Assembly (NCBI GenBank): GCA_009996515.1
Contig: JAACZV010000006.1
Span: forward strand, 1-64,000
Direction: 5' to 3'
Source of the DNA: Comamonadaceae bacterium
GTDB lineage: Bacteria; Pseudomonadota; Gammaproteobacteria; Burkholderiales; Burkholderiaceae_C
DNA length: 64,000 nt
The translations under genes and the position numbers were made by a program. The notes under the pieces are model-generated. The model was not told where the DNA came from and made no database searches. It was given only the letters and a program-made list of their open reading frames with translations. Shown in pieces: positions 1 through 64,000 of the stretch (position 1 is its first letter; the number at the start of each line of letters is the position of its first letter).

Positions 1-957
1 CACGGCCCAGGCGGCGGGAGCCTGCGCGGCCGGCACGGCCTGCTCGTAGCGCGCCAGCGCGGCCAGCAGCGCCTCGGTCATGGGCGGGCGCTGCGCGGCC
101 GGCACGCCGCCGGCGCGCAGCCGCAGCCAGCCGGCCACGCCCTCGGCGAAGTCCAGCTCCGGCAGCCAGCGCGACAGCGCGCCCTCCGGCATGTCCTCGC
201 CGGTACGGGCCCGCACCCAGCCGGCCGGCAGGCCCGGCCGCATGGGCGCCAGCCGCAGCCAGTCACCGCGCGCCTCGGCCACCCAGTAGGGGAAGCTCTC
301 GCGCGTGGAGCTGCCGATCTCCACGCCCGGCACGCCAAGGTCGGGCGCCGGCCGCACGCGCAGCGCGGCACGGAAGGCCGCGTCGATGCGGGCCAGGTCG
401 TCCAGGCGGATGCGCCGCGGCGCGAAGGACAGGGCCTGCGCGGGCAGCGCCACCTTCAGCATCAGCCGCGCGTCGCCGGCCTGCAGCGGCACGTCCAGCA
501 ACTCGGGCTCCAGGCCGTCGCGGCCCTGGCGGCCGAAGCGCAGATAGCTCTGCAGGAACAGCTCGCCGTCCTGCTCGAACAGCCGGCCCCACAGCACCAG
601 CACGCCCTGGCCGGGCTTCAGCCTGCCGCTGGCCACGCCGTAGCGGCTGACGCGCGCCAGCACCTGGTCCACGTCGCAGACCTGCTGGGGCTCGGCCACC
701 AGGTCCACGACGCCGATGGAGCCGAACTTGAGCATGGCCATCAGCAACTGCAGATGGGCCAGGGCCGACAGCTGGCGGCTGGCCGCCTGCAGCGTGGCGG
801 GCCCGGACTGCGCCCGCCAGGGCAGCACCAGCGCGTTGACGGCCGCGTCGCCGAACACGACCGGCTCGGAGCAGGGCCGGATGTCCATCGCCGCCAGGCG
901 CAGCGGCAGCAGGACCAGCAACAGGGCCAGCAGTGGGGGCGTCAGGCGGCGCATCAT
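1..957 (-). CDS. Secreted protein of unknown function, 3'-truncated by window edge
   Basis: I do not recognise this gene. The frame is open from the ATG at 957 to the left edge, giving 319 codons with no stop. The first 24 or so residues form a typical signal peptide (two Arg, then a long Leu-rich core). Residues about 207-251 have the small-hydrophobic and Gly/Trp pattern of a bacterial SH3-like fold; that is a weak inference. The start overlaps the stop of the upstream gene in an ATGA, so the two are translationally coupled. It is the last visible member of a three-gene set reaching back to 2400. A periplasmic location follows from the signal peptide. Confidence 0.7.
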   Translation of the reverse strand, partial: MMRRLTPPLLALLLVLLPLRLAAMDIRPCSEPVVFGDAAVNALVLPWRAQSGPATLQAASRQLSALAHLQLLMAMLKFGSIGVVDLVAEPQQVCDVDQVLARVSRYGVASGRLKPGQGVLVLWGRLFEQDGELFLQSYLRFGRQGRDGLEPELLDVPLQAGDARLMLKVALPAQALSFAPRRIRLDDLARIDAAFRAALRVRPAPDLGVPGVEIGSSTRESFPYWVAEARGDWLRLAPMRPGLPAGWVRARTGEDMPEGALSRWLPELDFAEGVAGWLRLRAGGVPAAQRPPMTEALLAALARYEQAVPAAQAPAAWAV

Positions 958-1763
958 TCGGCTCCTGCGCAGGGTTGGGCCGGCTGCTGCAGCCGCAGCA
1001 GGCCGTTGCGGGGATAGGCGGGGTCGGCCAGGGCCTCGCGCAGCACGCGGCCGGCGCTGGCGCCGACGAAGTCGCGCAGCGCCGTCAGCTCGGCCTTGCC
1101 GCGGCCGGTCAGCGGCCGCTTCAGCATCGCGCCCAGCAGGCCGCTGGCGCGGCAGAGGTTGGCGTGGGCCGGCTCATAGGCGCGCTCACGCCCCAGCTTC
1201 AGGCCCAGCGCGGTGGCGACGAAGGCGTCCAGGTCCAGCGGCCGCGAAACCAGCTGCACGGCATCCTGCGTGGGCGGCGCGCCGGCCTCCGGATAGCGCA
1301 GACGCTGCAGGCCGCTGGGCAGCCCCTGGGCCGCGTCGGGCTGGGTGGCCGCGAAGCGCAGCGGCACCAGCAGGTAGTTGATCTGCGCGCTCAAGGTCGG
1401 CGGTGTGCCGTCGCGCTCCACGACGCCCCAGATCTCCAGCAGCACGCGCTGGTCATTCAGCTGCTCGACCAGCGCGGGGCCGAACTCGCTGCCGTCCAGG
1501 GCCGGCGCGCGCCGCGGGCAGGCCCGGAAGGCCACCGGCGTCGCGCCGGGGTTGATCCAGCGTTCGTCGCGCGTCTGGTCCAGCTCGAACTGCAGCTTGT
1601 TCAGAAAGCGTTCGATGGCCGCGCGGTCCGGCAGCGCGTCGCCGCTGGGCTCGCTGAGCAGCACCGTGAAGCTGTTGGCGGCGGGCGCGCAGTTGACGAC
1701 GGCGGCCCGCGCCGGCAGGCTGCACAGCAGGGCCAGCGCGGTGAGGGCGAGCAGCTTGTGCAT
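954..1763 (-). CDS. Secreted protein of unknown function
   Basis: A 269-residue protein that I cannot assign to a family. Residues 1-20 are a clear Sec signal peptide (MHK, then an Ala/Leu core, then PARA). The mature part holds a few scattered cysteines and no catalytic motif that I can name. It starts 4 bases after the stop of the membrane protein at 1768-2400, and its stop overlaps the start of the next secreted protein, so all three probably form one transcript. Two exported proteins beside a membrane-anchored helical-repeat-like protein suggest an envelope-associated function, which is inference. Confidence 0.72.
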   Translation of the reverse strand: MHKLLALTALALLCSLPARAAVVNCAPAANSFTVLLSEPSGDALPDRAAIERFLNKLQFELDQTRDERWINPGATPVAFRACPRRAPALDGSEFGPALVEQLNDQRVLLEIWGVVERDGTPPTLSAQINYLLVPLRFAATQPDAAQGLPSGLQRLRYPEAGAPPTQDAVQLVSRPLDLDAFVATALGLKLGRERAYEPAHANLCRASGLLGAMLKRPLTGRGKAELTALRDFVGASAGRVLREALADPAYPRNGLLRLQQPAQPCAGAE

Positions 1764-1767
1764 GGGC

Positions 1768-2400
1768 TCACTCCAGGTTGGCGATGGCCTGGTCCAGCGC
1801 CGTCTTCAGGCTGGCATAGCCGTCGGGCGGGATCGGGGCCTCGCGGCTGAGGCGCTGATTCAAGGCCTCGGGCTTGCCGGCCGCGGCGGCGTCGACGAAC
1901 TCGCGGTAGCGGCGCAGCAGCGGCAAGGCCTGGCTGCAGCCGTTGTCGCCGATGAGCCCGACCAGGTTGCGGTGGGCGCCTATGCCGTAATGCTGGTTGC
2001 GCTTGAGCAGCAGCGGCGGCAGCACGCGGCACAGCGTCTGCGGCTCGCGCACCGCCAGGGCCTCCAGCCCGCGCATCGCGGCGACGGCGTGCAGATCGGT
2101 GCGGCGCAGCTCCATCAGCAGCGCCGGCAGCGCCGGCTCGCCGAAGGAGGCCAGCACGACGGCGGCGTTGTTCAGCTTGACGAGGTCGTCCTCCTCGGTG
2201 AGCTTCTGCAACAGGGCCAGCATCTCCTTGGTGTAGCTCAGGTCCAGCTGGCGCTGCTTGATGGCCAGGTCCACCGAGTCCTTGATCCAGAAGCCCAGCA
2301 CCAGCACGACGATGCTGGCCAGCAGCTTGGGCGCCTCGGCGCCCATCCAGCCGAGCAGGCGGGCGGGCCAGGACCGGGCGGGCGCAGCGGTGGCATCCAT
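1768..2400 (-). CDS. Membrane-anchored protein of unknown function, helical-repeat-like
   Basis: A protein of about 210 residues. An in-frame ATG lies further upstream at 2442, but the start at 2400 (MDATAAPARS) gives a conventional short cytosolic leader before one hydrophobic segment at about residues 22-40 (LLASIVVLVLGFWI). The rest is soluble and helical, with Leu/Ala periodicity reminiscent of HEAT or armadillo repeats (stretches such as ALPALLMELR). No enzyme motif is visible. It is the first gene of the minus-strand set running to the left edge, 4 bases from the next gene. It is divergent from the cytochrome gene at 2508, leaving about 107 bases for both promoters. Confidence 0.7.
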   Translation of the reverse strand: MDATAAPARSWPARLLGWMGAEAPKLLASIVVLVLGFWIKDSVDLAIKQRQLDLSYTKEMLALLQKLTEEDDLVKLNNAAVVLASFGEPALPALLMELRRTDLHAVAAMRGLEALAVREPQTLCRVLPPLLLKRNQHYGIGAHRNLVGLIGDNGCSQALPLLRRYREFVDAAAAGKPEALNQRLSREAPIPPDGYASLKTALDQAIANLE

Positions 2401-2507
2401 GGCCCCAGTGTGGGCCGCGGCGCGGCCGCTGCGCAACCCCAAGCTCGCGCCCCGGAACGGAGGGCCGGGTCGTGACGTCTATCGGGCCAGCACAACCCGG
2501 AGACCTC

Positions 2508-3713
2508 ATGAACCCCCTCGCATGGAGCACCGGCGCCCTCGCCGCCGCCGCCGCCCTCGTGGCCTGCGGCGGCAGCGGCACGGACGACGCCGCGCCGCCC
2601 GCTGACGCCAGCACGCTGGCGCAAGGGCGCCAGACCTTCCGCTACGACAGCTTCGGCGACGAGGCCAAGTGGACCGACCAGCTGCGTCTGCACGAGGCGG
2701 TGGCCAGCGCCGTCACGCCGGCCGTCGCGCTGGGCGCGGGCCTGAAGGTGGATGCCGACGCCCTGCCCGACACGCTCAAGCAGGCGCTGGCCGAGCACCG
2801 GGTGCCGCTGGACGACACGCAGACGACGCTGGCCCTGCTGCAACTGGACGCCGTCGTCGGCCTGAAGGGCCAGGTCGTGCAGCAGGGCGGCGTGCTGAAG
2901 CTGACACGCCTGGGCGTGACCTGCGCGCTGTGCCACTCGACCGTGGACAACTCGTTCGCGCCCGGCATCGGCCGGCGGCTGGATGGCTGGCCCAACCGCG
3001 ACCTCGACGTGGGCCGCATCATCGCGCTGTCGCCCGCGCTGGACGGCGCCGCCAAGGCGGTGTTCGGCGGCTGGGGTCGCGGCAAGTACGACCCGCGCTT
3101 CAACATCGACGGCAAGAACAGGCCCGCCGTCATCCCGCCCGCCTACGGCCTGGCCGGCATCCACCGCATCACCTTCACCGGCGACGGCGACGACATCGCC
3201 TACTGGAACCGCTATGTCGCCGTGACGCAGATGGGCGGCCTGGGCAGCTTCCTGGACCCGCGCCTGCCGGCCGCGACCGTCACCCACGGCAGCGTGGACC
3301 TGGTCGGTCCCCGCTTGCCGGCCCTGCAGGCCTACCAGCTGTCGCTCGCCCCGCCGGCCCCGCCCGCCGGCAGCTTCGACGCCGTCGCCGCCGCCCGCGG
3401 CCGGCTGCTGTTCGAAGGCAAGGCGCAATGCCTGGCCTGCCACGGCGGGCCGCAGTTCACCGACGCCAACCAGCGGCTGCACGCCCCCAGCGCGTCCATG
3501 GCCGAGCCGGAGTCACCCAGCTACGCCGCGCGCTCGGCCACCGGCATGTATCGCACGTCGCCGCTGAAGGGCGTCTGGCAGCACGCCCCCTATTTCCACG
3601 ACGGCAGCGCGGCGACGCTGGAAGACGTGGGGGCGGCCTACAACGCCCGCCTGCGGCTGGGCCTGACGGCGGGCGAGATCGCCGACCTGGCCCAGTACCT
3701 GAAATCGCTCTGA
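2508..3713 (+). CDS. Di-heme c-type cytochrome lipoprotein (MauG / cytochrome c peroxidase-like)
   Basis: About 401 residues. The start at 2508 is preferred over an in-frame one at 2472 because it begins directly with a lipoprotein signal (LVAC, lipidated Cys20). Two heme c sites are visible: CALCH at 139-143 and CLACH at 308-312. The C-terminal region around GVWQHAPYFHDGS, ending in a short helix with QYLKSL, is typical of the second heme domain in the bacterial di-heme peroxidase/MauG superfamily. It is therefore a periplasmic electron-transfer or peroxidase protein; true peroxidase activity is not shown. It leads a plus-strand run of redox and metal genes. The next gene starts 94 bases downstream. 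Confidence 0.85.
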   Translation: MNPLAWSTGALAAAAALVACGGSGTDDAAPPADASTLAQGRQTFRYDSFGDEAKWTDQLRLHEAVASAVTPAVALGAGLKVDADALPDTLKQALAEHRVPLDDTQTTLALLQLDAVVGLKGQVVQQGGVLKLTRLGVTCALCHSTVDNSFAPGIGRRLDGWPNRDLDVGRIIALSPALDGAAKAVFGGWGRGKYDPRFNIDGKNRPAVIPPAYGLAGIHRITFTGDGDDIAYWNRYVAVTQMGGLGSFLDPRLPAATVTHGSVDLVGPRLPALQAYQLSLAPPAPPAGSFDAVAAARGRLLFEGKAQCLACHGGPQFTDANQRLHAPSASMAEPESPSYAARSATGMYRTSPLKGVWQHAPYFHDGSAATLEDVGAAYNARLRLGLTAGEIADLAQYLKSL

Positions 3714-3807
3714 GCCCGGGAACGCGCGCCCGCCTCGTGACGTCCATCCCCATGCCGGGAAAGCCATCCCGCCCCCTCTTCAACTCCCTCACCCCACCAT
3801 CACCGCC

Positions 3808-4344
3808 ATGAACCGACACCTCCCGCTCGCCGCCCTGGCCCTCGCCGCCCTGTCGCTGCAGGCCCAGGCCCAGAACGCCGCCGCGCCCAACGACGCGCAG
3901 ATCGCCGCCATCGTCGTCACCGCCAACCAGGTGGACGTGGATGCCGGCAAGCTCGCCGCGGGCAAGACGCTGTCCAAGACCGTGAAGGCCTTCGCCCAGC
4001 AGATGGTCACCGACCATGGCGGCGTCAACAAGATGGCCGCCGATCTGGCGCACAAGCTCAAGCTCACGCCGCAGGACAACCCCACGGCGCAAGGCCTGCA
4101 AAAAGGCGGCGACGACAACCTCGCGGCGCTGCGCCAGCTGCAAGGCGCCGCCTTCGACAAGGCCTATGTGGATCACGAGATCAGCTACCACCAGGCCGTG
4201 CTCGACGCGCTGGACCAGCTGCTCATCCCCAACGCCGTCAACGCCGAGCTCAAGGCCTTGCTGCTGAAGGTGCGTCCCGTCATCGACGCCCACCTCCAGC
4301 ATGCCCGGCACCTGCAGACCGAACTGGGTGGGCGCGGTGGCTGA
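3808..4344 (+). CDS. DUF4142 family periplasmic protein
   Basis: 178 residues. The signal peptide covers residues 1-21 (ending ALSLQAQAQ). The mature part is a helical ferritin-like bundle matching the DUF4142 pattern: an early segment with VVTANQVDVDAGKLA, a TDHGGVNK segment, and YVDHEISYHQAVLDALD near the C terminus. The two His-containing helices are characteristic of the family. Its function is not established; members often sit beside envelope stress or metal genes. The stop TGA at 4342-4344 lies inside the start region of the cupredoxin gene, so the pair is coupled. Confidence 0.85.
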   Translation: MNRHLPLAALALAALSLQAQAQNAAAPNDAQIAAIVVTANQVDVDAGKLAAGKTLSKTVKAFAQQMVTDHGGVNKMAADLAHKLKLTPQDNPTAQGLQKGGDDNLAALRQLQGAAFDKAYVDHEISYHQAVLDALDQLLIPNAVNAELKALLLKVRPVIDAHLQHARHLQTELGGRGG

Positions 4345-4645
4345 GGCCAGAGCCGCCCTGCTGCTGGCGCTGTGGGCCTTGGCGCCGACGGCCTGGAGCG
4401 CGACGCACACCGTCCTCATCGAGGGCATGCGCTTCCGGCCCGCGGTGCTGACGGTGCAGCGCGGTGACCGCGTCGTCTGGGTCAACCGCGACGTGGTGCC
4501 CCATACGGCGACGGCGCGCGGGGCCTTCGATTCGGCCGCCATCGCGCCGGGCGCCCGCTGGGGCGTCACGCTGAAGCGGGCCGGGTCTCATGAGATCGTC
4601 TGCACGCTGCATCCCACCATGAAGGCCAGTCTGGTTGTGAAATAG
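4337..4645 (+). CDS. Cupredoxin-like periplasmic copper protein (amicyanin-type ligand loop)
   Basis: About 102 residues from a GTG at 4337 that overlaps the preceding stop; another GTG at 4328 is possible. Residues 1-22 are a signal peptide (LLLALWALAPTAWSA). The mature protein is one small beta-barrel of the plastocyanin/azurin class. Type I copper ligands are visible as His56 (VVPH), Cys89, His92 and Met95 in the loop CTLHPTM. The Cys-x2-His-x2-Met spacing is the short loop of amicyanin rather than the longer loop of plastocyanin. The expected role is periplasmic electron transfer or copper binding. It lies between DUF4142 and the ECF sigma gene, only 4 bases before the latter. Confidence 0.85.
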   Translation: MAEARAALLLALWALAPTAWSATHTVLIEGMRFRPAVLTVQRGDRVVWVNRDVVPHTATARGAFDSAAIAPGARWGVTLKRAGSHEIVCTLHPTMKASLVVK

Positions 4646-4649
4646 CGCG

Positions 4650-5411
4650 ATGGACGCCAGGCTCTCCCCGGATCTGCCCGCCCGCGCCGACGACGCCGAG
4701 CTGGCGCGCCGCATCGCCGCCGGCGACGGCGCGGCCTTCGAGCGGCTGATGCGGCGGCACAACCGCCGCCTCTACCGGCTGGCGCGCGTGATGCTCAGGA
4801 ACGACGGCGACGCCGAGGACGCGCTGCAGGAGGCCTATCTGCGGGCCTTCCACGCGCTGGGCGGATTCCGCGCCGAGGCCTCGCTCGCCACCTGGCTGTC
4901 GCAGCTGGTGACCCACGAATGCCTGAGCCGCCTGCGCAAGCAGGCCCGTCGCGACGGCATTGCACGCATGGTCCAGGCCGAGCCGCTCGCCGACGAGCAG
5001 CCCCTGGACGCGGAGACCGAGGCCATGGACCCCAGCCATGCAGAACGCCCGGAGGAGGCGCTCGCCAGGGCGCAGCTGCGCGCGCTGATCGAGCGCCGCC
5101 TCGACGAATTGCCCGAGGCCTTCAGCAGCGTGTTCGTGCTGCGCGGCCTGGAGGAGCTGAGCGTGGAGGAAACCGCGCAATCGCTAGGCATCCCCGAAGC
5201 GACGGTGCGCAGCCGCTACTTCCGCGCCCGCGGCCTGCTGCGCAAGTCACTGGCCGCGGACATCGACCTGGCGCAGCAAGGCGTGTTCGCCTTCGACGGC
5301 GAACGCTGCGACCGCATCGTCGGCGCGGTGCTGAGGAGGCTGCACAATCCGGGCCCGACCGCTGCGCCCTCAGCCGCCCCGCCACCCGACGCCCCACCCG
5401 CCTCGCCATGA
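4650..5411 (+). CDS. RNA polymerase ECF-type sigma factor
   Basis: 253 residues. Region 2 covers roughly residues 20-95 (FERLMRRHNRRLYRLARVML, then DAEDALQEAYLRAF), which is typical of extracytoplasmic-function sigma factors. Region 4 covers about residues 150-200 with an HTH (LSVEETAQSLGIPEATVRSR). It has a Pro/Ala-rich tail after region 4. No adjacent anti-sigma or FecR-like gene is visible; the immediate neighbours are a cupredoxin and a DUF2946 protein, with a TonB receptor downstream. It probably controls this island, but the signal is unknown. Its stop overlaps the next start in ATGA at 5408-5411. Confidence 0.9.
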   Translation: MDARLSPDLPARADDAELARRIAAGDGAAFERLMRRHNRRLYRLARVMLRNDGDAEDALQEAYLRAFHALGGFRAEASLATWLSQLVTHECLSRLRKQARRDGIARMVQAEPLADEQPLDAETEAMDPSHAERPEEALARAQLRALIERRLDELPEAFSSVFVLRGLEELSVEETAQSLGIPEATVRSRYFRARGLLRKSLAADIDLAQQGVFAFDGERCDRIVGAVLRRLHNPGPTAAPSAAPPPDAPPASP

Positions 5412-5794
5412 AGCCCCGCCCACACCGCCGCCCCCGCGCCTTCGCCGCGTGGCTGCTGGCCGTGTTCCTGCTGGGCATGCTGGCGCCGGGCCTCAGCACC
5501 GCGCTGGCCCATGCGCGCGGCGACTTCAGCGCCTGGCAGGACATCTGCCGTGCGCCCACCGCGACGAACGCCGCCAAGCCCCAGCCCCTGCAGGCGGCGC
5601 TAGACCTGCTGGCCCAGGGCCATTGCCCGGCCTGCCACATCGGCGCGGCCGACCTGCTCGGCCCGCCGGCGCTGCCGCAGCTGGTGCTGCGGGCCGACGT
5701 CGTCGAGCAGGCCCCCGAGCGCTTCTGGAGCGCACCGGCCACCGCCCATGCCTGGCGCCCCGCCAGCGCGCGCGCCCCACCCGGGCGGATCTGA
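5408..5794 (+). CDS. DUF2946 family small envelope protein
   Basis: 128 residues, starting inside the stop of the sigma gene. An N-terminal hydrophobic segment (about residues 14-34, FAAWLLAVFLLGMLAPGLST) acts as a signal or anchor. The mature region carries DICRAP and then GHCPACH, the spaced Cys/His pattern of DUF2946. The CPACH motif resembles a heme c site, but in this family it is more likely a metal (copper) ligand. DUF2946 proteins are commonly found next to TonB-dependent copper receptors, which fits the receptor gene 84 bases downstream. The biochemical role is not established. Confidence 0.78.
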   Translation: MKPRPHRRPRAFAAWLLAVFLLGMLAPGLSTALAHARGDFSAWQDICRAPTATNAAKPQPLQAALDLLAQGHCPACHIGAADLLGPPALPQLVLRADVVEQAPERFWSAPATAHAWRPASARAPPGRI

Positions 5795-5878
5795 GTCTCC
5801 TCGCCTGCCCAGGGCCTGCCGGCCCGGGGCGTTTGCCGGTGCCCGCGGGCGCCGGCCCGACTCCTATCCCTGCCCCCA

Positions 5879-8278
5879 ATGATTCGAATGAACGCCCTTG
5901 CGCGCGCGGCTGCGGCCTGCGCCGCGCTGCCCCTGCTGCTCTCGACGCCAGCGCGCGCCTGCGACGACTGCGGCGACGACACCGCCGCGGCCGACACCGC
6001 ACCGCCGGTCCGCAAGAAGCTGGCCCTGGTGCGCGTCCAGGCCGCCGCGCCCTCGTCGCTGCCCACCAACATCCCGACCACGCGCGAGACCGTCACGCGC
6101 GAGGACATCGAGCGCAGCATCAACGCCACCGATGCCGAGGACGCGCTGAAGTACCTGCCCAGCCTGCTGGTGCGCAAGCGCTACATTGGCGACTACAACC
6201 ACGCCATCCTGTCCAGCCGTGCCTCGGGCACCGGCAACAGCGCGCGCTCGGCGGTCTATGCGGACGGCATGCTGCTGTCCAACTACCTCGGCAACGGCGT
6301 GGGCGGGCTCTCCTTCCCGCCGCGCTGGGGCCTGGTCACGCCCGAGGAGATCGAACGCGTGGACGTCATGTACGGCCCGTTCTCGGCCGCCTACCCCGGC
6401 AACTCGGTGGGCGCGGTGGTGGACTACCAGACCCGCATGCCCACCCGCTTCGAGGCCCATGCCAAGCTGGGCCACACGGTCCAGCCCTTCGAGCTGTACG
6501 GCATGAAGGCCACCTACCGCGCCTGGCAGGCCAGCGCGTCGCTGGGTGACCGCGCGGGGGACTGGAGCTGGTGGCTCAACGTCAACCGCACCGACAGCGA
6601 GGGCCAGCCGCTGACCTTCGCGACCCGCCTGGCCAGCACGGGCACGCCGGGCACGGGCGGCCCCGTGGTGAGCGGCGCCGTGATGCTGCCCAACAGCAGC
6701 GGCCAGCCCTGGTATCTGCTCGGTGCGGCGACGCAATACCGCACCCGGCAGGACCACCTCAAGCTCAAGCTGGCCTACGACCTCAGCCCCGGCGTGCGCG
6801 CCAGCTATGTGCTGGGCCTGTGGCGCAACGATGCCGACGGCAACGCCGCGAGCTGGCTGCGCGACGCCGCCGGCCAGCCGGTCTACCGGGGCAGCCTGGC
6901 GGCCGACGGCAAGGAATACATCAACATCGACGGCAAGCAGTTCGCGGCGCCGACCGGCGCCGACTTCGCACTGACGCGCGAGCGGCTGCTGCACGTCATG
7001 CACGGCCTGTCGGTCAAGAGCCGCAGCGGCGGCGAATGGGACTGGGAGCTCGCCGCCAGCCGCTACGACTACCGCGGCGACGACAAGCGCCAGAACGCCG
7101 CCAACAACCCGCAGCCCGGCGCCTGGACGGGCGGCCCCGGCACGCTGGCCGACGGCAGCGGCACGGGCTGGCTCACGCTGGCCGTCAAGGGCGTCTGGCG
7201 CCCCGCCGGCACGGGCCATGTCGTGGACCTGGGCCTGCAGCAGGACGGCTACACGCTGCGCTACCGGACCTCAGTCATCGCCGGCAACTACCTCAGCGAC
7301 GGCCCCGGCGCGCTGGCCAGCGCGGTCCAGGGCCGCACGCGCCTGCGGGCCGCCTACCTGCAGGACGCCTGGCTGCCCGCCCCCGACTGGAAGGCCGTGC
7401 TGGGCCTGCGCGCCGAGCATTGGCGGGCCGACGACGGCCGCACCGACTTCTCCGCCACCGGCACGCCGCCGCCCAGCGTCTATGCACCGCGCGGCGAGAC
7501 CTTCCTGTCACCCAAGGCCGCGCTGTCCTGGCAGGCCGCGCCCGAGCTGCTGCTGAAGGCCTCGCTGGGCCGGGCCGTGCGCATGCCCACGGTGGCCGAG
7601 CTCTACGGCGCCACGTCCACGACCAACGCGCAATACATCAACGACCCCGGCCTCAGGCCCGAGAAGTCCTGGACGGCCGAGCTGAGCGCCGAGTCCGCCT
7701 GGGGGGCGCTGCAATCCCGCCTGACGCTGTTCGCCGAGACCACGCGTGATTCGCTGTACTCGCAGACCGTGTTCGACGCCACCGCCAACCGCAACGTCAG
7801 CCGCGTGCAGAACATCGCCAGGATGGGCACGACCGGCCTGGAGGCCACGCTGGGCGCGGCCGACTGGCTGCGCAAGGGCCTGGACCTGTCGGCCAGCCTC
7901 ACCTACACGGATTCCAGGATCAAGGCCAACGCCGGCTTCGTCGCTGTGCCGGGCGACACCGTCGGGCGCTGGCAGCCCAACATCCCGCGCTGGCGCGCCA
8001 CGGCCCTCGCCACCTGGCGCCTGGACCAGCATTGGAGCGCCAGCCTGGCCGCCCGCTACAGCGGCCGCCAGTACCGCACGCTGAACAACAGCGACGTGAA
8101 CGGCTTCGCCTACATGGGCGTCAGCAAATACGCCACGGCCGACCTGCGCCTGCTGTGGAAGCCGGACCGCCAGTGGAGCGCCGCCTTCGGCATCGACAAC
8201 CTGAACAACTACAACTACTGGAACTTCCACAACTACCCGCAGCGCAGCTACACGGCCGAGCTGAAGTTCGATCTATGA
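5879..8278 (+). CDS. TonB-dependent outer-membrane receptor (copper receptor-like)
   Basis: 799 residues with a signal peptide up to about residue 27. The mature N terminus is Cys/Asp-rich (CDDCGDD), an obvious metal-binding candidate. A plug domain follows at about residues 60-170 (ETVTREDIERS, AVYADGMLLSNY, ERVDVMYGPFSAAYPGNSVG). The rest is a 22-strand-type barrel with repeated aromatic and charged beta strands, ending in ELKFDL. The overall look and the DUF2946 plus YcnI neighbours suggest an OprC/NosA-type copper receptor rather than a siderophore receptor; that assignment is inferred from context. Its stop overlaps the start of the YcnI-like gene (ATGA at 8275-8278). Confidence 0.88.
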   Translation: MIRMNALARAAAACAALPLLLSTPARACDDCGDDTAAADTAPPVRKKLALVRVQAAAPSSLPTNIPTTRETVTREDIERSINATDAEDALKYLPSLLVRKRYIGDYNHAILSSRASGTGNSARSAVYADGMLLSNYLGNGVGGLSFPPRWGLVTPEEIERVDVMYGPFSAAYPGNSVGAVVDYQTRMPTRFEAHAKLGHTVQPFELYGMKATYRAWQASASLGDRAGDWSWWLNVNRTDSEGQPLTFATRLASTGTPGTGGPVVSGAVMLPNSSGQPWYLLGAATQYRTRQDHLKLKLAYDLSPGVRASYVLGLWRNDADGNAASWLRDAAGQPVYRGSLAADGKEYINIDGKQFAAPTGADFALTRERLLHVMHGLSVKSRSGGEWDWELAASRYDYRGDDKRQNAANNPQPGAWTGGPGTLADGSGTGWLTLAVKGVWRPAGTGHVVDLGLQQDGYTLRYRTSVIAGNYLSDGPGALASAVQGRTRLRAAYLQDAWLPAPDWKAVLGLRAEHWRADDGRTDFSATGTPPPSVYAPRGETFLSPKAALSWQAAPELLLKASLGRAVRMPTVAELYGATSTTNAQYINDPGLRPEKSWTAELSAESAWGALQSRLTLFAETTRDSLYSQTVFDATANRNVSRVQNIARMGTTGLEATLGAADWLRKGLDLSASLTYTDSRIKANAGFVAVPGDTVGRWQPNIPRWRATALATWRLDQHWSASLAARYSGRQYRTLNNSDVNGFAYMGVSKYATADLRLLWKPDRQWSAAFGIDNLNNYNYWNFHNYPQRSYTAELKFDL

Positions 8279-8802
8279 AACCCCTCCTCACCCTCTCCCT
8301 GCTGGCGCTGGCCGGCGCCAGCCAGGCCCACATCACGCTGGAGCAGCCCGAGGCCGCGGCCGGCAGCAGCTACCGGGCCGTCTTCAAGGTCGGCCATGGC
8401 TGCGAAGGCGGCGCGGCCACCAAGGAAATCGTCGTCACCCTGCCCGAGGGCCTGCGCGGCGCCAAGCCCATGCCCAAGCCGGGCTGGACGCTGAGCACCC
8501 GGCGCCGGGCGCTGCAGACGCCGGACGACAGCCATGGCAAGCCCGTCACCGACGAGCTGGCCGAGGTGCGCTGGACGGCCGATGGCGAGGCCAACCAGTT
8601 GCCCGATGCCTGGTACGACGAATTCATCCTGCGCGCCACGCTGCCGGCCGCGCCGGGCGAGCTGGCCTTCGCGGTGCGTCAGGTCTGCACCCGGGGCGAA
8701 TGGTTCTGGGCCGAACTGCCGACGGCCGACAACCCGCGGCCGCGCGCGCCCGCGGTGCGGCTGAAGCTGACGCCCGCGCACACCGAGGCCCACGCCCACT
8801 GA
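8275..8802 (+). CDS. YcnI-like (DUF1775) periplasmic copper-binding protein
   Basis: 175 residues. Signal peptide residues 1-18 end in GASQA, so the predicted mature N terminus is His19 (HITLEQPEA). This is the family hallmark: in YcnI the N-terminal His forms a mono-histidine brace for copper, with a Glu and a Trp nearby; Trp71 (KPGWTL) is a candidate. The middle KVGHGCEGGAATKEI and the VTLPEGL strand are typical of DUF1775. The C terminus is His-rich (HTEAHAH). The gene is coupled to the TonB receptor, supporting a copper relay from outer membrane to periplasm; the relay itself is inference. Confidence 0.88.
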   Translation: MKPLLTLSLLALAGASQAHITLEQPEAAAGSSYRAVFKVGHGCEGGAATKEIVVTLPEGLRGAKPMPKPGWTLSTRRRALQTPDDSHGKPVTDELAEVRWTADGEANQLPDAWYDEFILRATLPAAPGELAFAVRQVCTRGEWFWAELPTADNPRPRAPAVRLKLTPAHTEAHAH

Positions 8803-9111
8803 AGCAAAAAATAAGGCCGGGCCCGCCCCGGCTGATCGTGGCTTTGTTCACGGCCGGCTGCGCCGATGATCCATCCCGTCACCAGTGCACGGCCCCCGGC
8901 AACGCTGCGGCCCCTGGCGAGGCGGAACGCGATCCGCCCGCGACCATGAAAGCACCCATGCGGGCCCGCCCGCGTCACCTCCCGGTGTCGCTCCGCAGGC
9001 CGCCTGCGCTGTGATGCACGCCGCAGCCCCACGCCTCCTCGCGGAGGTGTCCCGGGCGGCGTGAAGCGCTCTTGCGCCCCGACCGGCTCACGCCGGGCGG
9101 GGCTTCATTTT
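8803..9111 (+). other. Gene-free intergenic region between convergent operons
   Basis: About 309 bases without a convincing gene. Two oppositely oriented intrinsic terminators lie at its two ends, each reading towards the opposite operon, so the transcripts from both sides should overlap through the whole region. Several short GC hairpins lie between them (for example around 9030-9045, CCTCC/GGAGG). I see no known riboswitch or tRNA core. A small RNA cannot be excluded. Confidence 0.6.
8805..8832 (-). terminator. Intrinsic terminator for the 10926-9112 operon
   Basis: On the minus strand, a 6-bp stem (GCCGGG / CCCGGC with a 5-base loop, 8816-8832) is followed by CTTATTTTTTGC. It lies about 280 bases beyond the last minus-strand gene and abuts the stop of the YcnI-like gene on the other strand. 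Confidence 0.7.
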
Positions 9112-9112
9112 T
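9075..9112 (+). terminator. Intrinsic terminator for the copper-island transcript
   Basis: The stem GCCCCG / CGGGGC encloses a second stem CCGGC / GCCGG across an A-G mismatch with a 4-base loop, and is followed by TTCATTTTT. It is oriented on the plus strand about 270 bases after the YcnI-like stop and reaches the end of the convergent gene at 9112. Confidence 0.7.
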
Positions 9113-9555
9113 CAGCGCATCGCGACGATGCCGCCCTCACGCGCCTGGGCCAGCAGGAACAGGCCGGCCTCGCTGCGCTCGCCGCTCCTCACCTGCACGT
9201 CCACCAGGCAGGCCTGGCCCACCGCGGTGGCCCGCAGCAGCCGCGTCTGGCGCGGCTGGGGTGAGCGGCCCAGCCGCGCGATCAGCTCGCGGTAGACGGC
9301 CTGGCGGCCGGTCTCGCCGGCGGCACCCAGGCTGCCGTCCAGCGCGAACTGCGCCGTCAGGCCCCAGGCGTCGCTGGCGTTCCAGCGCGCGTCGAACTCG
9401 TCCAGCCGGCGCTGCAGCGCTGCCTGGTCGTCGCAGGCCGAGGCGGCGGCGAAGGCCTCGCCGGGCAGCGCCAGCGCGCCGGCCGCGACCAGGCCCATGG
9501 CGGTGACGAGGGTGCCGAACAGGCCCAGCTGGGCGTTGGCGTTGAAACGTTGCAT
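9112..9555 (-). CDS. Secreted NTF2-like / DUF4440-like protein
   Basis: 147 residues. The N terminus has a hydrophobic segment (GLFGTLVTAMGLVAAGALALP) that looks like a signal peptide or anchor. The mature domain has the NTF2-like order: a long first helix (LQRRLDEFDARWNASDAWGLTAQFALDGSLG), then RQAVYRELIARLG, then strands ending FLLAQAREGG. Such folds are used for small-ligand binding or simple enzymes; the ligand is unknown. It is the third gene of a minus-strand set after two c-type cytochromes, 22 bases from the upstream one. Its transcript probably ends at the terminator near 8805. Confidence 0.65.
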   Translation of the reverse strand: MQRFNANAQLGLFGTLVTAMGLVAAGALALPGEAFAAASACDDQAALQRRLDEFDARWNASDAWGLTAQFALDGSLGAAGETGRQAVYRELIARLGRSPQPRQTRLLRATAVGQACLVDVQVRSGERSEAGLFLLAQAREGGIVAMR

Positions 9556-9577
9556 GGCGGTTCTCCTCGGGCCGGGT

Positions 9578-10099
9578 TCAGGGCTGGGCCGGCGGCAGCG
9601 GCTCGGGCACCTTGTTGCGCACGGGCGGCAGCGACTGCAGATAGGCGAACACGGCCTTGAGGTCGTCGTCCGTCATGTGGTTGTAGACCGGGATGGGCAT
9701 GGGCGGCAGCACGGGCCGGCCGCGGCCGAGGTGGCGGCCGGTGCGTATGGTCTGCACGAAGTCGGCCTCGCTCCAGCGGCCCAGGCCGGTCTCCGGGTCG
9801 GGCGTCAGGTTGGCCGAGAAGCTCAGGCCCCAGGGGCCGGAATAGGCCGTGCCGCTGCTGGCGATGACGGCCACCCAGGGCCCGGGCGGCGGCGCCACGG
9901 GCGCCGTGATGACCAAGGGCTGCGGATGGCCGGACAGATGCCGCGCCATGTCGGGCTCGGGGCCGTTGGCGCCCATCTTCATGGGCGTGTGGCAGTCGGC
10001 ACAGCCGCTGGTGTTGACGAGATAGCGGCCGCGCTCGATGCGGTCGCCGGCCTGGGCCGTGCCGGCCAGCAGGACGAGAAGGGGGATCAAGGCTTTCAT
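9578..10099 (-). CDS. c-type cytochrome, mono-heme, periplasmic
   Basis: 173 residues. The signal peptide ends near residue 17 (LLVLLAGTAQA). A single heme c site CADCH lies at residues 33-37, preceded by RIERGRYLVNTSG. The rest (HLSGHP, SANLTPDPETGLG, FVQTIRTGRHLG, PMPIPVYNHMTDDDLKAVFAYLQSLPPV) is the pattern of cytochrome c subunits that pair with dehydrogenases; Met in the MPIPVYNHM segment is the likely axial ligand. The start overlaps the stop of the di-heme cytochrome in ATGA, so both are made together. Confidence 0.85.
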   Translation of the reverse strand: MKALIPLLVLLAGTAQAGDRIERGRYLVNTSGCADCHTPMKMGANGPEPDMARHLSGHPQPLVITAPVAPPPGPWVAVIASSGTAYSGPWGLSFSANLTPDPETGLGRWSEADFVQTIRTGRHLGRGRPVLPPMPIPVYNHMTDDDLKAVFAYLQSLPPVRNKVPEPLPPAQP

Positions 10100-10926
10100 G
10101 GGTTCTCCGGGTTGAGGTGGTGGGCCAGCAAGGCCAGGCCCTGGGCATCGACGGCGCGGCTGCCCAGGGGCGGCATCTGCTGGTAGGGGTTGCGGGTGCC
10201 GGCACGCCGCAGCAGCGCGGCGGCCTGGTCGGCCTCCAAAGGCGCGGGCGCCCGGCCCACGTCCAACGCCAGGCGCAGCGGTACGGGCACGCCGCCATCG
10301 AAATGGCAGTGGCCGCAATTGCCGTGCAGATAGCCGCGGGCGGCATGCTCGGCGGGGTCGGCGGCGACGAAGTCGGGCCCCTGCCAGGCCCATGCCGCCG
10401 GGGCGTTCCTCAGCAGGCCCTCGCGCATGAGGGCCGGTACGGCCGGGCCCAGCTGCAGTGCCGCAAAGCCCAGCACCGGGCTGCGCGCACCGGCGTGGCA
10501 GGCCATGCAGTCGGCCTGCGAGGGCACGTCGTAGCGCCGGCCGCCGGGCAGCGTCAGCACCTGGCCGCGGGCCGGCGCGCGCAACGCGTCGGCGCCGTCC
10601 CAGACATAGCTGGCCATTTCCCAGCGGCCGTCGGCGGCGAGCCTGAAGTGGCGCGTCTCCACCGGCCGGCCGTCGACGCTGAACTCCTTCCACAGCCGCG
10701 TGCCCACGGGGAAGCGCCAGGCATCGGGCTGGCCGGCGTCCACCTGGGTGCCGGGCGGCAGCGCGATCCAGCGCCGCTTGGTCGCGCCGTCGGACCACAG
10801 CGCGAAGCGCGGCTCGAAGACGCGCACGCCGGGCCCGCCCAGGCCGGTCTGGCTCAGGCGCTCGGGCAGCTCGGCGCGCGCCGCGAGGGCGGCGGTGCAG
10901 AGCAGAAGCAGGGCAAGGCGTTGCAT
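10096..10926 (-). CDS. SO2930-family di-heme c-type cytochrome
   Basis: 276 residues. Signal peptide to about residue 18 (LLLLCTAALAARA). The N-terminal part (FEPRFALWSDGATKRRWIALP, then FPVGTRLWKEFSVDGRPVETR) matches proteins annotated as SO2930-type di-heme cytochromes. Two heme c motifs are visible, CMACH at 140-144 and CGHCH at 204-208. A C-terminal segment NPYQQMPPLGS could hold an axial Met. It is the first gene of the minus-strand cytochrome set. The role is periplasmic electron transfer with unknown partner. The neighbouring copper island also begins with a di-heme cytochrome, but the two are not close homologues by eye. Confidence 0.8.
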   Translation of the reverse strand: MQRLALLLLCTAALAARAELPERLSQTGLGGPGVRVFEPRFALWSDGATKRRWIALPPGTQVDAGQPDAWRFPVGTRLWKEFSVDGRPVETRHFRLAADGRWEMASYVWDGADALRAPARGQVLTLPGGRRYDVPSQADCMACHAGARSPVLGFAALQLGPAVPALMREGLLRNAPAAWAWQGPDFVAADPAEHAARGYLHGNCGHCHFDGGVPVPLRLALDVGRAPAPLEADQAAALLRRAGTRNPYQQMPPLGSRAVDAQGLALLAHHLNPENP

Positions 10927-11118
10927 GGCCGGTCACTGTGCCGGGCGGCCCCGCGCGGGCCATCGCCACGATGGGCCAGGGTGAGGATTACCAAGGAGCC
11001 ATGGCGGAGGTCATGCCATGGCCCGCCGGTCATGGCCCGTCGGAGCGATGGCAGCGGCCCGGCCGGCCGCAACACTGCCCGGCATCCGGACTCTTCACAC
11101 CGGCACCACGGAGCCCCC

Positions 11119-11799
11119 ATGAGCAACGCTTCCCCACGCCTCGACCTCTACGCCCACATCCACAAGGGCCTGCGCCTCTTCATGAGCGACACGCTGCTGC
11201 AGCTCAGTCGCCTGGACGTGGACGACCCGCAGGATCTGGCCGCCGGCCTGGCCCAGCTGGACGCCCTGCTGGACGCGGCCCATCACCACCTCGACAAGGA
11301 AAACCGGTTCGTCCACCCCGCTCTCGAGGCCCGCTGCGCCGGCAGCAGCGCCGCCATCGCGGCCGAGCATGAGGAGCACCTGCAGAGCATCGCCGCGCTG
11401 CGCGCCGAGTCGGCCGCGCTGCGCGCGCTGCCCGGCGCGGCCGCGGCCCAGCGCCTGTACCGCCGCTTCGCCGCCTTCGTGGCGCACAACTTCGAGCACA
11501 TGGAGGTGGAGGAGAGCCGCCACAACCAGGCGCTGTGGGCGGCCTACACGGACGCTGAGCTGGCCGAGATCCACGGCCGCATCCTGGCCAGCATCGGCCC
11601 GCGCGAGATGAGCGAGACGCTGCGCTGGATGATCCCGGCGCTGACGCCGGCCGAACGCGCCCTGATCGTCGGCAGCCTGCCGCCGGCCGTCCAGGCGCCG
11701 GTGCTGGCCGCCGTCCAGCCGCTGCTGGACCACCAGGCCTGGGCCAAGCTGAGCCGGGCGCTGGATCAGGCCAGCGTGCCGGGTCTGGTGGAGGCCTGA
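11119..11799 (+). CDS. Hemerythrin-like (HHE) domain protein
   Basis: 226 residues, from an ATG at 11119 preceded by an ACGGAG-type ribosome site. The first 150 residues form a four-helix bundle with His/Glu in hemerythrin positions: YAHIHKGLRLFM, AHHHLDKENRFVHPAL, AEHEEHLQSI and VAHNFEHMEVEE. These are consistent with a di-iron site for oxygen, NO or iron sensing. The C-terminal 75 residues (MSETLRWMIPALTPAERALIVGSLP) are an additional helical part seen in some members. There is no signal peptide, so it is cytosolic. Its last 34 bases overlap the 3' end of the convergent regulator gene. Confidence 0.85.
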   Translation: MSNASPRLDLYAHIHKGLRLFMSDTLLQLSRLDVDDPQDLAAGLAQLDALLDAAHHHLDKENRFVHPALEARCAGSSAAIAAEHEEHLQSIAALRAESAALRALPGAAAAQRLYRRFAAFVAHNFEHMEVEESRHNQALWAAYTDAELAEIHGRILASIGPREMSETLRWMIPALTPAERALIVGSLPPAVQAPVLAAVQPLLDHQAWAKLSRALDQASVPGLVEA

Positions 11800-14402
11800 C
11801 GGTCGCGCCACCAGGCGGCGGCCTCGCCGCGCGAGCTCAGGCCCAGCTTGTCGAGGATGTTGGCCACATGCCGCTTGACGGTGTGGGGGCTGAGGTCCAG
11901 CGCGCGGGCGATGTGCTTGTTGCTGGCGCCCGCGGCGATCTGGGCCAGCACCTCGGCCTCGCGCGGCGACAGCAGCTCGTCGGCCACCGCGGCGGCGGAC
12001 ACGGGCCCGGGGGCCAGCCCCTCGGCCCAGCCGCGCAGCCGCGTCAAGGCGGCGGGCTCCAGCAGATCGCCCCAGTCCCGCGCTGCCAGCTCGCGCAGCA
12101 GCGGCACGGCCCACAGCAGGCCGCCCGGGTCATGCCCGGCCAGGGCCGGCGCCAGCACCTCGGCGGCCGCCTCGCGCTCACCGCCCGCCAGCAGCGCGGC
12201 GGCCAGCCTCAGCCTGGCCTCGGCGCGCTGGCCCAGCAGGTCGGCGCCCTCCCCCTCGGCCAGCAGCACGCGCCAGTGCGCCAGCGCCTCGTCGCGCCGG
12301 CCGGCCAGCCAGGCTTGCTGGGCCAGCAGGCCCGCCAGGGGCTCGCGGCGATGCGGCTGCATCAGGTCGGGCAGCTGGGCGCCCTCGCGCACCAGCCGGG
12401 CCAGGCCTTCGTCCAGCGCCGCGCGGTCGCCGCAGGCGGCCGCCATGCGGGTGCAGGCGTACAGCGAGTGCCACAGCGCCCAGCGGCCGAAGCCCGGCAC
12501 ATGCTCGGCCAGGCGCTGCTGCATCTGCGCCAGCGCCGGCTCCAGGCGGCCGGCGACGAGGTCCAGCATCGCGCGCAGCGCCAGGCCGTGATTGCGCGCA
12601 ACGACCAGGCGGCCGCACCAGGCCGCGTCGGCCTCGGCGCGGGCCAGCAGCCCGGCGGCCTCGGTGAGTCGGCCCTGCCAGAACAGGTTCCAGCCCTGGG
12701 CCAGGCAGGCATTCACGCCCAGCGGCAGCGGCCGCTCGCCGACCACCTGCAGCGCGCCGCGGAACCAGCGCTCCATGGGCGCGGCCATGTCGCGGCAGGC
12801 GATCTGGCGCGGCGCGGGCGAACCGGCATACCAGCTCTCGATGGTGGGCGTCTTCAGCAGCTCGGCGAGCTGGGCCTCGAACAGCGGCGCGACGGCGTCG
12901 AAGCGGCAGGTTTCCAGCGCATGCCAGCAGCGCGCCAGCAGCAGGATGCGGCGCAGTTCGCCGCCCGCCTCGGCGGCGAAGGGGTCCATGTCGCCCATCA
13001 GCGCCGCCGCCTCGGCAAGACGCCCCTGGGCGATCAGCAGGATGCTGCGGTGGGCACGCGCGATGCGCAGCCCGGCCCTGTCACCGCGCGCCGCGAACAG
13101 CGCCTCCGCGCGACCGAGGTGGAACTCGGCGCGCTCGGCCTCCCACATGGTCCACAGCGCCAGCGCCTGCACGCGCTGCAGTTCGGGGCTGGCGTCGGCG
13201 AAGCCCGGCTCGAAGCGCCCGACCAGGTCCAGCAGCCCCTGGGCGCCGATCTGGTTCATCAGCAGCGGCCCGTCGGCCAGCAGCAGCGCCGCCGCGCGCT
13301 CGGGCCGGCCGGCCATCAGCAGCAGACCCTGGCGGCGCACCGGGTCGGCCTCCAGCTCGGCGGCGCGGGCCAGCAGCTGCTGGCGCAGCAAGGGTTCGTC
13401 GCGGTGCAGGCGCTGGCGCAGCATGTCGCGGAACAGCTGGTGCAGCCGGATGGTCAGCGGCGCCAGGTCGACGACGGTGACGAACAGCGCGCGGCGTTCG
13501 ATCTCGGCTAGCCAGGCCGCCACCGGCCCGGTCTCGCCCAGCGCCCGGCAGCGCGCCTCGTCCAGCTCGAACAGCACGCTGCTGCGCAGCAGGAAGCCGC
13601 GCAGCTCGGGCTCCAGCCGGTCCAGCACCTCGGCGGCGAGAAAGTCGAAGGCGACACGGTCGATGGCCGCGGGCATGGCGGCCGGCAGCACCGGCCGTGC
13701 GCCCATGCCCAGCGCCAGCCGCAGGCCGGCGGGCCAGCCCTGGCAGCGGCGGTGCAGCTCCCCGGCCGCCTGGGCGTCCAGGCCCGCCGCGGCCGCCAGC
13801 CGTGCCGACTCGTCTTCGGCCAGCGCCAGGTCGGCGGGGCCCAGATCGGCCAGCTCGCCGGCCGCACGCAGCCGCGCCAGGCGCAGCGCCGGCTCGTGGC
13901 GGGTGGCCAGCACCAGGCGCCAGCGCCAGCCCATGCGGGCCAGCCAGCGGTCGAGGAAGGCCAGCGCCGCGGCGTCGACGAGGTGGTGCAGGTCGTCCAG
14001 CACGATGAGGCCACGCTCCACCTCGCAGGCCTCCAGCGCATTCAGCATGGCGTCGGCGGCGGCCGTCAGCTCCGCGCCGCCGCGCAGCGCCGCGTCGCGC
14101 AGCCCCTCCGGCGCGGTGCGCCAGGGCGGGTCATGCGGCTCAAGCGCGGTGAACAGGCAGTCCAGCAGGCGGCCCAGGTCGTCGCCCTCGTCCAGCGCCA
14201 CCCAGGCGACGGCCGTGCCGGCGGGCTGGTCTTCCAGCGCCTGGGTCAGCAGCGCCGTCTTGCCATAGCCGGCCGGCGCGGCGATGAGCAGCACGCGCTG
14301 CTCGTCCAGCATGCGCCGCACGCGCCCCAGCAGCGCCGGACGCGGCAGCAGCAGGCCTTCGCGCGGGCGAGGTGGCTGGGTCTTGGTATGGGCGACGGCC
14401 AT
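11766..14402 (-). CDS. LuxR/MalT-type (LAL/STAND) ATP-binding transcriptional regulator
   Basis: 878 residues. The N-terminal NTPase has a P-loop APAGYGKT at 42-49 and a Walker B-like GLIVLDDLHHLV. A winged-helix and a long helical, TPR-like sensor region follow. The C terminus is a LuxR-type HTH (LLSPREAEVLAQIAAGASNKHIARALDLSPHTVKRHVANILDKLGL), the DNA-binding part. This is the MalT/LAL architecture: ligand binding to the sensor drives ATP-dependent oligomerisation and activation. Target genes are unknown; the adjacent convergent hemerythrin gene or the cytochrome set are candidates. It converges on the hemerythrin gene with a 34-base overlap. Confidence 0.88.
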   Translation of the reverse strand: MAVAHTKTQPPRPREGLLLPRPALLGRVRRMLDEQRVLLIAAPAGYGKTALLTQALEDQPAGTAVAWVALDEGDDLGRLLDCLFTALEPHDPPWRTAPEGLRDAALRGGAELTAAADAMLNALEACEVERGLIVLDDLHHLVDAAALAFLDRWLARMGWRWRLVLATRHEPALRLARLRAAGELADLGPADLALAEDESARLAAAAGLDAQAAGELHRRCQGWPAGLRLALGMGARPVLPAAMPAAIDRVAFDFLAAEVLDRLEPELRGFLLRSSVLFELDEARCRALGETGPVAAWLAEIERRALFVTVVDLAPLTIRLHQLFRDMLRQRLHRDEPLLRQQLLARAAELEADPVRRQGLLLMAGRPERAAALLLADGPLLMNQIGAQGLLDLVGRFEPGFADASPELQRVQALALWTMWEAERAEFHLGRAEALFAARGDRAGLRIARAHRSILLIAQGRLAEAAALMGDMDPFAAEAGGELRRILLLARCWHALETCRFDAVAPLFEAQLAELLKTPTIESWYAGSPAPRQIACRDMAAPMERWFRGALQVVGERPLPLGVNACLAQGWNLFWQGRLTEAAGLLARAEADAAWCGRLVVARNHGLALRAMLDLVAGRLEPALAQMQQRLAEHVPGFGRWALWHSLYACTRMAAACGDRAALDEGLARLVREGAQLPDLMQPHRREPLAGLLAQQAWLAGRRDEALAHWRVLLAEGEGADLLGQRAEARLRLAAALLAGGEREAAAEVLAPALAGHDPGGLLWAVPLLRELAARDWGDLLEPAALTRLRGWAEGLAPGPVSAAAVADELLSPREAEVLAQIAAGASNKHIARALDLSPHTVKRHVANILDKLGLSSRGEAAAWWRDRQASTRPGTLA

Positions 14403-14456
14403 GGGCGCGGATGCTAGACCAGCCGCCGCGGCAACGGCATCGCCCGGGGCGCCGGC

Positions 14457-15692
14457 TCAGGCGGCCAGCAGCTGCTCCAGCCGCTGCTCGCGCAGGCCGT
14501 AGAAGCGCTTGATCTCGGCAATCTGCGCCAGCAGCTCGGGCCGGCGCGCGGCCAGCGCCGCGGCGGCCGCGCCCTGCGCCTTCACGGCCAGGATCATCTT
14601 GTTCTTGCTGGTGTGCTCCAGCGCGATGAACTCGAACACCTGGGTGCGGTAGCCCTGGCTTTCCAGCAGCAGCGCACGCAGCGAGTCGGTCACCATCTCG
14701 GCCTCCTGGCCCAGGTGGATGCCATGCTGCAGCATGGGCCGCAGCACGGCCGGCAGCGTCATCTGCGGACGCAGCTCCTTGTGGCAGCAGGGCGAGCTCA
14801 TGATGATGCTGGCCCCGGACTGCAGGCCCACGTGCAGCGCATGGTCGGTGGCGATGTCGCAGGCATGCAGCGCGATCATCACGTCCAGCGGCTGCACGGC
14901 CTGGGTGCGCACGTCCCCCTGATCGAAACGGATGCCGGCGAGCTGCTCGCCCTCGATGACGGCATTGCACAGGCGCACCATGTCGTCGCGCAGCTCGATG
15001 CCGGTCACGCGCGGCGCCAGGCCCCGGGCCTGCAGCCAGTCATGCACCGCGAAGGTCAGGTAGCCCTTGCCGGAGCCGAAGTCGGCCACGCGCACGGGCC
15101 CCTGCAGGCCCGCCTCGTCGACGGCGGAGGCCAGGATCTCGACGAAGCGGTTGATCTGCTTCCACTTGCGCGCCATGGCCGGTACCAGGGCCGGCTCGCC
15201 CTTGACGAGATGGGTCAGGCCCAGCGCCGACCAGACCGGGTGGGCCAGGTCCAGCGGCCGTTGCTTGGCCTTGTCATGGGCCGCCGGCGCCTCGGGGGCC
15301 GCGTCGACCCGAGTGACGCGCAGCGTCTCGCGGCCCTTGCGGCTGACGGCGAACTGCACCTCCTCCACGGCCGTGTGCAGATGGGCGTTGCGAAAACGCT
15401 GGCCCAGCAGGGCCGCGATCTCCGCCAGGCCGGCCTCGGGCGCGTGGTTCTTGGTGACGTCCTTGGTGCGGTGCCGCCACAGGAAGCTCAAGGCCGGCTC
15501 GCCGCGCAACTCGACCAGGCGCACGGTCAGGCGCTCGACGTCCTCCTCGGCGCCCACGGGGCCCGACAGCAGCAGCTTGCCGAACTGGCCACCGGCCAGC
15601 GCCAGGCGCAGCAGGTGCAGGAAGCGCTCGCGGGCCGGCGCGGAGGCGGCGGGCGGCGGGGTGATCAGCGAGGTGAACAGCGGGGCAGGCAT
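14457..15692 (-). CDS. Class I SAM-dependent methyltransferase
   Basis: 411 residues from the ATG at 15692; an in-frame ATG at 15755 would add a low-complexity leader and is less likely. The N-terminal 170 residues contain LSFLWRHRTKDVTKNH and a conserved KWKQINRFVEIL. The catalytic half starts with motif I VADFGSGKGYLTF and continues with GIELRDDMV, DVMIALHACDIATDHAL and SSPCCHKELRPQM. This combination is typical of widespread uncharacterised methyltransferases that may act on RNA; the substrate is unknown. The CC in SSPCCHKE is a conserved feature of that group. It sits 54 bases upstream of the end of the regulator gene on the same strand. Confidence 0.82.
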   Translation of the reverse strand: MPAPLFTSLITPPPAASAPARERFLHLLRLALAGGQFGKLLLSGPVGAEEDVERLTVRLVELRGEPALSFLWRHRTKDVTKNHAPEAGLAEIAALLGQRFRNAHLHTAVEEVQFAVSRKGRETLRVTRVDAAPEAPAAHDKAKQRPLDLAHPVWSALGLTHLVKGEPALVPAMARKWKQINRFVEILASAVDEAGLQGPVRVADFGSGKGYLTFAVHDWLQARGLAPRVTGIELRDDMVRLCNAVIEGEQLAGIRFDQGDVRTQAVQPLDVMIALHACDIATDHALHVGLQSGASIIMSSPCCHKELRPQMTLPAVLRPMLQHGIHLGQEAEMVTDSLRALLLESQGYRTQVFEFIALEHTSKNKMILAVKAQGAAAAALAARRPELLAQIAEIKRFYGLREQRLEQLLAA

Positions 15693-15815
15693 CGGGCGGC
15701 ATTGTCCCGGATCGGGCCCACCCCTCGCTTGGGGGGAAGATGCCCAATGCTGCACGATTCACGTCCCCGCCCCCCCGCTGCAGGGGATGCCCGGGGCGAC
15801 CGCTTCTCCCTACAG

Positions 15816-15830
15816 TGGCCCCTAGCTTGA
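15816..15830 (+). promoter_or_regulatory. Sigma-54-like promoter element upstream of PEP-CTERM gene 1
   Basis: TGGCCC, five bases, then TTGA. This fits the -24/-12 spacing of sigma-54 promoters (TGGCAC-N5-TTGC) with one deviation in the -12 part, 54 bases before the start codon. A better match with the same spacing lies before the sister gene at 18694. PEP-CTERM genes are known to be RpoN/PrsR controlled in Zoogloea. Confidence 0.45.
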
Positions 15831-15884
15831 AGTTGAAATCCGACTTCCTGCGTATTTCAGGACACTTCAAGGGAAAGCCACAAC

Positions 15885-16541
15885 ATGTCCAAATCCTTGC
15901 GCCTCGTCGCCGCCACGCTGCTGACAGCTCTTGCCGCGTCGGCCCAGGCCGACTTCGTCACGTCCAGCCAGGGCGTCACCTTCACCTTCCACACGGTGGA
16001 CACCGACACCTTCACGCTGCGCATCCAGAATGCCGACAACGCGACGGGTGACTGGAAGACGGCCGATTACCTCAGCTACCTGGGCTTCAACGGCCTGGGC
16101 GGCAAGCTGCCCGGCCTGACCGGCGTCAACGTCAGCCTCAGCCCCGCGCCGGGCTACTCGGTCCAGTGGAGCTACACGCACACCGAACTGGCCGGCCAGG
16201 GCTGCAACAAGAACGGCAACTCCGGCGCCTTCTGCCTGGACGCCAACCCCAACATCCTGTTGACCGGCGACATGCTGTTCACCATCGACCTGCTGGGCAC
16301 CGGCATCGACCTCACGGGCAACATCGCCCCGCATCTGAAGGTCGGGTTTACCGACCAGGCAGGCAGCAAGCCCATCGGCTCGCTGCTGTCGGCCGACATG
16401 ACTTATGTGCCGCCGCAGACCAATGGCGGCGGCGGCACGCCCAGCGGCGGCGGCAACACGGTGCCCGAGCCGGCCTCGCTGGCGCTGGCCGGCCTCGCCC
16501 TGCTGGGTGTCGCCGCCGCGCGCCGCCGCCGCCCGGCCTGA
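15885..16541 (+). CDS. PEP-CTERM sorting domain protein (copy 1)
   Basis: 218 residues. Signal peptide 1-23 (ending ALAASAQA). The body is beta-rich: TFTFHTVDTDTFTLRIQNAD, then a GYSVQWSYTHTEL strand, a cysteine pair (QGCNKNGNSGAFC) and APHLKVGFTD. A Gly-rich linker (GGGGTPSGGGN) leads to the PEP-CTERM tail: VPEPASLALAGLALLG plus an RRRR end. Exosortase is expected to cut at the tail after export and release or anchor the protein at the outer surface. It is clearly homologous over its whole length to the protein at 18743-19417, with the subtilase gene between them. No exosortase gene is visible here. Confidence 0.9.
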   Translation: MSKSLRLVAATLLTALAASAQADFVTSSQGVTFTFHTVDTDTFTLRIQNADNATGDWKTADYLSYLGFNGLGGKLPGLTGVNVSLSPAPGYSVQWSYTHTELAGQGCNKNGNSGAFCLDANPNILLTGDMLFTIDLLGTGIDLTGNIAPHLKVGFTDQAGSKPIGSLLSADMTYVPPQTNGGGGTPSGGGNTVPEPASLALAGLALLGVAAARRRRPA

Positions 16542-16578
16542 AGCCTGCCCCCCCGAACGGGGCTGCCCGCCCCTCAGG

Positions 16579-16608
16579 AAAGCCCGCGAACGCGGGCTTT
16601 GTCGTTTT
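16579..16608 (+). terminator. Intrinsic terminator after PEP-CTERM gene 1
   Basis: Perfect 10-bp stem AAAGCCCGCG / CGCGGGCTTT with an AA loop, followed by GTCGTTTT. It separates the PEP-CTERM gene from the subtilase gene, which therefore needs its own promoter. Confidence 0.85.
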
Positions 16609-16797
16609 CGGGCCGGCCCGGCATGTGCCGCGAACGTCCACGAACGCCCGCGGAACAGCCCCGAAACACGGGTTACAGACCCATACAAAAACAGTCCCTC
16701 CCGCACGCCAACTCCCGCACATCTGAGGCGCCCCCCCCGCGAATGCATGGTGGGGAGCCCCTACACTGACTCCGGGCCTTTTCTGCCCATTTTTTTT

Positions 16798-16801
16798 GGA
16801 G
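16798..16801 (+). promoter_or_regulatory. Ribosome binding site that selects the GTG start of the subtilase
   Basis: GGAG five bases before GTG at 16807. An in-frame ATG at 16747 has no such site and lies upstream of a -10-like TACACT at 16760-16765, so the GTG is favoured. Confidence 0.6.
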
Positions 16802-16806
16802 TTGCC

Positions 16807-18594
16807 GTGTCCCTGCTCATATCTCTCGCGCTTTCTACAGCTTTGACGCCTGCCGGCGTCGTGGGCGGGCCCGATCCGGTTGGGCAGGCCATCGCCCAAC
16901 TGTCGGCCAGGCCCAGCGCCGCCGGCCCGAACGCGGCGGCACCGCGGCGCGTGCTGATCGGCACCAAAGCCGGCCTGACCGAGGCCGAAGTGGGCAAGAT
17001 CGCGGCAGTTCACGGCGCCAAGGCGCGCCGCATGGGGCCGCCCGGCATGTTCGTGTTCGAACTGCCCGCCAATGCGTCCGAGAAGGCCGTCGCAGCGACG
17101 CTGAGCCGCCACCCTCAGCTGAAGTTCGCCGAGCTCGACCAGCTGGTCGCCCCTGCCGCCGCGCCCAACGACCCCTATGCCGGCAGCCAGTGGCATCTGA
17201 ACAAGATGGGCCTGCCCAATGCCTGGGACACGACCCAGGGCGCTGGCGTGACGATTGCCGTGCTGGACACGGGCGTCGACGCCAGCCACCCCGACCTGGC
17301 CGCCCGCCTGGTGCCGGGCTGGAACTTCTACGACAACAACAGTGACACCAGCGACGTCAACGGCCACGGCACCGCGGTCGCCGGCGCGGCCACGGCCACG
17401 CTCAACAACGGTGTCGGCGTGGCCGGCACGGCGGGGCAGGCCCAGCTGATGCCCGTGCGCATCGCCGACGCCAACGGCTATGCCTACTGGAGCACGGTGG
17501 CGCAAGGCCTGACCTGGGCCACCGACAAGGGCGCACGCGTGGCCAACATCTCCTACGGCGGCGTCTCCACGAGCGCTGCCGTGCAGTCGGCGGCCCAGTA
17601 CATGCGCTCCCGCGGCGGCCTGGTCGTGGTCGCGGCAGGCAACAACGGCATCGACGAGGGCTTCGCGCCCACGTCCACCATGATCGTGGTGTCGGCCACC
17701 GACGCCAACGACGTCAAGACCTCCTGGTCCAGCTATGGCAGTTTCATCAGCGTCGCGGCGCCGGGCCAGGACATCTGGACCACCACCCGCGGCGGCGGCT
17801 ACCAGGCCTGGTGGGGCACCTCGCTGGCCAGCCCGGTGGTGGCGGGCGTCGTGGGCCTGATGATGTCGGCCCGGCCGGACATGAGCAACACGCAGGTCGA
17901 GAGCCTGCTGTATTCCAGCAGCGTGGACCTGGGCGCTCCCGGGCGGGACAGCTATTACGGCTGGGGGCGGGTGAATGCCGCCGCGGCCGTGCAGGCCACC
18001 GTGAACAGCGCGGTGGCGGACACCCAGCCGCCCAGCGTCGCCATCGCGTCGCCCGGCAACGGCAAGACCGTCAGCGGGCTGCTGCCCGTGGACGTCAATG
18101 CCAGCGACAACGTCGGCGTCACGCGCGTCGACCTGAAGCTCAACGGCAACGTGATCGCCTCGGACACCTCGGCCCCCTACGGCTTCAGCGTGGACACGAC
18201 CCAGCTGCCCAACGGAACCGCCTCGCTGGTCGCCATCGCCTATGACGCGGCCGGCAACCAGGGCAGTTCCACCGCCGTGGGCGTCACCGTCAGCAACAGC
18301 GTCGCGGTCGCCGCCGACACGACCCCGCCGGTCGTCAACGTCAAGGCGCCCTCCAACGGCGCCACCGTCTCGGGCAATGTGACGATCAGCGTGGCGGCCA
18401 GCGACAACGCCGGCGCCGCCGGCATCAAGCTGCAGTTGCTCGTCAACGGCAACCAGGTCGCCAGCGGCAGCGGCAGCACGCTGAACTACAAGTGGAATAC
18501 CGCCAAGCTGCCGGCCGGCAGCTACACGCTGGAAGCCCGCGCCACCGACGCCAACGGCAATGCGTCGTCCAGCGCCATCACCGTGAGGCACTGA
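16807..18594 (+). CDS. Secreted subtilisin-family (S8) serine protease with C-terminal Ig-like repeats
   Basis: About 595 residues from the GTG start. Residues 1-17 form a short signal peptide (SLLISLALSTALTPAG). A propeptide-like region (about 45-115) is followed by the catalytic domain with Asp154 (VLDTGVD), His187 (NGHGT), Asn279 (AAGNN) and Ser339 (GTSLASP), a complete subtilase triad. After about residue 405 come two Ig-like repeats, each opening with DTQPPSV or DTTPPVV and containing GxTVSG and NVG/NAG segments with a conserved LxxGxY-type end. There is no PEP-CTERM tail, so it should be fully secreted. It lies between two homologous PEP-CTERM genes, which makes them possible substrates or partners; this is inference. 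Confidence 0.88.
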   Translation: MSLLISLALSTALTPAGVVGGPDPVGQAIAQLSARPSAAGPNAAAPRRVLIGTKAGLTEAEVGKIAAVHGAKARRMGPPGMFVFELPANASEKAVAATLSRHPQLKFAELDQLVAPAAAPNDPYAGSQWHLNKMGLPNAWDTTQGAGVTIAVLDTGVDASHPDLAARLVPGWNFYDNNSDTSDVNGHGTAVAGAATATLNNGVGVAGTAGQAQLMPVRIADANGYAYWSTVAQGLTWATDKGARVANISYGGVSTSAAVQSAAQYMRSRGGLVVVAAGNNGIDEGFAPTSTMIVVSATDANDVKTSWSSYGSFISVAAPGQDIWTTTRGGGYQAWWGTSLASPVVAGVVGLMMSARPDMSNTQVESLLYSSSVDLGAPGRDSYYGWGRVNAAAAVQATVNSAVADTQPPSVAIASPGNGKTVSGLLPVDVNASDNVGVTRVDLKLNGNVIASDTSAPYGFSVDTTQLPNGTASLVAIAYDAAGNQGSSTAVGVTVSNSVAVAADTTPPVVNVKAPSNGATVSGNVTISVAASDNAGAAGIKLQLLVNGNQVASGSGSTLNYKWNTAKLPAGSYTLEARATDANGNASSSAITVRH

Positions 18595-18605
18595 GGCCCG
18601 AGGGC

Positions 18606-18648
18606 GGCCGGCGCCGTCGGTATTTCTTACATTTTTTCAGCGCCGGCC
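18606..18648 (+). repeat. Inverted repeat with AT-rich loop between subtilase and PEP-CTERM gene 2
   Basis: Perfect 9-bp arms GGCCGGCGC (18606-18614) and GCGCCGGCC (18640-18648) enclose an AT-rich stretch containing TATTTC and ATTTTTTC. It could be a weak terminator for the protease or a binding site for an activator of the sigma-54-like promoter 46 bases further on. Confidence 0.5.
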
Positions 18649-18693
18649 CCTCATTCATTACAAGACATCAGTCAAATCAATAAGTTGCCAACA

Positions 18694-18708
18694 TGGCCCG
18701 CATCTTGC
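18694..18708 (+). promoter_or_regulatory. Sigma-54-like promoter upstream of PEP-CTERM gene 2
   Basis: TGGCCC, five bases (GCATC), then TTGC, followed by T. Both the GG of -24 and the GC of -12 are present with exact spacing. It lies 34 bases before the ATG at 18743, a sensible leader length with a CTGGAGG ribosome site at 18731-18737. Confidence 0.6.
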
Positions 18709-18742
18709 TCATTTATGGGCACACAAGATCTGGAGGCCCCCC

Positions 18743-19417
18743 ATGTTGCGTCAGCTCCTCAAGGCCAGTTTGGCCACCGTCTCACTGTCGCTGGCATGCG
18801 CAAGCGCGCATGCGGACTACGAGGTCACGTTCAACAACGTGACGTTCGACTTCATCCAGACCAGCGCCAGCTCCTTCACGTTCAAGATCTCCAACCTGGA
18901 CAACCGGACCGGCAACTGGGCCCCTGACACGGACCTGGGTTTCTTCGCCTTCAAGGATCTGGGGCCGCTGACCGGCATCACCGGCGCGACGGTGACCAAT
19001 GTGCAGCCCGCATCCAGCAGCGTCTGGACCTATTCGGCCCAGGAATTGAACGCCAACGGCTGCGCCGGCGGCATGTCTGGCGGCATCTGCATGCAGGCCG
19101 TTCCCAACATCGCCCTGACCAATGACATGGAATTCCAGGTCAATCTGCTGGGCACGACGCTGGCCATCGACCCCACCCTTGGCCCGCACCTGAAGATCGG
19201 CTTCACCTACTTCGGCGACAAGTCGGGCACCTGGCAAATTGGCGGCGACCTGCTGTCGCAGAATATGCCCTTCGTCCAGGGCTGCACCGTCAACTGCGGC
19301 GGTGGCGGCAGCGGCGGCGGCGGTTCCACGCCCGAGCCGGCATCGCTGGCCCTGGTGGGCCTGGCCCTGCTGGCCGCGGGTGGCCAGTTGCGCCGGCAGC
19401 GCCGCAGCGGTCGCTGA
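18743..19417 (+). CDS. PEP-CTERM sorting domain protein (copy 2)
   Basis: 224 residues. Signal peptide 1-24 (CASAHA end). It repeats the pattern of the protein at 15885: SFTFKISNLDNRTGNW, VWTYSAQELNANGCAGG, a Cys pair in the same region, GPHLKIGFTY, a Gly/Ser linker and a tail TPEPASLALVGLALLAAGG with basic end. It differs in having a second Cys pair (QGCTVNC) before the linker. Exosortase processing and surface display or release are expected from the tail. It has its own sigma-54-like promoter and terminator. The shared layout with copy 1 suggests a duplication around the protease gene. Confidence 0.9.
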   Translation: MLRQLLKASLATVSLSLACASAHADYEVTFNNVTFDFIQTSASSFTFKISNLDNRTGNWAPDTDLGFFAFKDLGPLTGITGATVTNVQPASSSVWTYSAQELNANGCAGGMSGGICMQAVPNIALTNDMEFQVNLLGTTLAIDPTLGPHLKIGFTYFGDKSGTWQIGGDLLSQNMPFVQGCTVNCGGGGSGGGGSTPEPASLALVGLALLAAGGQLRRQRRSGR

Positions 19418-19436
19418 GCGCGATCCACTCCCGCAA

Positions 19437-19464
19437 CAGCCCGGCCCACGCCGGGCTGGTTGTT
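19437..19464 (+). terminator. Intrinsic terminator after PEP-CTERM gene 2
   Basis: Stem CAGCCCGGC / GCCGGGCTG with loop CCAC, followed by GTTGTTTT. It lies immediately before the end of the convergent phosphatase gene. Confidence 0.8.
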
Positions 19465-19465
19465 T

Positions 19466-20152
19466 TCAGGCGTGCGTCACCAGGCCGCGGGTCTCGGGGG
19501 CGTCCAGGTGGGGCAGGTTGTTGAAGCTCACCAGGTGATGGCGCCTGGGATTGAACGCGAACTCGGTGACGGCCGAGTTGCGGATGCGCAGATTCAGTTC
19601 GACCCAGGTCTCGGGCGGGCAGCCCAGCACCTGGCTGACCGCCGTGGCGATGGGCCCGCCGCTGGACACGATGAGCACCTGCTTGCCCACGCCCACGTCC
19701 AGCGCTCGGGCCAGGGTGTCGGCGACACCAGCCGCGAAGGCTGTATGCGTGGGCATGCCCGGGGGCTGGGTCTCGCCCCGCATCCAGGCCAGCAGGCCCT
19801 GGCGCAGCAGGCGGAAATGCTGCTTGACGCCCTCCGCGTCCGTCGGCGCCTCCAATGGCTGCGGATGGATGGCACGCACGACGGCCTCGCTGTCGTACTC
19901 GTCCAGCGCCGGCAGCGCGATGGCCGGCAGCGCCTCACCATAGCCCGCCACGATGCCGGCCAGCGATTGCGCATGCCGGCGCAGCGTGCCGGTGAAGACG
20001 GCATCGAAGCGCTGGCCGCGCTCACGCCAGTAGGCACCCAGCAGGCGGCATTGCTCCAGACCCTTGGCGCTGAGCTGGTCATAGTCGGCCGCGCCGAAGC
20101 TGGCCTGGCCGTGGCGGACGAGGTAGAGGCTTCCCATGCGTTGGATCATCAC
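19466..20152 (-). CDS. Histidine phosphatase family protein
   Basis: Up to 228 residues; a later ATG at 20137 would give the more usual start directly before the first strand. The catalytic motif LVRHGQASF contains the phospho-accepting His. The second catalytic His/Arg region is represented by IVSSGGPIATAVSQ, where the usual second His is replaced by Ser (SSGG), which is common in some subgroups. ALDEYDSEAV is the acid/base region. It acts on an unknown phosphorylated small molecule or protein. It is convergent with the PEP-CTERM gene and divergent from the small secreted protein at 20236. Confidence 0.82.
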   Translation of the reverse strand: MMIQRMGSLYLVRHGQASFGAADYDQLSAKGLEQCRLLGAYWRERGQRFDAVFTGTLRRHAQSLAGIVAGYGEALPAIALPALDEYDSEAVVRAIHPQPLEAPTDAEGVKQHFRLLRQGLLAWMRGETQPPGMPTHTAFAAGVADTLARALDVGVGKQVLIVSSGGPIATAVSQVLGCPPETWVELNLRIRNSAVTEFAFNPRRHHLVSFNNLPHLDAPETRGLVTHA

Positions 20153-20235
20153 AGCTGATGAGCCGCGCCCCTGTCACGCCATTGACGCCGGCCCGTGGCG
20201 ACCTAGCATGGCCGCCCAGCCCTCAAGGAGAGGTC

Positions 20236-20625
20236 ATGAGCCGGCATCCCATCATCATCACTGCCCTGGGTCTTGCCTGCGCCGCCGCCCTGGCACAGCC
20301 GCCGGCCACCGAGGGCGAATGGCGGGCCAGCTACATCATGGGCGGCATGCAGCGCCAGGCCGAGGTGATCTTCAAGGGCGATGCGGGCACCTGGATGGCC
20401 TACAACCAGGCCGCGCGTGACCGCAACAACCCCTGCACCGGCCGGCGCATGCCCATGGTGGTGGAAAGCCGCGAGGGCGGCGCGCTGCAGGTGCTGGTGC
20501 AGCGCTCGGCCGAGGTGCCGGGCTGCACGGACTTCAGGCTGGAGTTGCGCGCCGTGGAGGGGCGGCTCGAGGGCATGGGGCGCATGGCCGAGGGCGAAAT
20601 GCCCGTCGTGCTGACGAAAAAGTAG
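20236..20625 (+). CDS. Small secreted protein of unknown function
   Basis: 129 residues. The start at 20236 has a strong AAGGAG site at 20225-20230. Signal peptide to about residue 19 (ITALGLACAAALA). The mature domain looks like a small beta-barrel (GEWRASYIMGGMQRQAEVIFKG, GTWMAYNQAARDRNNPCTGRRMPMVV, VQRSAEVPGCTDFRLELR) with two Cys that could form a disulfide. I do not recognise a family with confidence. It precedes an acetyltransferase gene by 22 bases and may share its transcript. Confidence 0.72.
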   Translation: MSRHPIIITALGLACAAALAQPPATEGEWRASYIMGGMQRQAEVIFKGDAGTWMAYNQAARDRNNPCTGRRMPMVVESREGGALQVLVQRSAEVPGCTDFRLELRAVEGRLEGMGRMAEGEMPVVLTKK

Positions 20626-20647
20626 GCGACCCCGCGCGGCCGCGAGA

Positions 20648-21109
20648 ATGGCGGTCATGACGCTTCGCATCGCCACCCGCGCCGATACCGCCGAAATCTG
20701 GCGCGTGCGCTACGCCGTTGCCGAGAACACGCTGACGCCGGGGCGCATCTCGGACGCCGAGCTGCACGCCCATCTGGAAGACCACGGCCGCGGCTGGGTC
20801 GTCGAGCTGGCGCCGGCGCCTCGGCTGAGCATTGCCGGCTTTGCGATAGGCGACGCCCGCGACGGCAACATCTGGGCCCTGTTCGTGGACCCGGCCTGCG
20901 AGGGCCAGGGCCACGGCCGGCGGCTGCACGACGCGATGGTGGGCTGGCTGTTCTCGACCGGCCTGCAGCGCCTCAGCCTGGGCACCCAGCCCGGCTCGCG
21001 CGCCGAAGCCTTCTACCGCCGCGCCGGCTGGCACCCGTTGCATGTCGACGACCATGGCGAGCGCCGCTTCGAGCGCTTCGCCGCAGACTGGACCCCTGCC
21101 CATGCTTGA
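20648..21109 (+). CDS. GNAT family N-acetyltransferase
   Basis: 153 residues; a second ATG at 20657 is also possible. The GNAT core is visible: TLRIATRADTAEIWRVRYAV, then IWALFVDPACEGQGHGRRLHDAMVGWL with the acetyl-CoA-binding Q/R-x-x-G-x-G/A loop (EGQGHGR), then LSLGTQPGSRAEAFYRRAGW near the end. The acceptor substrate is unknown. Its stop overlaps the start of the esterase gene by 8 bases. Confidence 0.85.
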   Translation: MAVMTLRIATRADTAEIWRVRYAVAENTLTPGRISDAELHAHLEDHGRGWVVELAPAPRLSIAGFAIGDARDGNIWALFVDPACEGQGHGRRLHDAMVGWLFSTGLQRLSLGTQPGSRAEAFYRRAGWHPLHVDDHGERRFERFAADWTPAHA

Positions 21110-21761
21110 CACCCATGTCATCGAGACCGGCCCCGCTCCCGGCACGACGCTGATCGTGCTGCACGGCCTGGGCGCCGACGGCCATGACTTCGTGCCCATC
21201 TGCGCCGAGCTGGACCTGAGCCCCCTGGGCGCCGTGCGCTACGTCTTCCCGGATGCGCCCCAGCGGCCGGTGACGATCAACGGCGGCCATGTGATGCGCG
21301 CCTGGTACGACATCCTCGGCCCGCATCCGCAGCGCCAGGAGGACGAGATGGGCCTGCGGGAATCGCAGCGCCAGATCGCCGCCCTCATCGACGACGAACG
21401 CGAGCGCGGCGTGCCGGCCGAGCGCATCGTCGTCATGGGGTTCTCGCAGGGCTGCGCGATGGCGCTGATGACGGCGCTGCGCTACCCCGAACGGCTGGGC
21501 GGCGTGGTGGGGCTGTCGGGCTATCTGCCGCTGGCCGCGGCGACGGCGGCCGAGCGCTCGGCCGCCAACGCCGGCCTGCCCGTCTTCATGGCCCATGGCA
21601 CGCAGGACGCGGTCGTCGTGCCGACGCGCGGCGCCGCCAGCCGCGATGCGCTGCGCGCGCTGGGGCATGAAGTCCAGTGGCATGACTACCCGATGCCGCA
21701 TTCGGTCTGCATGGAAGAGATCAGGGATCTGAACGCCTGGCTGTTGAAGCAACTGGGTTGA
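21102..21761 (+). CDS. Carboxylesterase / phospholipase family alpha/beta hydrolase
   Basis: 219 residues. The family signature is clear: LIVLHGLGADGHDFVP near the N terminus (oxyanion region), nucleophile Ser115 in GFSQG, Asp169 in HGTQDAVV and His200 in PMPHSV. The size and layout match the small bacterial carboxylesterases such as YpfH/EstB and the acyl-protein-thioesterase-like group. It is cytosolic, as there is no signal peptide. It is coupled to the acetyltransferase gene upstream through an 8-base overlap. Confidence 0.9.
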   Translation: MLDTHVIETGPAPGTTLIVLHGLGADGHDFVPICAELDLSPLGAVRYVFPDAPQRPVTINGGHVMRAWYDILGPHPQRQEDEMGLRESQRQIAALIDDERERGVPAERIVVMGFSQGCAMALMTALRYPERLGGVVGLSGYLPLAAATAAERSAANAGLPVFMAHGTQDAVVVPTRGAASRDALRALGHEVQWHDYPMPHSVCMEEIRDLNAWLLKQLG

Positions 21762-21819
21762 GTTCGCCACGCTGTTCGCGGGGCTGGGCCTCGCGCGGCT
21801 GAGCGAAGATCGATGAGTC

Positions 21820-23061
21820 ATGGAGCGCCTGGCCGAACAGATCGTCGACTGGCACAACCGCCACCCGCTGGCGCGCCGCATCACTGCAGAGGACGTCCAC
21901 ACCATCGGTGTCGTCGCGCTGCCGTTCGTGCGTGCGTCCGCGCAGGCGGGCGGCTTCGTGGAGCCGGTGCTGACCGACGCCGTCAGCTTCGATGAACTGA
22001 CCGCGTCGCCGCCCGTCTCGCGCGCGGCGGTGTGGCTGCAACGCTTGAAGGGGCTGGTCGGCAAGCTGCCGGGCCGCGCGCCGCGCACGCAATGGCGCGC
22101 CTTCAGCGAACCCTTCCTGCCGGGCCCCAGCCTGGCCCGCATCGAGCGCTTCGCGCTGGCCCATGGCTTTGCCGAGCCGCCCGCCACGCCCGAGGACCGC
22201 CCCTGGCGCGTCATCGTCATCGACGAGCGGCTGGCCGCCGCGCATGGGGGCTGGCCTTTCGAGCTGTATGTCATGACGGCGGGCGTGGACGTCGGCAGCA
22301 GCCGCACGCGCGTGCTGGCTGGCCGCGGCATCCCCTCGGAGATCCTCGGCCGCCGGCTCTGGGATCCGCGCCGAGTCGGCGCCGCCGCCGGCCTGCTGGC
22401 GCTGGTCGTCGCGGTGGCCGCCTATGCGCTGTGGCCGCATCGGGCGCCGCCCATGGCCCCGGCCGCGCCGGCCCAAGCCGCGTCGGCAGCGGCCTCGGCC
22501 GCGACACCGGCCGCGTCAGCGCCCTCCCAAGCCCCGCCCCCCCCGCCCGCCGAGGCGTCGGCACCGGCGCAGGCGGCCTCGCTACCGGCGCCGGCGGTCA
22601 GCGAATCGGCCACGGTGGCCGAGGCCCAGCCCGGCATCCGCCCGCAACTGGTGCCCCGCGCCGACGGCGCCTCAAGGCCGCCGCTGCTGGCGGGCAAGCG
22701 GCCGGAGCCGCCCACGGAACAGCCGGCACCCGCCGCGCAGGCGGCGCAGCCCCCCTCCCCGGCCGCCCAGCCCGCGCCGACCGACCCGCGCCTGGCCGGC
22801 ATGGCCAGGTCGCCGGAGCAGTTCGTCGTCGCGCTGGTCGGCCCGCCGGGCAGCAAGGCCCAGGCCGAGGCGCTGCTGAAGAAGATGCAGGACGGCCTGG
22901 CGGGCGTGCACGGCAACCCCCAGGCCTTGCAGGCCGACGTCATCCAGACGCCGGAGGGCTGGCGCGCCACCGTCTGGCCTTTCGCCAGCCGGGAGCAGGC
23001 CCAGCTCATCAACGCGACGCTGGTGGCCCGCGGCCTGAAGACCAAGGCCGTGAACTTCTGA
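21820..23061 (+). CDS. Single-pass membrane protein with Pro/Ala-rich linker and SPOR-like C terminus
   Basis: 413 residues. Residues 1-185 are soluble (cytosolic) with no domain I can name. A single membrane segment lies at about 186-207 (VGAAAGLLALVVAVAAYALW). Residues 210-340 are a Pro/Ala-rich periplasmic linker. The last 75 or so residues (PEQFVVALVGPPGSKAQAEALLKKMQDGLAG ... GWRATVWPFASREQAQLINATLVARGLKTKAVNF) have the spacing of a SPOR domain, which binds glycan strands lacking stem peptides. A role at the cell wall or septum is inferred. Its 3' part is overlapped for 640 bases by the open frame of the convergent acetyltransferase gene. Confidence 0.78.
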   Translation: MERLAEQIVDWHNRHPLARRITAEDVHTIGVVALPFVRASAQAGGFVEPVLTDAVSFDELTASPPVSRAAVWLQRLKGLVGKLPGRAPRTQWRAFSEPFLPGPSLARIERFALAHGFAEPPATPEDRPWRVIVIDERLAAAHGGWPFELYVMTAGVDVGSSRTRVLAGRGIPSEILGRRLWDPRRVGAAAGLLALVVAVAAYALWPHRAPPMAPAAPAQAASAAASAATPAASAPSQAPPPPPAEASAPAQAASLPAPAVSESATVAEAQPGIRPQLVPRADGASRPPLLAGKRPEPPTEQPAPAAQAAQPPSPAAQPAPTDPRLAGMARSPEQFVVALVGPPGSKAQAEALLKKMQDGLAGVHGNPQALQADVIQTPEGWRATVWPFASREQAQLINATLVARGLKTKAVNF

Positions 23062-23510
23062 GCCGACTCAGCCGGCCGGCGGATGACGAAGGCGCGCTTG
23101 TCCCCGCCGTCGAAGCCGCAGCGCTCATAGAAGGCCCAGACGGCCGGATCCTGGCGGCTGGTGGTCAGCACGATCTTGTAGCAGCCGGCCTTCCAGGCCT
23201 GCTCGATCGCATGGCGGATGACCGCCTGGCCATGGCCGCGGCCGCGCTGGTCGGCATGGGTGACGACGTTCTCGATGACGCCGTAGCTGCGTCCGCCGCG
23301 CGTCAGATTGGGAATGACGGCGAGGTTGCAGCTGGCGATCAGCCGCCCGCCGTCGAAGGCGCCGAAGTGGCGCAGGCCCGCATGCGCGAACACGGCGCGC
23401 ACCGCCTCCGGGGAAGGCGGCGCGTCACCGGGGTTCAGATGCTGGTAGAGCTCCAGCAAGGCGTCGACATCGTCGACGCCCAGGTCGCGCAGCGCGACCC
23501 CTGCCGTCAC
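22422..23510 (-). CDS. GNAT family N-acetyltransferase with an antisense-encoded C-terminal extension
   Basis: The GTG start at 23510 overlaps the stop of the peptidase gene (GTGA). Residues 1-145 are a normal GNAT domain: LRDLGVDDVDALLELYQHL, SYGVIENVVTHADQRGRGHGQAVIRHAIEQA with the acetyl-CoA loop QRGRGHG, and AVWAFYERCGF. Domain sequence ends near 23075. No stop follows there: the frame stays open for a further 217 residues, entirely antisense to the SPOR-like gene, until 22422. A TGA sits one frame away at 23068-23070, so a single-base indel may have removed the native stop. The extension has no protein-like character that I can see. Confidence 0.7.
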   Translation of the reverse strand: MTAGVALRDLGVDDVDALLELYQHLNPGDAPPSPEAVRAVFAHAGLRHFGAFDGGRLIASCNLAVIPNLTRGGRSYGVIENVVTHADQRGRGHGQAVIRHAIEQAWKAGCYKIVLTTSRQDPAVWAFYERCGFDGGDKRAFVIRRPAESAQKFTALVFRPRATSVALMSWACSRLAKGQTVARQPSGVWMTSACKAWGLPCTPARPSCIFFSSASAWALLPGGPTSATTNCSGDLAMPARRGSVGAGWAAGEGGCAACAAGAGCSVGGSGRLPASSGGLEAPSARGTSCGRMPGWASATVADSLTAGAGSEAACAGADASAGGGGGAWEGADAAGVAAEAAADAAWAGAAGAMGGARCGHSA

Positions 23511-25636
23511 TTGACGTCCAGTTTCATCGTGTTGGCGATGAAGGCGAGGATGTCGCTGCGCTCCTCGATGATCTTGGAGGTGGGCTTGCCGGCACCATGG
23601 CCGGCGTTGGTCTCGATGCGGATCAGCTTCGGGGCCGGGCCGGTGTCGGCGGCCTGCAGCGTGGCGGCGTACTTGAAGCTGTGGGCCGGCACGACGCGGT
23701 CGTCATGGTCGCCGGTGGTGATCAGCACGGCCGGGTACTTGGCACCGCTCCTGATGTTGTGCACGGGCGAGTAGGCGTACAGCGCCTTGAACATCTCGGG
23801 GCTGTCCTTGGCCGTGCCGTAGTCGGTGGCCCAGGCCCAGCCTATGGTGAAGTTCTGGTAGCGCAGCATGTCCATCACGCCCACCTGCGGCACGGCGGCG
23901 GCGAACAGGTCCGGGCGCTGGTTGGTGACGGCACCCACCAGCAGGCCGCCGTTGCTGCCGCCGTTGATGGCCAGCGTCGCCGGGCTGGCAACCTTGTTGG
24001 CGACCAGCCATTCGCCCGCCGCGATGAAGTCGTCGAAGACGTTCTGCTTCTTCAGCTTGGTGCCCGCGTCATGCCAGGCCGAGCCGTACTCGCCGCCGCC
24101 GCGGATGGAGGCGATGACGTAGACGCCGCCCATCTTCAGCCAGGTGGCCGCCGTGACGCCATAGGCCGGCGTGATGGAGATGTCGAAGCCGCCATAGCCG
24201 TACAGCAGCGTCGGGTTCGTGCCGTCCAGCTTCAGGCCCTTCTTGGCGGCGATGAAGATGGGGAAGCGCGTGCCGTCCTTGCTGGTGACGAACTCGCGGC
24301 GGGTCTCGAACTCGTCGCTGTTGAAGGCGGTCTTGGGCTTCTTGAACGGCGTGATCTTGCCGGTGGCCACGTCGTAGCGGTGGATCTCGGCCGGCGTCGT
24401 CAGGCTGGTGTAGCTGAAGAAGGTCTCCTTGCTGTTCCAGCGGCCGCCGAAGCCGCCGGCCGTGCCGACGCCGGGCAGCGCCACCTCGGACAGCGGCTTG
24501 CCGTCGGCGCCGTGCACGCGCACCAGCGTCGCCGCATCCTGCAGATAGCTCAGCAGATAGCGGCCGCCCACGGCGGACGCGGCGGTCATCGCATCGGGGC
24601 CTTGGTCCACCAGCGTCTTCCAGCCGGCCGGCGCGGGGTTCTTCAGGTCGATGGCGACCAGCCTGCCGCGCGGCGCGTCCTTGTCGGTCTTGACGATCAG
24701 CTTGCCGCCGATCGCGTTGACCGGCGTGTACTGCGCATCGAAGCCCAGCGCGATGGGCTGGGGCTTGCCGCCCGCGAACCCGCCCTTGGGCAGGGGCAGC
24801 ACCATCAGGCCGTTCTTGCTGCCGGCGCTCTTCCAGACGCTGATGACGAGGAGCTGGCCGTCATCGGACACCTCGGCGCCGAAGCCCCATTCCTTGTCCT
24901 CGCGGTTCTCGGCGACCAGCACGTCCTCAGCTTGAGGCGTGCCCAGGCGGTGGTAGTAGAGCTTCTGGAAGTAGTTGGCGCCCTTGAGCTTCTCACCCTC
25001 CTGGGGCGCGTCGTAGCGGGCGTAGAAGAAGCCCTTGCCGTCGGCCGTCCAGGACGCGCTGCTGAACTTCACCCATTCGATGGTGTCGGCGAGGTCCTGG
25101 CCGGTGGCGAGGTCGCGCACCTTCCAGGTCTGCCAGTCGGAGCCCGCGCCGGCGACGCCGTAGGCCAGCAGCTTGCCGTCGCGCGAGGGCACGACGCCGG
25201 TCAGCGCGACGGTGCCGTCCTTGCTCATCGCATTCGGGTCCAGCGCCACCTGCGGGCTGTCCGTCAGCGACTTGGCCCAATAGAACACGTTCTGCTGCTG
25301 CAGGCCGTCGTTGCGGCTCCAGAAGTAGCGGCCGCCCTCCTGGAAGGGGATGCCGAAGCGCTCGAAGTTGTAGAGCTCGGTGTAGATGCGGCGCGCCGGC
25401 AGGCGCTGCGGCATGGCCTCGAGGAACTTGTCGGTGACCTCGTTCTGCTTGACGACCCAGGCCTTGGTCTCGGCGCTGTTGTCGTCCTCCAGCCAGCGGT
25501 AGGGGTCGGCCACCGAGACGCCGTGATAGACATCGGTCTGTTCGACCTTGCGCGTGACCGGGTACGTCATGGTCTGGGCCTGGGTGCCCGTGACGAGCAC
25601 GGCGGCGAGGGTGATGGCGGACAGGGTGAGCTTCAT
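23507..25636 (-). CDS. Prolyl oligopeptidase family (S9A) serine peptidase, secreted
   Basis: 709 residues. Signal peptide 1-20 (AAVLVTGTQA). The N-terminal part opens with YPVTRKVEQTDVYHGVSVADPYRWLEDD, the standard prolyl oligopeptidase start, and then folds as a seven-bladed propeller. The C-terminal hydrolase domain carries Ser561 (NGGSNGGLL), Asp646 (GDHDDRVV) and His680 (NAGHGAGK), a full triad. It cleaves short proline-containing peptides, here in the periplasm because of the signal peptide. Its stop is overlapped by the GTG of the acetyltransferase gene. Confidence 0.93.
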   Translation of the reverse strand: MKLTLSAITLAAVLVTGTQAQTMTYPVTRKVEQTDVYHGVSVADPYRWLEDDNSAETKAWVVKQNEVTDKFLEAMPQRLPARRIYTELYNFERFGIPFQEGGRYFWSRNDGLQQQNVFYWAKSLTDSPQVALDPNAMSKDGTVALTGVVPSRDGKLLAYGVAGAGSDWQTWKVRDLATGQDLADTIEWVKFSSASWTADGKGFFYARYDAPQEGEKLKGANYFQKLYYHRLGTPQAEDVLVAENREDKEWGFGAEVSDDGQLLVISVWKSAGSKNGLMVLPLPKGGFAGGKPQPIALGFDAQYTPVNAIGGKLIVKTDKDAPRGRLVAIDLKNPAPAGWKTLVDQGPDAMTAASAVGGRYLLSYLQDAATLVRVHGADGKPLSEVALPGVGTAGGFGGRWNSKETFFSYTSLTTPAEIHRYDVATGKITPFKKPKTAFNSDEFETRREFVTSKDGTRFPIFIAAKKGLKLDGTNPTLLYGYGGFDISITPAYGVTAATWLKMGGVYVIASIRGGGEYGSAWHDAGTKLKKQNVFDDFIAAGEWLVANKVASPATLAINGGSNGGLLVGAVTNQRPDLFAAAVPQVGVMDMLRYQNFTIGWAWATDYGTAKDSPEMFKALYAYSPVHNIRSGAKYPAVLITTGDHDDRVVPAHSFKYAATLQAADTGPAPKLIRIETNAGHGAGKPTSKIIEERSDILAFIANTMKLDVK

Positions 25637-25745
25637 CAGACGGGATCCTGGATTCGGAAAGGGGCGATTCTCGGCCCGGCCATGCCGCCGGGCCGATGGT
25701 CATTCGATGTAACCCCTGACAGCGCAAACCCGCAGGGGCGCAGGG

Positions 25746-26975
25746 TCAGCTTCGGTAGTCGGCGTTGATGCTGACGTAGTCGTGGCTGAGGTCGCAGGTC
25801 CAGACGGTGGTGCTCGCCGTGCCGCGGTTCAGGCCCACGCGGATGCTGATCTCGCTCTGCTTCATGACGCGCTGGCCGTCCTCCTCGCGGTACTCCGGCC
25901 GGCGGCCGCCGCGGGTGACGACGTGGACGTCGTCCAGATGCAGGTCGATCAGGCCCTGGTCCAGGTCGCCGATGCCGGCATAGCCGACGGCCGCCAGGAT
26001 GCGGCCCAGGTTGGGGTCGCTGGCGAAGAACGCCGTCTTGACCAGCGGCGAGTGGGCGATGGCATAGGCCGCCAGCTTGCACTCGGCCTCGTCGCGGCCG
26101 CCCTCCACCGTGATGGCGATGAACTTGGTCGCGCCCTCGCCGTCGCGCACGATGGCTTGCGCCAGCTCCTGGGCCAGCGACACCAGCGCGTCGCGCAGCG
26201 CCTTCGCCTCGGCGCTGTCCAGCGACGTGATCTCGGCATGGGCCGCGCGGCGCGAGGCGATCAGCATGAAGCAGTCGTTGGTGGAGGTGTCGCCGTCGAT
26301 GGTGATGCGGTTGAAGGAGGCGTCGGCGGCCTGCTTGACCAGCGGCTGCAGCAGCGCCGGCGCGATGTTGGCGTCGGTGGCGACGAAGCCCAGCATGGTG
26401 GCCATGTTGGGGCGGATCATGCCGGCGCCCTTGGAGATGCCCGACAGCGTGACCGGCACGCCGCCGATCGTGATGCGGCGCGACGCGGCCTTGGGCAGGG
26501 TGTCCGTCGTCATGATGCCGGCCGCGGCCTCGGCCCAGCCATCGTCGCGCAGCGCCGCCAGCGCGGCGGGCAGGCCGGCGGCGATGCGGTCCACCGGCAG
26601 CGTCTCCATGATGACGCCGGTGGAGAACGGCAGCACCTGCTCGGGCGCGCAACCCATCAGCTGGGCCAGGGCCTGGCAGGTCTGGCGCGCGCGGGCCAGG
26701 CCGTCGGCGCCGGTGCCGGCGTTGGCATTGCCGGTGTTGATCAGCAGCGCGCGTATGGCCGCGCCGCCCGCCAGATGCTCGCGGCAGACCTGCACCGGCG
26801 CGGCGCAGAAGCGGTTGCTCGTGAACACGCCGGCGACGGCGGCACCCTCGTCCAGCGCGATGACGGTCAGGTCGCGTCGGTTGGCCTTGCGCACGCCGGC
26901 CATGGTCACGCCGAGGCGCACGCCCGGCACGGGCAACAGGTTGGCGGGATCGGGGGCGGTGAGATTGACGGGCAT
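25746..26975 (-). CDS. argJ: Glutamate N-acetyltransferase / amino-acid acetyltransferase (ArgJ)
   Basis: 409 residues from the ATG at 26975; an in-frame ATG at 27047 would include the terminator of the neighbouring gene and is rejected. It transfers acetyl between N-acetylornithine and glutamate in arginine synthesis, and in the bifunctional form also uses acetyl-CoA. The self-cleavage site is ATMLGF with nucleophile Thr193. Other family segments are [49 protein letters not shown] and [15 protein letters not shown]. Cleavage makes alpha and beta chains. argB of the same pathway lies separately at 52345-53250. Confidence 0.95.
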
Positions 26976-27008
26976 GGCGCGCTCGGTGAGATTGGGGAAA
27001 GCGCGCGG

Positions 27009-27014
27009 ATTGTA
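27009..27014 (-). promoter_or_regulatory. Possible -10 element of argJ
   Basis: TACAAT on the minus strand, 34 bases before the argJ ATG. It lies directly after the terminator hairpin of the upstream PEP-CTERM operon; no good -35 is visible at 17 bases. Confidence 0.35.
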
Positions 27015-27018
27015 GAAA

Positions 27019-27044
27019 CGCAAAAGGCTCCCGAAGGAGCCTTT
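27019..27044 (-). terminator. Intrinsic terminator of the PEP-CTERM operon 28267-27069
   Basis: On the minus strand, a 9-bp stem AAAGGCTCC / GGAGCCTTT closes a TTCG tetraloop and is followed by TGCGTTTC. The UUCG loop makes this a very stable hairpin. It sits 25 bases after the stop of the gene at 27069. Confidence 0.85.
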
Positions 27045-27068
27045 CACGCGCGGCGCGCCGGGATGGGA

Positions 27069-27746
27069 TCAGCGCGGCAGGCGGCGGCGGGCCACCAGGC
27101 CGACGATGCCCAGGCCGGCCAGCAACATCGCATAGCTCTCGGGCTCGGGCACCGGGGTCGCGACCACCAGATCCTGCAGGTTGCCATGGGTCAGCTTGGT
27201 CAGCGAGTAGAGCGCCGGGCCTTGGTAGGCCAGGGCCTGGGACAGGAAGGAGTTGGCCTGCGCGGACACGGCCTGGCTGACGGCATCGCTGCCCAGCAGG
27301 TGGAAGCTGCCGCCGTTGACGCTGAAGGTGTTGCCGGTCTCCAGCATCAGCTCCCAGATGGCCAGCTGGAAGGCGGCCTTGTCTTCATGCGTCGTCAGCC
27401 CGGCGTAGGACGTGGAGAACAGGCCCTGCAGCTGCTGGGCCTGGACGCCCGTGAAGCTCTCGATCGTGTAGGTCTGGTTGCGCAGCGCACGGCCATTGCC
27501 CTCGCCGGGCTGAATGCAGTAGGCCGCGAAGCTCTCGCCGGTGGCCGTGTAGACGTAGTTGAGCGCGGTGGTGGCGAAGTTGCTGGTCAGCGGCACGCTG
27601 TTGGACACGGTGGTGTCCATGGTGCTGAGCTTGAGGCCGGCCGTGTCCGGGCCCTGCCAGGTGATGTCGACGGTGCTGGCGGCCCAGGCGGCCTGGGACG
27701 CGAAGGCGCCGGCGACGATGAGGCTGGCGGCAACGAGTTGCTTCAT
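27069..27746 (-). CDS. PEP-CTERM protein with thioester-domain-like signature
   Basis: 225 residues. Signal peptide 1-23 (SQAAWAAS). The central domain contains FAAYCIQPGEGNG with Cys77 and AAFQLAIWELML with Gln127. The pair of a Tyr-Cys motif followed about 50 residues later by a Gln in QxAIW is the signature of thioester (TED/TQXA-type) domains, where Cys and Gln form an internal thioester that can bond covalently to host or surface amines. The tail VPEPESYAMLLAGLGIVGLVARRR is a PEP-CTERM anchor. The thioester is inferred from the motif only. It is the second gene of a two-gene operon, 26 bases after the PEP-CTERM gene at 27773, and ends in a UUCG terminator. Confidence 0.85.
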   Translation of the reverse strand: MKQLVAASLIVAGAFASQAAWAASTVDITWQGPDTAGLKLSTMDTTVSNSVPLTSNFATTALNYVYTATGESFAAYCIQPGEGNGRALRNQTYTIESFTGVQAQQLQGLFSTSYAGLTTHEDKAAFQLAIWELMLETGNTFSVNGGSFHLLGSDAVSQAVSAQANSFLSQALAYQGPALYSLTKLTHGNLQDLVVATPVPEPESYAMLLAGLGIVGLVARRRLPR

Positions 27747-27772
27747 GGCGATGTCCGGTGCGGTGATGGGGC

Positions 27773-28267
27773 TCAGGCCTTGCGGCGACGGACGCTGGCC
27801 AGGCCGGCGCCGACCAACGCCAGTGCGGCCAGGGCGGCACTGGCCGGTTCAGGCAGCTCCAGGCTGAGGCCGTAGCCTTGCCCCGCCTTGTCGTAATAGC
27901 TGGTGCCCACCACCTCGAGCTGCCATTGGCCGGCGCCCAGCAGCGTGGGCGTCAGCGCCCAGGACTCGAAGCCCGTGTCGGCGACGTTCCAGTCGATGGC
28001 GATGGTCTGCACCCAGTCCACCTCGCTGCCCAGCAGGCGCAGCGTGACCGAGCGGATGTCGATGGCCGGCACACCGCCCAGCAGCGTGCCCGTGCCCAGC
28101 AGGCCGCTCACCCAGGTGTTGTCGCTCAGGTCCAGCGTGTAGACGTCGGTGAAATCGGTGCCGAAACCCGTCTGGTCTTGATGACCGTAGTTGCTGAACA
28201 CGACCGGGGCCGCGGAGGCACTGGTGGCCAGGGCGAAGGCGGTTGCGACGGCGAACAGGGCTTTCAT
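27773..28267 (-). CDS. PEP-CTERM sorting domain protein (FxDxF-like)
   Basis: 164 residues. Signal peptide 1-19 (ALATSASA). The mature start PVVFSNYGHQDQTGFGTDFTDVYTLDLSD resembles the FxDxF PEP-CTERM family, with FTDVY in place of FxDxF. A beta-sandwich-like body follows (IRSVTLRLLG, WQLEVVGTSYYDKAGQGYGLSLEL). The tail LPEPASAALAALALVGAGLASVRRRK is a complete PEP-CTERM signal. No cysteine is present. It is the promoter-proximal gene of the operon with the thioester-like protein. Confidence 0.88.
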   Translation of the reverse strand: MKALFAVATAFALATSASAAPVVFSNYGHQDQTGFGTDFTDVYTLDLSDNTWVSGLLGTGTLLGGVPAIDIRSVTLRLLGSEVDWVQTIAIDWNVADTGFESWALTPTLLGAGQWQLEVVGTSYYDKAGQGYGLSLELPEPASAALAALALVGAGLASVRRRKA

Positions 28268-28387
28268 GGCGCTCTTTCTTGGATTTCCACAAGGCGGCCC
28301 CCCGATCTCGGGGTGCTACGGAACTGCACTCTAGGGGGGTATCGCGCCGGAGAGCACCCCCCATGCATGTGGCCCGGGGTCACAAAA

Positions 28388-28403
28388 CGTGCGCAAACGC
28401 ACG
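28388..28403. repeat. Palindrome upstream of the PEP-CTERM operon
   Basis: Six-base arms CGTGCG and CGCACG around CAAA, about 120 bases before the start at 28267. Nearby runs of six Cs or Gs (28335-28340 and 28357-28362) add to the unusual composition. It could be an operator. Confidence 0.35.
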
Positions 28404-28433
28404 CCTAACCCCCTGGTTGGGCGGGAGCCCCAT

Positions 28434-28457
28434 GAAAAAAGGCCGGCGATGCCGGCC
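28434..28457 (-). terminator. Intrinsic terminator of secA
   Basis: Minus strand: 7-bp stem GGCCGGC / GCCGGCC with a 3-base loop, followed by TTTTTT. It begins 23 bases after the secA stop. Confidence 0.88.
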
Positions 28458-28479
28458 CGTCGGGGTTCGCAGAGGCCGG

Positions 28480-31224
<2,745 letters not shown>

Positions 31225-31383
31225 GCTGCGACTTGAGTGCTGGCGGGCGCCGGCGAGGCCGACGGGACGCGCGAATCTGGGGGCGGGCCGGGCCAATGCA
31301 AGAAGGGTTTGCCTGGCCGCGCAAAACGGGGCAGTTTAGCAGTGGGCCATGGCCGGGGCCGGCCGCCTCACTACACTGTGGCC

Positions 31384-31722
31384 ATGTCCTCCGCGCCCCG
31401 CTACCTCGCCCCCAGGCGCGTGCGTGCCTCCGTGCCCTCGCCCACGCCGGTGGCGCAAGCGCTGCGCGCCCATGAGGGCCTGAACCAGCTCGGCGCCCGC
31501 CTGGAGGCGTCGCGGCGCCGACTGCGCGTCATCGCTCCCGCCCTGCCCGGCAATCTGCTGGCCAGCCTGCAGCCGGGCCCGCTGGACGAAGACGGCTGGA
31601 GCCTGCTGGTGGCCAATGCCGCCGTCGCCGCCAAGCTGCGCCAGCTGCTGCCTCGGCTAGAGGCGCTGCTGGCCCAGGCCGGCCTGGCCGGGCACATCCG
31701 CATCAAGCTGGCCCAGAAATGA
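31384..31722 (+). CDS. DciA/DUF721-like protein
   Basis: 112 residues from the ATG at 31384; an in-frame ATG at 31237 overlaps the secA leader and is rejected. The middle and C-terminal half (LASLQPGPLDEDGWSLLVANAAVAAKLRQLLPRLEALL ... GHIRIKLAQK) has the DUF721/DciA pattern: a beta strand with W, then NAAVAAKLRQL and a C-terminal basic strand. DciA loads the replicative helicase in bacteria that lack DnaC. Genes of this family are often next to secA in betaproteobacteria, which supports the call. A possible -10 TACACT lies only 7 bases before the ATG, so the mRNA may be nearly leaderless. Confidence 0.75.
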   Translation: MSSAPRYLAPRRVRASVPSPTPVAQALRAHEGLNQLGARLEASRRRLRVIAPALPGNLLASLQPGPLDEDGWSLLVANAAVAAKLRQLLPRLEALLAQAGLAGHIRIKLAQK

Positions 31723-31724
31723 AA

Positions 31725-31750
31725 AACCCACTGCCGCAAGGCAGTGGGTT
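31725..31750. terminator. Bidirectional intrinsic terminator between dciA-like gene and tRNA-Thr
   Basis: Perfect 11-bp stem AACCCACTGCC / GGCAGTGGGTT with a 4-base loop. On the plus strand it is followed by CTCTTT; on the minus strand by TTTCATTTC. It serves the DciA-like gene and the tRNA from opposite sides. Confidence 0.85.
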
Positions 31751-31755
31751 CTCTT

Positions 31756-31831
31756 TGGTGCCGGCTATCGGATTCGAACTGATGACCTACCGCTTACAAG
31801 GCGGTTGCTCTACCAACTGAGCTAAGCCGGC
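31756..31831 (-). tRNA. tRNA-Thr (TGT anticodon)
   Basis: 76 bases with encoded CCA. Acceptor GCCGGCT pairs with AGCCGGC, discriminator A. The D arm is GCTC/GAGC with loop AGTTGGTA. The anticodon arm is ACCGC/GCGGT with 7-base loop CTTGTAA, giving TGT (reads ACA). The T arm has TTCGAATC. All elements have standard length. Confidence 0.95.
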
Positions 31832-31846
31832 GAAAAACAGGACGCG

Positions 31847-31875
31847 ATTCTAGGCCGTCACTTCACCCGCTTCAG
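31847..31875 (-). promoter_or_regulatory. Probable sigma-70 promoter of tRNA-Thr
   Basis: CTGAAG (-35, 31875-31870), a 17-base spacer, then TAGAAT (-10, 31852-31847). Transcription would start about 8 bases before the tRNA. The -35 lies inside the 3' end of sspB. Confidence 0.5.
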
Positions 31876-32370
31876 CGAAGGCCGCGGGCCGCCGCTGGGG
31901 GCATCGGGTGGCGGCGGCGTGTCATCGCCCTCGCCGTCGCTGGCTTCGCTCGCCAGCCGCAAGCCGCTGCGACGCGGCTCCTGCGGGGCCGGCTGCGGCT
32001 GCGGCGGCGCCGCACCTTCCGTCAACGGCTCGGGCGCCGGGAAGGCCATGCCCTGGCCGTTCTCGCGGGCATAGATGGCCACGACATGGTCCACCGGCAC
32101 GATGATCTCGCGCGCCACACCGCCGAAACGGGCCTTGAACTGGATGAACTCGTTGCCGAGATCCAGCCCGCTGGTCGCGTCGAAGCCGATGTTGAGCACG
32201 ATCTCGTTGTTGGACACGTACTCCGTGGGCACCTGCACCGAGCGGTCGACATGGACCGCGATATAGGGCGTGAAGCCGTTGTCCGTGCACCAGTCATGCA
32301 GCGCGCGGATCAGGTAGGGGCGGGTGGAGGTGCCCCCACCTGCGCCACCGGAAGCGGGGGTCTGGTCCAT
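31858..32370 (-). CDS. sspB: ClpXP protease specificity-enhancing factor SspB
   Basis: 170 residues. SspB binds the ssrA tag of stalled-translation products and delivers them to ClpXP. The N-terminal substrate-binding domain is clear: RPYLIRALHDWCTDNGFTPYIAVHVD, VSNNEIVLNIGFDATSGLDLGNEFIQFKARFGG and VPVDHVVAIYARENGQGMAF. A Pro/Glu-rich flexible linker ends in PSLKRVK, matching the C-terminal XB peptide by which SspB docks on ClpX. Start and sspA stop overlap (TGATG), the usual sspA-sspB pair. Confidence 0.96.
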   Translation of the reverse strand: MDQTPASGGAGGGTSTRPYLIRALHDWCTDNGFTPYIAVHVDRSVQVPTEYVSNNEIVLNIGFDATSGLDLGNEFIQFKARFGGVAREIIVPVDHVVAIYARENGQGMAFPAPEPLTEGAAPPQPQPAPQEPRRSGLRLASEASDGEGDDTPPPPDAPSGGPRPSLKRVK

Positions 32371-32987
32371 CAGCGGCGCATGACCTTTTCGGAGGGCGTC
32401 AGCGCCTCGATGTAGGCCGGGCGGCTGAAGATGCGCTCGGCGTACTTCAAGAGCGGCAGCGCGTTCTTGGACATGTCGATGCCGTAGTAGTCCAGGCGCC
32501 ACAGCAGCGGGGCGATGGCCACGTCCAGCATGGAGAAGTCGTCGCCCAGCATGTACTTGTTCTTCAGGAAGATCGGGGCGAGCTGGGTCAGGCGGTCGCG
32601 AATCTGCGCCCGGGCCTTCTCGAGCTGCTTGTCGGTCGCCTTGGTCGTCGTGCCGCGGCCTTCGAGGATGTTCACGTGGGCGAACAGCTCCTTCTCGAAG
32701 TTCAGCAGGAACAGGCGCACGCGGGCGCGGGCGACCGGGTCGCCGGGCATCAGCTGCGGATGCGGGAAGCGCTCGTCGATGTACTCGTTGATGATGTGCG
32801 ATTCGTACAGGATGAGATCGCGCTCGACGAGGATGGGCACCTCGTTGTACGGGTTCATCAGGGCGATGTCTTCAGGCTTCGCGAACAAGTCGACGTCGCG
32901 GATCTCGAAGTCCATGCCTTTCTCGAACAGCACGAAACGGCAGCGGTGCGAGTAGGGGTCGGTGGTGCCGGAGTAAAGGACCATCAT
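32370..32987 (-). CDS. sspA: Stringent starvation protein A (SspA)
   Basis: 205 residues with a glutathione S-transferase fold lacking enzyme activity. It binds RNA polymerase and adjusts transcription in stress and stationary phase. Segments seen: MVLYSGTTDPYSHRCRFVLFEKGMDFEIRDVD, NPYNEVPILVERDLILYESHIINEYIDERFPHPQLMPGDP, and the C-terminal helices with LGDDFSMLDVAIAPLLWRLDYYGI. It follows the bc1 operon after a terminator, so it probably has its own promoter, and it is coupled to sspB. Confidence 0.96.
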   Translation of the reverse strand: MMVLYSGTTDPYSHRCRFVLFEKGMDFEIRDVDLFAKPEDIALMNPYNEVPILVERDLILYESHIINEYIDERFPHPQLMPGDPVARARVRLFLLNFEKELFAHVNILEGRGTTTKATDKQLEKARAQIRDRLTQLAPIFLKNKYMLGDDFSMLDVAIAPLLWRLDYYGIDMSKNALPLLKYAERIFSRPAYIEALTPSEKVMRR

Positions 32988-33045
32988 GGCTGGGCTCCCG
33001 AGGGGTCAATCAATCAAAAAACACGCGCTGGCCGAGGCCGCGCTG

Positions 33046-33088
33046 AAAAAGCAAACGCAGTGGGTGGCCAGAGGCCCGCCCCACTGCG
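33046..33088 (-). terminator. Intrinsic terminator of the cytochrome bc1 operon
   Basis: Minus strand: 9-bp stem CGCAGTGGG / CCCACTGCG with a 15-base loop, followed by TTTGCTTTTT. A second small hairpin (CGGCACC / GGTGCCG) lies between it and the petC stop. Confidence 0.78.
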
Positions 33089-33129
33089 TGTTTCGGCACC
33101 ACCGGGAGGCGGTGCCGGGTCTTGCAGGT

Positions 33130-33900
33130 TTACTTCACGTCCTTCCAATAGGCGGCGTTCAGACGCCAGGCGAACACGGTCAGCAGGCCGAGGAAGATCA
33201 GCACGATGACGCCCAGCTGGAAGCGCTGGCCCTGGGCCGGTTCGCCCATCCATTGCAGATAGGCGACCAGATCGGCCACGGCATCGTCGTACTGGCGCTC
33301 GCTCAGCGCGCCGGGAGTCAGCTGCTGGTAGCCGGCGAACACATGGGTCTTCTTCTCGGGGTCGTGGGGGTCGGCGACCTCGTCGAACTTGGCGGCCCGC
33401 TGGCCCTGCAGCTCCCACATCACATGCGGCATCGCGACGCTGGGGAAGGCCAGGTTGTTCCAACCCGTGGCCTTGCTGTCGTCGCGGTAGAAGTTCCGCA
33501 TGTAGGTGTACAGGTAGTCCGCGCCGGAGCCCTTGGCGCCGTCGGCGCGCGAGCGGGCGATGACGGACAGGTCGGGCGGGTTGGCGCCGAAGAAGGCCTT
33601 GGCGTCCTTGGCGTCCAGGCTGACCTTCATCGTCTCGCCGACCTTGTCGGCCGCGAACAGCAGGTTGTTCTTGATGTCGGCTTCGCTCAGGCCGATGTCG
33701 CGCATGCGGTTGTAGCGCATGTAGGCGGCCGAATGGCAGTTCAGGCAGTAGTTGACGAACAGCTTGGCGCCATGCTGCAGCGCGGCCATGTCCGACATCT
33801 TCTCCTTGGGGAACTTGTCCCACTCCATGCCGCCGCTGGACGCATGGGCGGCACCGACCAGGCTCAGCGAGGCCAGCAGGATGGCGATCAGCTTTTTCAT
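33130..33900 (-). CDS. petC: Cytochrome c1 of the bc1 complex
   Basis: 256 residues. Signal peptide 1-20. Heme c site CLNCH at 52-56 (FVNYCLNCHSAAYMRYNRM). Further family parts are PPDLSVIARSRADGAKGSGADYLYTYMRNFY and NLAFPSVAMPHVMWELQG, the latter supplying the axial Met region. A single C-terminal membrane anchor (about 225-246, LGVIVLIFLGLLTVFAWRL) fixes it to the periplasmic side. It receives electrons from the Rieske centre. It is the third gene of petABC, 20 bases after petB. Confidence 0.97.
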   Translation of the reverse strand: MKKLIAILLASLSLVGAAHASSGGMEWDKFPKEKMSDMAALQHGAKLFVNYCLNCHSAAYMRYNRMRDIGLSEADIKNNLLFAADKVGETMKVSLDAKDAKAFFGANPPDLSVIARSRADGAKGSGADYLYTYMRNFYRDDSKATGWNNLAFPSVAMPHVMWELQGQRAAKFDEVADPHDPEKKTHVFAGYQQLTPGALSERQYDDAVADLVAYLQWMGEPAQGQRFQLGVIVLIFLGLLTVFAWRLNAAYWKDVK

Positions 33901-33920
33901 TTGAGTTCTTGCTCCGCGGC

Positions 33921-35327
33921 TCAGTGGGCGTGGAAGGTCACACGGTCGGGCACGGCCTTGGGCGTCCCCAGGCGGCTCCACCACGGCATCAGCAGGAAGA
34001 AGCCGAAGTAGAACAGCGTGCCGGCCTGGGCGACCAGGGTGCCCATGTCGCTCGGCGGCTGGATGCCCAGATAGCCCAGCACCAGGAAGAACACGACGAA
34101 CACCGCGTACACATACTTGTGCCAGTCGGGGCGATAGCGGATGGACTTCACCGGGCTGTGATCCAGCCAGGGCAGGAAGAACAGGATGACGACCGCGCCG
34201 CCCATGACGACCACGCCCCAGAACTTCGCGTCGAAGACCTTGAGCAGGAAGATCAGCACGGCCGCGGCCACCAGCAGGGCGATCTTGGCCGGGCCGCCGA
34301 ACTTGCCCTTCAGGAAGCTCACGACGGCCGCGACGGCCACGACGCCGCACAGCACGTTGACCATCACGTCGGTGGTCGCGCGCAGCATCGAGTAGAACGG
34401 CGTGAAGTACCAGACGGGCGCGATGTGGGCCGGCGTCTTCAGCGGGTCGGCCGGGATGAAGTTGTTGTACTCCAGGAAGTAGCCCCCCATCTCCGGCGCG
34501 AAGAAGACGATGGCGGTGAAGGCCATCAGGAACAGGCAGACGCCGTAGATGTCATGCACCGTGTAGAAGGGGTGGAAGGGCACGCCGTCCAGCGGGCGGC
34601 CGTTTGCATCCTTGGGGCCCTTCTTGATCTCGACGCCATCGGGGTTGTTGGAACCCACGTCGTGCAGCGCCAGCAGGTGGGCCACCACCAGGCCCAGCAG
34701 CACCAGCGGCACGGCGATGACGTGGAAGCTGAAGAAGCGGTTCAGCGTGGCGTCGCCGACGACGTAGTCGCCGCGGATCATCAGCGCCAGGTCCGGGCCG
34801 ATCCAGGGCACGGCGGCGAACAGGTTCACGATGACCTGGGCGCCCCAGTAGGACATCTGGCCCCAGGGCAGCAGGTAGCCCATGAAGGCTTCGGCCATCA
34901 GGCACAGGAAGATCGCGCAGCCGAAGATCCAGACCAGCTCGCGCGGCTTGCGGTAGCTGCCGTAGATCAGGCCCCGGAACATGTGCAGGTAGACGACCAC
35001 GAAGAAGGCCGACGCGCCCGTGCTGTGCATGTAGCGGATCAGCCAGCCCCAGGGCACATCGCGCATGATGTACTCGACCGACGCGAAGGCCAGGCCCGCG
35101 TCCGGCTTGTAGTGCATCACCAGGAAGATGCCGGTGACGATCTGGATCACCAGCACCAGCAGCGCCAGCGAGCCGAAGATGTACCACCAGTTGAAGTTCT
35201 TCGGCGCGTAGTACTCCGACATGTGGACCTTGTAGGCATCGAACGCGGTCGGGAACCGGTTCTCCAGCCAGGTCATGGTCTTCACGCCCACCGAGGCCCC
35301 TGCGGGAGCTTCCTTGAATTCAGCCAT
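33921..35327 (-). CDS. petB: Cytochrome b of the bc1 complex
   Basis: 468 residues with multiple membrane helices. It holds hemes bL and bH and the quinol oxidation and reduction sites. Clear parts: WWYIFGSLALLVLVIQIVTG, the His pairs in IRYMHSTGASAFFVVVYLHMFRG and RFFSFHVIAVPLVLLGLVVAHL, LLPWGQMSYWGAQVI, and the Qo-site motif region DPLKTPAHIAPVWYFTPFYSML (PVW in place of PEW). The fused long form (b plus subunit IV part) is usual in proteobacteria. It lies between petA and petC with 20-base gaps. Confidence 0.97.
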   Translation of the reverse strand: MAEFKEAPAGASVGVKTMTWLENRFPTAFDAYKVHMSEYYAPKNFNWWYIFGSLALLVLVIQIVTGIFLVMHYKPDAGLAFASVEYIMRDVPWGWLIRYMHSTGASAFFVVVYLHMFRGLIYGSYRKPRELVWIFGCAIFLCLMAEAFMGYLLPWGQMSYWGAQVIVNLFAAVPWIGPDLALMIRGDYVVGDATLNRFFSFHVIAVPLVLLGLVVAHLLALHDVGSNNPDGVEIKKGPKDANGRPLDGVPFHPFYTVHDIYGVCLFLMAFTAIVFFAPEMGGYFLEYNNFIPADPLKTPAHIAPVWYFTPFYSMLRATTDVMVNVLCGVVAVAAVVSFLKGKFGGPAKIALLVAAAVLIFLLKVFDAKFWGVVVMGGAVVILFFLPWLDHSPVKSIRYRPDWHKYVYAVFVVFFLVLGYLGIQPPSDMGTLVAQAGTLFYFGFFLLMPWWSRLGTPKAVPDRVTFHAH

Positions 35328-35348
35328 GTGTCGTCCCGTTTGTTCTCG

Positions 35349-35945
35349 TTAGGCCTTCTTGTCCTCACCGATCAGCAGACGGGTGTCGGACAGATACATG
35401 TAGGGCGGAACTTCGAGGTTGTCGGGCGCGGGCTTGTTCTTGAACACGCGCCCGGCCATGTCGAAGGTGGAGCCGTGGCAGGGGCACAGGAAGCCGCCGT
35501 TCCAGTCGTCCGGCAGCGAGGGCTGGGGACCAGCAGCGAACTTGTCGCTGGGCGAGCAGCCCAGGTGCGAGCAGATGCCCACGGCGACGAAGTACTCGGG
35601 CTTGATCGAACGCCACTCGTTCTTCGCGTACTCGGGCGTGGGATAGGCCTTGCGATCAGAGTTGGGGTCGGCCAGCTGGCTGTCGTTCTTCTTCAGGGCC
35701 TCGACCTGCTCGGCCGTGCGGCGCACGATCCAGACCGGCTTGCCGCGCCATTCGACGGTGAGCTTCTCGCCGGGCTTGATGCCGGAGATGTCCACTTCAA
35801 CCGGCGCGCCGGCGGCCTTGGCGCGCTCGCTGGGCGCGAAGGTGCTGACGAAGGGCACGGCGGTCGCAACGCCACCAACGGCGCCTGCACAACTGGTCGC
35901 GATCAACCAGGTGCGCTTGCCTTGGTCCACTTGCTGGTCACTCAT
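35349..35945 (-). CDS. petA: Rieske iron-sulfur protein of the bc1 complex
   Basis: 198 residues. An N-terminal twin-Arg-less leader and helix (GKRTWLIATSCAGAVGGVATAVPF) anchors it. The 2Fe-2S ligands are Cys125 and His127 in CSHLGC, and Cys154 and His157 in CPCHGS; Cys130 and Cys156 form the structural disulfide. The soluble domain moves electrons from quinol at cytochrome b to cytochrome c1. It is the first gene of the operon, 21 bases before petB. A KR pair (GKRTW) instead of RR is notable, although Rieske leaders tolerate weak Tat signals. Confidence 0.97.
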   Translation of the reverse strand: MSDQQVDQGKRTWLIATSCAGAVGGVATAVPFVSTFAPSERAKAAGAPVEVDISGIKPGEKLTVEWRGKPVWIVRRTAEQVEALKKNDSQLADPNSDRKAYPTPEYAKNEWRSIKPEYFVAVGICSHLGCSPSDKFAAGPQPSLPDDWNGGFLCPCHGSTFDMAGRVFKNKPAPDNLEVPPYMYLSDTRLLIGEDKKA

Positions 35946-35986
35946 GAGGGTCCTCTAAAGAGACTTCTGATCAGGGGCAGCCCGGG

Positions 35987-35992
35987 ATTCTA
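35987..35992 (-). promoter_or_regulatory. Possible -10 element of the bc1 operon
   Basis: TAGAAT on the minus strand, 42 bases before the petA ATG; identical to the -10 of the tRNA-Thr promoter. No convincing -35 is visible. Confidence 0.35.
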
Positions 35993-36126
35993 ACGGACGC
36001 TTACCCGACGCCCGCCCGGGCAGGCGCCCGCCAGGCACAGGTTTACCCGGCCTTTTGCGGCCAAAAATCGGACGCCGACATGGCAAGATTCATCCCATCC
36101 CAAGATTCCGCCGAGCAGGAGGCCGC

Positions 36127-36549
36127 ATGAGTTTCTTTTCCGAATTCAAGGAGTTCGCCGTCAAGGGCAACGTCGTTGACCTGGCGGTCGGCGTGATCAT
36201 CGGCGGCGCCTTCGGCAAGATCGTCGACTCGCTGGTGGGCGACGTCATCATGCCGGTGGTCAGCAAGATCTTCGGCGGACTGGACTTCAGCAACTACTTC
36301 ATCCCGCTGGCCGGCCAGACGGCCACGACGCTGGCCGAGGCGAAGAAGGCCGGCGCGGTGCTGGCCTACGGCAGCTTCATCACGGTGTCGCTGAACTTCA
36401 TCATCCTGGCCTTCGTGATCTTCCTGATGATCAAGCAGATCAACCGCCTCAAGCGCGAGCCGGCGGCGGCGCCGGCGCCCAGCGAGCCGCCGCCCACGCC
36501 GGAAGACATCCAGCTGCTGCGCGAGATCCGCGATTCGCTCAAGCGCTAA
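36127..36549 (+). CDS. mscL: Large-conductance mechanosensitive channel MscL
   Basis: 140 residues. It opens under membrane tension to release solutes in osmotic downshock. The N-terminal amphipathic helix and first membrane helix are standard: [42 protein letters not shown], including the pore-lining [11 protein letters not shown]. The second helix is [23 protein letters not shown]. The C-terminal bundle ends ELR-like ([15 protein letters not shown]). It has an AGGAGG site at 36118-36123 and a strong terminator downstream. Confidence 0.97.
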
Positions 36550-36568
36550 GCTCTCGCCCGACTCCGGC

Positions 36569-36599
36569 GCCCGGTAAGCAATGGTTACCGGGCTTTTTT
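36569..36599 (+). terminator. Intrinsic terminator of mscL
   Basis: 9-bp stem GCCCGGTAA / TTACCGGGC with a 7-base loop, followed by TTTTTT. Confidence 0.92.
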
Positions 36600-36681
36600 G
36601 TGCCACCAATTTGGCAGCCTGCGGAAAACCCGGGGCTGTTGCACGCGCGATACTTTCGAAGCCTCCCGTTCCAATCCGCTG

Positions 36682-39075
36682 ATGAACGCGCCCGAGATAC
36701 GACTGAATCCGCATCTTGAAGCCTCGCTGACCCGCATCCGCCTTGCGGGCGAGCAGGCGGCGGAGCGCTGCGCGGAGGGCCTGGGCCTGTCGGCCCTGTC
36801 GGCGGGCCAGATCAAGCGCCGCGACGCCTTGCTGGCGGCCCAGTTCGTGTTCCGCCAGCAGCAGGCCGTGTTTTCGCAGCGCTTCGTGCAAGGCCTGCGC
36901 CGCCAGGTCGCTGCGGAGCAGGCCGAGACCCGGCCGGCGGCGGCGCCGGCGGCCAAGAAGGACTGGGGTGAGCTCTCGCTGATGGACGATGACCAGGTCA
37001 ACAACCTCGTCGCGGCCGACCGCATCGGCCTGGCCATCGGCCACCACTGCGAGTGGGAGCTGCGCGAAGTCGAGTCCTATGTCTCCAGCATCCAGGTCGG
37101 CGAGCGCAATCCGCTGCGGCCCGAGCTGGTCGCCCAAGGCCTGCTGGACGCCGTGCAGAGCATCACCGACGACCCGCTGACGCGCCAGACCCTGACCGAC
37201 GAGCTGACCCGCGCGCTGGCCCAGGAGATGCGCGCCTGCTATGCCGACATCGCCGAGTTGCTGCGTTCGCGCGGCCTGCGCCCGCAGGATCTGCGCGTGC
37301 GCGCCAGCCCCGACGGCGGCTCGTCGCGCCACAGCGGCCTGGGTGCGGGCTCGCAGTCCAGCGAGCTGGACTCGGGCCATGGCGGCATGTCCACGCGTGG
37401 CGGCGCCTATGGCGGCTCCGGCCCCGGCGGACTGGGGCGCAGCGGCGGCCGCAGCGGCTTCGGCGGCAGCCGTGGCGACGGCTTCGGCGGCCGCAGCGGG
37501 GCCGGCGGCTTCGGCCGCGTCGACCCGCAGATGATGGACCTGCTGCGCCGGCTCGCGCAGGCGCCCGGCGCCTACGACGGGCTGGACAGCGGCAACTCCG
37601 GCCGCATGGGCCTGGACACGCTCAGCGGCGAGCCCAGCGCCTGGGGCCAGCTGCCGCTGCCGGCCAACCTCATCCACCAGCACCGCGACGAGCTGCGCCA
37701 GCTCGCCACGGGCCGGCTGGACCACATGGTCATCGACGTCGTCGCCGGCCTGTTCGACCAGATCCTGTCCGACCCCAAGGTGCCGCCGCAGATGGCGCGC
37801 CTGCTCGCCAGGCTGCAGCTGCCCGTGCTGCGCGTGGCGCTGGGCGACGAGAGCTTCTTCTCCTCGCGCCGCCATCCGGTGCGCCAGTTCGTCAACCGCA
37901 TCGCGTCGCTGGCCTGCGCCTTCGACGACTTCAGCGACGACCCGGGCCGCTCCTTCCTGGCCCATGTGCGCGACCTGGTGCAGGACGTGGCCCAGGGCGA
38001 TTTCGACCACATGGACGTCTACACGGCCAAGCTGGACGACCTCGAGACCTTCATCGCCGACCAGACCCGCAGCACGCTGAAGGCTGCCGGCGACGCCGCC
38101 GCCGTCGTCGAGCGCCGCGAGACCGACCTGCGCCTGCAGCAGCGCTATGCGCTGCAGCTGCAGCAGCAGCTGGCCAAGGTGCCCATGCAGGAGTTCCTGC
38201 GCACCTTCCTGGCCCAGGTCTGGAGCCAGGCCATCGTGCTGGCCTCGCGCGAGGGCGCGCCCGAGCGGGCGCTGCGGCTGCGCCAGCTCGGCCGCAGCCT
38301 GGTCATGAGCGTGCAGCCCAAGGGCGGCACGGCGGCGCGGGCGGATTTCCTGCGCGAGCTGCCCAACCTGATGCGCACCCTCAACGAGGGCATGGACCTG
38401 ATCCGCTGGCCGGATGTGCCGCGCAAGGACTTCTTCAGCGCCTTGCTGCCCGCGCACGCCGAGTCGCTGAAGGGCCAGGCGCCCAGCGCGCTGGACACCA
38501 ACCTGCTCATCAAGCAGCTGGACCAGATCTTCGGCGTGCCGCCGCCGGCCGAGGCCGACCTGGCCAAGCCCGTGGCCGGCGAAACGGCACCCGGCGAGCT
38601 GGACGCCAGCCAGCGCCTGACGCCGGCGGAGGCCAAGAGCCTGGGCCTGGTGGAAGAGACCGGCGTCGACTGGAACGGCGAGCTGGATCTGGACCTGTCC
38701 GGCAACGACGCCGCCGCCGCCGCTCAGCCGCTGCAGGCCGTGGACATCTCCATCGACGGCCTGCCGGCCGCCGAGGCCCCGGCCGAGCCCGCCAGCGGCG
38801 CGCTGCTGATGGACAACCTGCAGCTGGGCTTCGCCTACCAGATGCACACCGGCGAGCACTGGCAGAAGATGCGCCTAGCCCATGTCAGTGCCGGCCGCAG
38901 CTTCTTCATCTTCACCCATGGCAACCGCCACCAGGAGACGGTGACGATGACGGCCCGCATGCTGAGAAAGCTCTGCGAGGCCGGCCGCCTGCGCGCCTAC
39001 GAGCACGGCCATCTGCTGGAGCGCGCCACCGCGCGCGCGCGGGCGCAGCTGGCCGCGCTGGGCGGCCCCCGCTGA
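36682..39075 (+). CDS. DUF1631 family protein
   Basis: 797 residues of the DUF1631 family, found mostly in beta- and gammaproteobacteria; in Pseudomonas a member is implicated in purine-linked physiology, but no general function is fixed. Mostly helical. Family segments are SLMDDDQVNNLVAADRIGLAIGHHCEWELREVE, NPLRPELVAQGLLDAV and the C-terminal RLAHVSAGRSFFIFTHGNRHQETVTMTARML, which resembles a PilZ-like barrel. A Gly/Ser-rich stretch (about residues 212-275) is an insertion between helical parts. It is preceded by the mscL terminator, so it has its own promoter. Confidence 0.85.
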   Translation: MNAPEIRLNPHLEASLTRIRLAGEQAAERCAEGLGLSALSAGQIKRRDALLAAQFVFRQQQAVFSQRFVQGLRRQVAAEQAETRPAAAPAAKKDWGELSLMDDDQVNNLVAADRIGLAIGHHCEWELREVESYVSSIQVGERNPLRPELVAQGLLDAVQSITDDPLTRQTLTDELTRALAQEMRACYADIAELLRSRGLRPQDLRVRASPDGGSSRHSGLGAGSQSSELDSGHGGMSTRGGAYGGSGPGGLGRSGGRSGFGGSRGDGFGGRSGAGGFGRVDPQMMDLLRRLAQAPGAYDGLDSGNSGRMGLDTLSGEPSAWGQLPLPANLIHQHRDELRQLATGRLDHMVIDVVAGLFDQILSDPKVPPQMARLLARLQLPVLRVALGDESFFSSRRHPVRQFVNRIASLACAFDDFSDDPGRSFLAHVRDLVQDVAQGDFDHMDVYTAKLDDLETFIADQTRSTLKAAGDAAAVVERRETDLRLQQRYALQLQQQLAKVPMQEFLRTFLAQVWSQAIVLASREGAPERALRLRQLGRSLVMSVQPKGGTAARADFLRELPNLMRTLNEGMDLIRWPDVPRKDFFSALLPAHAESLKGQAPSALDTNLLIKQLDQIFGVPPPAEADLAKPVAGETAPGELDASQRLTPAEAKSLGLVEETGVDWNGELDLDLSGNDAAAAAQPLQAVDISIDGLPAAEAPAEPASGALLMDNLQLGFAYQMHTGEHWQKMRLAHVSAGRSFFIFTHGNRHQETVTMTARMLRKLCEAGRLRAYEHGHLLERATARARAQLAALGGPR

Positions 39076-39078
39076 GCC

Positions 39079-39747
39079 CTACCAGCGGAAGGGCGCGCTG
39101 CCGCTGCCGCGGTACAGGAAATTCACCGGCATGTAGTCGGTCGTGCTCAGCTTGAAGGACTGCTTGAACGTCGCCGCGATGGGCACGCCGTCGTACTGCG
39201 GCGGCTGGAACTCCCACTGCGCCAGCGTGGCCGCTGCCCAGCGCAACAGCGAGGGCGGCATGCCGGGCAAGGCACTGACCTTCACCTCGCCGCAGCGTCC
39301 CTGCGTGTCGACCAGGCACTCGGCCTGGACGGTGCCCTCCCAGCCCGCGATGCTGCGGATGTCCTGCGGGTAGCCGGCGTAGTCGCGCCGAACCACAAGC
39401 GGCCTGACGTCCATGGAGGTGATCCTGGCCTGCCCGCCCTGCTCACCCCGCACCACCTCCAGCGCGACGTACAGCCCCGTGCGCAGCATGGCCGGCTGAC
39501 CCGAGGGGCTGCGCGGCGACGCCACCTTCAGACCGACCAAGCGCTGCTTCAAGCCTTGCCAGAACGCCGCGGGATGCTCCGACTCCTCATGCGGCAGCAG
39601 CTCGGTGACGCGGCCCTCGGCATCGAACAGCGCGTCGAACGCGACGAGCACCTCCTGCTCTCCCCCTCGCTGCAACTCGGTGCGCCCGATGGCATTGCTA
39701 GCGCCGGCAATGAGGGCCATGGCGAGGCCCAGGACGAAATGTTTCAT
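39079..39747 (-). CDS. Secreted TonB C-terminal-domain-like protein
   Basis: 222 residues. Signal peptide to about residue 19 (LAMALIAGASNA). The second half has the TonB-C layout: DYAGYPQDIRSIAGWEGTVQAECLVDTQGRCGEVKVSALPGMPPSLLRWAAATLAQWEFQPPQYDGVPIAATFKQSFKL, with the YP...G-x-V start, the short strand pair and the W-x-F-x-P end. It lacks the membrane anchor plus Pro-rich spacer of real energy-transducing TonB, and no ExbB/ExbD gene is near. Two Cys in the domain may form a disulfide. Its start overlaps the pdxA stop in ATGA. Confidence 0.72.
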   Translation of the reverse strand: MKHFVLGLAMALIAGASNAIGRTELQRGGEQEVLVAFDALFDAEGRVTELLPHEESEHPAAFWQGLKQRLVGLKVASPRSPSGQPAMLRTGLYVALEVVRGEQGGQARITSMDVRPLVVRRDYAGYPQDIRSIAGWEGTVQAECLVDTQGRCGEVKVSALPGMPPSLLRWAAATLAQWEFQPPQYDGVPIAATFKQSFKLSTTDYMPVNFLYRGSGSAPFRW

Positions 39748-40790
39748 ACCTTCTCCCTCTGTCCATGTGGCGAACGCGCGGATGCTAGCCGCCGCGCCAT
39801 CGCCAGCGCAACCGCCAGGCTGGACGGGTCGGCCAGGCCGCGGCCGGCGATGTCGAAAGCCGTGCCATGGTCGGGGCTGGTGCGCACGAAGGGCAGGCCC
39901 AGCGTCACGTTGACGCCCTGCTCCACGCCCAGGTACTTCACGGGAATCAGGCCATGGTCATGCGTCATCGCGACGACCACGTCGAACTCGCCGCGGCGGG
40001 CCCGCATGAACACGGTATCGGGCGCGTAGGGGCCCGTCGCGTCCAGGCCCAGCGCGCGGGCGTCGGCGATGGCCGGGGCGATGTGGCGGATCTCCTCGTC
40101 GCCGAACAGCCCGCCCTCGCCGGCATGCGGGTTCAGGCCCGCGACGGCGATGCGCGGCGCCGCCAGGCCCATGCGCCGCAGCGCGGCGCCGGTGATGCGC
40201 AACGTCTCCAGCACGTTCTGCCGCGTGACCTGTTCTATGGCCTCGCGCAGCGAGCAGTGGATGGTGACGAGCACCGTGCGCAACTCCTCGTTGGCCAGCA
40301 TCATGCGCACCGGCGGCGTCACACCCTCCTTGCCGGCCAGCGCCTGCAGCATCTCGGTATGCCCCGGGAAGGGCGAGCCGGCGGCATGCAAGGCCTCCTT
40401 GTGGATGGGCGCCGTGACCAGGCCGCGCGCGCGGCCGGCCTGGATCAGCTCCACGGCCGCCTCGATGCAGCGCGCCGCCGCCGCGCCGGCCCGGGCATCG
40501 ACCCGGCCCGGCGGCGCGGCCATCAGGTCCGCGGGCAGGCCCGGAGGCTGCCACACCGGCAGGCAGCGCGGCGGCACCCGCGGCCACTCCTCGGGCCCGC
40601 TCAACCCGGCCACCGCCAGCCCGCCGCCCACGGCCGCCACGGCCCGACGCAGCACGGCCAGATCGCCCACCACGACGGCGTCGCGCGGCGCCTCGCGCTG
40701 CCACAGCTTCGCGATGATCTCGGGGCCGATGCCACAGGCATCGCCCATGCTGATGACGAGGGGGGTGCCTAGGGAGTTTTCCGGGGTCAT
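39744..40790 (-). CDS. pdxA: 4-hydroxythreonine-4-phosphate dehydrogenase family protein (PdxA-like)
   Basis: 348 residues from the ATG at 40790. PdxA oxidises 4-phospho-hydroxythreonine in pyridoxal phosphate synthesis. Metal-binding His regions are present: GHTEMLQAL, TIHCSLREAI and GLNPHAGEGGLFG. TGPYAPDTVFMRARRGEFDVVVAMTHDHGLIPVKYLG is typical. The N-terminal motif reads ISMGDACGIGPEI, whereas PdxA usually has GDPAGIGPE; the PA to AC change is unusual. The common partners surA and ksgA are not adjacent; instead it is coupled to a TonB-C-like protein. A PdxA2-type catabolic role is therefore possible. Confidence 0.85.
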   Translation of the reverse strand: MTPENSLGTPLVISMGDACGIGPEIIAKLWQREAPRDAVVVGDLAVLRRAVAAVGGGLAVAGLSGPEEWPRVPPRCLPVWQPPGLPADLMAAPPGRVDARAGAAAARCIEAAVELIQAGRARGLVTAPIHKEALHAAGSPFPGHTEMLQALAGKEGVTPPVRMMLANEELRTVLVTIHCSLREAIEQVTRQNVLETLRITGAALRRMGLAAPRIAVAGLNPHAGEGGLFGDEEIRHIAPAIADARALGLDATGPYAPDTVFMRARRGEFDVVVAMTHDHGLIPVKYLGVEQGVNVTLGLPFVRTSPDHGTAFDIAGRGLADPSSLAVALAMARRLASARSPHGQREKV

Positions 40791-40853
40791 GCCCCATTCT
40801 TTCATCACGCCCCGCGGGCCGCTGGCAGACTGCCGCCCGGCTCATCATGCCGT

Positions 40854-40857
40854 GGAG
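40854..40857 (+). promoter_or_regulatory. Ribosome binding site selecting a TTG start
   Basis: GGAG six bases before TTG at 40864, which begins directly before a signal peptide. A GTG at 40852 is in frame but has no site upstream. Confidence 0.45.
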
Positions 40858-40863
40858 ACCCCC

Positions 40864-42681
40864 TTGCGCAAGACCCCCGTTGCCGCCGTCCTCGCCGCCG
40901 CCACCCTGCTCGCCACGCTGCACCTGACGGCGGCCACCGCCCCAGCCGCGGCGCCCGCCCAGCCGGCCGCCAGGGCCTCGGTCGACGCCGCCGCGGCGCA
41001 TCAGGCGCTGCAGGCCTTGTTCGACGAGGCCTGGGAGGCCGAGGCCCGCGCTGCGCCCGAGTGGGCCACGCTGCGCGGCGACCTGCGCTTCAACGACAGG
41101 CTCAGCGACCGCTCCGAGGCCGCCCTCGCGGCCCGCGACGCCTTCGCCCGCGACATGCTGGCCCGCGCCCGTGGCATCGACGCCGGCCGGCTCAACGACA
41201 CCGACCGCGTCTCCCTGGCCCTCTTCATCCACCGCTACCAGCAGGACGTGGCCCTGCAGGGCTTCGCCGGCTGGCGCACGCTGACGCTGGGCACGCTGGG
41301 TGGCGCCCAGTCTGCGCTGGCGGCCCTGGCCCGCAACGTGCCGGTCAACAACGAGGCCCAGGTGCGCCAATGGCTGGCCCGGCTGGCGGCCTACCCGGCA
41401 CGCGTGGAGCAGGAGATCGCCATCCTGCGCCAGGGCCTGGCACAGGGCTGGGTGACGGCCCGGCCGGTGCTGGCGCGCGCCATCGCCCAGATCGAGGGCC
41501 AGCTGCCCGAGGACGTCACCAAGAGCCCGGTCTACGAGCCCTTCAACCGCATGGGCGTGGACGCTGCCGTCAAGGCCAACTACCAGGCGCAGGGCCAGGC
41601 GGCTGTGCAACAGCACTTCTACCCGGCCCAGCGCAAGCTGCTGGCCGTGCTGAAGGACGAACTGACGCCCAAGGCGCCGGCCAGCGGCTCGCTGTCGGGC
41701 TACCCCGGCGGCGCGGCGGTCTACGAGGCGCTGATCCTGCGCCATGTGACGCTGCCGCTGGCGGCCGGCGACATCCACACCACGGGCCTGCGCGAGGCCG
41801 CGCGCATCCGTGCCGAGATGGAGAAGGTCAAGGCCGAGGCCGGCTTCGACGGCGACCTCGCCGCCTTCAAGAAATTCCTCTACAGCGACCCCAAGTTCTT
41901 CAACCAGAGCGCCGACGAGCTGCTGGACGGCTACCGCTCCATCGCCAAGCGCATCGATCCCGAGCTGCCCCGGCTGTTCGCCCAGCTGCCGCGCTCGCCC
42001 TATGGCATCCGCGCGATGCCGGCCTACACCGGCGAGGGCGCGGCCGACAACTACAACGGCCCGGCGCTGGACGGCAGCGGCGCCGGCTGGTTCAACGCCA
42101 ACGCGATCGCCCTCAAGCGCCGGCCCAAGTGGGCCATGGAAACGCTGGTGGCGCACGAGACCGTGCCCGGCCACCACCTGCAGATCTCGCGCCAGATGGA
42201 GCTGGGCGAGCTGCCCGGCTTCCGCCGCCAGGCGCAGTACTCGGTCTTCAGCGAGGGCTGGGCCTTGTACGCGGAGACGCTGGGCCCGCAGATCGGCCTG
42301 TTCCGCGACCCCTACACCCGCTTCGGCCACCTACAGGCCCAGATGTTCCGCGCGGCGCGGCTGGTCGTGGACACCGGCATCCACGCGCTGGGCTGGAGCC
42401 GCGACAAGGCCATCGCCTACATGATCGAGCAGACCGGCCACGACCCCGTCTTCATGACGGCCGAGGTGGACCGCTACTACGCCCAGCCCGGCCAGGCGCT
42501 GAGCTACATGATGGGCGCGCTGAAGATCAGGGAGCTGCGTGCCCGCGCCGAGGCGGCGCTGGGCGCCCGCTTCGACCAGCGCCGCTTCCACAACGCCCTC
42601 ATCGACCAGGGCGCCATGCCACTGCCGCTGCTGGAGCAGCGCATCAACGCGTGGATCAGCGCGGAGAGGAACCGTACATGA
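40864..42681 (+). CDS. DUF885 family metallopeptidase-like lipoprotein/secreted protein
   Basis: About 605 residues from a probable TTG start. Signal peptide of about 25 residues (AAVLAAATLLATLHLTAATA). The zinc site HETVPGHHLQ (a HExxPGHH variant of HExxH) with the downstream Glu in SEGWALYAE marks the DUF885 family, related to M32-like gluzincins. Other parts are SPYGIRAMPAYTGEGAADNYNGPALDGS and TFMIEQTG-like AYMIEQTGHDPVFMTAEVDRYYAQPGQALSYMMG. It is presumably a periplasmic peptidase. It is coupled to the M14 gene by ATGA, suggesting joint peptide degradation. Confidence 0.88.
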   Translation: MRKTPVAAVLAAATLLATLHLTAATAPAAAPAQPAARASVDAAAAHQALQALFDEAWEAEARAAPEWATLRGDLRFNDRLSDRSEAALAARDAFARDMLARARGIDAGRLNDTDRVSLALFIHRYQQDVALQGFAGWRTLTLGTLGGAQSALAALARNVPVNNEAQVRQWLARLAAYPARVEQEIAILRQGLAQGWVTARPVLARAIAQIEGQLPEDVTKSPVYEPFNRMGVDAAVKANYQAQGQAAVQQHFYPAQRKLLAVLKDELTPKAPASGSLSGYPGGAAVYEALILRHVTLPLAAGDIHTTGLREAARIRAEMEKVKAEAGFDGDLAAFKKFLYSDPKFFNQSADELLDGYRSIAKRIDPELPRLFAQLPRSPYGIRAMPAYTGEGAADNYNGPALDGSGAGWFNANAIALKRRPKWAMETLVAHETVPGHHLQISRQMELGELPGFRRQAQYSVFSEGWALYAETLGPQIGLFRDPYTRFGHLQAQMFRAARLVVDTGIHALGWSRDKAIAYMIEQTGHDPVFMTAEVDRYYAQPGQALSYMMGALKIRELRARAEAALGARFDQRRFHNALIDQGAMPLPLLEQRINAWISAERNRT

Positions 42682-43586
42682 GTTATCCCATAGGCCGCCC
42701 CGGCCAGCCCTGGAGCGAGGCCGAGGTGCGCGCCTGGCGCGAGCGCCTCGTCAAGCAGCGCAGCTATGCCGAGGACGTGCTGAACGCCATCGAGCCGCTG
42801 CGGGCCGACTTCGACGTCGGCGAGTACGGTGCCCTCGCCTGCGACGGCGAGCGCTTTGCGCTGCTGGCCCTGCGCAGCCGCGGCTGGCGCGAGGAGCTGC
42901 CCGTCCTCGTCGTCACCGGCGGCGTGCACGGCTACGAGACCAGCGGCGTGCACGGCGCGCTGCAGTTCGTTCGCGACCACGGGCGGGAGCTGGCCGGGCG
43001 CGCCAACCTGCTGGTGGCGCCCTGCGTCAGCCCCTGGGCCTACGAGCGCGTGCAGCGCTGGAACCACGACGCGCTGGACCCCAACCGCAATTTCCGCGCG
43101 GCCAGCCCCGTGCCCGAGTCGGCCGCGCTGGTCGCCCTGCTGGCGCCCCTGCGTGGCCGGGTGCTGATGCACATCGACCTGCACGAGACGACGGACTCCG
43201 ACGAGTCGGAGTTCCGCCCCGCCCTGGCCGCGCGCGACGGTCAGGTCTTCACGCCGGGCGAGATCCAGGACGGTTTCTACCTCGTCGACGACGTCGACCA
43301 TCCGCAGCCCGCATTCCAGCGTGCCGTCATCGACGCCGTGGCGGCGGTCACGCATATCGCCGAGCCCGACGCCAACGGCCAGATCAACGAGACGCCGCTG
43401 CAGTCGCCCGGCGTCATCAACTATCCGGTCTCACAGCGCGGCCTGTGCGCCGCCATCACTGGCGCACGCTTCGCGACGACGACCGAGGTCTACCCCGACA
43501 GCCCGCGCACGACACCCCGGGACTGCCTGGCAGCCCAGGTGACCGCCGTGCGCGCGGCCATCGCCTACGCGCTGGCGCAGGCCTGA
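42678..43586 (+). CDS. M14-family metallocarboxypeptidase
   Basis: 302 residues, no signal peptide. Zinc ligands are visible: His and Glu in VTGGVHGYETSGV, and His in MHIDLHETTD. The substrate-binding DPNRNFR motif is present, as in M14 carboxypeptidases and succinylglutamate desuccinylase/aspartoacylase relatives. The C-terminal catalytic Glu is probably in TTTEVYPDSP. It removes C-terminal residues from peptides in the cytosol; exact specificity is unknown. The start lies in the stop of the DUF885 gene. Confidence 0.88.
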   Translation: MSYPIGRPGQPWSEAEVRAWRERLVKQRSYAEDVLNAIEPLRADFDVGEYGALACDGERFALLALRSRGWREELPVLVVTGGVHGYETSGVHGALQFVRDHGRELAGRANLLVAPCVSPWAYERVQRWNHDALDPNRNFRAASPVPESAALVALLAPLRGRVLMHIDLHETTDSDESEFRPALAARDGQVFTPGEIQDGFYLVDDVDHPQPAFQRAVIDAVAAVTHIAEPDANGQINETPLQSPGVINYPVSQRGLCAAITGARFATTTEVYPDSPRTTPRDCLAAQVTAVRAAIAYALAQA

Positions 43587-43674
43587 CCCACCGGCTGCCG
43601 CCGCGGGCGAGCCGCGGCTTGACGGCGGCATGGGGACTGCCTGACCTGCGCCCCCTCGACGACGCCCCCCGGCC

Positions 43675-44421
43675 TCAGGCCGGGTTGTCCACGTCGATGA
43701 ACTGGCAGGACAGCCCCAGCTCCTGAGCCACGCGCGCGCCCACCGCCTGCACGCCGTAGCGCTCGGTGGCATGGTGACCGGCGGCGATGAAGGCCACGCC
43801 GGTCTCGCGGGCGTAATGGGCCTGCGGCTCGGAGATCTCGCCGGTGAGGAACACGTCGGCGCCGGCCGCGATGGCGGCCTCGAAATAGCCTTGCGCGCCG
43901 CCCGTGCACCAGGCGGCGCGGCGCAGCGGCCGGCCGTCGCCGGGCACGGCCAGCACATCGCGGCCCAGCGTCTCGCGCAGCCGGGCGGCGAGCTTGTCGA
44001 GCTCGGTGGCCTCGATGGCCGCCGTGAAGCCCAGGTCCTGGTCGCCGAAGCGGCCGTCCGCCGCCCAGCCCAGGCGCGCGCCCAGCTGGGCGTTGTTGCC
44101 CAGCGTCGGATGGGCGTCCAGCGGCAGGTGGTAGGCGAACAGGTTGATGTCGTGCCGGATCAGCCGCGCCAGGCGCTGCTTCATCCAGCCGGTCACGCGG
44201 CCGTCCTGGCCACGCCAGAACAGGCCGTGGTGCACCAGCAGCGCATCGGCCCCGGCGGCGATGGCGGCATCGATGAAGGCGAGGCTGGCCGTGACCCCGC
44301 AAGCCAGATGGCGGACCTCGGCGCGCCCCTCCACCTGCAGGCCGTTCGGCCCATAATCTTTGAAGCGGGCTGGCTCCAGCAACTGGTTCAGGCTGGCTTC
44401 CAGCGCGGCGCGATCGGTCAT
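43675..44421 (-). CDS. Nif3-like dinuclear metal centre protein
   Basis: 248 residues. The Nif3/YbgI family forms hexameric rings with a di-metal site; some act as GTP cyclohydrolase-like or metal-insertion proteins, but the physiological role is unclear. Metal ligands are seen in ADALLVHHGLFW, YHLPLDAHPTLGNNAQLG, and the C-terminal IAAGHHATERYGV. KDYGPNGLQVEG is the standard N terminus. Its ATG is only 20 bases from the divergent start of the protease gene, an extremely short divergent spacer. Confidence 0.92.
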   Translation of the reverse strand: MTDRAALEASLNQLLEPARFKDYGPNGLQVEGRAEVRHLACGVTASLAFIDAAIAAGADALLVHHGLFWRGQDGRVTGWMKQRLARLIRHDINLFAYHLPLDAHPTLGNNAQLGARLGWAADGRFGDQDLGFTAAIEATELDKLAARLRETLGRDVLAVPGDGRPLRRAAWCTGGAQGYFEAAIAAGADVFLTGEISEPQAHYARETGVAFIAAGHHATERYGVQAVGARVAQELGLSCQFIDVDNPA

Positions 44422-44441
44422 GGCTTGAGAAGGATGTTGGG

Positions 44442-45631
<1,190 letters not shown>

Positions 45632-45644
<13 letters not shown>

Positions 45645-46429
45645 TCGGGCGTGTCGGCCGCGTCGGGCGCCTTGGTGTGGCGCACGAAATAGCCGGCCGC
45701 GAACAGGCCCAGCTCGTAGAGCAGGCACATCGGGATGGCCAGCGCCAGCTGGGAGACGATGTCCGGCGGCGTGATGATGGCCGCGACGATGAAGGCCACG
45801 ACGATGAAATAGCCGCGCCATTCGCGCAGCTTGTCCACCGACACGATGCCGATGCGCGCCAGCACCACGACGATGACCGGCACCTCGAAGGCCGCGCCGA
45901 AGGCGATGAACATGTTCATCACGAAGCCCAGATAGGCCTCGATGTCCGGCGCCGCCGTGATGCTCTTGGGCGCGAAGCTCTGGATGAACTTGAAGACCTG
46001 GCCGAAGACGAAAAAGTAGCAGAAGGCCACGCCGGCGAAGAACAGCAGCGTGCTGGACACCACCAGCGGCAGCACCAGGCGCTTCTCGTGCGAATACAGG
46101 CCCGGCGCGACGAAGGCCCAGGCCTGGTAGAGCACCACCGGCAGGGCCAGCATGAAGCCGGCCAGCATGGTGATCTTCAGCGGCACGAAGAAGGGCGCGA
46201 TGACGTTGGTCGCGATCATCGTCGTGCCGGTCGGCAGATGGGCCACCAGCGGCGCGGCCAGCAGGTCGTAGAGCGCGCCCGGCCCCGGGTACAGGGCCAG
46301 CGCGCCGAAGCACACGGCCACGGCGATGACGGCGCGCAGCAGCCGGTCGCGCAGCTCCATCAGGTGGGCGACGAAGGGCTGTTCGGTGCCGGCCAGTTCG
46401 TCGTGGTCGGGTTTCTGGAAGGAGCTCAT
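45632..46429 (-). CDS. tatC: Twin-arginine translocase subunit TatC
   Basis: 265 residues from the ATG at 46429; an in-frame ATG at 46543 would reach into the tatB end region and is rejected. Six membrane helices. It recognises Tat signal peptides and forms the receptor with TatB. Family signatures are PFVAHLMELRDRLLRAV and VVLYQAWAFVAPGLYSHEKRLVLPLV, then FIAFGAAFEVPVIVVVLARIGIVSVDKLREWRGYFIVVAFIVAAIITPPDIVSQLALAIPMCLLYELG. The last gene of tatABC on the minus strand; it overlaps the convergent protease gene by 13 bases. Confidence 0.97.
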
Positions 46430-46465
46430 GGTCGGTGCGTGCCGGGCCGCCCCGAACGCACACCA

Positions 46466-46504
46466 GCCCCCATGGAGGGCAGCGTGCGAGGCGCGCGTGG
46501 GGGC
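46466..46504. repeat. Burkholderiales-type intergenic palindromic repeat (copy A)
   Basis: Arms GCCCCC (46466-46471) and GGGGGC (46499-46504) flank a GC-rich core with a GCGAGGCGCGCG-like hairpin. It lies between tatB and tatC. The layout (C-run, CG-rich core, G-run) resembles a repeat common between genes in this order, and copy B at 50859. Confidence 0.45.
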
Positions 46505-46511
46505 ATGGGAT

Positions 46512-46985
46512 TCAGCGTTTCGGTGGGCGGAAGCGCGCGACACGCGCCGCCCCCGACTGGGTGTGGCGGCGCACGCCGGCCTTCTGCTTGAACCACAGCG
46601 GCGTGGCGCCGCGCTTCAAGCGCCAGTTCTTCTTCGGGTGGCGGTACTCCGGCGGCGGCGGCGCGATCGTCGAAGCGGCCTCGAAGGACGCATCGCCGGT
46701 CACGTCCTGCCAGGTCTGGTTGAACGCCTGCGTGGCGGAGTCGACCTCCTGGCGCACGCTCTGCTCGACGTCGCGCGCCGCCGTCTCGAACTGGGACTTC
46801 ATCTTTTGAAGTTCCTCCAGCTCGATGGAGCGGTTGACCTCGGCCTTCACGTCGGCCACGTAGCGCTGCGCCTTGCCCAGCAAGGTGCCCACCGTGCGGG
46901 CCACGCGGGGCAGCTTCTCGGGGCCGATGACGATCAAGGCCACCGCGCCGATCAGCGCGATCTTGTCGAAGCCGAAATCAAGCAC
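46512..46985 (-). CDS. tatB: Twin-arginine translocase subunit TatB
   Basis: 157 residues. N-terminal membrane helix and hinge: [33 protein letters not shown], the TatB signature with FDK and GPEKLP. An amphipathic helix and a long charged helix follow ([32 protein letters not shown]), then a basic tail. It works with TatC in signal peptide recognition. Located 23 bases after tatA. Confidence 0.96.
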
Positions 46986-47008
46986 TCGTCAGGCTCGGGA
47001 CTTGCGTC

Positions 47009-47242
47009 TCAGGACTTGGTCTTGGCATCGACGTCGACCGTGTTCGGGTCGCCCGCCTTGGTGGTGCCGACCTGCTGCGGCGGCGCGGCCGGTGCGTCGG
47101 CCGAGCCGTCCTTCATGCCGTCCTTGAACCCCTTGACCGCGGCACCCAGGTCGGAACCCACGTTGCGCAGCTTCTTGGTGCCGAAGATGGCGATGACGAC
47201 GACGAGGACGATCAGCCAGTGCCAGATGCTGAATGAACCCAT
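47009..47242 (-). CDS. tatA: Twin-arginine translocase subunit TatA
   Basis: 77 residues. One N-terminal membrane helix ([41 protein letters not shown]) with the [14 protein letters not shown] hinge and amphipathic helix typical of TatA. Many copies assemble into the pore for folded proteins. First of the tatABC set, with an AAGGAG-like site before its start. Confidence 0.97.
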
Positions 47243-47291
47243 GATGTTGACTCCTTGTGGACTGGCTCAAATTCTAGGTGAGGGGCAACCC

Positions 47292-47639
47292 TCAGCCTTT
47301 CAACCATGGGCGCGGCCCGCCCATCACATGCAGATGCAGGTGATACACCTCTTGGCCGCCGTCCGGCCCGGTGTTGATGACGTGGCGGAAACCGTTGCTC
47401 ACGCCCAGTTCCTTCATCAGGCGCGGGCCCAGCGCGGTCATGCGCCCCAGCAGCCCGGCCTCGGCCTCGGTCACGTCGGCCATGGACGCGATGTGCCGCT
47501 TGGGGATGATGAGGACGTGGACCGGCGCCCAGGGATGGATGTCGTGGAAGGCGAGGAGTTCCTCGTCCTCATAGGCTTTGCGGCTGGGGATCTGGCCGGC
47601 AACGATCTTGCAGAAGATGCAGTTCGGGTCGTGGGACAA
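47292..47639 (-). CDS. Histidine triad (HIT) family nucleotide-binding protein
   Basis: 115 residues, HinT-like. The triad motif is VYHLHLHVMGG. DPNCIFCKIVAGQIPSRKAYEDEELLAFHDIHPWAPVHVLIIPKRHI is the standard N-terminal part, with a Cys pair that may bind zinc. Members hydrolyse purine phosphoramidates. In Burkholderiales the gene sits between hisE and tatA, as here. Confidence 0.95.
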   Translation of the reverse strand: MSHDPNCIFCKIVAGQIPSRKAYEDEELLAFHDIHPWAPVHVLIIPKRHIASMADVTEAEAGLLGRMTALGPRLMKELGVSNGFRHVINTGPDGGQEVYHLHLHVMGGPRPWLKG

Positions 47640-47652
47640 GTTGGATGGCCTT

Positions 47653-48021
47653 TCAGACGGGCATGGGCTTGCCGTCGTTCCAGTTCAGGAAGCCCTTGAC
47701 GATGCGGTAGAGCACCCAGATCCCGTCGACGGCGAGGATCAGGAAACCCACGCCGACGATGAGCGTGGCAAAGCCCAGGATCGCCCACACCAGGCTCCAC
47801 CAGAAGGTGCGGATCTGCCAGGTGAAATGGCTGGCGTAGATCGTGCCCACGGTGTCGTCGCGCTTGACGTAGTTGATGATGACGGCCACCAGCCCCGTGA
47901 AGCCCGTGAAGGCGCTCAGCGCATAGAGGATGTAGGTGACCAGGGTCAGCTGCTTCAGGCTGGCCAGCTTCTCGGCGGGCGTGGCGGCGTCCATCGTGAC
48001 GGGGCTCAGGTTGTCGCTCAT
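47653..48021 (-). CDS. DUF4870-like small membrane protein
   Basis: 122 residues from the ATG at 48021. Three hydrophobic segments: [62 protein letters not shown], with a short charged loop [21 protein letters not shown] between. This is the pattern of DUF4870/TMEM-like small membrane proteins found next to hisE in betaproteobacteria. Function unknown. It overlaps hisE by 4 bases. Confidence 0.85.
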
Positions 48022-48365
48022 GGCTGGGGCTTTCGGTTCGCGTTGCGGGAGGCGAATTCTTCCAGGCCCGACAGGCCTTCGCGACGCGCAAGTTCCCTGA
48101 GCACGTCCTCGGGCGTCAGGCCGAAATGGGCCAGCGCCACCATGCTGTGGAACCACAGGTCGGCCACCTCGTAGACGACTTTCTGCGGATCGCCGTCCTT
48201 GGCCGCCATCACCGTCTCGGTGGCCTCCTCGCCGACCTTCTTCAGGATGGCGTCCAGGCCTTTGTCGAACAGCTTGGCGACGTAGCTGGCGCTGGGGTCG
48301 CCGCCGTTCCCAGGCTTGCGGGATTCGATGACCGCGCCGACGCGGCGGAGGATGTCGTCACTCAT
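48018..48365 (-). CDS. hisE: Phosphoribosyl-ATP diphosphatase HisE
   Basis: 115 residues. Second step of histidine synthesis: removes pyrophosphate from phosphoribosyl-ATP. The MazG-like signature is [47 protein letters not shown], with acidic residues EEATE and EVADL for magnesium. It overlaps hisI by 8 bases, and the two single-domain genes are kept separate rather than fused as in enterics. Confidence 0.96.
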
Positions 48366-48747
48366 AGATCTTGTGCGGGTCTTTCAGCACCGGCTCCACG
48401 GCACTCCAGACACCGTTCTCCAGCTTCTGGAAGAAGCAGCTGTGCCGGCCGGTGTGGCAGGCAATGCCGGGATCATGGCCCAGTTGCGTGACACGCAGCA
48501 GCACGACGTCGTTGTCGCAGTCCAGGCGGATCTCGTGCACCTGCTGGAAATGGCCGCTCTCCTCGCCCTTGTGCCAGAGCTTGCCGCGCGAGCGGCTCCA
48601 GTAGACGGCCTGGCCGCGCTGGGCCGTCAGGGACAGCGCCTCGCGGTTCATCCACGCGAACATCAGCACGTCGCCCGTGCCCTGTTCCTGGGCGATGACG
48701 GGCACCAGGCCCTTGTCGTCCCACTTGATCTCGTCGAGCCAGTTCAT
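48358..48747 (-). CDS. hisI: Phosphoribosyl-AMP cyclohydrolase HisI
   Basis: 129 residues. Third step of histidine synthesis: opens the adenine ring of phosphoribosyl-AMP. Zinc and magnesium ligands lie in [12 protein letters not shown] and [16 protein letters not shown]-like segment [40 protein letters not shown] is characteristic. Rest of the his operon is not in the window. Confidence 0.97.
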
Positions 48748-48751
48748 GGAT

Positions 48752-49198
48752 TCAGTCTAGGTGAGTGGGGCCGACATGAGCGCGTTCCTGGGCAAACCAG
48801 TTCAGCACGGGCACGGTGCCCGGCAGCACGGGGCTGACCTGCACCGGCAGGCTGGCCCAGGCCATCTGCTGGCCCTCCAGCATCTGGAACTCGCCGCTCC
48901 AGTCGTACACCTTGCAGAAGTTCAGCCGCACGCGAGCATGGGGATAGTCCATGACCAGGGTCTGCCAGGGGTGGGCCGCGCCTATGCGTATGCCGATCTC
49001 CTCGTGCAGCTCGCGCGCCAGCGCCTGCTCGACGGTCTCGCCGGCCTCGACCTTGCCGCCCGGGAACTCCCAGTAGCCGGCGTAGACCTTGCCCTCGGGG
49101 CGCGAGGTCAGCAGGAAACGCCCCTCGCGGCCGGCCGCGTCGCGCTCCACCAGCACGCCCACCGCCACCTCCACCGGCACGCGTTCGGCCTCAGACAT
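48752..49198 (-). CDS. NUDIX hydrolase (MutT-like)
   Basis: 148 residues. The Nudix box is complete: [24 protein letters not shown]. The flanking [11 protein letters not shown], and the start [40 protein letters not shown], match MutT-type 8-oxo-dGTP pyrophosphatases. It overlaps the DUF815 gene upstream by 8 bases and precedes hisI by 4 bases. True substrate is not proven. Confidence 0.92.
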
Positions 49199-50120
49199 GG
49201 TCCAGGCCCTCCGGCGCGTCGCCGCGGATGTGCAGCGCGGGTGGGGCCTCGCCCATCGCGCCCCGGCCCGCGTGGTCGCGCGCGAACTGGAAGGCCACGC
49301 GGCCCGAGCGCGAGCCGCGCTCCAGCGCCCAGATCAGCGCCGGCTGGCGCGCGGCTTCGATGGCGGCCTCGTCCAGGCCGAAATGGCGCAGCCACTGCGC
49401 CACGATGGTCAGGTACTCGTTCTGGCTGAAGGGGTAGAAGCTGATCCACAGGCCGAAGCGCTCGGACAGCGAGATCTTCTCCTCCACCGCCTCGCCGGGG
49501 TGGATCTCGCCATGCTCGCCATGGCTGCCGCCCAGGTTGTCGGCCATCTTCTCGGGCAGCAGGTGGCGGCGGTTGCTGGTGGCGTAGATCAGCACGTTGT
49601 CGCTGGCCGCGGCGACCGAGCCGTCCAGCACGCTCTTCAGCGCCTTGTAGCCGGCCTCGCCTTCGTCGAAGCTCAAGTCGTCGCAGAAAACCACGAAGCG
49701 CTCCGGCCGGCCGGCGACCTGCTCGATGAGGTCCGGCAGGTCCACGAGGTCGGCCTTGTCGACCTCGATGAGGCGCAGGCCGCGGCCGGAGAACTCGTTC
49801 AGCACCGCCTTGATCAGCGAGCTCTTGCCGGTGCCCTTGGCCCCGGTCAGCAGCACGTTGTTGGCCGGGCGGCCGGCGACGAACTGGGCCGTGTTGCGCA
49901 GCAGTTTTTCCTTCTGCGGCTCCACTTCCTTCAGGTCGGTGAGCAGGATGCGGCTCACGGCGCGCACCGGCTCCAGGCACAGCGCACCATGGCGGCGGCG
50001 GGCGCGAAAGGCGGTGGACGCGGCCCAGTCGGGTGGCGTGGCCGCGTGGGGCAGGACGGCCTCGAGCCGGGTCAGCAGCCCCTCGGCGCGGGCGAGTAAG
50101 GATTCAAGCGCGGCAGACAT
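49191..50120 (-). CDS. DUF815 AAA-type ATP-binding protein
   Basis: 309 residues. Walker A GAKGTGKSSLIKA and Walker B VFCDDLSFDEGEAGYKALKSVLDGS are clear. NVLIYATSNRRHLLPEKMADN is the sensor I region, and FGLWISFYPFSQNEYLTIV is the family-specific part. DUF815 proteins are AAA-like ATPases of unknown role, widely conserved in proteobacteria next to NUDIX genes. Cytosolic. Upstream of the his-tat cluster and downstream of slmA. Confidence 0.92.
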   Translation of the reverse strand: MSAALESLLARAEGLLTRLEAVLPHAATPPDWAASTAFRARRRHGALCLEPVRAVSRILLTDLKEVEPQKEKLLRNTAQFVAGRPANNVLLTGAKGTGKSSLIKAVLNEFSGRGLRLIEVDKADLVDLPDLIEQVAGRPERFVVFCDDLSFDEGEAGYKALKSVLDGSVAAASDNVLIYATSNRRHLLPEKMADNLGGSHGEHGEIHPGEAVEEKISLSERFGLWISFYPFSQNEYLTIVAQWLRHFGLDEAAIEAARQPALIWALERGSRSGRVAFQFARDHAGRGAMGEAPPALHIRGDAPEGLDHV

Positions 50121-50144
50121 GCCGCCAGTGTAGGAGGCGGGGCC

Positions 50145-50783
50145 TCAGGCTATGGATTTCAGGGACGCTTCCAGCTGCTCCGTCGGCAGCCGCTTGAAGC
50201 CCGAGCGCGCATAGCGCTGCAACCGCCCGATGATGAAGCTGACCCAGACCGAGGCCTGCGCATTGGCCTGCACGGTGGGCGTCAGCGAGCCCTGCGCCTC
50301 GGCCGCCGCGCGCAGCACCTGGCGCAGCGAGGACTCGATGCGGTCGAAGAACTGGTTCATGCGCGCCACCAGCCGCTCGTTCTCGTAGACCAGCGCATCG
50401 CCCACCATGACGCGGGTCATGCCGGGGTTCTTCTCGCCGAACTGCAGGATGACGCTGGCGATGCGCGCGGCCTTGCCCGGCGGCGGCAGGGGGTGCGGCG
50501 AGTCGACGATCTGGTGGACCAGGCCGAACACGCTGCTCTCGATGAAGTCCAGCAGCGCCTCGAACATCTGCGCCTTGCTGGCGAAGTGGCGGTACAGCGC
50601 CGCCTCGCTGACGTCCAGCCTGGCGGCCAGCGCGGCGGTGGTGATGCGGTCGGCACCGGGCTGCTCCAGCATGCCGGCCAGCACCTGCAGGATCTGCGTG
50701 CGCCGCTCGCCCGGCTTGGGGCGCTTGCGCGGCCCGGGTTGGGAATCAACTGCAACCGGTTCGGGTGGGGTGTCGGTGTTCAC
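50145..50783 (-). CDS. slmA: Nucleoid occlusion factor SlmA (TetR family)
   Basis: 212 residues from a GTG start at 50783. The HTH (ITTAALAARLDVSEAALYRHFASKAQMFEALLDFIE) begins after a basic N-terminal tail (PRKRPKPGERRTQILQVLAGMLEQPGADR). The sequence order fits SlmA, which blocks FtsZ assembly over the nucleoid. C-terminal part has the SlmA-type AQASVWVSFIIGRLQRYARSGFKRLPTE. Close to argB, a common neighbour in Burkholderiales. Confidence 0.9.
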   Translation of the reverse strand: MNTDTPPEPVAVDSQPGPRKRPKPGERRTQILQVLAGMLEQPGADRITTAALAARLDVSEAALYRHFASKAQMFEALLDFIESSVFGLVHQIVDSPHPLPPPGKAARIASVILQFGEKNPGMTRVMVGDALVYENERLVARMNQFFDRIESSLRQVLRAAAEAQGSLTPTVQANAQASVWVSFIIGRLQRYARSGFKRLPTEQLEASLKSIA

Positions 50784-50858
50784 AACTGCGATCTTGCCGT
50801 AACAGAGTGCCCTACCGAGTGACTGCCGCGGAACCGGCTTTGCCGGGCCGCTGGCCGT

Positions 50859-50898
50859 GCCCCCTTGAGGGGGCGCGCGAAGCGCGTAGGGGGTGGGC
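50859..50898. repeat. Burkholderiales-type intergenic palindromic repeat (copy B)
   Basis: GCCCCC-TTGA-GGGGGC hairpin (50859-50874) followed by CGCGC-GAA-GCGCG and then TAGGGGGTGGGC, whose G-run can also pair with the first arm. It sits just after the stop of the response regulator. I recognise this layout as a frequent intergenic element in this order. Confidence 0.6.
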
Positions 50899-50902
50899 TA
50901 CA

Positions 50903-51589
50903 TCAATCGCGCAGCCAGCCCAGGCGGCGCGCTTCGTAGATGGCTTCCACCTTGGAGCGCACATGCAGCTTGCGGTAGACCCGCTTGACGTAGGTCATCA
51001 CCGTGTGCGGCGAGACCTGCATGAACTGCGCGATCTCGTCGAAGGTGAAGCCCTTGGCCGCCAGGTGCAGCACGCGCGACTCCTGCTCCGACAAAGCGAC
51101 CACCTCTTCGTCAGCCATCGCGGCGGCCATGGCCTCGGGCGAGGGGCCGCTGGAGCCCTGGCTGCCGGGCGCCAGGCGCACCAGCAGGCGGCGCGCGATG
51201 ACGGGGCTGATGGGGCTGCCGCCGGCGCGCAAGCTGCGCAGCTGGCCGGGCAGGTCCAGCGCCAGGCTGTCCTTGAGCAGATAGCCGGTGGCGCCGGCCT
51301 CGATGCTGGCCACGACATGCTGCTCGTCGCCGAACACGGAGATGACCATCACCTCGCACTGCGGCCGCGTCTGCGCGGCATGGCGGATCAGCTCGATGCC
51401 GCTGCCGCCGGGCAGGTCCAGGTCCACCAGCAGCACGTCGGGCTGCAGCTGGTCGAACATGCGCCGGCCCTGCGGCAGGTCGGGCGCGATACCCAGCAGC
51501 TCGATGTCGGGCACGCTGCCCAGCGCATGCGTGAAGGCCTCCCGGAAGCGGGCTTGGTCTTCGACGATCAGGACCGAGAACGGGGACAT
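50903..51589 (-). CDS. NarL/LuxR-family response regulator, orphan
   Basis: 228 residues. The receiver domain (1-120) has the acidic pair in VLIVEDQARF, phospho-acceptor Asp56 (VLLVDLDLPGGSG), Thr/Ser site region VMVISVFGDEQ and Lys110 region GYLLKDSLAL. The LuxR-type HTH (about 165-225) reads VALSEQESRVLHLAAKGFTFDEIAQFMQVSPHTVMTYVKRVYRKLHV. No histidine kinase gene is in the window, so it is an orphan here. It lies between slmA and a HAD gene on the same strand. Confidence 0.92.
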   Translation of the reverse strand: MSPFSVLIVEDQARFREAFTHALGSVPDIELLGIAPDLPQGRRMFDQLQPDVLLVDLDLPGGSGIELIRHAAQTRPQCEVMVISVFGDEQHVVASIEAGATGYLLKDSLALDLPGQLRSLRAGGSPISPVIARRLLVRLAPGSQGSSGPSPEAMAAAMADEEVVALSEQESRVLHLAAKGFTFDEIAQFMQVSPHTVMTYVKRVYRKLHVRSKVEAIYEARRLGWLRD

Positions 51590-51662
51590 GGGCTCTGGGG
51601 CTTTCCTAACGCGGGGCTCGCATTGTCGGCCGAGGATAGCCGCTATCCGGGCTCGCCACCCG

Positions 51663-52343
51663 TCAGAACTGGGGGGAGCGCAGCAGGCCGGCCAGCGAGC
51701 GCAGGCGCAGGCTCACATAGCGGGGGCGCCCATGCAGGCGGGGGGCGCCGGCCCGGCGCAGCCAGCGCTGCATCCAGACCGTGGACAGGCCCAGGCCATG
51801 GGCCGTCTTCTGGTGCATCAGCGTGTCCTCGACGAGCACGCAGCGCTCGGGCCTGAGCTTGTGCCGCGCCAGCACCATGCGGAACATGCGCGCATCCGGC
51901 TTGGGGCGGCAGTGGCCGAAGCAGCTCATGTCCTCGATGCAGATCAGGCCGTCGAAGACGCCGCTCAGCCCGATGGCGGCCAGCACGCGCTGCGCATAGG
52001 CCCGCGGCGCGTTCGTCATCAGGAACTTGCGGCCCGGCAGGCGGCGCAGCGCCGCCAGGTCATGGGCATGGCCGTGCAGATGCGCGTCCAGGCCGGGCAG
52101 GCGATGCGTCTCGTGCAGGAAATGCGCCGGCTTGATGCCATGGTGGCGCTGCAGCCCGGTCAGCGTCGCGCCATAGCGCGTCCAGTAGCGGTGGCGCAGC
52201 GCGCTGGCCTCGTGCGTGGGCAGGCCCAGATGGGTCTCGATGTAGGCCGTCATGGCCAGGTTCAGCTCGGCGAACGCACGCTGCGAGGCGTTGTGCAGCG
52301 TGTCGTCGAGGTCGAACAGCCAGACCCGGTCGCGCGGCTTCAC
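51663..52343 (-). CDS. HAD-type pyrimidine 5'-nucleotidase
   Basis: 226 residues from a GTG start, one base after the argB stop. HAD motif I is WLFDLDDTLHNAS with nucleophile Asp. Motif II is FLMTNAPRAYAQRVL, and motif III/IV is RPKPDARMF with VLVEDTLMHQKTAHGLGL. This matches the pyrimidine 5'-nucleotidase (YjjG/SDT1-like) family, which removes phosphate from pyrimidine monophosphates. Coupled to argB. Confidence 0.9.
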   Translation of the reverse strand: MKPRDRVWLFDLDDTLHNASQRAFAELNLAMTAYIETHLGLPTHEASALRHRYWTRYGATLTGLQRHHGIKPAHFLHETHRLPGLDAHLHGHAHDLAALRRLPGRKFLMTNAPRAYAQRVLAAIGLSGVFDGLICIEDMSCFGHCRPKPDARMFRMVLARHKLRPERCVLVEDTLMHQKTAHGLGLSTVWMQRWLRRAGAPRLHGRPRYVSLRLRSLAGLLRSPQF

Positions 52344-52344
52344 T

Positions 52345-53250
52345 TCAGCGTGACGAGATCATCGTTCCGTAGGCCTGGTCCGTGAGCACCTCCAGCAGCA
52401 TCGCATGCGGCACGCGGCCGTCGATGATGTGCACGGCGTTGACGCCGCTCTTGGCCGCGTCGATGGCGCCGGCGATCTTGGGGATCATGCCGCCGCTGAT
52501 GGTGCCGTCGGCCACCAGCTCGTCGATGCGGCGCGGCGTCAGCTCGGTCAGCAGCTCGCCCTGCTTGTCCAGCACGCCGCGGATGTTGGTCAGCATCAGC
52601 AGCTTCTCGGCCTGCAGCACGGTGGCCAGCTTGGCGGCGACGACGTCGGCGTTGATGTTGTAGCTCTCGTTGCTCTCGCCGAATCCGATCGGGCTGACGA
52701 CGGGGATGAACTGGTCGTCCTGCAGCGCCTTCACGACGCTGGGGTCGATGGAGACGATGTCGCCGACCTGGCCGATGTCGTGCTCCTTGGCCGGATCGTC
52801 CTTGTCGACCATCTTGAGCTGCTTGGCGCGGATCATGCCGCCGTCGCGGCCGGTCAGGCCCACGGCCTTGCCGCCGGCGGCGTTGATCAGCCCGACGATG
52901 TCCTGCTGCACCTCGCCGGCCAGCACCCATTCGACGACGCCCATGGTCTCGGCGTCCGTCACGCGCATGCCCTGGATGAAGTGGCCCTTCTTGCCCAGCT
53001 TGTTCAGCGCGTCCTCGATCTGCGGGCCACCGCCATGCACGACGACCGGGTTCAGGCCCACCAGCTTGAGCAGCACCACGTCCTCGGCGAAGTCCTGCTG
53101 CAGCTCGGGATCGGTCATCGCGTTGCCGCCGTACTTGATGACGATGGTCTTGCCGTGGAACTTGCGGATGTAGGGCAGGGCCTGGGAGAGGATCTCGGCC
53201 TTCTCGCGCGGCGCGATGTGGGAGACGTCGGGGGTCAGGGGGGTGGTCAT
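52345..53250 (-). CDS. argB: Acetylglutamate kinase ArgB
   Basis: 301 residues from the ATG at 53250. Phosphorylates N-acetylglutamate in arginine synthesis. The N-terminal [14 protein letters not shown] binds ATP phosphates; [18 protein letters not shown] binds the substrate; [61 protein letters not shown] and GGMIPKI are the other family blocks. An N-terminal helical extension (ISQ-like [17 protein letters not shown]) is that of the arginine-inhibited hexameric type. With argJ at 25746 it supports the cyclic acetyl pathway. Confidence 0.97.
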
Positions 53251-53332
53251 GCAGGGCTCCGGGATTCCGGCCATTCTAGGAAACTGACCACGGCATCGCC
53301 GCGCTGCGCGGCGGCAATCGGCGCCGGCGGCA

Positions 53333-54100
53333 TCAGCGCGACGGCGACGCTGCGGCGCGCGGCTGCGATGCCCAGCCGCGTATGCCCTTCTCGACCTCCT
53401 GCTGCAACAGCTGCCGGATGACCTCGATCTTGCGCTCCGCCGACAAGGCCGACCAGGGGTCGTTGCCGGCGCTGACCGGGTCGGCGAGGGCGATGCTGGC
53501 GCGGGCGCGGTGCTCGGCCTGCAAGTCCAGCGTCGCGACGTCGACCAGATACATGTCGAAGTAGGCATAGGGCGCGAGGTAGCCGAAGCTGGTCTGGCTG
53601 GAATCGACCTGCTCCACGCTCAGCATGGTGTCGACGTAGAAGCCCAGGCCCTCGAGCTGGCCTGCGCCAACCACCGTCTTGGCCATCTTCAGACTGGCTT
53701 CGCCCTGGGCAGGCTGGATCAGGATCAGGTGCGACAGCTTGGCGCTCTGCGCCGCCTCGAGCAGCGGGCGCGTGACCAGCACGGCCTGGCCCTCGCGCCG
53801 CCAGGGCATGCTGCCGTTGGCCGGGCGGGCCAGCATCAGCACCTCGCCCAATCCCTCGCGCCGGGCGCTGTCCACCGTCGTGCGCAGCACGAAGTTCTCG
53901 AAGTCGTTCGGCGCCATCGCGATCGTGTCCTTCGCGTTGCGATTGACGCGGGTGCCGGTGGTGGGCGCGTGGATGATGACGTGGACCTCGCGGCCCAGCA
54001 CCGACATCACGCCCAGCTTGCCGATGTCGGCCGCGCGGGCAGGCCCCAGCCCCAGCAGGACCAGTGCTGCGGCGCCACAAGCCCGTCGAAGGATTTGCAT
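53333..54100 (-). CDS. Secreted protein of unknown function
   Basis: 255 residues. Signal peptide 1-23 ([14 protein letters not shown]). No family recognised. The mature part ([58 protein letters not shown] ... [36 protein letters not shown]) looks alpha/beta with no Cys. It lies on the minus strand, 82 bases upstream of argB, divergent from the cation transporter gene. Role unknown; periplasmic location predicted. Confidence 0.7.
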
Positions 54101-54301
54101 GACGAAACTCCCTGGTTGAAGCCGCTGAGGTTAGCGCGCCATGGCGGCCACCGCGTCGGGCATTTGCCGCCCGGTATTTTTCCCCTGGAGCTCCGTGCCG
54201 GCGCGGCTGCGCCCTGCCCTGCCAGCCCCACGCGATGGCCGGTCTGGGGGGCAAGGCCGCTGCCGATGCTCAAGCCCCCGCGGCGTCGCGACAATGTCGC
54301 C

Positions 54302-55195
54302 ATGCAAGCCAATGCCTATCTGAAGCTGTCGGTCGTCGCAGCGGTGGTGACCATTGCCCTGAAGACCGCCGCCTGGTGGTGGACCGGCTCGGTCAGCCTC
54401 GCGGCCGACGCGCTGGAATCGCTGGTCAACCTGGCCGGCGCGCTGTTCGCGCTGGCCATGCTCACGCTGGCCGCCCAGCCGCCCGACGCCGAGCATCCCT
54501 ACGGCCACCACAAGGCCGAGTACTTCTCCAGCGGCTTCGAGGGCATCCTCATCATCGCGGCGGCGCTGGGCATCCTGTGGGGGGCGCTGGACCGCTGGCA
54601 CAACCCGCAGCCGCTCGATTCCATCGGCCTGGGCGTGGCGCTGGCCGTCGTCAGCTCGGCCATCAACGGCGGGCTGGCCTGGGCCATGCTGCGCAAGGCC
54701 CGCGAGCTGCGCTCCATCGCGCTGGAGGGCGATGCCCGCCACCTGATCACGGACGTCTGGACCTCGGCCGGCGTCGTCGTGGGCCTGATCGGCGTGATGG
54801 CCACCGGCTGGCAGTGGCTGGACCCACTGCTGGCCGTCATGGTGGCGCTGAACATCCTGCGCGAGGGCGTGCAGCTGATGCGGGAGTCCACGCGCGGGCT
54901 GATGGACGAGGCGCTGGATGCCGAGGCCCAGGCCCGCGTGCAGGCCGTGCTGGACGACTTCCGCCACCCGCACACCATTCGCTTCGACCATGTCACCAGC
55001 CGCGTCGCCGGCCAGCGGCGTTTCGTGGACCTGCACATGCACATGCCCGCCAGCTGGAGCCTGGGCCGCGCCGCCGCGCTGCGCACCTCGGTCGAGCAGG
55101 CGCTGATGAGCGCCGTGCCGGGGCTGCGCGCCAGCATCCAGCTGCTGCCCATGGACGTCGAGGCGCATTTCGACGACCCCAGGGACTTGCTGTGA
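54302..55195 (+). CDS. Cation diffusion facilitator (CDF) family metal transporter
   Basis: 297 residues with about six membrane segments. Exports divalent metals (zinc, cobalt, iron or manganese) in exchange for protons. Site A is in [20 protein letters not shown] (ADALE with a conserved Asp) and in [21 protein letters not shown] (HxxTD). The signature [17 protein letters not shown] follows. The C-terminal cytosolic domain ([37 protein letters not shown]) binds regulatory metal. Its stop overlaps dtd (GTGA). Confidence 0.93.
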
Positions 55196-55632
55196 TCGCG
55201 CTGCTGCAACGGGTGCGCGAGGCCCGCGTGGAGGTGGGCGGCCGGGTGGTGGGCCAGATCGGCCAGGGCTTCCTGATGCTGGTCTGCGCCGAGCCGACGG
55301 ACAGCGAGGCCACGGCCGAGAAGCTGGTCGCCAAGGTGTTGAAGCTGCGCGTCTTCAGCGACGCCGCGGCCAAGATGAACCTCAGCCTGCAGGACGTGGC
55401 CGGCGGCCTGCTCATCGTCAGCCAGTTCACGCTGGCGGCCGACACCTCGGGCGGCAACCGGCCCAGCTTCTCGGGCGCCGCGCCGGCCGAGCTGGGCCGG
55501 CGGCTCTACGAGCACACGCTGGCGGTGGCGCGCCGCCAGCACCCGGTCGTGGCCAGCGGCGAGTTCGGCGCCGACATGCAGGTGCATCTCGTCAACGACG
55601 GGCCGGTGACCATCCCCTTGCGAATGAACTGA
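55192..55632 (+). CDS. dtd: D-aminoacyl-tRNA deacylase
   Basis: 146 residues from a GTG inside the transporter stop. Removes D-amino acids wrongly loaded on tRNA. Catalytic motifs are [17 protein letters not shown] (SQxT) and NDGPVTIPL (Gly-cisPro). The N-terminus [30 protein letters not shown] is standard. Cytosolic homodimer. Confidence 0.97.
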
Positions 55633-55634
55633 AG

Positions 55635-56003
55635 ATGAAGCCCGAGATCGTCCTGATCGATTCGACCGACGGCCGCGAACCGGCGCTGGACCAGCCGCGC
55701 GCCGAGCGCCGCGTCAGCGGCGCGCCGCAGCGCCAGACCTGGACGCTGCACGAGGCCGGCCCCATGAGCGCCGGCGTCTGGGAATGCGAGGTGGGCCGCT
55801 GGCGCATCGTCTTCCCCGCGGGCCGCCAGGAATACTTCCACGTGCTGCAAGGCCGCGTGCGCCTGCACGGGCCGCAGGGCGCCGTGGACATCGGCCCCGG
55901 CCAGGGCGGCGTCATCCCGCCGGGTTTCGAAGGCGAGTTCGAGGTGCTGGAGCCGGTGCGCAAGCACTTCGTGCTGGTGGATCTCGCCACGGCCGGGGCC
56001 TGA
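55635..56003 (+). CDS. Cupin domain protein (DUF861-like)
   Basis: 122 residues. A single small cupin barrel: GVWECEVGRWRIVFPAGRQEYFHVLQGRVRLHGPQGAVDIGPGQGGVIPPGFEGEFEVLEPVRKHFVLV. The order W-E-C-x-x-G-x-W-x-I and E-Y-F-H-V-L-x-G-x-x fits the Cupin_3/DUF861 group. Metal and substrate are unknown. Starts 2 bases after the dtd stop, so likely co-transcribed. Confidence 0.85.
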   Translation: MKPEIVLIDSTDGREPALDQPRAERRVSGAPQRQTWTLHEAGPMSAGVWECEVGRWRIVFPAGRQEYFHVLQGRVRLHGPQGAVDIGPGQGGVIPPGFEGEFEVLEPVRKHFVLVDLATAGA

Positions 56004-56021
56004 GCCCCGGGCCATGGCCGT

Positions 56022-56987
56022 TCAGTCGGCGTACTGCCCCGCCGCCTTGATGACGGGCCCGAGCTTGTTGATCTCGGCCTCGACGAACTTCTTGTGCTCG
56101 GCCGGGCCCAGGCGGGCATCGCTGACGATGACGGCGCCCAGCGCCTCCTGGCGCCTGACGAAATCGGCGTCCTTCAGCGCCGCGCGCAGGGCCGCGTTGG
56201 CCTTGTCGACGACGGCCTTGGGCGTGCCCCTGGGCGCGTACAGGCCGTGCCAGACCGAGATGCTGAAGCCCTTGACGCCCGACTCGTCGGCCGTCGGCAG
56301 CTTGCTCAGCACGCCGGGCAGGCGCTTGGGCGACATCACCGCGAAGGCCTTGACCTTGCCGGCCTCGATCTGGCCGGTGGTGTTGGTGGTCTGGTCGCAC
56401 AGGATGTCGACCTGGTTGCCCAGCAAGTCGTTCATGGCCGGCGCCGTGCCCTTGTAGGGCACGGTGGTCATCTCCTGCCTGATGGCGGCCTGGAACATCA
56501 GGCCGCACAGGTGCGAGGCCGAGCCCACGCCGGCATGGGCCAGGTTGACGCTGCCCTTGTTGGCCTCCAGCCACTTGCCCAGCTCCGCGTAATTGGACGC
56601 GGGCAGCGAGGGCCGGCCTATCAGCGTCATGGGCACCTCGTTGACCATGCCCAGGTACTCGAAGTCCTCCAGCGTCTTGTAGGGCAGCGAGCGGTACAGC
56701 GCCGTCGCGCTGGCGATGCCGATGTGGTGCAGCAGCAGCGTGTAGCCGTCCGGCGCCGCCTTGGCCACCTTGGCGGCGCCCAGCGTGCCGCCCACGCCGG
56801 CCACGTTCTCGATGACGAGAGTGGCGCCCAGCGGCTTGCGCAAGGCCTCGGCGAGGTCGCGGGCGACCTTGTCGGTCGGCCCGCCGGCCGCAAAGGGCAC
56901 GACGATGGTGATGGGTTTCTCGGGGTACTCGGCCAGCGCGGGCAGGCAGGCGAGCAGGCCCGCGGCGGGCAGCAGGAATCGGCGCAT
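56022..56987 (-). CDS. Bug-family tripartite tricarboxylate transporter substrate-binding protein
   Basis: 321 residues. Signal peptide to residue 19 (LLACLPALA). The Bug pattern is clear: YPEKPITIVVPFAAGGPTDKVARDLAEALRKPLGATLVIENVAGVGGTLGAAKVAKAAPDGYTLLLHHIG, then LAHAGVGSASHLCGLMF and KAFAVMSPKRLPGVLSKLPT. These periplasmic receptors bind organic acids or amides and are very numerous in Burkholderiales. No TctA/TctB gene is adjacent. It lies 17 bases downstream of the ligase gene and may belong to the same operon. Confidence 0.93.
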   Translation of the reverse strand: MRRFLLPAAGLLACLPALAEYPEKPITIVVPFAAGGPTDKVARDLAEALRKPLGATLVIENVAGVGGTLGAAKVAKAAPDGYTLLLHHIGIASATALYRSLPYKTLEDFEYLGMVNEVPMTLIGRPSLPASNYAELGKWLEANKGSVNLAHAGVGSASHLCGLMFQAAIRQEMTTVPYKGTAPAMNDLLGNQVDILCDQTTNTTGQIEAGKVKAFAVMSPKRLPGVLSKLPTADESGVKGFSISVWHGLYAPRGTPKAVVDKANAALRAALKDADFVRRQEALGAVIVSDARLGPAEHKKFVEAEINKLGPVIKAAGQYAD

Positions 56988-57004
56988 CGGGACGTCTCCA
57001 GCGT

Positions 57005-58237
57005 TTAGCGACGGTCTTCGATGAGCTTGCCGTCGTTGGGCAGGCTGCCGGATGGCAGGGCTTCCACCTCGACGCGGAGTTTGGTCAGGTCGCGCGCGGT
57101 CTGCATCAGGCTTTCCACGATGGCCGGTGGCAGGGCCGACGCGGCCTCGACCTGCAGCACGACCCGGTCCTGCGCCAGCTCGCCGCTGACGACCAGCCGG
57201 GCGCGGCGCAGCTCCGGGTGGCGCTTCAGGATGCCGGCCACCTGGCCGGCGTGCACGAACATGCCGCGCACCTTGGCCGACTGGTCCGCCCGGCCCAGCC
57301 AGCCGCGCAGGCGCTGGTTGGTGCGGCCGCAGGGGCTCTGGCCCGGCAGCACGGCGGAGAGGTCGCCGGTGGCGAAGCGGATCAGGGGGTAACCGGGCGA
57401 CAGCGTCGTCACGACCACCTCACCCACCTCGCCCTCGGCTAGTGGGTCTCCGGAGCCGGGGCGCACGATCTCGACGATGACGCCCTCGTCGACCACCAGG
57501 CCGTCGCGCGCCGGCGTCTCGTAGGCGATCAGGCCCAGGTCGGCCGTGGCATAGCACTGGTAGGCGTCGACGCCGCGCTCGGCGAACCAGGCCACCAGCG
57601 CCGGCGGGCAGGCCTCGCCGCTGACCAGCGCGCGCTTCAGCTGCGGCAGCGCATGCCCGCCCTCGGCGGCCTTGTCCAGCAGGATGCGCAACAGGCTGGG
57701 CGTGCCGGCATAGGCCTCGGGCTGCAGGTCCAGCAGGGCCTGCAGCTGCAGCTCGGTGTTGCCGACGCCGCCCGGGAAGCTGGCGGCCCCCAGCGCCCGC
57801 AGGCCGGCTTCCATCATGGCGCCGGCCGGCGTCAGGTGGTAGCTGAAGCCCACATGGGCCAGCTGGCCCGCGCGTATGCCGGCCGCATGCAGCGCGCGGG
57901 CGATGCGCCAGGGGTCGTCGCTTTCGGCCGCGGGCTCGACTTCGTACAGCGGCCCGGGCGACTGGAAGATGCGCCGCGGCGCGCCGGCGGCAAAACCGCC
58001 CAGGCGCAGCGCGCGACGCGCAGCCTGGGCGGCGGCCAGGCTGCTCTTGCGCGTCAGCGGCAGCTGGGCCAGCGCGGCGCGCGAGTCTATGGCCGCGGCG
58101 TCCACGCCGGCCAGCAGCTCGGCATAGGCCGGGCTGGCCGACTGGGCATGGGCGATCTGCGCCGGCAGCGCGGCCAGCAGCGCAGCCTCGCGCGCGGCGG
58201 GCTCGCGGGTCTCCAGCGCATCGAAGAAGTCACTCAC
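57005..58237 (-). CDS. Phenylacetate-CoA ligase-family adenylate-forming enzyme
   Basis: 410 residues from a GTG that overlaps the preceding stop (GTGA). It has the PaaK-type core: ARALHAAGIRAGQLAHVGFSYHLTPAGAMMEAGLRALGAASFPGGVGNTELQLQALLDLQPEAYAGTPSLLRILLDKA, RALVSGEACPP, YATADLGLIAYE (in place of the Tyr-Gly-x-Thr-E motif), and the hinge IRFATGDLSAVLPG with C-terminal AMP-domain GRADQSAKVRGMFVHAGQV. It activates a carboxylic acid, probably aromatic, to its CoA thioester. It closes the uptake operon. Confidence 0.9.
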   Translation of the reverse strand: MSDFFDALETREPAAREAALLAALPAQIAHAQSASPAYAELLAGVDAAAIDSRAALAQLPLTRKSSLAAAQAARRALRLGGFAAGAPRRIFQSPGPLYEVEPAAESDDPWRIARALHAAGIRAGQLAHVGFSYHLTPAGAMMEAGLRALGAASFPGGVGNTELQLQALLDLQPEAYAGTPSLLRILLDKAAEGGHALPQLKRALVSGEACPPALVAWFAERGVDAYQCYATADLGLIAYETPARDGLVVDEGVIVEIVRPGSGDPLAEGEVGEVVVTTLSPGYPLIRFATGDLSAVLPGQSPCGRTNQRLRGWLGRADQSAKVRGMFVHAGQVAGILKRHPELRRARLVVSGELAQDRVVLQVEAASALPPAIVESLMQTARDLTKLRVEVEALPSGSLPNDGKLIEDRR

Positions 58238-58533
58238 TCGTCGTCCTTCCAGCGCGTGAGCCGGCGCTTGATCTCGTCCTGCAGCTTGCGCACATCGGTC
58301 GCGGACTTCAGCGTAAAGCCGTCCCACTCGGGCGTGCGCGCCGGGCGCCTGGCCAGCTGCGCCTTGAGGGCGGCGCCGTCGACGGCCAGCTTGAGCACGA
58401 GGTCCGCGCCCAGCAGCCAGCCCTGGCTGCGCTCGACCAGCACGCGCTGGTCGCGCACGAAGCGCTTCAGCGTCTGCAGCGCCGCCTCCGCATCGAAGGG
58501 CGGCGGCGCGATGTCCCAGGATTCGTCACTCAT
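58234..58533 (-). CDS. Small protein of unknown function in the liv-ligase operon
   Basis: 99 residues, overlapping both neighbours by 4 bases (ATGA with livF, GTGA with the ligase). No membrane segment or signal. Contains DAEAALQTLKRFVRDQRVLVERSQGWLLGADLVLKLAVDGAALKAQLARRP and a Lys/Arg-rich end (DVRKLQDEIKRRLTRWKDDE). The position between livF and a PaaK-type ligase suggests a role linked to the ligase. Function unknown. Confidence 0.8.
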   Translation of the reverse strand: MSDESWDIAPPPFDAEAALQTLKRFVRDQRVLVERSQGWLLGADLVLKLAVDGAALKAQLARRPARTPEWDGFTLKSATDVRKLQDEIKRRLTRWKDDE

Positions 58534-59336
58534 GCCAGCCAACGCTTTCTTCGCTTGTACGACTTCACGTCCTTGAAGCTGCGCCGCCCTTCCCCGCCCA
58601 CGCCCAGGTAGAACTCCTTGACGTCCTCGTTCTCGCGCAGGTCGGCGGCCGAGCCGTCCATGACGACGCGGCCGTTCTCCAGGATGTAGCCGTAGTCGGC
58701 ATAGCGCAGCGCCATGCCGGTGTTTTGCTCGGCCAGCAGGAAGGTCGTGCCCTCCCTGGCATTGAGGTCGCGGACGATCTCGAACACCTCCTCGACGATC
58801 TGCGGCGCCAGGCCCATGGACGGCTCGTCCAGCAGCACCATCTTCGGGTTGGCCATCAGTGCGCGGCCGATGGCGCACATCTGCTGCTCGCCGCCGGAGG
58901 TGTAGGCGGCCTGGCTGCTGCGGCGCGTCTTCAGGCGCGGAAAGTAGGTGTAGACCTTGTCCAGCGTCGCGGCCACCGCCGCCCGACCGTCCTTGCGCGT
59001 GTAGGCGCCGGTCATCAGGTTCTCCTCGATGCTCAGGTGGGCGAAGCAGTGCCGCCCCTCCATGACCTGCACGACGCCGCGCTCCACCATGGCCGCCGTG
59101 GACAGCTTCTCGATGCGCTCGCCGCGCAGCTCGATTGCCCCTTTGGTGACCTCGCCACGCTCGCCCTCCAGCAGGTTGGACACGGCGCGCAGCGTGGTGG
59201 TCTTGCCGGCGCCGTTGCCGCCCAGCAAGGCCACCACCTGGCCCTCGGCCACCTGCAGCGACACGCCCTTGAGCACCAGGATCACATGGTTGTAGATGAC
59301 CTCGATGCCGTTGACGTTCAGGAGGGGTGCTGTCAT
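58530..59336 (-). CDS. Branched-chain-type ABC transporter ATP-binding protein (LivF-like)
   Basis: 268 residues from the ATG at 59336; an upstream in-frame ATG at 59360 is also possible. Walker A GGNGAGKTTT, Q-loop in QVMEGRHCFAHLSIEEN, signature SGGEQQMCAIGRALM, Walker B MVLLDEPSMGLAP. It powers uptake of an amino acid-like or organic acid ligand with LivG. Its C-terminal tail (SFKDVKSYKRRKRWLA) is longer than usual. Located 92 bases downstream of the binding-protein gene. Confidence 0.94.
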   Translation of the reverse strand: MTAPLLNVNGIEVIYNHVILVLKGVSLQVAEGQVVALLGGNGAGKTTTLRAVSNLLEGERGEVTKGAIELRGERIEKLSTAAMVERGVVQVMEGRHCFAHLSIEENLMTGAYTRKDGRAAVAATLDKVYTYFPRLKTRRSSQAAYTSGGEQQMCAIGRALMANPKMVLLDEPSMGLAPQIVEEVFEIVRDLNAREGTTFLLAEQNTGMALRYADYGYILENGRVVMDGSAADLRENEDVKEFYLGVGGEGRRSFKDVKSYKRRKRWLA

Positions 59337-59428
59337 CTCGACTCTCGCCTCAGCATGCATGCTCTCGCGGATGGTGCCCCTCCCGTGGGGGAGGGACAGG
59401 GGTGGAAGCGGGGATTTCGCCGCGCGGC

Positions 59429-60745
59429 TCAGCTCTGGCAGTCCTGGGGCGTGCGGCGCGTGAGCTTCTTCTCGGCGGCGTACTTGTCGGCCGCGGCCCT
59501 GATCATGGGCTTGAGGATCTGCTCGTCGGCCTGGTACCAGTCGGAGCTGAAGTTCCACTGCTTGCCATCCCAGGTGTGCACGCGCACCCAGGTGGAGCCC
59601 TGGTGGTCGGTGCAGCTGGTGCTGATGGGGCGGATGACGCCGGTCAGGCCCAGGGCGGCCAGCTTCTTGTCGTCCAGCGCCAGGTTCTCCAGGCCCCAGC
59701 GCACCTGCTCGCCGGTCATGACCTTGCCCTTGCCGAAGCGCTCCTGCGCGCGCCGCACGGCCTCCACGCCCAGCGCCTGGATGACCAGGCCGCGGGTGTA
59801 GAGCACCGAGCCCACCTCGTCCTTGGGGCCCGTGCCCTGGCCCTTGCCGTGCACGTACTTCAGGATGTCCTGGATGACCTTGGGACTCTGGCCCGAGGTG
59901 TTGAGGTTGAGCGCGTTGTAGCCCTTGGCGCCCTCGCCCACGTCCTTGACGTCGGGCTCGGCGCCCGACCACCAGACGCCGTACATCTTCTCGCGCGGAT
60001 AGCCGGTGGCCTGGGCCTCCTTCAGCGCGGTGGAGTTCATGACGCCCCAGCCCCACAGCAGCACGTAGTCGGGCCGCGCCTGGCGCACCTGCAGCCAGGC
60101 CGACTTCTGCTCCACGCCGGGCGCGGTGACCGGGATCTTGATGAGCTCGAAGCCGTGCATCTTCTGGCGCTCGTCCAGCAGCGGGATGGGCTCCTTGCCG
60201 AAGGGGCTGTCGTGGTAGACCAGCGCGATCTTCTTGCCCTTGAGCTTGTCCAGCCCGCCCTCCTTCTTGCCCAGGTGCTGGATCAGCACGTCGGCCGCCG
60301 TCCAGTAGCTGCCCATCAGCGGGAAGTTCCAGGCGAACACGCCGCCGTCGGCCGAGGCCGACAGGCCGTAGCCCAGCGTGATCAGCGGAATCTTGTCGGC
60401 GGGCACCTTGTCGGTCAGCGCGAAGGTGATGCCGGTGGCCTGCGGGTCGAACAGCGTCGCGCCCTTGCCCTTCAGGCGCTCGTAGCACTCCACACCCTTG
60501 TCGGTGGCGTAGCCGGTCTCGCACTCCTCGAACGTGAGCTTCACGCCGTTGACGCCGCCGTCACGGGCGTTGATGAGCTTGATGTAGTCCTGCTTGCCAT
60601 TGGCCCAGGGCGTGCCGTTGGGCGAGTAGGGGCCGGTGCGGTAGACCAGCAGCGGGAAGAACTGCTCCTTGGCCTGAGCCACCGCGGCCGGTGCCGCGAA
60701 GAGTTGCAGGGCAGCCAGGGCCGCGCAGGTGATGAGAGTCTTCAT
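59429..60745 (-). CDS. ABC transporter substrate-binding protein (LivK-like)
   Basis: 438 residues, longer than the typical 370. Signal peptide 1-23 (FAAPAAVAQA). Type I periplasmic binding fold with FFPLLVYRTGPYSPNGTPWANGKQDYIKLIN and NGVKLTFEECETGYATDKGVECYERLKGKGATLFDPQATGITFALTDKVPADKIPLITLGYG; GDGGVFAWNFPLMGSYWTAADVLI. The pattern is that of the betaproteobacterial receptors associated with acyl-CoA ligase genes rather than true Leu/Ile/Val binders. Ligand unknown. Long open frames that extend this ORF upstream are artefacts. Confidence 0.93.
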   Translation of the reverse strand: MKTLITCAALAALQLFAAPAAVAQAKEQFFPLLVYRTGPYSPNGTPWANGKQDYIKLINARDGGVNGVKLTFEECETGYATDKGVECYERLKGKGATLFDPQATGITFALTDKVPADKIPLITLGYGLSASADGGVFAWNFPLMGSYWTAADVLIQHLGKKEGGLDKLKGKKIALVYHDSPFGKEPIPLLDERQKMHGFELIKIPVTAPGVEQKSAWLQVRQARPDYVLLWGWGVMNSTALKEAQATGYPREKMYGVWWSGAEPDVKDVGEGAKGYNALNLNTSGQSPKVIQDILKYVHGKGQGTGPKDEVGSVLYTRGLVIQALGVEAVRRAQERFGKGKVMTGEQVRWGLENLALDDKKLAALGLTGVIRPISTSCTDHQGSTWVRVHTWDGKQWNFSSDWYQADEQILKPMIRAAADKYAAEKKLTRRTPQDCQS

Positions 60746-60768
60746 GCCGATGTCTCCTGTCGTGGTGG

Positions 60769-61833
60769 TCAGTGAGGGAAGGGCCAGAGGCGCAACTTCT
60801 CCTTGGCCGTGGCCCAGAGTCGCGCGAGGCCGTGCGGTTCCTTGATGAGGAAGAACACGATGAGGGCGCCGAAGATCATCAGCGCCAGGTGCGAGGCGGT
60901 GGCCGTGTCCATGGGCAGGCCGGTCCAGTAGGGCAGCTTGTCCAGCAGCAGCGGCAGCACGACGATGAAGGCGGCGCCGAAGAAGGCGCCCGAGATCGAA
61001 CCCAGGCCGCCGATGATGACCATGAACAGCAGGTCGAAGCTGCGGTTGATGCCGAAGGCCGCCGGCTCCCAGGAGCCCAGGTGCACGAAGCCCCACAGCG
61101 CGCCGGCCACACCGATGATGAAGCTGCTGACGGCGAACGCGCTGAGCTTGGCCTGCATGGGCCGGATGCCGATGACGGCGGCGGCGACGTCCATGTCGCG
61201 CATGGCCATCCAGGAGCGGCCGATATGGCCGCGCACCAGGTTCTTGGTGGCCAGCGCGAACAAGACGACCAAGCCCAGGCACAGCAGATAGCGGGCCTGC
61301 GGCGACTCGACCGAGACCCCGAAGAGGTTGAGATTGGCCACGCTGACCGAGCCCGAGGTGGAGTCGTTGGTGACCCATTTCAGCCGCAGGCAGGCCCAGT
61401 CGACGAAGAACTGCGCCGCCAGCGTCGCCACCGCGAGGTAAAGGCCCTTGATGCGCAGCGACGGCAGACCGAAGGCCACGCCCAGCACGGTCGCGCCCAG
61501 GCCGCCGGCCAGCAGCGACAGGATCAGCGGCATGCCCTCGATGCGCGCCTGGCAGTTGTAGGCCACGTAGGCCCCCACGGCCATGAAGGCGCCGGAGCCC
61601 AGCGAGATCTGGCCGCAGTAGCCCACCAGCACGTTCAGGCCCAGCGCCGCCAGCGACAGGATCAGGAAGGGGATGAGGATGGCGCGCAGCAGGTATTCGC
61701 TGCTGAGCATGGGGATGACGATGAAGGCGACTGCCAGCATCAGCGCCATGGCGATGCGGTCCTGGCGTATGGGCAGGATCTGGCTGTCCGCCGCATACGT
61801 CGTCTTGAACTGGCCGTTCTCTCTGTACAGCAT
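60769..61833 (-). CDS. Branched-chain-type ABC transporter permease (LivM-like)
   Basis: 354 residues with 8-10 membrane segments. The conserved cytosolic EAA-like loop is GRSWMAMRDMDVAAAVIGIRPMQAKLSAFAVSSFIIGVAGALWG. The N-terminal segment LNVLVGYCGQISLGSGAFMAVGAYVAY and LPSLRIKGLYLAVATLAAQFFVDW are typical of LivM. It forms the channel with the LivH-like permease, whose stop lies 3 bases upstream. Confidence 0.94.
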   Translation of the reverse strand: MLYRENGQFKTTYAADSQILPIRQDRIAMALMLAVAFIVIPMLSSEYLLRAILIPFLILSLAALGLNVLVGYCGQISLGSGAFMAVGAYVAYNCQARIEGMPLILSLLAGGLGATVLGVAFGLPSLRIKGLYLAVATLAAQFFVDWACLRLKWVTNDSTSGSVSVANLNLFGVSVESPQARYLLCLGLVVLFALATKNLVRGHIGRSWMAMRDMDVAAAVIGIRPMQAKLSAFAVSSFIIGVAGALWGFVHLGSWEPAAFGINRSFDLLFMVIIGGLGSISGAFFGAAFIVVLPLLLDKLPYWTGLPMDTATASHLALMIFGALIVFFLIKEPHGLARLWATAKEKLRLWPFPH

Positions 61834-61836
61834 GGT

Positions 61837-62766
61837 TCAGACCCGATCGATGATCTTCTCGCCGAACAGCCCCTGCGGCCTGACGAGCAACACAACCAGC
61901 ACGAGTACATAGCCGAACCAGTACTCGATACCGCCGCCAAGCATCGGGCCCAGGTAGGCCTCCGACAGCTTCTCGCCCACGCCGATCAGCAGCCCGCCGA
62001 CGATGGCGCCCGGCACGCTGGTCAGCCCGCCAAGGATGACCACCGGCAATGCCTTCAACGCCACGAGAGACAGCGAGAACTGCACGCCCAGCTTGCTGCC
62101 CCAGATCATGCCGGCCACCAGGGCGACAAAGCCCGCCACGCTCCAGACGATGACCCAGATGCGCGACAGCGGGATGCCTATGCTCTGCGCGGCCTGGTGG
62201 TCGTCGGCGACGGCGCGCAGCGCGCGGCCGGTGGCGGTCTTCTGGAAGAACAGCGACAGGCCCGCCACGAGCGCCGCCGCGATCAGCGCGGCATAAAGGT
62301 CTTCCTTGCTGACCAGCACACCGCCCTCGAAGGTCTGCTCGAACAGGAACATCGGATCCTTGGGCAGGCCGATGTCGATCTTGTAGATGTCGTTGCCGAA
62401 CAGCATCTGGCCCGCGCCCTCCAGCAGGTAGGCGATGCCCAGCGTCGCCATCAGCAGCGTGATGCCTTCCTGATTGACGAGCTTGGCGAGCGCCAGCCGC
62501 TCCACGGCCCAGGCCACCACCACCATCACCGCCAGCGCGCCGGCAAAGGCCAGCACATTGACCAGCAGCTTGCCCTCCAGGCCCGTGAGCGCCGGCAGCC
62601 ATTCGGCAAAGCGCGCCATCGCCAGCGCGGCGAACAGCACCATCGCGCCCTGCGCGAAATTGAAGACGCCGCTGGCCTTGAAGATCAGCACAAAGCCCAG
62701 CGCGATGAGCGAATACAGCATGCCCGCCATCAGGCCGCCGATCAGGGTTTCGAGAAACGGGCCCAT
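61837..62766 (-). CDS. Branched-chain-type ABC transporter permease (LivH-like)
   Basis: 309 residues from the ATG at 62766; an earlier in-frame start at 62799 would run into the large hairpin and is rejected. Pattern of LivH: LIGGLMAGMLYSLIALGFVLIFKASGVFNFAQGAMV, ITLLMATLGIAYLLEG and the cytosolic loop GRALRAVADDHQAAQSIGIPLSRIWVIVWSVAGFVALVAGMIWG. Ends VRPQGLFGEKIIDRV, as usual. Located 115 bases after livG, with the inverted repeat between them. Confidence 0.94.
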   Translation of the reverse strand: MGPFLETLIGGLMAGMLYSLIALGFVLIFKASGVFNFAQGAMVLFAALAMARFAEWLPALTGLEGKLLVNVLAFAGALAVMVVVAWAVERLALAKLVNQEGITLLMATLGIAYLLEGAGQMLFGNDIYKIDIGLPKDPMFLFEQTFEGGVLVSKEDLYAALIAAALVAGLSLFFQKTATGRALRAVADDHQAAQSIGIPLSRIWVIVWSVAGFVALVAGMIWGSKLGVQFSLSLVALKALPVVILGGLTSVPGAIVGGLLIGVGEKLSEAYLGPMLGGGIEYWFGYVLVLVVLLVRPQGLFGEKIIDRV

Positions 62767-62789
62767 GGTCAGCTGCGTCCGGCAGGGAA

Positions 62790-62867
62790 ATGCAACCACA
62801 AAGACACAGAGGCACTGAGAACCGTCCTCTGAATTTCCTCTGTGCCTCTGTGTCTCTGTGGTTGCAT
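62790..62867. repeat. Large near-perfect inverted repeat between livG and livH
   Basis: Two 30-base arms (62790-62819 and 62838-62867) are reverse complements at 28 of 30 positions, separated by 18 bases. Each arm begins with ATGCAACCACA and contains GACACAGAGGCAC. The element is much less GC-rich than its surroundings. It resembles the short CACAGAG-type palindromic repeats scattered in several bacterial genomes, and may be a mobile REP-like unit or mRNA-processing stem in the operon. Confidence 0.85.
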
Positions 62868-62881
62868 ATGAATTTCCATGC

Positions 62882-63667
62882 TCAATGCCCCGCCCCGAGA
62901 TACGCCCGGATGACGTCTTCGTTCTTGCGCACCTCGTCGGGCGCGCCGTCGCCGATCTTCTTGCCGTAGTCCAGCACGACGACGCGGTCGGAGATGTCCA
63001 TGACGACGCCCATGTCGTGCTCGATCAGCACGATGGTGGTGCCGAACTCGTCGTTCACGTCGAGGATGAAGCGGCACATGTCCTGCTTCTCCTCCACGTT
63101 CATGCCGGCCATGGGCTCGTCCAGCAGCAAGAGGCTGGGCTCCATGGCCAGCGCGCGGCCCAGGTCCACGCGCTTTTGCAGGCCGTAGGGCAGGCGGCCC
63201 ACGGGCGTCTTGCGGTAGGCCTGGATCTCGAGGAAGTCGATGATGCGCTCCGCATGAGCGCGCTGCGCGGTCTCCTCGCGCCGCGCCGGGCCTAGGTGCA
63301 GGGCCTGCCAGAACAGGCCGCGCTTCATGCGCAGGTTGCGGCCGGTCATGATGTTGTCCAGCACGCTCATGCCCTTGAACAGCGCCAGGTTCTGGAAGGT
63401 GCGGGCCACGCCCATCTCGGCGACCTGGCGCGGGCTCATGCCCTTGAAGGTCTTGCCGCGCAGCGTGATGGCGCCCTGCTGCGGCTGGTAGACGCCGTTG
63501 ATGCAGTTCAGCATCGAGCTCTTGCCCGCGCCGTTGGGGCCGATGATGGCCCTGACCTCGTGCTCGCGGACGTCGAAGCTGATGTCGGTCAACGCCTTCA
63601 CGCCGCCAAAGGCCAGCGAGATGTTCTGCACCTCGAGGATGACCTCGCCGATGTGCTTTTTGCTCAT
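62882..63667 (-). CDS. Branched-chain-type ABC transporter ATP-binding protein (LivG-like)
   Basis: 261 residues from the ATG at 63667, which overlaps the stop of the upstream ligase (ATGA). Walker A GPNGAGKSSMLNCINGVYQP, Q-loop VARTFQNLALFKGMSVLDNIMTGRN, signature LPYGLQKRVDLGRALAMEPSLLLLDEPMAGMN (LPYGLQKRV instead of LSGGQ). This variant signature is normal for LivG of this operon type. Pairs with LivF to power uptake. Confidence 0.94.
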   Translation of the reverse strand: MSKKHIGEVILEVQNISLAFGGVKALTDISFDVREHEVRAIIGPNGAGKSSMLNCINGVYQPQQGAITLRGKTFKGMSPRQVAEMGVARTFQNLALFKGMSVLDNIMTGRNLRMKRGLFWQALHLGPARREETAQRAHAERIIDFLEIQAYRKTPVGRLPYGLQKRVDLGRALAMEPSLLLLDEPMAGMNVEEKQDMCRFILDVNDEFGTTIVLIEHDMGVVMDISDRVVVLDYGKKIGDGAPDEVRKNEDVIRAYLGAGH

Positions 63668-64000
63668 GCGGCCTGCCTCTTCACCGTGGGATAGGTCCTG
63701 GCCTCGACGATGCGCAGGTCGGCCGCCACCAGGGCCGTGCGGCCGTCCTCGAACTTGACCTGGGTCTCGATGTGCTGCGAGACCTTGCCGTCGTACAGCG
63801 CGTCGATGAGCACGCCGTATTTCTCGGCGATGGCGCTGCGACGCACCTTGCGGGTACGCGTCAGCTCGCCGTCGTCGGCGTCCAGCTCCTTGTGCAGGAT
63901 CAGGAAGCGGCTGACCTGGCTGCCGGCCAGCAGCTCGTCCTGGGCCAGGTCGGCATTGACCTTCTCCACGCACTCGAGGATGAGCTGGTAGACCTCGGCG
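63664..64000 (-). CDS. AMP-dependent acyl-CoA synthetase/ligase, C-terminal part (5' end outside window)
   Basis: Only the last 112 codons or so are present; the frame is open through the right edge. The sequence VEKVNADLAQDELLAGSQVSRFLILHKELDADDGELTRTRKVRRSAIAEKYGVLIDALYDGK is typical of the C-terminal lid of long-chain acyl-CoA synthetase-like enzymes, with the TRTRKVRR segment near the catalytic Lys. It precedes livG with a 4-base overlap, so ligase and transporter are one operon. Substrate unknown. Confidence 0.85.
   Translation of the reverse strand, partial: AEVYQLILECVEKVNADLAQDELLAGSQVSRFLILHKELDADDGELTRTRKVRRSAIAEKYGVLIDALYDGKVSQHIETQVKFEDGRTALVAADLRIVEARTYPTVKRQAA

Follow-up and report, generated by a model that had tools for sequence, protein, structure and literature searches.

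Our question was whether a secreted-type subtilase, encoded between two genes for PEP-CTERM surface proteins, works together with these neighbours and, if so, which of the three genes form a conserved unit. A sequence-only reading of this DNA had described the two PEP-CTERM genes as paralogues with matching sigma-54-like promoters, and had proposed that the protease processes or acts with both of their products.

Gene content of the locus

The window, i.e. the whole stretch of DNA analysed, comprises bases 1–64,000 of contig C6 from a genome of 4.58 Mb, and the relevant features are listed in Table 1. The PEP-CTERM proteins PEP1 and PEP2 share 41% identity over 201 columns (E = 3e-36), which identifies them as paralogues, and both of their tails score above the Pfam cut-off of 20.7 bits, in keeping with the C-terminal PEP motif, hydrophobic stretch and basic end of exosortase substrates. 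The arrangement of two such genes, each with its own terminator, around an S8 protease was thus found as described. The same genome contains 19 PEP-CTERM matches, two matches to the exosortase family PF09721, and PrsR, a response regulator identified with 723.7 bits (cut-off 502.6).

Table 1. Features of the protease locus in the window
Feature	Position	Strand	Remarks
First sigma-54-like element of the earlier reading, TGGCCCCTAGCTTGAA	15816..15831	+	lacks the -12 GC
PEP1, PEP-CTERM protein, 218 aa	15885..16541	+	PEP-CTERM 32.2 bits
Terminator-like hairpin 3' of PEP1	16579..16600	+	
Secreted-type S8 subtilase, 595 aa, GTG start after GGAG	16807..18594	+	Peptidase_S8 2.7e-48
PrsR-like box (motif 1), CGTCGGTATTTCTTACA	18615..18631	+	62 nt before the sigma-54 site
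Sigma-54 (-24/-12) site upstream of PEP2, TGGCCCGCATCTTGCT	18694..18709	+	one mismatch to consensus
PEP2, PEP-CTERM protein, 224 aa, tail preceded by a Gly-rich linker	18743..19417	+	PEP-CTERM 25.4 bits
Terminator-like hairpin 3' of PEP2	19437..19458	+	

The protease consists of a thermitase-like catalytic domain and two Ig-like domains of the Big_7 type, and its closest solved structure by sequence is thermitase (1thm, E = 2.4e-60). All 20 aligned proteases share the residues D154, H187 and S339; judging from the DTG, HGT and GTS motifs, we take them to be the catalytic triad. With an S8 domain carrying this Asp/His/Ser triad, the protein is an S8 subtilase, and it gave no PEP-CTERM match at E ≤ 0.1, in line with the earlier description of two Ig-like repeats and no sorting tail. 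The protease tree puts it among sequences from Roseateles, Mitsuaria and Paucibacter, and thus in the Sphaerotilaceae of the Burkholderiales.

PEP1 resides in its slot without the protease

Full-length relatives of PEP1 were detected in seven of the 19 other genomes of the genus, always as one copy per genome, and in all seven it occupies the slot that is bounded, as in the window, by a SAM-methyltransferase gene and a histidine-phosphatase gene. None of these 19 genomes contained the protease at E ≤ 1e-60 when all candidates were scored, and the protease is thus present in one of 20 genomes of the genus. Some same-genus genomes carry extra DNA in the PEP1 slot, including transposase-like ORFs in locus L072. 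Because seven same-genus genomes have the slot gene and no protease, we rejected the trio of PEP1, protease and PEP2 as a conserved unit. The absence of the protease from genomes that keep the paralogues, which the sequence-only reading had named as evidence against itself, was found for PEP1. The pair of protease and 3' neighbour survives this result, because the PEP1-only genomes hold a single full-length copy and no genome with both PEP1 and PEP2 copies was found among the 99 relatives examined (one search for PEP1 relatives scored at most 30). Since the slot is kept without the protease, PEP1 is probably its older resident, and the protease and PEP2 are extra. A phylogenetic tree joined PEP2 to same-genus proteins (support 93/94) without resolving its place among them, and split protease-linked from slot proteins with a support of 61/71; PEP2 may be a recent duplicate of PEP1. 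The occurrence of PEP1-family proteins without the protease in seven genomes was counted against the mechanism proposed below.

The protease and a neighbouring PEP-CTERM gene form a recurrent pair

Orthologues of the protease were collected from two sources. A search of 250 genomes of the family, in which up to five candidates were scored per genome, so that absences outside the genus are less sure, returned matches at E ≤ 1e-40 in 21 genomes, 19 of them over most of the length. A scan of named genomes contributed its best 80 matches and, together with the family loci, yielded a sample of 45 distinct full-length orthologues, after L097 had been dropped as a copy of L081 and the partial loci L118, L122, L123 and L124 had been set aside. 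PEP-CTERM neighbours were sought up to a distance of 1.3 kb, using a profile built from 24 tails taken from outside the sampled loci.

A PEP-CTERM gene was present within this distance in 32 of the 45 loci (for named genomes, among the matches listed), corresponding to all 18 judgeable family loci (L079–L096) and 14 of the 27 others (among the matches listed). As controls, we chose 40 high-scoring other S8 protease genes from 18 of the family genomes, with named genomes left unrepresented, and five of these lie near a PEP-CTERM gene. The corresponding Fisher tests, which ignore phylogeny, gave p values of 7.5e-11 for 18/18 and 5.6e-8 for 32/45 (among the matches listed); distances were measured from ORF ends in the controls and from match ends in the test loci, and an overlapping PEP-CTERM-like match in L256 was not counted. 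Four orthologues (L055, L108, L109 and L125) are too near a contig end for their neighbours to be judged, and seven (L105, L112, L113, L114, L120, L121 and L126) have no PEP-CTERM neighbour in the available flanks. Inspection by eye added variant-tail partners in L119 and L129 and a truncated one in L109, which are outside the 32.

Some pairs are convergent, as in L100 of Roseateles sp. YR242, and others have the PEP-CTERM gene on the same strand, either 3' or 5' of the protease, so that inheritance of a single operon does not account for the adjacency; in L083 and L084, protease and partner are separated by one gene. Members of the PEP1/PEP2 family also follow the protease on its 3' side in L079 and L091. 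In addition, exosortase was found in all 19 family genomes with a full-length protease, compared to 134 of 250 overall (p = 3.8e-6, relatedness ignored). The conserved unit is thus the protease together with a neighbouring PEP-CTERM gene, which recurs across beta- and gammaproteobacteria. These data support a functional tie between the subtilase and exosortase-sorted surface proteins, and the earlier proposal that the two act together holds in part: the linkage speaks for it (18/18 vs. 5/40; 32/45 overall, among the matches listed), whereas the trio does not.

Unrelated partners are exchanged beside one kind of protease

We compared 38 partners from 36 loci (among the matches listed) after trimming tails and linkers; the set includes the three recognised by eye in L119, L129 and L109, PEP1, two L101 partners and a single one of the partial locus L122. 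Ten families, each with two to six members, account for 31 of them, and seven are singletons (among the matches listed). Three of the ten families span distant lineages (among the matches listed): the partner bodies are 58% identical between L081 of the Burkholderiales and L119 of the Methylococcaceae, 56% between L085 and L115 of Nitrosomonas, and 48% between L084 and L117 of Methylomonas. The sister proteases of L083 and L084 (same genus, support 100/100) have partners with bodies of different families and almost the same sorting tail. Mean column identity of the bodies was 19% over 19 sequences, and a choice-of-anchor N domain was present in two of ten partners scanned against NCBIfam. Many partners, the only proteins whose linkers were looked at, contain a Gly-rich linker. 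These comparisons establish that unrelated surface proteins are swapped beside one kind of protease.

Promoter signals of the partner genes

The two promoters proposed in the sequence-only reading fared differently. The window contains only two copies of the shared string TGGCCC-N5-TTG, one starting at 15816 and one at 18694, and two occurrences were reached in 17 of 100 shuffles, so the pair alone is weak evidence. The site at 15816 ends in TTGA and hence misses the -12 GC, and seven same-genus orthologues have no TGG at its place, as judged by eye from their upstream regions. What is kept there is CCCTA in 7/7, continuing as CTAACTTGAAG or CTAGTTTGAAG in 5/7. We therefore rejected this element as a sigma-54 promoter, since the -12 GC is missing and the seven orthologues do not preserve the GG; a combination of PrsR box and sigma-54 site was found upstream of PEP1 only at a shuffle p of 0.15.

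PEP2 has what is expected of a member of the PrsR/RpoN regulon, namely a PrsR box and a sigma-54 site at a suitable distance (Table 1) in a genome encoding PrsR. According to the passages describing it, PrsR motif 1 is a 17-nt element ending in TTTACA with a mean spacer of 62.8 nt (Haft 2006, PMC1569441); the PEP2 box ends in CTTACA. Across the sampled loci, leaving out L097, PrsR and sigma-54 pairs at a shuffle p ≤ 0.05 were located upstream of 22 of 35 partners vs. 4 of 48 protease genes, the stretches scanned being somewhat longer for the partners; the remaining 13 partners, PEP1 among them, have no such pair at this threshold.

A c-di-GMP riboswitch precedes the protease in many relatives

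The scan for PrsR and sigma-54 signals also surfaced a recurrent string, GGGCAAACC, upstream of the proteases, which Rfam assigned to the c-di-GMP-I or -GGC riboswitch. Aptamers above the Rfam gathering score immediately precede the protease gene in 26 of the 45 loci (for named genomes, among the matches listed), that is, in six of 19 family loci (L055, L079, L085, L087, L092 and L094) and 20 of 26 loci from named genomes (among the matches listed); the one in L115 is marginal, with 36.2 bits against 35. A second riboswitch precedes the partner gene in L119 (48.1 bits) and marginally in L092 (36.8 vs. 35). The control S8 loci contained a riboswitch in three of 40 cases, which differs from 26/45 (among the matches listed) with p = 7.1e-7 when relatedness is ignored; the controls were searched with a custom model and the test loci with Rfam, and the custom model, built from test sites, re-finds them. 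Within the family, 6/19 vs. 3/40 represents a modest excess (p = 0.025), and it is the named genomes, for which there are no matched controls, that account for the strong signal. With controls of 5/40 for the neighbour and 3/40 for the riboswitch, both links may be partly general to S8 proteases.

At the window's own protease, no c-di-GMP riboswitch was found with Rfam at E ≤ 5. A degenerate copy was likewise rejected, as a model from 29 aptamers gave no plus-strand match near the gene; its best match (L096, 11224–11280, minus strand, E = 0.4) is inside PEP2. On the 45-row tree (among the matches listed), the riboswitch state changes eight times, and it is absent in all 11 rows of a clade including the window (support 99/99). 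Because the riboswitch occurs in Nitrosomonas, Thiobacillus and gammaproteobacterial rows, the midpoint-rooted tree suggests that it was lost in the window's clade.

In nine of 27 leaders (among the matches listed; 1.4 expected from shuffles), the 3' strand of the aptamer can re-pair into a terminator-like stem, with the clearest T-runs in L104, L105, L106 (Massilia kyonggiensis), L110 and both copies of L107 (Pseudoduganella violacea), and poor ones in L099, L108 and L126. No such stem of at least 7 pairs sharing the aptamer strand was found in the other 18 (among the matches listed). The leader set leaves out three partial loci, and the assumed start or end was moved in six cases (L105, L120, L087, L099, L114 and the first L107 copy); before these shifts, L105 and L099 showed no terminator-like stem. 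The layout is that of an ON switch, a predicted logic that may not be general among the leaders.

Proposed mechanism and alternatives

We propose that the subtilase and its 3' neighbour are a recurrent pair in which the secreted protease trims or releases the exosortase-sorted partner in the biofilm state, a reading that we regard as evenly poised between right and wrong. After export, the partner would be sorted by exosortase and retained on the cell surface or within the exopolysaccharide matrix. The subtilase would be secreted in the biofilm state and would then trim the partner or release it, presumably by recognising the exposed linker or tail region and not the ectodomain, because protease and tail stay constant where one ectodomain family replaces an unrelated one. 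Counted against this mechanism is that linkers rich in glycine are not known as typical sites of subtilisin cleavage. In many lineages, and probably ancestrally, the protease would be controlled by a c-di-GMP-I riboswitch and the partner by PrsR and RpoN; if the ON prediction, made for leaders with a readable expression platform, holds, riboswitch lineages would make the subtilase at high c-di-GMP. In the window's clade, which lacks the riboswitch, PEP2 keeps its PrsR/RpoN-type promoter, and PEP1, a second member of the family, flanks the pair, probably as an older resident.

The main rival is co-regulation without contact, in which both products belong to the biofilm matrix, their genes are adjacent as they are wanted in the same state, and the protease cuts other matrix or prey proteins. 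We consider it rather unlikely. The ten partner groups and seven singletons (among the matches listed) would be hard to explain for a specific enzyme-substrate pair and speak for this alternative. So do the control signals, which mostly differ between protease (riboswitch) and partner (PrsR/sigma-54), and a further secreted protease-like gene of the window's genome that is preceded by a c-di-GMP riboswitch (3 kb viewed; a PEP-CTERM neighbour is possible). However, the tight adjacency in convergent as well as tandem layouts and the same partner families in distant bacteria exceed what co-regulation of unlinked loci would require.

Improbable in our estimation is a role of the PEP-CTERM protein as a surface dock, chaperone or inhibitor that retains or tames an anchorless secreted protease. 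The protease has no PEP-CTERM match, its two Ig-like domains could bind the partner, and the partners supply the sorting tail, but the partner bodies, at the mean identity given above, are too dissimilar for one shared docking or inhibitory surface. A model of PEP2 from two sequences was beta-rich at low confidence (pLDDT 56.6) and had no match in the PDB by Foldseek at E ≤ 0.001, and the fold neither helps nor hurts this alternative. A neutral neighbourhood, with the protease as a drifting insert that lands by chance near common, solitary and mobile PEP-CTERM genes, would fit its presence in 1/20 genomes of the genus and the other insertions in the slot (transposase-like ORFs, L072), but is already disfavoured and very improbable given 18/18 vs. 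5/40 in the family and partner families recurring across distant lineages.

Relation to known systems

The proposed trimming mechanism has its closest known parallel in Clostridioides difficile, where the riboswitch-controlled secreted protease PPEP-1 (Zmp1) releases the sortase-dependent adhesins CD2831 and CD3246, as described in passages of PMC6366702. Common to both are secretion of the protease, its c-di-GMP riboswitch of class I and a target that is a sorted surface protein, the last as a candidate in the present pairs, and the gene numbers CD630_28300 and CD630_28310 given there place one target gene beside the protease gene. In contrast, PPEP-1 is a zinc metalloprotease that is switched OFF by c-di-GMP, while its adhesins are switched ON via class-II riboswitches (passages of PMC6366702). 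The pairs studied here comprise a serine subtilase, partners with exosortase tails and mostly PrsR/RpoN signals, an ON switch predicted in 9/27 leaders (among the matches listed) and a putative cleavage; a riboswitch before the partner, as PPEP-like opposite control would involve, is present in two loci (L119 and, marginally, L092).

For PEP-CTERM proteins, sorting by exosortase was proposed in passages of PMC1569441, and the PrsK-PrsR-RpoN system described there resembles the present one in its partner tails, in exosortase and PrsR in the genome, and in motif 1 with the 62-nt spacer and sigma-54 site. It differs in that the passages of that paper on proteases and peptidases mention no secreted protease partner. 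In Aquincola tertiaricarbonis, a member of the Sphaerotilaceae, where the window groups, PepA is an RpoN1-dependent PEP-CTERM protein with a mapped sigma-54 start site that is involved in floc formation and keeps exopolysaccharide cell-bound, but its stated neighbour is prsT, which is not RpoN1-dependent (relevant passages of PMC9850573). PEP1 and PEP2 were rejected as equivalogs of this protein (floc_PepA, NF033554), since the cut-off is 80 bits and they score 29.8 and 17.2, with the PEP1 match confined to the tail. PEP-CTERM genes also adjoin c-di-GMP riboswitches in Methylophaga strain GP59, but no protease is mentioned in the relevant passages of PMC12530212.

Already known are thus PEP-CTERM tails, the PrsR/RpoN promoter, some c-di-GMP riboswitches adjacent to PEP-CTERM genes and a Gram-positive c-di-GMP switch of protease and adhesin. 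Among the matches listed from the open-licence PMC literature, which leaves most subscription journals outside, none describes a link between a secreted subtilase and PEP-CTERM genes or control of such a protease by a c-di-GMP-I riboswitch, and the listed papers naming a subtilase or S8 peptidase as well as PEP-CTERM treat them separately in the relevant passages.

A bolder reading, which we consider less likely than not, would make the pair a Gram-negative counterpart of the PPEP-1 switch: a conserved subtilase, riboswitched by c-di-GMP in many lineages, would edit replaceable exosortase-sorted proteins, and the window's clade would have lost the RNA sensor, with PrsR and RpoN controlling the substrate side. 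To our knowledge, the fate of PEP-CTERM proteins after exosortase is an open question in the field, and it becomes testable with a protease whose candidate substrate is encoded nearby, whose relatives often have an RNA sensor, and whose hosts can be cultured. The pair connects c-di-GMP with exosortase-dependent surfaces in biofilms and flocs and suggests that biofilm surfaces may be remodelled in a way so far unrecognised; if the comparison with PPEP-1 is true, the displayed ectodomain could be changed while one processing enzyme stays.

Gene neighbourhood of the protease and the PEP-CTERM genes

A gene for a membrane methyltransferase (ICMT/DUF1295-like) adjoins the protease orthologue or its PEP-CTERM partner at 5 of the 51 protease loci searched and at none of the 40 control loci, and the loci carrying it span beta- and gammaproteobacteria. 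The methyltransferase is a possible third member alongside the protease and its partner.

Besides PEP1 and PEP2, the window contains another adjoining pair of PEP-CTERM-type ORFs on the minus strand (27069–28267), the first with a weak match to a thioester domain and the second (27773–28267) with a PEP-CTERM tail slightly below the Pfam cut-off.

By comparing upstream regions by eye (window 15700–15830), we observed a TAGAGT/CTACAGT-like box 5' of PEP1 and of most of its seven orthologues, followed by CCCTAACTTGAAG or a similar string in five of the seven and preceded by a GC-rich stretch with GGGATG in six. Together, these form a putative promoter or leader element.

c-di-GMP-I riboswitches

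Tandem protease copies occur with and without riboswitches (see table). The bacterium's own genome contains two c-di-GMP-I riboswitches, L188 and L189. Judging from its translation, the secreted-type protein encoded 3' of L188 looks like an S53/sedolisin-type protease; the gene 3' of L189 reads like flagellar fliF.

Features at protease loci and in the own genome (G000)
Feature	Locus	Position	Remark
Membrane methyltransferase (ICMT/DUF1295-like)	L055	6–1031	
Membrane methyltransferase (ICMT/DUF1295-like)	L083	8190–9272	
Membrane methyltransferase (ICMT/DUF1295-like)	L084	4971–6068	
Membrane methyltransferase (ICMT/DUF1295-like)	L091	4775–5866	
Membrane methyltransferase (ICMT/DUF1295-like)	L129	4209–5384	
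Tandem protease copies	L080	6376–10100	riboswitch found at neither copy
Tandem protease copies	L107	3478–7656	Pseudoduganella; separate c-di-GMP-I riboswitch for each copy
c-di-GMP-I riboswitch	L188	G000:C4:17062–17148	5' of secreted-type protein gene

Because the riboswitch is also present at three S8 proteases from the same bacterial family which are not orthologous to that of the window (L236, L240 and L242), c-di-GMP control may extend to a wider set of secreted proteases.
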